Below, piece after piece: positions 1 to 24,401 of a stretch of DNA of 24,401 nt; the stretch's first letter is position 1, and each line of letters starts with the position of its first letter. The DNA lies in the IMG/VR virus record IMGVR_UViG_3300049489_000411, positions 1-24,401 of that record; one strand, given 5' to 3'. This DNA comes from a virus. The notes under the pieces were generated by a model that worked only from the letters and a program-made list of their open reading frames with translations, was not told the DNA's origin and made no database searches. Made by a program: the position numbers and the translations under genes.

Positions 1-502
1 CCCTAGCGGCGGCCCAAGCGGCGTCCCAAGCGGCGGCCCCAGCGGCGGCCCCAGCGGCGGCCCAAGCGGCGTCCCTAGCGGCGGCCCAAGCGGCGTCCCA
101 AGCGGCGGCCCCAGCGGCGGCCCAAGCGGCGGCCCCAGCGGCGTCCCAAGCGGCGGCCCAAGCGGCGGCCCTAGCGGCGTCCCTAGCGGCGGCCCAAGCG
201 GCGGTCAGTTCCTCGGTCGTCGCCTTGCCGTGGGCGAATCTCTCTGCCACATCGCACGCCGCGAGCGAGCATGGGTCGGGTTCATCGATCGTCTTCAGTG
301 CCTCGCGCGCGCACCAGACAGCAAAAAGCCGGTTTGTACGGTCATCGAGCAGGTGCGTTGTGACCCAAATTCGATCTTCTGTCGGGACGTTTTCAAGGCG
401 CAGGACATCTACGACTGTGCCCGTCCAGTCCCCCGCGACTTTCGTCGCCGGGTCGTAGCAGGGCTTGAGAGCGCGGATATCGGCGAGAGTTAGGGTTTTC
501 AT
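1..502 (-). CDS. Ala/Trp-rich repeat protein of the 'putative immunity protein' (Imm-5-like) type, partial
   Basis: The frame is open from an ATG at 502-500 to the window edge, giving 167 visible codons; the C-terminus is missing. The first ~110 residues form a normal domain (starts MKTLTLADIRAL, contains FAVWCAREALKTIDEPDP and AACDVAERFAHGKAT). It then runs into a four-residue repeat of Trp/Arg/Gly followed by Ala/Asp-Ala-Ala. This architecture, a CARE..L segment, an AACDVAERFA segment and then Ala-rich tetrapeptides, matches phage and bacterial proteins usually labelled 'putative immunity protein'; I recognise it from memory only. The molecular function of that family is not known to me. 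The start overlaps the stop of the upstream 40-aa ORF (ATGA), so it is probably the last or a late cistron of the replication operon. The repeat probably folds as a long Ala-rich helix or helical array. Confidence 0.72.
   Translation of the reverse strand, partial: MKTLTLADIRALKPCYDPATKVAGDWTGTVVDVLRLENVPTEDRIWVTTHLLDDRTNRLFAVWCAREALKTIDEPDPCSLAACDVAERFAHGKATTEELTAAWAAARDAARAAAWAAAWDAAGAAAWAAAGAAAWDAAWAAARDAAWAAAGAAAGAAAWDAAWAAAR
5..205 (-). repeat. 12-bp tandem repeat encoding [W/R/G][A/D]AA
   Basis: Sixteen complete 12-bp units (plus-strand form AGCGGCGGCCCA) run from 5 to 196, with a partial unit to 205. The array continues beyond the left edge. Variation is confined to two places: GGC or GTC in the middle (Ala or Asp) and CCA, CCT or CCC at the end (Trp, Arg or Gly). 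The unit is a multiple of three, so gain or loss of copies keeps the frame open. Confidence 0.95.
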
Positions 503-621
503 AGAATCTCCATCACGGCTTTGATGAACGTCGCAGCGAGCAGCGCGATCTGACCGGCGGCGATCAGCTTGCCGAGCCACGCGGCGGGGTACGGTTCAAG
601 CTCCGAGTACAGGGCGTTCAC
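499..621 (-). CDS. 40-aa ORF resembling the N-terminus of a C5-cytosine methyltransferase (possible remnant)
   Basis: The ORF runs from a GTG start at 621-619 to a TGA at 501-499, with a GAGG ribosome site just upstream. The product contains ALYSELEPYPAAWLGKLIAA. It resembles the opening of phage Dcm-type cytosine methyltransferases (pattern ..YFNEIDPYAAQWLRNLIAAG, recalled from memory). After about 26 residues the similarity stops and a short hydrophobic tail, ALLAATFIKAVMEIL, follows. None of the later catalytic motifs (FxGxG, PCQ) is present. Its start overlaps the stop of the methyltransferase upstream (GTGA) and its stop overlaps the start of the downstream gene (ATGA), so the fragment is kept in a translated arrangement. 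It may be a decayed dcm gene or an unrelated small protein. Confidence 0.5.
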   Translation of the reverse strand: MNALYSELEPYPAAWLGKLIAAGQIALLAATFIKAVMEIL

Positions 622-1312
622 CGCGGCACCTCGTTAGTCCAAACAACCTCGGCTGTGCGGCGCGTCCCGCCCTTACCGGTGCAGCCTTTAGCATCCTTGT
701 GCTGTCGGAACGGAAGCCAGTCGGCACCGTCTTGTTCGCAGACGATCGTCTGCCCTTTCCGAGCCCTGCACCAAATCCCCAGCGCCGTGTAATCGATATC
801 CCTGTATTTGTAATGCTTCCCGCTGCGGTGATACGGCGGATCGACAAACCAGGTCGCCTCGATATCCGGAGCGCGCCACCAGTCAGTCTCAAGGACTTTC
901 CAATGGCGGATGCCCTCGACCTGGGAGGCGATCCGTTCGCGGATCTCTGGCCCCCAAGATGATTTTGGACGCCAGCCATCCCGCACCCATTTTGACGGCG
1001 TGGGGCGAGGCTCGGATGCCCCCCGTTGAGCCAAAATCCGACGAGGTATCGCGCGGCTTCCTCGCCGATTTCGTTGACGTGATCGACTTTAGACGGAAGC
1101 GCCATGATTGTGTCTGGCGATGCGCTGATGAGATACCGCCATATCGCCGCAATCTTAGGTGACTTTTCGATCAAGATAACCCTCCGCTCCGGATATCGCA
1201 TCGCGTACCCTGCCGCGCCAGCGAATGGCTCTACAATCGTCTCGCACTTCGGCGGAGGGTATGTCGGCGCAATACGGTACTTGCCGCCGAAGTAGTAGAA
1301 AAAGGGCTTCAC
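618..1312 (-). CDS. dam: D12-class DNA adenine N6-methyltransferase, interrupted by a -1 frameshift
   Basis: A GTG start at 1312 follows a GGGGAGG ribosome site. The first frame gives an N-terminal FGGK motif (residues 8-11, motif X) and EPFAGAAGY (28-36, the AdoMet-binding motif I). At the run of six C at 1019-1024 (Gly97-Gly98) sense is lost. The continuation lies in the -1 frame: ASEPRPTPSKW, then WFVDPPYHR with the catalytic DPPY at about 158-161, ending at a TGA at 620-618. One extra G in the run would restore a 231-aa protein of normal domain order. The restored stop overlaps the start of the next gene (GTGA), supporting that reading. The unshifted frame instead runs through nonsense sequence to 596. 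Sequencing error, phase variation, recoding and true decay all remain possible. The expected role is adenine methylation of phage DNA. Confidence 0.85.
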
Positions 1313-1494
1313 CTCGGCACCTCCCCGTTGCCCGAATCAATCCAACTCGGCGCCTCGCCCCACGCGGGCATGGCGCGGGAGATCGCCGATGCCTCGATGT
1401 CGGCTTCGATTCGGTCGAGCTGGTCAGGTCTTATCGAGCGCTGGGGTTTCGGCGATTCGCAGCAAAGGGCGTCGAAAGGATTTTTAGTCGTCAC
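1309..1494 (-). CDS. hypothetical protein, 61 aa
   Basis: The ORF has a GTG start at 1494-1492 that overlaps the TGA of the helicase gene upstream, and a TGA at 1311-1309 that overlaps the GTG of the methyltransferase downstream. The product is small and hydrophilic, with two adjacent cysteines (residues 11-12) and no membrane segment or motif I recognise. The support is positional: it fills the gap exactly between two real genes in the same style of GTGA overlap used across this operon. It may serve as a translational bridge or be a small accessory protein. Confidence 0.6.
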   Translation of the reverse strand: MTTKNPFDALCCESPKPQRSIRPDQLDRIEADIEASAISRAMPAWGEAPSWIDSGNGEVPR

Positions 1495-2687
1495 ATTAGC
1501 CTCGCGTCCGTTGATTTTGATTTACACACTCGCGCAATCGATTCGTCGACTTCGCTGCCGCAAATCATATGGGCAAAGCACGGCTTAGCCTGCCCTATCC
1601 TCCGTATCCTTGCCGCCGCCTGCTCGTTATCGGCTGGCGTCCAAGACAGGTCGTTAAAGACGACATGACTAGCGGCCGTCAACGTTACGCCCGTACTGAA
1701 CGCCCCGATCGTCGCGCATATCACCTTGAGCTGCCCGAGCTGGAACCTGGCAGCCTTCTCGTGACGCTCGCTCGCGTGAGTCGCCCCGGTGATTAAGCCG
1801 CCGCCGAGCGCCGACGCCAGCCTCGTCGCCGGTTCAACGTGGTCGCTGAATATGACTAGCTGGCCGACGCCTTCATCTATGAGGCCTTTGACATACTCGA
1901 CCGTAGCCGGGATCTTTAGGCACGCACTCGCCGCCTTGGCCGACGTGATCTTGCCGCCAGCCAAGTACGACTTGTAGGCGTCGTAGAGGTCGGGAACTCT
2001 CTCACAGTCGACGGCGACGGTCTTGTACGTCATGGGCGGCAGTTCCGGCAGGACGTCCTCGATGCGGTACTTAATGTACTTGTCTTTCAAGAGCGCCCGC
2101 AGCTCGTCGACGCGGTCGCGCCGAAGCGCCCCGTACTTACGTACCTTGGCACCCGACCGGATTCGCACCGTCTCGACCTCGCAGAAGTGAGACGAGAACG
2201 AATGATAGCCTCGCGTCAATCTCTCGCCGTTAACGTCCGGTGCGGGGCATAGACTGCAGTATGCCAAGAGCGCCCAGAAATCGTTGACGCGATTTTTTAT
2301 CGGCGTACCCGTCAGGCCGACAAAGTACGGCGGTATACAAGCCGCCAGCAGCGTATGAAAGAGATTCGACCGGGCGGCCGTCGGGGACTTGAGGTAGTGC
2401 GCCTCATCGGCTATCCAAAAATCATACGCCGCAAGATCGGCGGGCCTGAGTTTATGGAGCATAGAGTAAGCCTCGTACCTAAGGCCCATGCCCATTTCTC
2501 CGGCCTCGCGTGCCCAAGTGCCAGCAAGAAACGCCGGGCCGAACACGAGGACGTCCTCGTACCCGGCGCGACGTGCGGCCTCGAGCGCCATGCGACTCTT
2601 GCCTGTGCCCATATCGCTACAGTTGAGGCTGTAGCGATGTTCCACGTGGAACGCGGCGGCGATACCTTGGAAAGAATAGAGGCTCAC
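1491..2687 (-). CDS. SNF2/SF2-type DNA helicase
   Basis: This is a 398-aa protein from a GTG start. It shows SF2 helicase motifs in order: Walker A SDMGTGKS (24-31), DEAH (94-97), GLTGTPIKN (about 124-132), STGVTLTAASHVVF (motif V) and QAAARIRRIGQ (motif VI, with the arginines that contact ATP). The LTGTP, NDLSW and R.RIGQ signature is typical of SNF2-like phage helicases, which are shorter than chromatin remodellers. It probably unwinds or translocates on DNA during phage replication or recombination. It starts inside the stop of the PD-(D/E)XK nuclease gene (GTGA overlap), so the two are likely made together and may act as a helicase-nuclease pair, which is inference. Confidence 0.93.
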   Translation of the reverse strand: MSLYSFQGIAAAFHVEHRYSLNCSDMGTGKSRMALEAARRAGYEDVLVFGPAFLAGTWAREAGEMGMGLRYEAYSMLHKLRPADLAAYDFWIADEAHYLKSPTAARSNLFHTLLAACIPPYFVGLTGTPIKNRVNDFWALLAYCSLCPAPDVNGERLTRGYHSFSSHFCEVETVRIRSGAKVRKYGALRRDRVDELRALLKDKYIKYRIEDVLPELPPMTYKTVAVDCERVPDLYDAYKSYLAGGKITSAKAASACLKIPATVEYVKGLIDEGVGQLVIFSDHVEPATRLASALGGGLITGATHASERHEKAARFQLGQLKVICATIGAFSTGVTLTAASHVVFNDLSWTPADNEQAAARIRRIGQAKPCFAHMICGSEVDESIARVCKSKSTDARLM

Positions 2688-3547
2688 CCCTCGATCACCT
2701 TTATATCAGCCAGGTCGTCGGTGTACTTGCGGCCGTAACATGAGCTCCAGTAAATGCACGGCCGAAAGTACTTCATGCACTCGCCGTAGTTCTGCGGGTA
2801 GTAGGTCTTATCCTCGTGCGCCGTGATGACGGCTCTTACCCGTGAGTGCAGATCAGCTATCGGCCTCTCGTCAAGCAGGCGTCTTGGGATAGCGAAGTCG
2901 ATTGCCTTTACCGCCGACGACAGCCGGTTAATGAAGTCGCTTAGTGGCTCATCTTTCCGCTTAGACAGGCGCGACTTGGTTGTCAGCCTGTACCGGACGC
3001 CTTGGTAGAGGTCTGGGTCTAGCTCGAGGCCGGTGGCGAGCGAGTCGTGGTAATAGCTGTAGAGCGATAGCTGCGGGTGACGGATGAGCGACGGCACGAG
3101 CGACGGCGTATACGAGCCGGACGTTTTCATGTCGACGATCCACCAAGGCCCGCCGACCGTCTCCTCCATAACGGCGTCGACGATGCCAAAAAATTCCGGT
3201 CGGTCGATCACGACCTCGCACGCGGCGACGTGCAGGCCCGACCTCTCATGCATATCCCGATACCGGCCGAGCATGGCAAAGATCATCGGGACGTTGGCGG
3301 CGTCGACGCCGTGTTCGGCGCAGACGGCGGCGCAGCTCTCGTAGCCGTACCCAGTCAGCATATGCCGCGTGTTCTCAAGGCAGGCGTGGAAGGCCTTGCC
3401 GACTTTCAGCGCCTCGGCGTCTTCCTCGATATCCTCATCCGGCGCCGTCTTTCCGAGCTTCGCGTGCCAGTACTTCCTGGCGCACGACAAATACGTACCC
3501 ATAGACGACGGCGATAAGCCATCATACTTGCGCGTGAATCTTTCCAC
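2684..3547 (-). CDS. PD-(D/E)XK (RecB/Cas4-like) nuclease with probable Fe-S cysteines
   Basis: The protein is 287 aa from a GTG start at 3547, with GGAGGG upstream. Nuclease features appear in order: LSPSSMGTYLSCARKYW (11-27), GKAFHACLE with His54, GIVDAVME with Asp124, VDMKTS with Asp139 and Lys141 (the D-x-K core), and Q159LSLY163 (the QxxxY motif). Four cysteines, Cys22 before the nuclease core and Cys257, Cys264 and Cys270 after it, are spaced like the 4Fe-4S staple of Cas4 and AddB-type nucleases. It probably processes DNA ends during replication or recombination. There is no cas1 or CRISPR array nearby, so a CRISPR adaptation role is not supported. The SNF2 helicase follows directly, with overlapping stop and start. 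Confidence 0.9.
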   Translation of the reverse strand: MERFTRKYDGLSPSSMGTYLSCARKYWHAKLGKTAPDEDIEEDAEALKVGKAFHACLENTRHMLTGYGYESCAAVCAEHGVDAANVPMIFAMLGRYRDMHERSGLHVAACEVVIDRPEFFGIVDAVMEETVGGPWWIVDMKTSGSYTPSLVPSLIRHPQLSLYSYYHDSLATGLELDPDLYQGVRYRLTTKSRLSKRKDEPLSDFINRLSSAVKAIDFAIPRRLLDERPIADLHSRVRAVITAHEDKTYYPQNYGECMKYFRPCIYWSSCYGRKYTDDLADIKVIEG

Positions 3548-3576
3548 GTCGCGTCCCTCCGAGTTGTGAGTTGACG

Positions 3577-3966
3577 TTAGAGAGTAATGTCGTCGGCCGT
3601 CAGCGCCACTTCGGGCGCCGACTCCGCATGGCGCACCTTGGCGCCCGTATACTCGTCGTCAACTTCCAACTCGAAGTTATGTGCTTCTTTGCCCTTGAAC
3701 GCGCCCTTGGTCAGCATGTTCTTTCCGGCGTAGAAAACATTGCAGAGTGTAGCGCCGGGCGTGGCGTAGTTGTCGAGCTGCCAGTTGAGCTGGCCGGCCG
3801 AATTGAGTACGACAATCTCGCCGTTCTGCTGCTTAAAGACATGCTGCGTCCCGAACTTGCCCTCCTCGGGGCCGACGTAGACGCCCGCGTCGACGAGCTT
3901 CTGCCCTGGCTTGCACTCGTTGTACTTATAGTAGCGCCTCGCTCCGGACACTTTCTTAAACGCCAT
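3577..3966 (-). CDS. hypothetical replication-associated protein, possibly ssDNA-binding, 129 aa
   Basis: An ATG at 3966 follows AGGAGG at a good distance. The product begins MAFKKVSGARRYYKYNECKP and contains GVYVGPEEGKFGTQHVF, EIVVLNSAGQLNWQLDNY and a moderately acidic tail. Alternating short beta strands and its place between DNA polymerase and nuclease genes fit a small OB-fold-like DNA-binding protein. I cannot prove that: no named motif is present, and the tail lacks the usual acidic tip ending in Phe. An alternative is a polymerase or nuclease accessory subunit. It is one of the few genes in the block with its own strong ribosome site and no overlap, suggesting it is made in larger amounts. 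Confidence 0.75.
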   Translation of the reverse strand: MAFKKVSGARRYYKYNECKPGQKLVDAGVYVGPEEGKFGTQHVFKQQNGEIVVLNSAGQLNWQLDNYATPGATLCNVFYAGKNMLTKGAFKGKEAHNFELEVDDEYTGAKVRHAESAPEVALTADDITL

Positions 3967-3993
3967 GATTGCCTCCTTTGGCGGTTGTGGCTC

Positions 3994-5952
3994 TTAGATA
4001 AATTGGCGGTAGCGGGCGAGATCGGCCGCGCCTTTTTCGTCGACGTATTCCGTCATGATCTTTACCCCGTCGAGCAGGGCGGCGCCAGCGATTTTGCCGT
4101 ACTCGGGCGACCAGATATCGCCGTCGACGCGGATCATCGGAAACTCGCCGTAGTCTTTCGCGTAGAAGCCGAACGCCTCTTGCATGAGCGTTCTCAGAGT
4201 CGCCGCGTACCTGAAATCCCGGCACGGTATCTCGGCGACGATTGAATCATGCAGCGTATAGATAACGTCGAGGCCGGCGTCTTGCGCGATCGCGACGGCT
4301 TTGCGCATGACGACGGCGCCGAATCCCTGCACCGGGAAATTGCCGACTGACCTAATGTTGTCGTTATCGCCGTACATGCGCCAGCCGTCCGGTAGGCGCA
4401 GCTCGTCCTCAGTCTCGTACTCGGAGATCGTCGCCGACTTCCACTCCGCGTAGTCCGGGTACGTGTCATAGAACGTATCGATCAACTTTTGCGCCTCGGC
4501 CTCGTCGATCTTGAGGCGCGGCGCTAGGCCTTTGGCCGTCATGTCGTAGCTGATTCCTAGTACCAAGCCCTTACACTTGTCGCGTATGGCCTTGTGACTC
4601 TCTTTCGTCGCGTCGGCTGGCGCGAGTTTAGCTGCCTTGGCGAAGGCGAGATAGACGTCGCCAGATCGGTAGGCGTCCATCATCGCCGCGTCCTGCGACA
4701 AGACGGCGGCGATCAGGAACTCCTGGCTGGCGTAGTCCATACTGACGATCGCCCGGCCTTTCGGCGGCTTGATGAAAACTCTCATCCAATGCGACTTTAG
4801 CGGGATGAACCCCGCCGCTCCAGGCTGGCTGCGGCTTGACTGGCTGCCGTAGATGCCGAAGTACGGCCTAACGCGCCCATCGCTTCCGAGGTAGTCGTCG
4901 AATTTCTTTTTAGCGCCCGGCAGAAACCCGTTAAGCGACTGCTTAGCCTTGACGTAGCGGTAGTAGGCGCCGCCGAGGCCGGGCGAGGCGCCGTCGAACC
5001 AATCGCCGAACGCCTCTTTCGACAGAGACGGCCCGCGCTTTTCAGTCTGCCGCCAGTACGGCAGGCCTTGAGCGGCGATAAAGTCGCGCATAGCCTTTTC
5101 GTTAAGGCTGTAGCGCAGCTCCTTTTTGTTCCAACGAAACGGGCGCAGGTCGCTTGCGGCGTTGCACTCCTCGGCCGCTGATTTCAGTATCTCCCCGACG
5201 TTCGCTTTGAACCGCCCCAGACTCGGCACGTCGACCGGATAGCCGTGTCGGACCATGACGGCTGTTCGCCAGGCGTACTCGCCGCGCTGCAATGCCTCGG
5301 CAAGCCACTGCTCTTTGGGGTTAGAGCGCCGGACGTGCCGGGCGATCACGGCCTTTAGCAGCGCCGGTAGGTGCCTGACGTCCTCATCGCAGTAGGCCTG
5401 TATGCGGTCGGCCTCGGCATTTATCGCGTCAGAGTCGCCGGCAATGATTAGAGCTCTAACGGCCTCTTTCTCGGCCGTGTCGATCTTGACGCCGAGAAGT
5501 TTAAAGCAGGCAGCCGCGAGGTTGGCCGGCGCCTTTGAGTGGTCCTCGTCGTCGCCCTCGGCCCCGACGTCCCATTTAGACTTAGGCGGCGTCGTGCGTC
5601 GTACCTCGCCGCCGATTAGCTGGTCGCCGTAGGCCAAGGCGTGGTCGTGGTTGAGGAGCTGTCGGTACTCGAGATAGAGGTCAATAACAGGCATACGTTT
5701 AAAGGCGGGGTCGATCGTAAGGATCGACCGCGCCTCTGCCTCGGCGGCGTAGGCGACTAGCGTATAGCCGGCTTGGCTAATGTAGTTAAGGAACTCAAGA
5801 CAGTTCCGCCGTTGGCCGACGGTGCCGAGAAGCCAGAACCGGCGTTGCATAACCTCGACGCCGTCGACATAGCAGAGGGCCGACGCGCAGACGAGGTTGA
5901 GATCACGCTCAGTCGTCTTGTTGAACTCGAAATCGATAAAGCAAGGTTTCAT
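3994..5952 (-). CDS. polA: family A DNA polymerase (3'-5' exonuclease plus polymerase)
   Basis: This is a 652-aa replicative polymerase. The N-terminal DEDD exonuclease shows FIDFEF (Asp7, Glu9) and YCDEDVRHL (Tyr187, Asp191). The usual Exo II aspartate seems replaced: the matching segment reads AYAAEAEAR (68-75). Polymerase motif A is SMDYASQEF (Asp406, Glu411). Motif B on the O helix has Arg457, Lys461, Leu465 and Tyr469. Motif C is LHDS (His568, Asp569). Aligning R-x3-K-x3-x-x3-Y with E. coli Pol I puts Leu465 at position 762. There is no 5' nuclease domain, as in T7-like enzymes. The ATG at 5952 lies inside the preceding 70-aa ORF (44-nt overlap) and has no close ribosome site, so translation probably depends on that ORF being read. 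Confidence 0.97.
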   Translation of the reverse strand: MKPCFIDFEFNKTTERDLNLVCASALCYVDGVEVMQRRFWLLGTVGQRRNCLEFLNYISQAGYTLVAYAAEAEARSILTIDPAFKRMPVIDLYLEYRQLLNHDHALAYGDQLIGGEVRRTTPPKSKWDVGAEGDDEDHSKAPANLAAACFKLLGVKIDTAEKEAVRALIIAGDSDAINAEADRIQAYCDEDVRHLPALLKAVIARHVRRSNPKEQWLAEALQRGEYAWRTAVMVRHGYPVDVPSLGRFKANVGEILKSAAEECNAASDLRPFRWNKKELRYSLNEKAMRDFIAAQGLPYWRQTEKRGPSLSKEAFGDWFDGASPGLGGAYYRYVKAKQSLNGFLPGAKKKFDDYLGSDGRVRPYFGIYGSQSSRSQPGAAGFIPLKSHWMRVFIKPPKGRAIVSMDYASQEFLIAAVLSQDAAMMDAYRSGDVYLAFAKAAKLAPADATKESHKAIRDKCKGLVLGISYDMTAKGLAPRLKIDEAEAQKLIDTFYDTYPDYAEWKSATISEYETEDELRLPDGWRMYGDNDNIRSVGNFPVQGFGAVVMRKAVAIAQDAGLDVIYTLHDSIVAEIPCRDFRYAATLRTLMQEAFGFYAKDYGEFPMIRVDGDIWSPEYGKIAGAALLDGVKIMTEYVDEKGAADLARYRQFI

Positions 5953-6121
5953 GCCGTTGGTCCGATGCCTCTTTGTAGGCTTTGTCCAGTTTTTGATTGA
6001 TTAGGTAGTCGATTTCCTCGGCCTGGTATTCTTCGTTTGAGGCCGGGTGTCTATAGTAGTTGTCTCGAATCTGCAAGAGCAGATCTAGCGACAGGTACTT
6101 AGTCGGCTTTCGCAGCGTCAT
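5909..6121 (-). CDS. hypothetical protein, 70 aa, overlapping the polymerase start
   Basis: The ATG at 6121 overlaps the stop of the methyltransferase gene (ATGA) and the frame runs 44 nt into the polymerase gene. The product is charged and predicted mostly helical (LSLDLLLQIRDNYY, AEEIDYLINQKLDKAYKEA), with no cysteine cluster or membrane segment. I do not recognise it. The overlap at both ends and the lack of a good ribosome site for polA suggest that its translation delivers ribosomes to the polymerase start. It could also encode a small polymerase partner. Confidence 0.7.
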   Translation of the reverse strand: MTLRKPTKYLSLDLLLQIRDNYYRHPASNEEYQAEEIDYLINQKLDKAYKEASDQRHETLLYRFRVQQDD

Positions 6122-6993
6122 TTCCCGTTCCAGTAGAGGCGCTCGACCGCTACACCAAGTGATTTTTGATCGGACAGAACTCGCTTATTTACTTTGTAGA
6201 CCTCGCGGAATCTTGCGTCCGGCAAGCTGTAATCTGAGATAAAGACAGGCGCGTCGATATTGGCTGCCCAATCGTAGAATTCGGCGTGGTTAAAAGGCGC
6301 CCCATAGCCCGCTGCCCCGCGATACGGCGGATCGCAATAGACCACTGAATTAGGCAGGATCGGAACGCATCGGTAGTCCCTTGCCGTAAGTTGTAGCTGC
6401 TGTAGCTGCTGTAGCTGCTGTAGCTGCTGTAGCCGCTCTAGCTGCTCTAGCTGCTGTAGCTGCTTTAGCCGCGCTACGTCGCCATATTTACGCTTCACCG
6501 CCCGTCGAAGGTACAGCCTACGCTGCGTCACTGTCGCCATGCTCTTTGGCCAACTGCTGACACCCAATATACTTGACGCCGTCTCGTCGAAAACTCCGAA
6601 TACCACGGCCATATGCAGCGACTTTTTGTTCGCCTCTATATCCGCACCAAATAGGTATGTTTTTTGGCCGTTCCCGAACGACCAGATAACGGCAGTGTAG
6701 GCGCAGGATCCCTTCCGGGCGTGGAATTCCTCTCTTGAAACCCACGGCGGCAAGAATCTGTCGTAGCTGAATTCGCCAGCTATCGCCTGTTTTATGAGGT
6801 CGACGACGCCAGGCTTGATTTCGTTGTAGTGAAAATTTTTGTACCTATCGGCCTTTCGAAGTAGCAAGTAGTGCGTCATTGCAAACCCGCCGCCGAACAG
6901 GTCGTAGAAATTGTCCGCTGCTGGGAGGTTCATAGCGATGGACGCCGCAATGCCGCTTTTTGATCCACGGTAAGGAATGCCGTACTCGCTCAT
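6118..6993 (-). CDS. D12-class DNA adenine methyltransferase with Leu-Gln repeat insert
   Basis: The protein is 291 aa from an ATG overlapping the upstream stop (ATGA). Motif X appears as YRGSKSGIA (8-16), motif I as FYDLFGGGFAM (29-39) and catalytic motif IV as VVYCDPPYRG (217-226). Between the substrate-recognition region and motif IV lies a stretch (about 176-201) of nine Leu-x-x triplets such as LQQ, LEQ and LER. The first ~170 residues and last ~90 look like a normal enzyme, so the insert is probably a surface loop or helix. The role is adenine-N6 methylation of phage DNA, probably to evade host restriction. It is only distantly similar to the other methyltransferase of this operon, so the two may modify different sites. 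Confidence 0.92.
   Translation of the reverse strand: MSEYGIPYRGSKSGIAASIAMNLPAADNFYDLFGGGFAMTHYLLLRKADRYKNFHYNEIKPGVVDLIKQAIAGEFSYDRFLPPWVSREEFHARKGSCAYTAVIWSFGNGQKTYLFGADIEANKKSLHMAVVFGVFDETASSILGVSSWPKSMATVTQRRLYLRRAVKRKYGDVARLKQLQQLEQLERLQQLQQLQQLQQLQLTARDYRCVPILPNSVVYCDPPYRGAAGYGAPFNHAEFYDWAANIDAPVFISDYSLPDARFREVYKVNKRVLSDQKSLGVAVERLYWNGK
6392..6472 (-). repeat. 9-bp tandem repeat inside the methyltransferase gene
   Basis: Nine consecutive 9-bp units with plus-strand consensus TGTAGCTGC fill 81 bp exactly. Units 1-4 and 8 are identical; the others differ at one or two positions. Each unit encodes a Leu-x-x triplet (LQQ, LEQ, LER, LKQ). The period keeps the frame, so slippage would change loop length without breaking the enzyme. 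Confidence 0.95.
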
Positions 6994-7499
6994 GTCTTCA
7001 CCCGAAACCCTCGGTCGCGCAGCTCGAGAAAAAGATCTTGCTGCGCGGCGGCGTCGTCCAGCGTCACGGTAACGGCGTATTTTTCGGGGCTATCGCCCCC
7101 GGCCGTCTCGCACGTCAAGGCGGCTATGTCGGCGTCTGAAAACCCGATTGCCGATACGTCGAACTCGACAGCTTTAAGCGAGTCGAGAACGCCGACTAGC
7201 GCAGGATCGCTCCACTCGGCCAGTTCGCCCGTTCTGTTGTCAGCTATGGCGAATGCGACCTTGTCGACGCCTTCTAGGCCGGTTCTGACGACGGCGACCG
7301 TCTCCCAGCCCAGCGCCCTTGCCGCCGCCAGCGTGCCGTTACCGGCGACGACGATGCCGTCCTTGTCGACGACGATCGGCTTCTGCTGGCCAAATTTCTT
7401 GAGGCTGCCCTTGATCGCCTCTAAGTTTTTTTCCGGGTGCAGCCGGACGTTCGCCGGATCGGCGACGAGCGACGATAGCGCGACGATTTCTACTTGCAT
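6990..7499 (-). CDS. ParB/sulfiredoxin-fold domain protein
   Basis: The preferred start is the ATG at 7499, with GGAGAG seven bases upstream, giving 169 aa; a longer frame opens at 7529 but would sit inside the helicase gene. The N-terminal ~90 residues match the ParB-like nuclease domain pattern: VEIVALSSLVADPANVRLHP, LKKFGQQKPIVV and GIVVAGNGTLAAARALGW, the last being the G-x-G-x-x-x-A box. The segment after it (AFAIADNRTGELAEWSD) is also typical. In phages this domain often sits next to DNA methyltransferases, as here (ATGA overlap with the D12 enzyme). Its job may be DNA binding or nicking; partitioning is not implied because no ParA is present. The C-terminal ~50 residues show no motif. 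Confidence 0.9.
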   Translation of the reverse strand: MQVEIVALSSLVADPANVRLHPEKNLEAIKGSLKKFGQQKPIVVDKDGIVVAGNGTLAAARALGWETVAVVRTGLEGVDKVAFAIADNRTGELAEWSDPALVGVLDSLKAVEFDVSAIGFSDADIAALTCETAGGDSPEKYAVTVTLDDAAAQQDLFLELRDRGFRVKT

Positions 7500-7500
7500 C

Positions 7501-8949
7501 CTACTCTCCGTCGCCATTGGGGTGGGCATAAATCTGGCTTTCCGCGACCCAATTACTTCCGATCGCCGCAGGGTCTAGCTTGGCGATCGTCACGCCGAAA
7601 TGCGCGGCGTAGTCCTTAATGAGTCCCTCGATTTCTTTCGAGCTGTAGCCAAACCTTCGCCCGCGCCGAACCTCTTTCGCCGTCACCGTCTTCTGTCGGC
7701 GGCAGACTTGAATGAACTCCTGAAACTGCGCTGGGTAACTGGCGATACAAATCTGCTCAAAGAGCCTCGTTTTTGGGAAAGTCTCCGAAGAACCAGCCGG
7801 GAACGCGTGCCATAGGTACCCGGCAACATGCCGCAAGAAATCGCGGTCGGCAGCCAGCTTCACCAGGCGCTTGATCTTACGGGCACCTAGTGTCTCCTGG
7901 AGCTGCGTTTCGGCGACCTCGGGGACGAAAAACTTGCGGTCGCTATATTCGAGATAGCAACGGTGCGGGTGATTGTTGGCGACGACGATCGACGCATGAA
8001 TATCCTCCTCAATCTCGACCTCGACATTCTTCCGCTCAAATGTCCCCCTGGCGTTGTGGTACTGCTTTAACGCCTCCCTCAGCGCACCGCATAGCGGCAT
8101 CTCATCGAAGAATGCCAGCCTGCGTCGCGCAATTGACGCCTGGAAGCCTGTCTTAGCAAACCCACGCTGGGCAGTGATCGAGTTGTCCGCGCCCACTAAT
8201 GGCTTCGCTAGGCACTCTACGAACATATTTTTACCCGTACCGGGTGTCCCGGTCAGGAGTAGGACGCTACCCGCCCTTGTAAACGTGGCGTCTCGCAGCC
8301 AGGCGGCGGCGTGCTGCCGCGACTCGTCCGTTGTGAATAGACCGGCCATGAATTCGGCAAACTCGGTAGGCGGGTCTATCGGCGCAGGCGGCGGCTCCCA
8401 GCCGATCGCCCATGGCGCTGGCGACCAAAGGTTAAAGCCGGGTATGTCGTCTGGGTGTTCGACGATCCGCCCTTGGTTAGGCGCGTACTCGAACACGCAA
8501 TGCTTTTGGTTAGTATTGAGCCACTGCGCCAGCCCCTCCCCGCCGATAAGGGCGCGTACCCGGTCTATCGCGACCTCGTAGCTGATAGGGAATACCTTGT
8601 CTTTCCTCGCGTGGTAGAGGCGCGATTTCTTTTTGTCGGCGACGAAAAGAATCAGCGTCAGCTCAGACAGCGGGATAGGCACCTCAGCCGAGAACGGGCT
8701 GCCCATATCGCCGCTAAACTCCGGGCTATCAATCCCGCGTAGGGTGTCGACGAGGTCCTTCTCCGCTGTCGGACTCGCCGCCAACTTCATGAGCGACGGC
8801 ACTAAATCTGGCGCGTCCGGCAGGCGGCAGGCCTCGGCGATTACGTCACCGACTGAAACCCTGCGACCAGACATTTTCAAAGTGTTGCGGTTTGTGGCGG
8901 AAACGCCGAGGCGGGCTGAGAGAACACGCGCAATATCAGCGAGCTGCAT
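7501..8949 (-). CDS. SF3/AAA-type replicative helicase (D5/DUF5906-like)
   Basis: The start is taken as the ATG at 8949, which has GAGG five bases upstream; a GTG at 8985 without a ribosome site would add 12 residues. The 482-aa protein has a C-terminal helicase core: Walker A TGTPGTGKN (233-241), Walker B RLAFFDEMP (277-285), sensor asparagines in VVANNHPH (322-329) and YSDRKFFV (335-342) with a likely arginine finger. This set matches the SF3-like helicases fused to or partnered with phage primases. The N-terminal ~190 residues show no archaeo-eukaryotic or TOPRIM primase motifs that I can identify, so priming may come from elsewhere or from a diverged domain. It is the first gene of the minus-strand operon, next to the candidate origin. 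Confidence 0.9.
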   Translation of the reverse strand: MQLADIARVLSARLGVSATNRNTLKMSGRRVSVGDVIAEACRLPDAPDLVPSLMKLAASPTAEKDLVDTLRGIDSPEFSGDMGSPFSAEVPIPLSELTLILFVADKKKSRLYHARKDKVFPISYEVAIDRVRALIGGEGLAQWLNTNQKHCVFEYAPNQGRIVEHPDDIPGFNLWSPAPWAIGWEPPPAPIDPPTEFAEFMAGLFTTDESRQHAAAWLRDATFTRAGSVLLLTGTPGTGKNMFVECLAKPLVGADNSITAQRGFAKTGFQASIARRRLAFFDEMPLCGALREALKQYHNARGTFERKNVEVEIEEDIHASIVVANNHPHRCYLEYSDRKFFVPEVAETQLQETLGARKIKRLVKLAADRDFLRHVAGYLWHAFPAGSSETFPKTRLFEQICIASYPAQFQEFIQVCRRQKTVTAKEVRRGRRFGYSSKEIEGLIKDYAAHFGVTIAKLDPAAIGSNWVAESQIYAHPNGDGE

Positions 8950-9002
8950 AGGGGCCTCAATAAATTTCGGACGGGCAAGAGGCACGCTAACAAAAAAATT
9001 TT

Positions 9003-9036
9003 CGGGCTGGAAGCGATTTTATCGACTTCCAGCCCG
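9003..9036 (-). promoter_or_regulatory. strong hairpin in the leader of the replication operon, attenuator-like
   Basis: CGGGCTGGAAG (9003-9013) pairs perfectly with CTTCCAGCCCG (9026-9036), and the loop adds a CGAT/ATCG stem, giving about 15 bp with one bulged base. Read on the minus strand, it is followed by AAAA and then seven T, roughly 45 bp before the helicase start. It resembles an intrinsic terminator inside the leader, although the four A's weaken it. It may act as an attenuator, an mRNA stabiliser or an origin structure. Confidence 0.6.
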
Positions 9037-9135
9037 TGCCCGAACGAAACCTACTAGAGGTCGCTCTAGGGACTAGATACCTCAAACCGAACTCGGTGTC
9101 AAATGAGACTGAATCTGGGTGTATAAAAAATAGGC

Positions 9136-9223
9136 AAATGTTGTACACCCTCACTACGTATATATATATTTAATTTAATATTAAAATACATATACGTATA
9201 CGATGTAGGGGTGTACAACATTT
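9136..9223. repeat. 15-bp inverted repeat flanking an AT-rich core
   Basis: AAATGTTGTACACCC at 9136-9150 is repeated exactly in inverted orientation at 9209-9223. The 58 bp between are almost all A and T (runs of TATATA, TTTAATTTAATATTAAAA). Each arm holds TTGTAC reading inward, about 17 bp from a TATATA-like sequence, so both arms could be weak face-to-face promoters. An origin with an AT-rich unwinding element flanked by initiator or helicase binding sites fits equally well. Confidence 0.7.
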
Positions 9224-9252
9224 CTGAAAAAAAAAGTCAATGATTCCAACTG

Positions 9253-9280
9253 TACATTTTGGCCAACCGGCCGAAATGTA
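9253..9280. repeat. 12-bp hairpin with 4-nt loop
   Basis: TACATTTTGGCC (9253-9264) pairs with GGCCGAAATGTA (9269-9280), with one T-G mismatch that would be a wobble pair in RNA. No T-run follows on either strand, so it is not a typical terminator. A protein-binding site or origin hairpin is possible. Confidence 0.6.
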
Positions 9281-9340
9281 TTATTCGATTCGTCCTAGCC
9301 GCTCCTGGGCTATGTACATTGCCCACTTTTTGAGCATGGA

Positions 9341-9372
9341 AAAAAAGCCCACCGAAGGGCGGGCGGTGGTGA
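9341..9372 (-). terminator. rho-independent terminator of the 9392-9763 gene
   Basis: On the minus strand CCACCG pairs with CGGTGG around a short loop (or, as an alternative fold, GCCC with GGGC), and after two bases runs into seven T's. It lies 20 bp beyond the stop codon of the minus-strand gene at 9392, in the right orientation. It separates that gene from the replication operon, which must then start from its own promoter. Confidence 0.8.
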
Positions 9373-9391
9373 GGCGCTATCGGCGCGTCGG

Positions 9392-9763
9392 TCAGACTGG
9401 CGTCAACAGGCCGACGGCCTCGAGGCGTTGGCGCTCCTCGTCGTAGGCGATCTTGTTATTGAAGGCCTCGCTGGGGCGCAGTCGGATGCGGTCGCGGCAG
9501 TGGTCCAGGAATTTTCCGGCCTCGCGTTGGCTGTCGCGGAGGGTAAAGTCGGCTTCGCCGAGGCTCGGGAGGTCTTCGTCGTCAACGCCGCTGGCGATGA
9601 GAGACAGGCGGTAGACGGCGGCGTCATCGAGCGTCAGGCGCAGCTCGGTGAAGGCCTCGGCCTGCGCCATGACAGCGCCCCTGGCGACGAATGAACAGCA
9701 ATCCTCGTAGTTTGAGGATTGTTTGCCGCCGAATTTGGCAATCATATCGTTACGGGATTTCAT
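9392..9763 (-). CDS. hypothetical protein, 123 aa, single-gene transcript
   Basis: The start is the ATG at 9763, with CCGGAGG seven bases upstream; the frame stays open to 9850 but that extension would cover the divergent promoter region and the resolvase start. The product begins MKSRNDMIAKFGGKQ, has two adjacent cysteines (NYEDCCSFVARG), a segment LRLTLDDAAVYRLSLIA and a charged helical C-terminus rich in Arg and Glu. I do not recognise it. It sits alone between its own terminator and an operator-like palindrome, facing away from the late genes. That layout suits a regulator or an independently expressed accessory gene, but no helix-turn-helix is obvious. Confidence 0.8.
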   Translation of the reverse strand: MKSRNDMIAKFGGKQSSNYEDCCSFVARGAVMAQAEAFTELRLTLDDAAVYRLSLIASGVDDEDLPSLGEADFTLRDSQREAGKFLDHCRDRIRLRPSEAFNNKIAYDEERQRLEAVGLLTPV

Positions 9764-9786
9764 ATGGCCTCCGGTTGGCGGCGACA

Positions 9787-9813
9787 TTGCCGACATGATA
9801 CTCATGTCGGCAA
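9787..9813. promoter_or_regulatory. perfect 12-bp inverted repeat, candidate operator between divergent genes
   Basis: TTGCCGACATGA (9787-9798) and TCATGTCGGCAA (9802-9813) are perfect inverted copies separated by TAC. The centre holds TATCAT on the minus strand and GATACT on the plus strand, both close to a -10 box, with weak -35 candidates (TTTTCA at 18 bp on the minus strand, TTGGCG at 16 bp on the plus strand). A dimeric regulator bound here would cover both. No T-run follows, so it is not a terminator. Confidence 0.65.
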
Positions 9814-9849
9814 GTCTCTGAAAAACTTTAGGGGTTTCTGCATACCACA

Positions 9850-10344
9850 ATGGTATTAGACACTTATATAGGCATAGACCCCGGCCAACGCGGTGGCGTT
9901 GCGGTCGTCGGCGACCGCGTATCTCTCGCCGTGCCCATGCCGGACCCGCTGGCGTACCTCGACCTCCTGAGGCGATTCGACCCGGGGCGGTCTATCGTAA
10001 TGATCGAGCGGGCCCAGGCGATGCCGGGTCAAGGCGTCGTCAGCATGTTTGGGTACGGCAAGCACGCCGGGTTTCTCGAGGGCGCGGCGCTGGCTCTCGG
10101 CTATCGCGTAGAACTAGTGCGCCCACAGGCATGGCAGGCCGTCATGTACGAAGGCGTGCGGGGCCTTGACGGTAAAGAGCGGTCGATCGCTGCCGTTCGA
10201 CGCCTTTACCCCGAGATCAACCTGACGCCCGGCAGGCTGAGAAAACCGCATGACGGCATCGCCGACGCCGTGCTACTAGCGGCCTATGCGAGAAACCTAC
10301 GTAGCAGCGGCAGAGAAATTAGGCGCCAAAGTGTGGCCGACTAA
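9850..10344 (+). CDS. RuvC-like Holliday junction resolvase
   Basis: The protein is 164 aa with the RNase H fold signature of RuvC: YIGIDPGQRGGVAVV with Asp10, VMIERAQAM with Glu53, and a C-terminal RKPHDGIADAVLLAAYA with Asp135 and Asp139. These are the acidic residues expected to bind the metal ions. It would resolve branched DNA before packaging, consistent with its place just ahead of the terminase genes and as first gene of the late block. No clear ribosome site precedes the ATG at 9850, so the start is less certain than the family. The last 59 bases overlap the next ORF. Confidence 0.92.
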   Translation: MVLDTYIGIDPGQRGGVAVVGDRVSLAVPMPDPLAYLDLLRRFDPGRSIVMIERAQAMPGQGVVSMFGYGKHAGFLEGAALALGYRVELVRPQAWQAVMYEGVRGLDGKERSIAAVRRLYPEINLTPGRLRKPHDGIADAVLLAAYARNLRSSGREIRRQSVAD

Positions 10345-10525
10345 CCGGGCGCTGGCGCCGTGGGATTTGGCGGGAATTTGCAAGGGCGTCAAGTTCACCG
10401 TCGATACGGCAGCTAAGTATGTCGACGCTAGGATCACGAAAGACCGCGTTTTAAGGCTTTTCGTGCGTGACGCGGACGAGCTGGCGATATCCTTGCGCGT
10501 CATTATACTCGGTGAAACGCGCTAG
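10286..10525 (+). CDS. hypothetical protein, 79 aa
   Basis: This frame opens at an ATG inside the end of the resolvase gene and continues past it to a TAG at 10525. The part beyond the overlap (GAKVWPTNRALAPWDLAGICKGVKF, then DARITKDRVLRLFVRDADELAISLRVIILGE) reads like a folded alpha/beta protein. No ribosome site is obvious at 10286, and the true start could be a later GTG near 10330. I do not recognise a family. Confidence 0.5.
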   Translation: MRETYVAAAEKLGAKVWPTNRALAPWDLAGICKGVKFTVDTAAKYVDARITKDRVLRLFVRDADELAISLRVIILGETR

Positions 10526-10559
10526 ACGAACGCGCAAGCCTCATGCCATACTTGACGAC

Positions 10560-10664
10560 ATGAGAATCACTACCGCATTCGTCGAGCTACTGGCCTACGC
10601 GCTAGCTGCGTCAGTCGTCGCCGCTCTCTATCTCGCCGGCCTTCTTTCGACCTACGGGCGCTGA
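10560..10664 (+). CDS. small single-span membrane protein, 34 aa
   Basis: ATG at 10560 to TGA at 10664, whose last base starts the terminase small subunit ATG. The product begins MRITTAFVELLAYALAA and continues as one uninterrupted hydrophobic segment of about 22 residues before a short polar end (LSTYGR). The same frame opens at 10467, but that would overlap the preceding ORF and adds a non-hydrophobic leader. A role as a membrane-active peptide is possible; the sequence does not show more. Confidence 0.5.
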   Translation: MRITTAFVELLAYALAASVVAALYLAGLLSTYGR

Positions 10665-11158
10665 TGCCGGGCGGTCGTCCATCTAAATATCGCCCCGAAT
10701 ACTGCGACCTCCTCATAGCCCATATGGCTAAAGGATTTTCGTTTGAGTCGTTCGCCGCCGACGTCAATACGTCATTCGAGACGCTCTACAATTGGTGCAA
10801 AATATACCCAGAGTTTCTTGAGGCTAAAGCTCAGGGGCGGTCGAAAGGTATTAAATTCTGGGAGGGTTTAGGCATCGCAGGGGCGGCCGGGAAGGTTAAA
10901 AATTTCCAGCCCGCAGTTTGGATTTACTCTATGAAGTGCCGCTTCCCGAAGCAATGGCTTGAGCAGGTCGTCGCTCGCGATAACGGCATTGAGCCGGCGG
11001 CGCTGGTTTTGAATTACGCGAGAAAGCCGAAGGCGGCGCGGGCGGTGATCGAGTCAGAGACGGAGCGTTTAGCGATCGAAGAGGCCGAGGCGCTTCCCGG
11101 AGCAACACCTAATGACGCATCGGCTGGCGATGAAACTGGCGACGGAGACGCTTGCTAG
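10664..11158 (+). CDS. terS: terminase small subunit
   Basis: This 164-aa protein starts MPGGRPSKYRPEYCDLLIAH, followed by a helix-turn-helix-like region (GFSFESFAADVNTSFETLYNWCKIYPEF, about 23-50) and GLGIAGAAGKVKNFQPAVWIY. That series is typical of phage DNA-binding small terminases that recognise the packaging site. The C-terminal third is acidic (ATPNDASAGDETGDGDAC), a plausible contact surface for the large subunit. Its end overlaps the large subunit frame by 47 nt and its start overlaps the previous stop. Confidence 0.88.
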   Translation: MPGGRPSKYRPEYCDLLIAHMAKGFSFESFAADVNTSFETLYNWCKIYPEFLEAKAQGRSKGIKFWEGLGIAGAAGKVKNFQPAVWIYSMKCRFPKQWLEQVVARDNGIEPAALVLNYARKPKAARAVIESETERLAIEEAEALPGATPNDASAGDETGDGDAC

Positions 11159-12524
11159 GCCGTCAACGCCGACGCTTTGCGGCTTCGCCCCGGTCATTCC
11201 ATATCAGCGCGAGGTACTAGACCTCGTCCGCGACGACTTCGATTATTCAGTCGGCAACCTCGAAATCCTTTTATCCGGCGCCTACGGCTCGGCGAAGTCG
11301 GTGCTACTCGCGCACCTGGCGGTGACGCACTGCATTCTGTACCCAGGCGCCCGCGTTTGTGTCGCCCGAAAGGCGCTACCGGATCTTAGGCGGACGATAT
11401 TTGCGGAAATCATCGAGCACCTAGACGACCTCGAGGAGGGAGCTGATTACGAAGTCAACCGGACGCAGCTCTCTATCAAGTTCAGTAACGGCTCAGAGAT
11501 CATCTCGATATCGTGGTCAGACCGGAAGTACAAAAAGGCGCGGTCGCTCAAGTTGTCTATGGTCGTCATAGAGGAACTGACCGAATCGGACGAGCAGGAT
11601 AAGCAGGCTTTTACCGAGCTAAAGGCGCGGCTGCGACGCATACCCGGCATACCTGAGAACCTGCTTATCTGCGCGACTAACCCCGACTCGCCAGCGCATT
11701 GGGCCTACACCTACTTTATCGAGCCGAATACCGGTGCTGCCCACCCGACGCGCAAGGTATTCTACTCGCGCACGGCAGATAACCCGTTCTTAGACCCGAG
11801 CTATATACGGCAGCTTCGACAGGACATGAATAGCCGCGAGGTCGAGCGGTACGTCGAAGGTCGCTGGGTCGAGTTGACTAAGGACGTTATCTACTGGGCT
11901 TATTCGACGGACAACTACCGCGAAGCCGAGTACCGGGTTAACGAGGCGTACCCGATCGGCCTCAGTTGGGACTTCAATATCGGACACGGCAAACCGCTAT
12001 CTTGCTGCGCCTTTCAGTTTATCGACGACACTTTTCATTTCTTCGCCGAGTCGGTAGTCGAAGGCGCGAGGACGGAGGATAGCGTGCGCGAGCTGGCCGA
12101 GCGAGGCGTGCTCGACTTCAATACGGAATATGTCGTCTACGGTGACGCCAGCGGCCGTGCGCGGGACACTCGTAGTCGGACGACGGACTACGATATAATC
12201 ATGGAGGCGCTCGCCGCGCATATCGGCCCTTACGGCCAGGTCAGGGCGCGGAAAATGGTGCCGCTCTCAAACCCGCCGGTACGGACCCGGCATAACCGCG
12301 TTAACGCCTACTGCTGCAACGCCGACGAGGCGCGGCGCCTTTACGTCTACAAGGCCTGTCCGACGCTGCACAAGGGCATGAGGCTTGTCGCGCTTAAGCA
12401 GGGCGGGCAATATGTGGAAGACGACAGCAAAGACTATCAGCATATTTGCTGTGCAATTGGGTATGGCATCGTAAGCACTTTAACTTACGCAACCCGCAAA
12501 AATCAGGGCTCGATACCATTATGA
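11112..12524 (+). CDS. terL: terminase large subunit (packaging ATPase and nuclease)
   Basis: The protein is 470 aa. ATPase motifs: Walker A SGAYGSAKS (55-63), Walker B MVVIEEL (150-156) and coupling motif LLICATNP (184-191). The nuclease domain contains LSWDFNIG (Asp287), VYGDASGRARD (Asp345) and a C-terminal DDSKDYQHICCAIGYG with the third acidic residue. The Walker A box has Ala instead of Gly before Lys, as in several phage terminases. The chosen ATG has GGAG ten bases upstream; an ATG at 11130 is the alternative. It pumps DNA into the procapsid and cuts it. The stop overlaps the start of an inserted endonuclease gene. Confidence 0.96.
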   Translation: MTHRLAMKLATETLARPSTPTLCGFAPVIPYQREVLDLVRDDFDYSVGNLEILLSGAYGSAKSVLLAHLAVTHCILYPGARVCVARKALPDLRRTIFAEIIEHLDDLEEGADYEVNRTQLSIKFSNGSEIISISWSDRKYKKARSLKLSMVVIEELTESDEQDKQAFTELKARLRRIPGIPENLLICATNPDSPAHWAYTYFIEPNTGAAHPTRKVFYSRTADNPFLDPSYIRQLRQDMNSREVERYVEGRWVELTKDVIYWAYSTDNYREAEYRVNEAYPIGLSWDFNIGHGKPLSCCAFQFIDDTFHFFAESVVEGARTEDSVRELAERGVLDFNTEYVVYGDASGRARDTRSRTTDYDIIMEALAAHIGPYGQVRARKMVPLSNPPVRTRHNRVNAYCCNADEARRLYVYKACPTLHKGMRLVALKQGGQYVEDDSKDYQHICCAIGYGIVSTLTYATRKNQGSIPL

Positions 12525-13051
12525 CGTTTAGGCCAATACCGGGTTTCATCGGCTATGAGATAGACGAAAGCGGCTCCATTATTGGTAGGCGCGGGGTTCG
12601 CATAAAAGATTACGAGCACTCAGGCGGGTATCGCATCGTGCACTTACGCTCTTGTGGCGAGCGCCGAGCGCGGTACGTACACCGATTAGTGCTCGAGGCG
12701 TTCTGCGGGCCGTCGAATGGGCGCGTAGCTAACCACAAGAATTTGAGCCGCTCGGATAACCGCCTTAGTAACCTAGAGTGGGTCACGCAGCTAGATAATG
12801 TCAGACACGCCAGCGCAAGAGGTGCTATGCCATCGCACTACATTTCTGCTAGACGCGGTGAAGACATTTTTCGATTGTTTGAGTTGGGGCATACGACGCG
12901 GAGCATCGCGGCGCACTTCGCCTGCGACCCAACCGTTATTACTAATTTTCTACGTAAACGCGGTGTCACTAATTTGCGTTCTTTGGCAGGCCTTAAGTCC
13001 TCCGTGGCTCGCACTCGCAATGCCCTCGGGCAATGGACGGTGGAACTATGA
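12521..13051 (+). CDS. HNH homing endonuclease (NUMOD4 plus HNH)
   Basis: ATG at 12521 overlaps the terminase stop (ATGA), giving 176 aa. It begins MTFRPIPGFIGYEIDESGSI, a NUMOD4-type DNA-binding segment, followed by VHRLVLEAFCGP and ANHKNLSRSDNRLSNLEWVT (the HNH metal-binding His and Asn residues, about 67-90). The C-terminal part (DIFRLFELGHTTRSIAAHFACDPTVITNFLRKRG) is a helix-turn-helix. Such free-standing genes are selfish elements, or help the phage win mixed infections. It is inserted between terL and portal with a 4-nt overlap at both ends, so it shares their transcript without breaking either gene. Confidence 0.92.
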   Translation: MTFRPIPGFIGYEIDESGSIIGRRGVRIKDYEHSGGYRIVHLRSCGERRARYVHRLVLEAFCGPSNGRVANHKNLSRSDNRLSNLEWVTQLDNVRHASARGAMPSHYISARRGEDIFRLFELGHTTRSIAAHFACDPTVITNFLRKRGVTNLRSLAGLKSSVARTRNALGQWTVEL

Positions 13052-14430
13052 TATCAATTCCGTACTGCCTCGCCCTTATCAAGGCGACTGGGCCTTACTT
13101 GTCGCACAACGCCGAGCTGTTCGATATCTACCAAGGCAACCTCCTGCCATACGTCGAGCAGGACCTAGCGGCGCAGCTCTCAAAGCAGAGCTACGAGCAG
13201 GCTAAGTTCCGTATCGCGCCAATCAACGTACTGCGCCGCATTATCGACAAGCTGTCTAAGATCTATCAGCCCGCGCCAGTGCGGTCGGTGATCGACGGCA
13301 CCGACGCCGACTCTGAGCTGCTGCAATGGTACGCCGAATCGTGGCAAGTCGATATGGCGATGAATCAAGCCAACGAGCATTTCAATCTATTCAAGACGGC
13401 GCTACTGCAGCCGTACCTTTGGCACGGTAAGCCGCGTCTACGGGTAATCCCGTCAGACCGCTTCATTCCGTACAGCACTGACGATATCGACGACACAGAG
13501 CCTACCGGATTCGTCATCAACCGTGGGACGTACTTCAACGACGACGGCAAAAAGCGGAAACTATATTTCGCGATCGACGCCGCCCGATTCGTCTACTTCG
13601 ACGAGGACGGTAAAGACGTGACGGCGCGATTTGCGCCGGTCGATAACCCCGAGGGCGTCAACGTCTACGGGCGAATTCCGTATGTGTACGTCAATCGGTC
13701 GATGAACGACCTGCTGCCGGTACAGGACACCGACACCCTCAGGATGACTAAGCTCATCCCGATCCTCCTCGCCGACACTAACTACGCCGCTATGTTCCAG
13801 GCGTTCAGCGTGTTCTACGGGATCAACATCAGCGACGAGAATATGAAGTGGGGGCCAAATACGTTCCTCCAGTTCAAGACGGAACCGGGCGTCGAGGGGG
13901 CGCCGTCGATCGGTACTCTGACGCCTAACCTGAATGTCGACGGGTCGCTCAACCTCATCGCCAGTCAGTTGGCGTTCTGGCTCAATTCACGTGGTATTCG
14001 TCCGGGAGCTGTCGGCGATATCACGGCGTCGAACTTTCAAAGCGGTATTTCTAAGATCGTTGACGAGATGGATACGAGCGAGGACAGGTGCGGACAGATC
14101 GACTACTTCGAAAGAGCCGAGGCGGACCTTTGGAATCTGCAGCTTAACTACATTCACCCGGTATGGGTACGCGAAGGCCAGGTAGAGAACAGAGCGCAAT
14201 TCTCCGCAGGCGCTTACGTCGAGACGAAATTCCTAGATCAGACGCCGTTTCTACGACGCGGCGAATTGATCGCCGAAGTCAGGTCCGAGATTGAGGCTGG
14301 TCTGACGACGCGGGAGATCGCCGTCAAGCGCCTTAATCCGGCAATGACCGATGAGCAGGTAGAGGAATTGCTAGTGGCGATCGACGAGCAGAACGGGGTG
14401 ACAGTTGGCGCAGCAGAAAGTCAGGCTTAG
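13048..14430 (+). CDS. portal protein
   Basis: From the ATG at 13048, which overlaps the HNH stop (ATGA), the product is 460 aa; an in-frame ATG at 13033 would add five residues. It has the order expected of SPP1/HK97-class portals: an N-terminal helical region (LSKQSYEQAKFRIAPINVLRRIIDKLSKIY), the VIPSDRFIPY and INRGTYF beta clip region, GRIPYVYVNRS, a long stem helix region and a helical C-terminus (TTREIAVKRLNPAMTDEQVEELL). Size and position directly after terminase agree. The dodecameric portal forms the DNA entry vertex. Confidence 0.9.
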   Translation: MISIPYCLALIKATGPYLSHNAELFDIYQGNLLPYVEQDLAAQLSKQSYEQAKFRIAPINVLRRIIDKLSKIYQPAPVRSVIDGTDADSELLQWYAESWQVDMAMNQANEHFNLFKTALLQPYLWHGKPRLRVIPSDRFIPYSTDDIDDTEPTGFVINRGTYFNDDGKKRKLYFAIDAARFVYFDEDGKDVTARFAPVDNPEGVNVYGRIPYVYVNRSMNDLLPVQDTDTLRMTKLIPILLADTNYAAMFQAFSVFYGINISDENMKWGPNTFLQFKTEPGVEGAPSIGTLTPNLNVDGSLNLIASQLAFWLNSRGIRPGAVGDITASNFQSGISKIVDEMDTSEDRCGQIDYFERAEADLWNLQLNYIHPVWVREGQVENRAQFSAGAYVETKFLDQTPFLRRGELIAEVRSEIEAGLTTREIAVKRLNPAMTDEQVEELLVAIDEQNGVTVGAAESQA

Positions 14431-14857
14431 TATACCCGACGACTACTCGCCAGCGGAACGCGACGAGTTCGCGACTGCTGTCTGCGACTTTATCCGCGAC
14501 CGTACTGAACGCGGTATGGGCGTAAAGAACGGGCGGACGTACAAATTTCCTGGGTACAGCGCCGGATACGCCGCCAGCCTCGATTTCAAGATCGCCGGCA
14601 AGTCGAAAGGTAAGGTCAACCTGCGCCTGTCGGACGAAATGATGACCGACCTACAGCCGCTCCGTCATGGTCGCGGCTGGGTAGAGGTCGGCTACGAGAG
14701 AGGCAGCGAATCGAACGACAAGGCCGAGGGAAATCAGCTAGGCACCTACGGCCAAGACGAGCCGATTAAGGGCGGGAAGTACGTCCGCCGGTTCGTTGAC
14801 ATGACGTCGGCTGAGCTACGGGCCTTGATATCCTCCTACGAGCGGGAGCGCACTTGA
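14405..14857 (+). CDS. putative minor head/neck protein, 150 aa
   Basis: The frame starts at TTG 14405 with GGGGTGA just upstream, overlapping the portal end by 26 nt. It contains GRTYKFPGYSAGYAASLDFKIAG, LRLSDEMMTDLQPL, WVEVGYERGSESNDKAEGNQLGTYGQ and a C-terminal RRFVDMTSAELRALI. The DEMM...VGYE...KAEGNQ order resembles the gpG (Mu) or HK97 gp10-like virion morphogenesis group. That link is weak and from memory. The start codon is unusual but no ATG lies in a better place. Confidence 0.75.
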   Translation: MAQQKVRLSIPDDYSPAERDEFATAVCDFIRDRTERGMGVKNGRTYKFPGYSAGYAASLDFKIAGKSKGKVNLRLSDEMMTDLQPLRHGRGWVEVGYERGSESNDKAEGNQLGTYGQDEPIKGGKYVRRFVDMTSAELRALISSYERERT

Positions 14858-15387
14858 GTATCGAGGTCGATATCCGCAAGTTCGGCAAGCGCCTAAAGCG
14901 GGTGGCCGAAGATGCCTTCGAGTCGAAAGAGATCAGGGACGCTCTCGGCGCCTTCGCCGTCGAACAGATCGTAAAGCGAGTGCGCCTCGGATACGGCGTC
15001 AAAGAGCAGGGCGGAAGTCGGCAGAAGCTAAAGCCGCTGAGCGACACTTACCGCGAATTTAGAAAGCGGTACTCGGGGCAGCTTAGCCAGTTCACCTCGG
15101 TTAAGCGATCGAACCTGACGCTATCGGGTCAGATGCTCGACAGCCTGACGCACTCGACGCCGCGCAAGTCGATCGTCATCTACTTCGAGGGCAGGCGTCG
15201 ACCATTCCCGTTGACGCGAGGCGGCAAAAGGCGGACCATTAGTCTCACGAATCAGGAGTTAGCCAACATCCATCATTCTGGCGCCAGGCCGTTTCTCTAC
15301 TTCACCCGCAGCGAAGAAACCCGGTTTACGCAGTTTCTCCGCAAGGAATTCGACAGAGTTGTAAAGAGAGCTACGCGCAATCTATAA
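14854..15387 (+). CDS. putative virion morphogenesis protein (HK97 gp10/Mu gpG-like), 177 aa
   Basis: TTG start at 14854 overlaps the previous stop (TTGA), with GGGAG six bases before it. Features: a basic N-terminal helical region (RKFGKRLKRVAEDAFESKEI), KLKPLSDTYREFRKRY, LTLSGQMLDSLTHSTP, ELANIHHSGARPFLYFT and a basic helical end (FLRKEFDRVVKRA). The L..SG.M..S, 'ARPFL' and terminal helix pattern is that of neck or head-completion proteins. Such genes often lie with the connectors; here it lies upstream of the scaffold, next to a gene of similar pattern, so the two may be related copies. Confidence 0.78.
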   Translation: MSIEVDIRKFGKRLKRVAEDAFESKEIRDALGAFAVEQIVKRVRLGYGVKEQGGSRQKLKPLSDTYREFRKRYSGQLSQFTSVKRSNLTLSGQMLDSLTHSTPRKSIVIYFEGRRRPFPLTRGGKRRTISLTNQELANIHHSGARPFLYFTRSEETRFTQFLRKEFDRVVKRATRNL

Positions 15388-16001
15388 TGGAGTTATCAGT
15401 GACGACGGATGACACGACCTCCGGTGGAGGCGACGGCGGTTCCGGTGGAACCGGCGGCAACGGCGATTCGGTTTCTTACGAGACTCATAGAAAGCTACTT
15501 GCCGAGAAGAAAGCCGCAGCGGCTAAGCTTGCCGAGTACGAGGCGAAGGTAGCCGAGCACGAGAGGCTGGCTAAAGAGCGCGAGACGGCTGAGCTCGAAA
15601 AGCAGCGCGACTATGAGAAGCTGAAAGCCAACCTGCAAGACGAACTGCGAAAGCGTGACGAGTCGCTGGCGCAGCTCGAGGCAGAGAGGGCGACGGCTAA
15701 GAAACTGGACGCTTTCTTTAAGGCGCTAGACGGCAACCTCGACCGACGCTACTGGTCGCTCATCGATATCGATCAAATCGTTGTCGACCCTGCGACCAAA
15801 GCTATCGACGAGATGAGCGTAACGAAGTACCTCGAGGGCTTCCGCAAGGAATACCCCGAGATCATCGCCAAGCCAGGCCGATCGACGATGCCAAACGAGA
15901 AAGCCAACGGCGCCGGAAAGTCTACGTTGACGCTGGCCGAATGGAAGGCCTTGCCTCTGAAAGATCGCAAGGCCCGCATCAGCGACGTAAAACTACAATA
16001 G
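15387..16001 (+). CDS. scaffolding protein
   Basis: ATG at 15387 overlaps the previous stop (TAATG). The 204-aa protein begins with a Gly/Thr/Ser-rich flexible part (about 10-27). A long charged coiled-coil follows (about 34-106, rich in Ala, Lys and Glu: LLAEKKAAAAKLAEYEAK, LRKRDESLAQLEAERATAKK). The C-terminus is LTLAEWKALPLKDRKARISDVKLQ, a basic helix-containing tail typical of the capsid-binding end. Position immediately before the capsid gene fits procapsid scaffold. No protease motif is visible, so scaffold is probably removed intact or by another enzyme. Confidence 0.87.
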   Translation: MELSVTTDDTTSGGGDGGSGGTGGNGDSVSYETHRKLLAEKKAAAAKLAEYEAKVAEHERLAKERETAELEKQRDYEKLKANLQDELRKRDESLAQLEAERATAKKLDAFFKALDGNLDRRYWSLIDIDQIVVDPATKAIDEMSVTKYLEGFRKEYPEIIAKPGRSTMPNEKANGAGKSTLTLAEWKALPLKDRKARISDVKLQ

Positions 16002-16013
16002 GAGTAAGCAGTC

Positions 16014-16895
16014 ATGACCATGACCGCATTGGCCGACGTTAACAACCAAGTGCAGACCTTTTGGTCGTCCCTCTTTGAGGACGAACTGAAAGAGAAGACC
16101 ATTCTCCCGTCGCTCGTCTCGAAGAAATACGACGGCGAGATCAAACCGGGCGGCTCGACCGTCAAGGTGTCCCAGATCAACCGCCCCACCGGCAACATCA
16201 AAACGGTCGGCGCAGGCCACGAGACGTTTGCGACCGAGAAACTGTCGCAACAGCAGATCAGCATCACCGCCGATAAAGTCATCTCGGCGGCGTTCGAGTT
16301 CGACGACCTCGTGGCGCTCCAGTCTCAGATCGGGGCGCAAGAGAGCAAGATCCGTCAGGCGCTCCTCGAGGCCGTCGAGATCAAACTCAATAGCTACCTC
16401 TACGGCCTCGTCTCGCCGTCGGCGGCGGCGCCGGATCACATCATCGACTCCGTCTCCGACTTCAACGCGACACAGCTCGTCAACGTCCGCAAGCTTGCCA
16501 GCCAGGCGAAGTGGTCTATGGACGGCGGCTGGTGGCTGCTGCTCGACCCGCAGTACTACAACGACGTGCTGTCGGCGGCGACTCTGACGAGCTCCGACTA
16601 CGTTCCGGACGCCCCGGTTGTTGGCGGCAAGATCGCCATGCAGCGATTTGGCTTCAACATCCTCGAGGACAACAGTGCCGGCATGGCGCAAATCTCGCCG
16701 ACTTCGGCGACGAGTGACCTCGCTCTCGCGTTCCACCCGGATTTCCTGCACCTCGTCATGGGCGCCCCGGAGTTCAAGGTGTCCGACCTGCACTCTAATA
16801 AGCAGTTCGGCTACGTGATCTCGGTTCGTATGATTGTCGGCGCGGGCCTCGGCAACGACGGCAACGTCAAGCACGTCAAGGTCTACAACGCCTAA
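16014..16895 (+). CDS. major capsid protein
   Basis: The product is 293 aa from ATG 16014, with GGAG nine bases upstream. Expected HK97-fold features: N-terminal helix (ADVNNQVQTFWSSLFEDELKEKTILPSLV), an E-loop-like strand region (GGSTVKVSQINRPTG), a long spine helix (IGAQESKIRQALLEAVEIKLNSYLYGL), a WWLLLDPQYYNDVL segment and a C-terminal A-domain strand (GYVISVRMIVGAG). Codon choice is the most C-ending in the window, as usual for a highly made virion protein. Neighbours are scaffold and small head genes. A 302-aa antisense frame over it is an artefact of GC bias. Confidence 0.93.
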   Translation: MTMTALADVNNQVQTFWSSLFEDELKEKTILPSLVSKKYDGEIKPGGSTVKVSQINRPTGNIKTVGAGHETFATEKLSQQQISITADKVISAAFEFDDLVALQSQIGAQESKIRQALLEAVEIKLNSYLYGLVSPSAAAPDHIIDSVSDFNATQLVNVRKLASQAKWSMDGGWWLLLDPQYYNDVLSAATLTSSDYVPDAPVVGGKIAMQRFGFNILEDNSAGMAQISPTSATSDLALAFHPDFLHLVMGAPEFKVSDLHSNKQFGYVISVRMIVGAGLGNDGNVKHVKVYNA

Positions 16896-17095
16896 TGGCA
16901 CAAACGATAGGCGACAACCTGAGCAATTATGCTAACCTCGACTTCCTTACGGGCTCGAGCCCCGAGGAGCTAAAGGCGCAGCTTGCTCAGATTCGCCTGC
17001 CGCACAAGATCGTCTCAATCTACGGCGCGGGGACGACTCACGTTGCGTGGGTCGTCACGTCGCAGCCGATCAAGAAACAAAAGAGGAGTAAGTAA
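16895..17095 (+). CDS. hypothetical small protein, 66 aa
   Basis: ATG overlaps the capsid stop (TAATG) and its own stop overlaps the next start (TAATG). The product has an acidic helical start (NLSNYANLDFLTGSSPEELKAQLAQI), a central KIVSIYGAGTTHVAWVV strand and a basic end (KKQKRSK). No family is recognised. Tight coupling to the capsid gene suggests a virion or assembly role. Confidence 0.75.
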   Translation: MAQTIGDNLSNYANLDFLTGSSPEELKAQLAQIRLPHKIVSIYGAGTTHVAWVVTSQPIKKQKRSK

Positions 17096-17499
17096 TGGCA
17101 GCCTTGAAAGACGCCCTGACGCTCGGCGCCGGGTTTGAGAACCGAGTTGAGTATCACCGCTTCGTTTACGACTTCGCACAAGACGGCGGGGCGACCGGCA
17201 CCTTGACGGCGGTCACCTGCGATAAGCAGTGCGCCGTCGTCTCGTCTGCCGTCCACGTCCTGACGGCGTGTACGTCCGGCGGCTCGGCGACCGTCAAGAT
17301 CGGCACGACCGACGATGACGACTGCATCATGACGACGACGCAAGGCGCGGTCGCCAATCTCGTGGCTGACTACACGGTCGGCGGAGCGGCGCTCCCCGCC
17401 TGGCTCGACACGGGCGACGTGATCAACCTCGTGATCGGCACGGCGGCTCTTACGGCAGGCAAGATCGAGGTCGTCGTCGGCCTTCTGCCGCTTCGTTAA
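17095..17499 (+). CDS. putative head decoration-type protein, 134 aa
   Basis: ATG at 17095, preceded by GAGGAGT. The sequence is rich in Ala, Thr, Val and Asp with alternating hydrophobic residues (TGTLTAVTCDKQCAVVSSAVHVL, SATVKIGTTDDDDC, DVINLVIGTAALTAGKIEVVV), implying a beta-sandwich. It has three cysteines. Position next to the capsid gene and ahead of a terminator-like hairpin suggests a capsid-surface or vertex protein; no sequence family is recognised. Confidence 0.7.
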   Translation: MAALKDALTLGAGFENRVEYHRFVYDFAQDGGATGTLTAVTCDKQCAVVSSAVHVLTACTSGGSATVKIGTTDDDDCIMTTTQGAVANLVADYTVGGAALPAWLDTGDVINLVIGTAALTAGKIEVVVGLLPLR

Positions 17500-17508
17500 T
17501 CCTTGCCG

Positions 17509-17545
17509 GCCGCGCTAGTCTGCCTATCGGACTAGCGCGGCTCTT
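17509..17545 (+). terminator. terminator-like hairpin after the capsid cluster
   Basis: GCCGCGCTAGTC (17509-17520) pairs perfectly with GACTAGCGCGGC (17530-17541) around a nine-base loop, followed by only TCTTT. It fills the single clear gap within the late genes. The weak T-run suggests partial termination, lowering expression of downstream genes relative to capsid, or an mRNA 3' stabiliser. Confidence 0.7.
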
Positions 17546-17554
17546 TGGTCGCCC

Positions 17555-17950
17555 GTGGCCCCTTTAGACGACAACCTAAATACACGGGAATTCCTCAAGT
17601 TCGCCTTGACGACGGGCGGCCAACACGCCGTTCGCGTCCTTCTCGGCGACACAATCTCTTTCAGTTACTCGGGTCTCAACATCGCCGGCAAGGTGACTGA
17701 GGTCGTCGTTAACGATACGACTTGGACGGCGCTACCGGCTACGGCCCTGACGGCCCGCAACGCGATCAGGATTCAGAACTACAGCAACGTCGAGGTTAAA
17801 ACTAACTACGACTCGGGCGTTGCCGGGTATGTTGGTATGGTGATCGACGCCAACGGCGGGCACGCCGCCTACGATATTACGCCGATGATTGTCATTTACG
17901 CAAAGGCGGCGTCAGGCTCGGTCACCCTCTACGTCGAGGAGCTGAGCTAA
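17555..17950 (+). CDS. hypothetical virion-type protein, 131 aa
   Basis: GTG start at 17555, 14 bases past the hairpin, without a clear ribosome site. Middle and C-terminal parts look like a beta-sandwich: DTISFSYSGLNIAGKVTEVVVND, RNAIRIQNYSNVEVKTNYDSG, ITPMIVIYAKAASGSVTLYVEEL. The RNAI-IQN-SN-VEV motif is similar in style to carbohydrate- or surface-binding domains of phage virions, but I cannot assign a family. Stop overlaps the next start (TAATG). Confidence 0.72.
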   Translation: MAPLDDNLNTREFLKFALTTGGQHAVRVLLGDTISFSYSGLNIAGKVTEVVVNDTTWTALPATALTARNAIRIQNYSNVEVKTNYDSGVAGYVGMVIDANGGHAAYDITPMIVIYAKAASGSVTLYVEELS

Positions 17951-18258
17951 TGGCGATCGTAACAAGCGCGGGCGGTAGAGCCGGCATTACGACGCCAGCC
18001 GTCGTCAACCATTTGACGCACGCGACGGCTGATACTGAGAACACCCTGACGCTTACCGGCGTCAAGGCCTACAAGATCACGAATCGCGGGAACGTCGCCG
18101 TCAAATTTTCCTTTTCGTCAGGCACGAGCGGCACGACCTACGCCAGCCTCTACCCTCACGAGAGCGACGGCGCCGAGGGTATTACGGCAGCCAGCGTGGT
18201 AATATATACGCAAGCCCCCAAGGCAAGCCAACGGCTCGAAATCATCACTTGGACATAG
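17950..18258 (+). CDS. hypothetical virion-type protein, 102 aa
   Basis: ATG overlaps the preceding stop. The sequence contains NTLTLTGVKAYKITNRGNVAVKFSFSSGTSG and ASQRLEIITWT, all strand-like. It resembles the preceding protein in composition and layout (a central ITNRGNVAVK segment against IQNYSNVEVK in that one), so the two may be diverged duplicates. No function is assigned. Confidence 0.72.
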   Translation: MAIVTSAGGRAGITTPAVVNHLTHATADTENTLTLTGVKAYKITNRGNVAVKFSFSSGTSGTTYASLYPHESDGAEGITAASVVIYTQAPKASQRLEIITWT

Positions 18259-18267
18259 GAGTTGCCC

Positions 18268-18921
18268 ATGAGTAAGCACCTTGTCTTTGACGTAACCGAC
18301 TCCACGACCGAACTGCACAGCGACAACGTCGGCGCTTGGACGCGCGCCGGTACTGACGGCGAGAAGATCGACTCCACAACCAATGCACTCTGGGTTCACC
18401 TTAAGGCCTCGGATGTTGCGATCAACGTCGAACTCGACCATACCGACGGCGACTCCGTTCAGATCGGCGACGGTACCGACGTCCTCGCGATCAACGGCGA
18501 CGGCTCTATCAATGTTGTCGCAACGGCGACGAACCTCGATATCCGCGACCTGACGCACGTCAGCGACTCGGTCAAGATCGGCGACGGCACCGACTTTGTC
18601 GCCGTCAACGGCGACGGATCGATCAATGTCGTTACGACGACCGACAACGCGCTGGCCAATACGGCGATCAGCAACGAAGCGAACGCCGTTGCGGCGTCTG
18701 AGGAGTCGCTCGTCACGTCGATCCTGTCGTCTCGGAAGTACCTCTTCACTTTTAACAACGGCAACAAAGCCGTGTTCCTCGGCACAACGGGCGTGACGTC
18801 GGCGAACGGGTACCCAATGTACCCCGGCATGGGCTACGAGTTCCGCGCCGGTGCGTCGATCGACATGAAGGCAATCTCCGAGGCCGGCAGCCAAGATTGC
18901 CGCAACCTCCAACTCAGCTAA
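18268..18921 (+). CDS. hypothetical virion protein with internal 23-residue duplication, 217 aa
   Basis: The ATG at 18268 is preferred because AGGAG lies seven bases before it; a TTG two codons earlier is in frame. Two copies of an Asp/Gly-rich segment (IGDGTDVLAINGDGSINVV and IGDGTDFVAVNGDGSINVV) occur at about residues 62-84 and 100-122. The C-terminal part (SSRKYLFTFNNGNKAVFLG, GYPMYPGMGYEFRAG) looks like a compact beta domain. The repeated strand-turn with Asp and Gly suggests a rod or fibre-like, possibly metal-binding, surface protein. No family is assigned. Confidence 0.75.
   Translation: MSKHLVFDVTDSTTELHSDNVGAWTRAGTDGEKIDSTTNALWVHLKASDVAINVELDHTDGDSVQIGDGTDVLAINGDGSINVVATATNLDIRDLTHVSDSVKIGDGTDFVAVNGDGSINVVTTTDNALANTAISNEANAVAASEESLVTSILSSRKYLFTFNNGNKAVFLGTTGVTSANGYPMYPGMGYEFRAGASIDMKAISEAGSQDCRNLQLS
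18451..18633 (+). repeat. two 69-bp direct repeats in the coding sequence
   Basis: Copies at 18451-18519 and 18565-18633 both begin GACTC(C/G)GT and share ATCGGCGACGG, ACCGAC and AACGGCGACGG. They encode 23 residues each with most positions conserved; many differences are silent, so the duplication is not recent. Confidence 0.85.
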
Positions 18922-18930
18922 GGCGGCGTC

Positions 18931-19143
18931 GTGTTTCTTTCAGAGGACGTAGAGAAGGCCAAGGCGTTTGGAAATTTCATTTCCAAGCACGCCCGCTGGG
19001 ACATGACGACCGACGAGGCGATCATGCTCAATAGGCACTTGGCCTGGTTTAACGCGCTAGTCGGCAAGGTTAACGATCATGTCTTGGAAGTCGTCCGGCA
19101 AGTCGGCAAGCCTGTTAGCCAAGCAAAGGCAGCGAAGAAATGA
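18931..19143 (+). CDS. hypothetical protein, 70 aa
   Basis: GTG start at 18931 with weak AAGG ten bases upstream; stop overlaps the next ATG (ATGA). The product is helical and charged (EDVEKAKAFGNFISKHARW, DEAIMLNRHLAWFNALVGKVNDHVLEVVRQV) and ends in a basic KAAKK. It differs from its beta-rich neighbours and may be an assembly factor or internal head protein. No family is recognised. Confidence 0.65.
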   Translation: MFLSEDVEKAKAFGNFISKHARWDMTTDEAIMLNRHLAWFNALVGKVNDHVLEVVRQVGKPVSQAKAAKK

Positions 19144-19955
19144 GCGGCTTTGCTTACGACGGCGATAGCGGGTCTATCAAGGGCGGCACTGACGGAGCGG
19201 CGATCGGCAATATCGGCGACCGTCTAAAGGTTGAGGCGCTCAGCTCTATCGGCGGGACGGGCGCTGGAATCTCTTTCGGCGACCGGGACACGTCTGCGAC
19301 AACGCAGGTCGCCGTGGAGAGGACTACTTACACCGAGCAGACGACTGGCGCCCAGCGTTCTATCGCCTCGTCGTCGGCTAACGACGCTGCGGCCGGGACG
19401 GGCGCACGAACCGTCCTGTTAACGTACCTAACGTCGACAGGCTCGGGGCCATTTACCGAGACGATCACGCTAAACGGGACGTCCTACGTCAATACGGTAG
19501 CGACCGATATTTGCTTTATCGAATCGATCGTCGTTAAGACGGTCGGGTCGACAGGGTCTAATGTCGGCACGCTAACGCTCAAGGCTGCTACTGGAGGCGG
19601 CGGCGCTACAATCTGGACGGTAGGCGCCACGAGTAACCGGACGTTCGCGGCACGGCACTACGTCCCGACGGGCAAGACGGCGCTGATAACTGGTATCTCA
19701 TGCGCGCACAACGGCACTACAGTCGGTTCGGGCGCGGCGTTTATCATTTTCTCCCGCAACCTATCAATGGCGGACGCCGCCAGAGAGCAGGCGAGCGGTA
19801 ACATACGCCTGTACGGCCAGTCGTCGACGTTCAGCCGCGTATTCCAAAGCCCGATAAAGGTCGCCGGGCCAGCCGTCGTATTCGTTCTGTGTACGCCCGA
19901 GACGACCTCGTCGATCAACTACCGCTGCGCGGTCGACTATAGCGAGCAGACCTGA
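19140..19955 (+). CDS. hypothetical virion protein, 271 aa
   Basis: ATG overlaps the previous stop. The N-terminal ~30 residues (DGDSGSIKGGTDGAAIGNIGDRLKVE) are Gly/Asp-rich, like the repeated segment of the protein at 18268. The rest is strand-rich and Thr/Gly/Ser-rich (TFTETITLNGTS-like segment, SIVVKTVGSTGSNVGTLTL, NIRLYGQSSTFSRVFQSPI, VAGPAVVFVLCTPE). This composition is typical of head fibre, decoration or tail appendage proteins. The shared Gly/Asp segment hints that both attach to the same virion partner. Confidence 0.72.
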   Translation: MSGFAYDGDSGSIKGGTDGAAIGNIGDRLKVEALSSIGGTGAGISFGDRDTSATTQVAVERTTYTEQTTGAQRSIASSSANDAAAGTGARTVLLTYLTSTGSGPFTETITLNGTSYVNTVATDICFIESIVVKTVGSTGSNVGTLTLKAATGGGGATIWTVGATSNRTFAARHYVPTGKTALITGISCAHNGTTVGSGAAFIIFSRNLSMADAAREQASGNIRLYGQSSTFSRVFQSPIKVAGPAVVFVLCTPETTSSINYRCAVDYSEQT

Positions 19956-20353
19956 TGACGACGCAGAATGTCAACGCCATTTACGAGTTGGATTCGTCTA
20001 AAGCCAGGCTGAAATGGCGCGGCGTTGCCGGCGGCACGGCCGCCGCAAACAGCGCGACGACATTCGATTTCATCGTCCCGAATGAAATGTGGGTCGATGG
20101 CGCCGAGTACGTTTTGTGTGGCGGCACCGCGGGCGACAGCCTTACGCAACAGGTCATCCACCCGGAGCTCGGTGTAGTAGGTGAGTACGGAGAATCCGTC
20201 TACGTTCTGCCCGACTCTAGCGCCAGGTATACCGCCCCCTACGTCGCCCTGATTCCGCCGGGGATGATATTGCGGTTCATCTATACTAACGTACACGCCA
20301 GCCAAGCGGCTGACGTCTACTTCAATGTATGCACGCATACCCCTATTTACTGA
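19955..20353 (+). CDS. hypothetical virion protein, 132 aa
   Basis: ATG overlaps the previous stop (TGATG). Strand-rich, with FDFIVPNEMWVDGAEYVL, QQVIHPELGVVGEYGESVYVLP, YVALIPPGMILRFIYTNVH and DVYFNVCTH. It is a likely beta-sandwich of unknown type and may form part of the capsid or neck surface along with its neighbours. Family not recognised. Confidence 0.72.
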   Translation: MTTQNVNAIYELDSSKARLKWRGVAGGTAAANSATTFDFIVPNEMWVDGAEYVLCGGTAGDSLTQQVIHPELGVVGEYGESVYVLPDSSARYTAPYVALIPPGMILRFIYTNVHASQAADVYFNVCTHTPIY

Positions 20354-20360
20354 GGCGTCG

Positions 20361-21203
20361 GTGAATCGTCAGCAACGAATACTATTCTACGACGGCAGCG
20401 ACCTTAACGATATCTCGCTCGCCGTCGGCGACTATCGCTACGACGGCTACGAGCCGACGATCGACGTCGGCCGCTACCTCTACGTAGGCACCGAACTGCC
20501 CTGCAACAGCAAGTTCTTTTCAGTCGTCACGCCGAATACCGACGTAACGGTTATCGACAAGGTCGAGGTATGGGGCGGCGGCGAATGGCTCGAGGTGACG
20601 GACGTACTAGACGAGACGAGTACGACAGGCGTCTCCCTCGCCAAGTCGGGCCTAATCTCGTTTGAGCTAGATATCGACAACACGACTTGGGCGGCTGAGA
20701 GGAAGTCGTCGGATATCCCCGAACTCGTCGGCACGTCGATTTACAACCTCTACTGGCTCCGGCTGTCTTGGACTATACCCGTGTCCGCCGGAACCAAGAT
20801 CGGCTACGTCGGGAGCAAGTTCAGCGACGACGCTACACTCACCGACTTCTACCCCGACCTGGCTAACTCGGAACTAAAGACGGCGTTCGAGGCCGGGAAG
20901 ACGACTTGGGACGATCAGCACTACATGGCGGCCGAGTCTATTCTACGCGACCTCAAGCGCCGAAGTATCATCATACGGCCCGAGCAGGTCTTTGATACGC
21001 GGCAGTTTCTCGAGGCCGCGTGCCATAAGGCGGCCGAGCTGGTCTACGGCGGCCTCGGTCAAGCCTTCGCCGACGCCAGGTCGCGGGCGGCTGAGAGGTA
21101 TATCGCGGCCATGGCGCTGACCAAGTTCGGCGTCGATGCTGACGGCAGCGGCACGGTCGACGCCGCCGAGGCGACGGTTAGTACGCGGTATCTCACCCGA
21201 TGA
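20361..21203 (+). CDS. head-tail connector-like protein with C-terminal EF-hand-type loop, 280 aa
   Basis: The GTG at 20361 has GAGG five bases upstream and lies just after the previous stop; an ATG at 20325 would overlap that gene. The first ~155 residues look like a beta-sandwich (DKVEVWGGGEWLEVTDVLDETST, SGLISFELD, LYWLRLSWTIP). The next ~95 are helical (LANSELKTAFEAGKTTWDDQ, YMAAESILRDLKRRSIIIRPEQ, EAACHKAAELVYGGLG) as in gp6/gp15-like adaptor proteins. Near the C-terminus, residues 259-270 read DADGSGTVDAAE, an exact EF-hand or dockerin calcium loop. Position just before a tail terminator-like gene supports a connector role. The N-terminal domain may be an added surface domain. Confidence 0.75.
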   Translation: MNRQQRILFYDGSDLNDISLAVGDYRYDGYEPTIDVGRYLYVGTELPCNSKFFSVVTPNTDVTVIDKVEVWGGGEWLEVTDVLDETSTTGVSLAKSGLISFELDIDNTTWAAERKSSDIPELVGTSIYNLYWLRLSWTIPVSAGTKIGYVGSKFSDDATLTDFYPDLANSELKTAFEAGKTTWDDQHYMAAESILRDLKRRSIIIRPEQVFDTRQFLEAACHKAAELVYGGLGQAFADARSRAAERYIAAMALTKFGVDADGSGTVDAAEATVSTRYLTR

Positions 21204-21652
21204 GTAAGATTACGTCCATATTTGACCAGCTAAAGACGGTCATCTCGACCGAGCTACCGACCTATAAGCAGATCCCAAACCCCTACGAACTAGAGGCGGC
21301 CAGCAACGTCATGCTCGCCAAAGGCTACGGCCTTGCCTTCGGCGCCGGGAGCAACACCGAGCGTCAGCTCTCGTGCCAGCTAAGCATCGAGCGCGAGTTC
21401 GGCGTCCTTCTAACGCGGCAGATGAGCTACACCGAGCACGACGCTGCCAACAGAAATTCACTTGAAAAGACAATCTTTGAAGACCAGTATAAGCTAATCA
21501 AAGCCATCGAGAAAAACTCTAGTCTCGCTCAACTGGTCGCCAAGGTTGCTTACGCATCGGATAGCGGAATTGAATTCCTCGGCCTCGAGAGCGGCCGGTA
21601 CTTGACGCTCTTTAGCGCGTTCACTTGTGAATATTTTGAGAACCTTACATAA
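21200..21652 (+). CDS. putative tail terminator/completion protein, 150 aa
   Basis: ATG overlaps the connector stop (ATGA). It begins MSKITSIFDQLKTVISTELP, then IPNPYELEAASNVMLAKGYGLAFGAG, REFGVLLTRQMSY, a helical FEDQYKLIKAIEKNS and IEFLGLESGRYLTLFSAFTCEYFENL. An N-terminal helix, central strands and a C-terminal strand giving a gpU-like fold, together with position directly before the tail tube gene, support tail terminator. Sequence identity to a named family is not evident. Confidence 0.75.
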   Translation: MSKITSIFDQLKTVISTELPTYKQIPNPYELEAASNVMLAKGYGLAFGAGSNTERQLSCQLSIEREFGVLLTRQMSYTEHDAANRNSLEKTIFEDQYKLIKAIEKNSSLAQLVAKVAYASDSGIEFLGLESGRYLTLFSAFTCEYFENLT

Positions 21653-21662
21653 GGGGTAGACC

Positions 21663-23180
21663 ATGACCGCAATCGCTACACGCTCGTCGGTGCTCGCCGT
21701 CACGGTCGAATCGACCGAAGGAACGCCGGTTGTACCGACGCTGGCGTCTCAGTTCATCGCCATGCAAGACGACGCCGACTTCTCGTCGGAGTTCGAGCAG
21801 CTCGAAAACGCCGAACTTAAAAACAGTCTCGGGCCGGCCAAGACGATTACCGGATCAGAGAATCCGGCCGCATCGTTCAGCCACTACCTGCGACACAGCG
21901 GCGTCGAGGGCACGGCGCCTAACTACCGCCAACTGCTTAAGACGGCGTTCGGCTCTGAAGAGGTCGAGTCGACGGAGTACAACACCGTCGCCGCGTCTAC
22001 GACCTCGGTTATCAAGGTCGACGTCGGCGAAGGCGCGACGTTCAGCCGAGGCCAGGCGCTTCTCATCAAGGACGGGACGAACGGCTACAGCATCCGCCCC
22101 GTTCACTCGATCGCTACCGACGACCTGACGATCGGCTTTAACCTCGGCACGGCGCCGGGGACTGGCGTCAATCTCGGCAAGGCCGTCACCTACTCGCCGG
22201 CCAATAGCGGACACCAAAGCCTCTCGCTATGGCACTACGTCGGAAACGGCGGGGCGCTTGAGGCCGTAGCCGGCGCCCGCGTTTCAGAGCTCAATATCGA
22301 CTTCGAGGCTGGCCAGCTTATCAACGCCAGCTATTCGCTGGAAGGCATCGGCTACTACTTCAACCCGATCAACATCACGGCTACCGACACCAAACTAGAC
22401 TTCACCGACGACGACGGCACCTTTGCCGCGACGGTCACGGCCAAGGTCTACAAGGATCCGCACGACTTGGCGACGGCTCTCACGACGGCCATGAATACGG
22501 CCAACCCAGGCGAGACGCATACCGTTACGTACTCGAACACGACCGGCAAGTTCACTATCCTTTGCACCGGCACCGTCCTTTCGCTTCTCTGGAACACGGG
22601 CGCCAACACCGCAAACACGATTGGCGACAAGATCGGCTTCCTTACCGCAGCCGACGACACCGGCACGGCCGCCACGACGGGCTATACGTCTGATAACGCC
22701 GTGTCGTTCGCCGCGCCCGTCACGCCGACCTACGACAGCGCCGACCCGCTTGCCGCGAAAGACCATAGCGTCCTTATCGGCGACTCGACCGATAACGTCT
22801 GCTTCAACCCGTCGAGCGTCTCTTTCAGCCTGTCGGATACCGTCCGGCCGATCGAGTCGATTTGCGCCGAGAGCGGCAAAAGCGGCACGATCATTAACGC
22901 CCGCGAGGTGACGGTGACGGTGACGGCGCTGCTGAATCAGTACGACGCCGACAAGTTCCGCCGCCTTAGGACCAACGCCGATACGCGCTTCATGTACGCC
23001 TTCGGCACCAAGTCGGGCGGCAACTGGGTGGCCGGCAAGTGCGGCTGCCTTTACGTCCCGACTTGCACCGTCGCGGCGTTCGACGTGAGCGACGACGACG
23101 GCCTGGCGTCTGTCGAGCTGGAACTCAAAGCCTACGTCGACTCGTCGGGTAACGGCGAAGTCTATCTCAGTTTCGTCTAA
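21663..23180 (+). CDS. major tail tube protein with inserted beta domain
   Basis: ATG at 21663, preceded by AAGGGG. The protein is 505 aa. The N-terminal ~235 residues and C-terminal ~150 residues form the tube domain (IATRSSVLAVTVESTEGTPVVPT at the start; SVSFSLSDTVRPIESICAESGKSG and SVELELKAYVDSSGNGEVYLSFV at the end). Between them (about 238-347) lies an extra domain (FAATVTAKVYKDPHDLATALTTAMN, HTVTYSNTTGKFTILCTGTVLSLLWN, IGFLTAADDTG). Similar TGKFTI...LLW...GF..ADDTG segments occur in many phage tail and fibre proteins, as I recall. The protein stacks as rings in the tail tube; the insert would face outwards. No sheath gene is adjacent. Confidence 0.88.
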   Translation: MTAIATRSSVLAVTVESTEGTPVVPTLASQFIAMQDDADFSSEFEQLENAELKNSLGPAKTITGSENPAASFSHYLRHSGVEGTAPNYRQLLKTAFGSEEVESTEYNTVAASTTSVIKVDVGEGATFSRGQALLIKDGTNGYSIRPVHSIATDDLTIGFNLGTAPGTGVNLGKAVTYSPANSGHQSLSLWHYVGNGGALEAVAGARVSELNIDFEAGQLINASYSLEGIGYYFNPINITATDTKLDFTDDDGTFAATVTAKVYKDPHDLATALTTAMNTANPGETHTVTYSNTTGKFTILCTGTVLSLLWNTGANTANTIGDKIGFLTAADDTGTAATTGYTSDNAVSFAAPVTPTYDSADPLAAKDHSVLIGDSTDNVCFNPSSVSFSLSDTVRPIESICAESGKSGTIINAREVTVTVTALLNQYDADKFRRLRTNADTRFMYAFGTKSGGNWVAGKCGCLYVPTCTVAAFDVSDDDGLASVELELKAYVDSSGNGEVYLSFV

Positions 23181-23189
23181 GGGGTTCTA

Positions 23190-23525
23190 ATGCAGTTCGT
23201 CCACGTCCCGCGTATCTGCCAGTCCGGTGAGGACGGCGCAGCGCCTAAACTCACCGGGTCGGTAACGCTCAAGATGCTTTCGTTCGACGAGCGTTACGGT
23301 CTGCTCGAGGCGATCGGCGTCGAGTCGGTCGACGGCCTAGGCGAGATGAAACAGATCCCGCTTCTCAGAAAACTTGTCGCTTTCAGTAAGGACAAGTACG
23401 TCGCCGTCGATATCAGGGGCGCCGACGGGCGAGAGTTCAAGTCGTTTGACGACCTCCAGTACAGCGGCGACGGGCACGCCGTTCTACTCGATTGCGCCAT
23501 TGCCCTGGTGTCTGCGGGAAAGTAG
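23190..23525 (+). CDS. tail assembly chaperone, short form (gpG-like)
   Basis: ATG 23190 with GGGGTT upstream; 111 aa. It starts MQFVHVPRICQSGED and includes SVTLKMLSFDERYGLLEAIGVES and HAVLLDCAIALVSAGK. Its position between tail tube and tape measure is that of lambda gpG. It ends at TAG 23525, immediately after the slippery heptamer GGGAAAG, so most ribosomes make this short form. It should coat the tape measure protein during tail assembly and is not expected in the finished virion. Confidence 0.9.
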   Translation: MQFVHVPRICQSGEDGAAPKLTGSVTLKMLSFDERYGLLEAIGVESVDGLGEMKQIPLLRKLVAFSKDKYVAVDIRGADGREFKSFDDLQYSGDGHAVLLDCAIALVSAGK

Positions 23526-23755
23526 ACAGGGCCGCGATAAGGCGGCAGGTCAGGGCGACCTGGCGCGGTCATGACCTAAAGACGCCGGCATACAACTTGG
23601 TTCAAGAGTACCTTTCGAGAAAGGCCCTGTCGGAGATCGGATACACATTCGACGGCGGGGCCTTGCCCTACTACAAATCCGAGGCGTTCATTGCAATCGC
23701 CTCGGAAATTGAGAAAATGAAGGTAGAGGCGGCGAAGAAACGACGAGGGCGCTAA
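23190..23755 (+). CDS. tail assembly chaperone, frameshifted long form (gpGT-like)
   Basis: A -1 slip on G-GGA-AAG (23516-23522) lets ribosomes continue in the frame that reads VDRAAIRRQVRATWRGHDL to a TAA at 23755, giving about 188 aa in total. The T-like part has LVQEYLSRKALSEIGYTF and IASEIEKMKVEAAKKRRGR. The open frame begins upstream of the slip and has no ribosome site of its own, so it is made as an extension. Its stop overlaps the tape measure start (TAATG). Confidence 0.9.
23516..23522 (+). promoter_or_regulatory. -1 programmed ribosomal frameshift site GGGAAAG
   Basis: The heptamer is in the required phase (G GGA AAG relative to the short gene), identical to the lambda G-T site, and is followed at once by TAG. 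A small stem (CAGGTC 23546-23551 with GACCTG 23557-23562) lies about 24 bases downstream. Confidence 0.9.
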
Positions 23756-24401
23756 TGGCCGAGGCGGTACTAAAGCTAACAACAGACACCGCCGAGGCTA
23801 TCAAGGGCATCGAACGCTTCCAAAAGGACGCGGCGAAGTCGCTCAAGGCGGTCGAGAAGGCTTTTGACGCCCTCAAGATCACGGCCGTCGCCGCGATCGG
23901 CGCCGTCGTCTTTAATAAACTGGTCGATGGCCTCGGCGACGTAGTCGAGGCGGCCGAGGACGTCGAAAAGGCGACGTTCGACCTGGCAAAACAACTGCGC
24001 CTGACGGGCGAATTCTCCGACGACGCCGTAAAAGGCTTTCAGGACTACGCCGACGAGCTCGAGCGGACGACGAACCTGAGCGACGACGTCGTCCTCGGCC
24101 AGCTAGCCGTAGCAAAGTCGTTCGGCGTCACCAACGACCAGGCGAAAAAGCTGGTTTCAGCCGCCGCAGACCTCGCCGCCGCTACCGGAATGTCGCTAGA
24201 CGGCGCCGTCCAGCAGCTCGGCAAGTCTCTTTCAGGCGTCAAGGGCAAGCTAGACGAGCAGATCCCAGCGGTCGCCGCTCTTACGAAAGAGCAGTTACTG
24301 AACGGCGAGGCTATCCGCCTCGTCTCAGAACGCTACGGCGGCAGCGCCCTCGTCTCGGCCGACAACTTCTCAGGCGCCGTCAGGCTTCTGACGGTAGAGT
24401 G
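23755..24401 (+). CDS. tail tape measure protein, N-terminal part
   Basis: ATG at 23755 overlaps the chaperone stop and the frame is open to the window edge (215 codons). It begins MAEAVLKLTTDTAEAIKGIE, continues with a helical segment including a hydrophobic stretch (ITAVAAIGAVVFNKLVDGLGD, about 43-63), and has the Ala-rich helical pattern (KLVSAAADLAAATGMSLDGAVQQLGKS) of tape measure N-termini. Tape measure genes are usually the longest in the tail cluster; the length here cannot be judged. It sets tail length and is a partner of the two chaperones upstream. Confidence 0.9.
   Translation, partial: MAEAVLKLTTDTAEAIKGIERFQKDAAKSLKAVEKAFDALKITAVAAIGAVVFNKLVDGLGDVVEAAEDVEKATFDLAKQLRLTGEFSDDAVKGFQDYADELERTTNLSDDVVLGQLAVAKSFGVTNDQAKKLVSAAADLAAATGMSLDGAVQQLGKSLSGVKGKLDEQIPAVAALTKEQLLNGEAIRLVSERYGGSALVSADNFSGAVRLLTVE

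Follow-up and report, generated by a model that had tools for sequence, protein, structure and literature searches.

Phage P4 has a helicase-driven origin, ori1/crr, in which two cis sites lie a few kb apart, and its alpha protein, a primase-helicase fusion, binds short iterons. SaPI origins have an AT-rich centre. To our knowledge, apart from those of satellites such as P4 and the SaPIs, few origins of phages have been linked to D5/SF3 helicases. The origins of SaPIs mirror that of SV40, two hexamers being loaded head to head by oppositely oriented repeats (PMC9894130), and the site of action of both the SaPI Rep and the Cch2 proteins adjoins the gene that encodes them (PMC7581432). SCCmec elements possess a primase-less combination of an A-family polymerase and a D5-type helicase, the polymerase priming with an OB-fold partner (PMC7581432, PMC10061031).

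The present analysis concerns the intergenic region 8953-9391 of a viral stretch of 24,401 nucleotides (IMG/VR record IMGVR_UViG_3300049489_000411, hereafter the window), located between the start of a leftward helicase gene (8952) and the end of another leftward gene (9392-9763). The features of this region and of the helicase module are as follows:

3994-5952, minus strand: A-family DNA polymerase of the helicase's module (PF00476, phrog_17)
7501-8952, minus strand: predicted SF3 (D5-type) helicase, candidate initiator (DUF5906 and fold match)
9003-9036, minus strand: GC-rich hairpin with 11-bp perfect arms, then AAAATTTTTTT (A and T runs), terminator- or attenuator-like
9074-9102, minus strand: weak candidate helicase promoter, TTGACA-17 bp-TATCTA (direct reading)
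9117-9126, plus strand: degenerate third copy of the arm core, GGGTGTATAA
9136-9150, plus strand: left arm of the inverted repeat, AAATGTTGTACACCC, exact 15-bp complement of 9209-9223
9209-9223, minus strand: right arm of the inverted repeat, GGGTGTACAACATTT, perfect over 15 bp
9151-9208, unstranded: AT-rich core, candidate unwinding element (58 bp, 81% A+T)
9136-9223, unstranded: whole 88-bp imperfect palindrome, 82% complementary, possible hairpin or cruciform
9142-9147, unstranded: TGTACA box 1, inside the left arm
9212-9217, unstranded: TGTACA box 2, inside the right arm
9251-9256, unstranded: TGTACA box 3, foot of the second hairpin
9253-9280, unstranded: second hairpin, TACATTTTGGCC/GGCCGAAATGTA (RNA fold of 9236-9300, z -5.3)
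9313-9318, unstranded: TGTACA box 4, centre of the 18-bp near-palindrome GGGCTATGTACATTGCCC (direct reading)
9347-9364, minus strand: intrinsic terminator of gene 9392-9763, at the upstream edge of the region

The palindromic AT-rich element is real and non-random. The 15-bp inverted repeat on which the original prediction was built is exact, and its symmetry runs on through the interior between the arms. This palindrome is the strongest inverted repeat of the window, with a score of 20, whereas neither the 300 dinucleotide shuffles made of the region nor the rest of the window exceed 12, and folds as single-stranded DNA with a z of -7.1. The enclosed DNA, which had been described as about 58 bp of nearly pure A+T, does have that length but not that purity, since pure A+T is restricted to 30 bp (9159-9188), which nevertheless form the longest such run of the window. 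The GC-rich surroundings (58.8% GC in the window) and the location beside the helicase gene had been correctly recognised: the palindrome lies upstream of the start codon, at a distance of 184 bp. Furthermore, the 100 bp from 9159 to 9258 show the lowest nearest-neighbour stability of the window (z ~6, compared to ~3.4 for the runner-up site). A search of Rfam gave no match. A palindrome whose centre melts easily, placed just ahead of the helicase gene, together with a matching layout in the closest relatives, leads us to read this island as the replication origin of a phage with a module made of a primase-free D5/SF3 helicase and an A-family polymerase, with a probability of about one in two.

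The comparison with the described systems reveals likenesses as well as differences. Like SaPI origins (SaPI5 primase-helicase, PriRep1), the site adjoins a helicase gene, the encoded helicase has a related fold (Z 18), and the repeats are in opposite orientation (PMC9894130, PMC7581432). An AT-rich element between the repeats is a further common feature. However, the SaPI origin is downstream of rep and consists of arrays of short iterons, whereas the site of the window is upstream of the helicase gene and has one pair of long arms. Moreover, the SaPI5 Rep has a primase domain that the helicase of the window does not have. The putative origin of SCCmec Cch2 is likewise an intergenic site with inverted repeats (PMC7581432), but Cch2 needs the direct repeat AAGTG. 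As in the core origins of SV40 and papillomaviruses, opposed sites in the window surround a candidate melting region and the helicase is of the SF3 superfamily, with a fold match to E1; in contrast to these initiators, which have an N-terminal origin-binding domain, its N-terminal 70 residues have no assignment. The window also differs from P4 in having neither an iteron array nor a primase-helicase fusion initiator.

The assignment of the protein encoded by 7501-8952 to the SF3 helicases, already made in the original prediction, is supported by its DUF5906 match (31.7 bits, just over the cut-off), by a fold search and by its SF3 AAA+ motifs, GTPGTGKN, FFDE, VVANN and DRKF (the set of Walker A, Walker B, motif C and arginine finger). 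Across 10 helicase homologues, K241, E284 and R339 are invariant and N327 is nearly so. A structure model made from the single sequence was useless (pLDDT 42) and was replaced by an AlphaFold2 model based on a 10-sequence alignment (pLDDT 75). This model matches the CTR of NrS-1 PrimPol (Z 22.2), the SaPI5 primase-helicase (Z 18.1), poxvirus D5 (Z 15.9) and, with Z of about 12, papillomavirus E1 and AAV Rep, the whole-chain rmsd of these matches being high (5-9 A). Because of these fold matches, the protein is predicted to be a D5-type SF3 helicase that carries no primase domain.

The rest of the module encodes a ParB-like protein, a methyltransferase, the A-family polymerase, a PD-(D/E)XK nuclease and an SNF2-type helicase. 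A D5-type helicase without a primase domain beside an A-family polymerase is also the arrangement of SCCmec Cch2/CCPol-MP (PMC7581432); CCPol, however, has a partner OB-fold protein, and none was identified in the window. A search for AEP (PF09250), DnaG zinc-ribbon (PF01807) and Toprim_2 (PF13155) domains in the window and in the contigs of eight relatives (L005, L009, L011, L017, L018, L019, L022 and L024) gave no match, the controls being positive; several of these contigs are ~40 kb long and of uncertified completeness, with an end repeat in that of L022 only. All nine phages possess the genes for the helicase and the A-family polymerase. In the window (3577-3966, minus strand, 129 aa) and in L017, L018, L008, L011, L014 and L021, the polymerase gene is followed by a small ORF (98-166 aa). 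No SSB or other family was recognised in it; by comparison with PolA-SSB pairs, it is possible that it encodes a partner of the polymerase.

Several other features of the window were noted. A RuvC-like resolvase is encoded near the palindrome (9850-10344). An ORF for a probable HNH-type homing endonuclease (12446-13051) overlaps the end of the large terminase gene, and its homologue in L007 adjoins the polymerase. A D12-type adenine methyltransferase contains 9-bp coding repeats (LQQ/LEQ run, 6383-6481). In a second, Dam-like methyltransferase (596-1312), similarity ends after ~65-80 residues, suggesting a possibly frameshifted or decayed gene. Finally, 12-bp coding repeats (Ala/Trp-rich, AWAA-type) occupy the contig edge (1-203).

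The original prediction proposed to look for a minimum of cumulative GC skew at the island. A local minimum does occur at 8878, although the overall minimum, defined for this fragment only, is at 23009. The turn at 8878 falls where leftward genes give way to rightward ones. Both gene groups show a negative coding-strand skew at third codon positions; since its sign is the same on both sides, the turn reflects gene orientation and coding rather than a separate signal of replication. The skew minimum of the L022 contig lies 8.4 kb from the helicase start. As cumulative GC skew follows gene orientation and gives mixed results in relatives, it was dropped as an origin test.

Besides the palindrome, the intergenic region contains signals that could act in transcription. 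All four TGTACA of the window, which the original prediction does not list, fall within 9142-9318. Shuffling the region gives 0.07 on average, and not one of 5000 shuffles has four. The chance of the same clustering for any non-AT palindromic hexamer is ~0.0005, this evidence being somewhat less independent than it seems since two of the four boxes are tied by the inverted repeat. No iteron array or direct-repeat family was found in the region, which has only these four palindromic boxes. The hairpin 9003-9036 sits in the presumed leader of the helicase (RNA fold of 8990-9060, z -3.7). Since the upstream gene has its own good terminator (9347-9364), the helicase operon needs a promoter in the region. 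The candidate at 9074-9102 matches the -10 hexamer at 3/6 positions and is under the threshold of the promoter scanner.

These signals suggest the main alternative to an origin, namely that the island is a transcription control element: the TGTACA boxes would be operators for a dimeric regulator of the phage or of its host, the helicase (early) operon would draw its -10 hexamers or an UP-like element from the AT core, and the hairpin 9003-9036 would be a leader attenuator. TGTACA is itself palindromic and restricted to this region, a promoter-like TGTACA-17-TATATT lies inside the palindrome, an attenuator-like hairpin is present downstream of it and the helicase needs a promoter in the region. 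However, the promoter matches are weak and some are directed away from the helicase, TGTACA is missing from the other promoter regions of the window and no repressor gene was recognised in the fragment. We regard this element as a possible but somewhat doubtful explanation of the island. The "control centre" part of the original prediction is thus possible, since promoter-like hexamers, an attenuator-like hairpin and operator-like TGTACA are all present. Furthermore, because origins and early promoters often overlap, an origin and an early promoter/operator may coincide in the island.

No close relative of the helicase was found in the viral and genome contigs, phages and plasmids searched; the island itself had no match among phages and the palindrome, used as a DNA pattern, none in viral contigs. 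The terminase, tried as another route to relatives, retrieved only L004, in which the structural module is shared but such a helicase is missing. A search with an alignment of the A-family polymerase retrieved viral contigs encoding polymerases 35-49% identical, and in most of these contigs a helicase profile found a homologue located upstream of the polymerase. A fixed layout was then searched for in ten relatives (an inverted repeat spanning 60-120 bp, with an A+T fraction at least 0.08 above that of the locus). For four loci, the best site is upstream of the helicase: the window (184 bp), its two closest relatives L017 (290 bp) and L018 (141 bp), and L022 (105 bp), whose layout is weak. It is not upstream of the helicase in L024, L011, L008, L019, L014 and L005, and the weak 66-bp site located 90 bp upstream of the helicase in L009 is not the best of its locus. 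AT-rich tracts precede the L011 helicase gene and its counterpart in L008, with folds not clearly better than those of shuffles. Since the window was already known and the loci had been looked at once when the criterion was set, these figures, including the p near 0.001 obtained by simple arithmetic for three of 10 relatives with a best site at most 300 bp upstream if position were uniform, are guides and not strict tests. As intergenic DNA is richer in such structures, the ranking was repeated among the non-coding gaps of each contig only: the helicase-upstream site comes first in the window, L017 and L018, whereas two other gaps beat or tie it in L022. In the full L022 contig, it ties with two other sites, one of them slightly better.

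A motif common to the arms of these phages was sought and not found, the arms of L018 being unlike those of the window and L017. The conservation that the original prediction set as a check is seen for the architecture (in L017, L018 and weakly in L022) but neither for the arm sequences nor for distant relatives. In the nearest relatives, conservation thus appears to be at the level of layout, not of sequence. Such kept geometry with changed letters would be expected of a recognition site that co-evolves with an initiator diverging fast; a regulator would fit as well.

In the 39.3-kb contig of L018, three sites score at least as high as the element upstream of its helicase: this element itself (1745-1833), an 87-bp element (38252-38338) and a hairpin beside the latter. 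The two elements (87-89 bp) are copies of each other (blastn E 1e-10) that align in their outer arms (TTTTTTGCTA, ACTTTAT) and in their AT-rich centre, with a local score of 43 compared to a maximum of 29 in 2000 shuffles and of 19 in 1926 other windows. The second copy lies in a divergent region, between the leftward small terminase gene (terS) and a rightward gene, near the GC-skew minimum of the contig (38688). If the contig ends are assumed to be joined, the copies are ~2.7 kb apart; two sites a few kb apart recall ori1/crr of P4. A strong hairpin stands beside each element of this contig (L026 18467-18527; L018 1667-1718), like that at 9253-9280 in the window. Both copies precede rightward genes, one of them in the divergent region beside terS, and copy 1 contains TTGCTA-17-TATAAT, which again favours transcription control; the 87-89-bp span with its conserved 40-58-bp AT centre is, however, long for a single operator.

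The two copies of L018, the length of the palindrome and the nearby RuvC-like resolvase would also suit a structural palindrome with another role, such as a recombination hot spot, a hairpin telomere site or a miniature inverted-repeat element. Inspection nevertheless showed no flanking direct repeats at any copy, and no protelomerase or transposase was recognised among the scanned proteins. Each phage has an element of its own sequence at the same place. Finally, the centre of the palindrome is imperfect, in contrast to telomere resolution sites. Such a role is therefore highly improbable.

The elements of the relatives also bear on the possibility that the origin is opened by the host DnaA and not by the phage helicase, which would be loaded afterwards. 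In the window, TTATACACC (9118, on the strand opposite to GGGTGTATAA) differs from the DnaA box at one position and both TTGTACACC differ from it at two. L022 carries an exact TTATCCACA at a distance of 11 bp from its inverted repeat, and the core of L017 contains two boxes with one mismatch each. However, there is no exact DnaA box in the whole window and no box up to one mismatch at either L018 copy, and two-mismatch matches are common. Opening by DnaA thus seems quite unlikely. A role of DnaA as an accessory is a possibility for the elements of the window, L017 and L022, near which DnaA-like boxes are found, but not for those of L018.

If the island is a replication origin, the helicase or a partner protein would recognise the two arms facing each other, and perhaps also the extra TGTACA boxes. 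Two hexamers would assemble on the arms, oppositely oriented, and open the ~58-bp AT core that separates them, after which the helicases would depart both ways together with the polymerase. We infer this sequence of initiator binding, melting and bidirectional start at the palindrome from the anatomy of the site, the helicase family and the published SaPI, SCCmec and SV40 origins (PMC9894130, PMC7581432).

In favour of the origin are the following points: (i) no other inverted repeat of the window is as strong and no other DNA as unstable as that just upstream of the helicase, (ii) the layout recurs with a different sequence in the two closest relatives, with a second copy in L018, (iii) the predicted fold group of the helicase includes well-studied initiators acting at sites that they recognise, and (iv) published SaPI and Cch2 helicases work next to their own gene (PMC7581432), SaPI origins having opposed repeats (PMC9894130). 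Against it stand the lack of an iteron array, of a shared arm sequence and of the layout in distant relatives, the GC skew, which gives no independent support, and the location of both L018 copies in regions that could be early promoters.

A broader proposal is that these phages have a distinct replication module, in which two rings of a primase-free D5/SF3 helicase would load in opposed orientation onto a single AT-cored palindrome of 75-90 bp, present once or twice per genome, and the first primers would come from the adjacent A-family polymerase or from hairpin- or RNA-primed synthesis at the palindrome, the binding letters varying by phage while the geometry is kept. We consider this proposal speculative and rather unlikely in its complete form. 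Overall, the recurring palindrome in front of the helicase provides a short and directly testable candidate origin in a group of uncultured phages, and the fact that no primase was detected in the nine phages scanned makes the priming of their first strand a concrete question.
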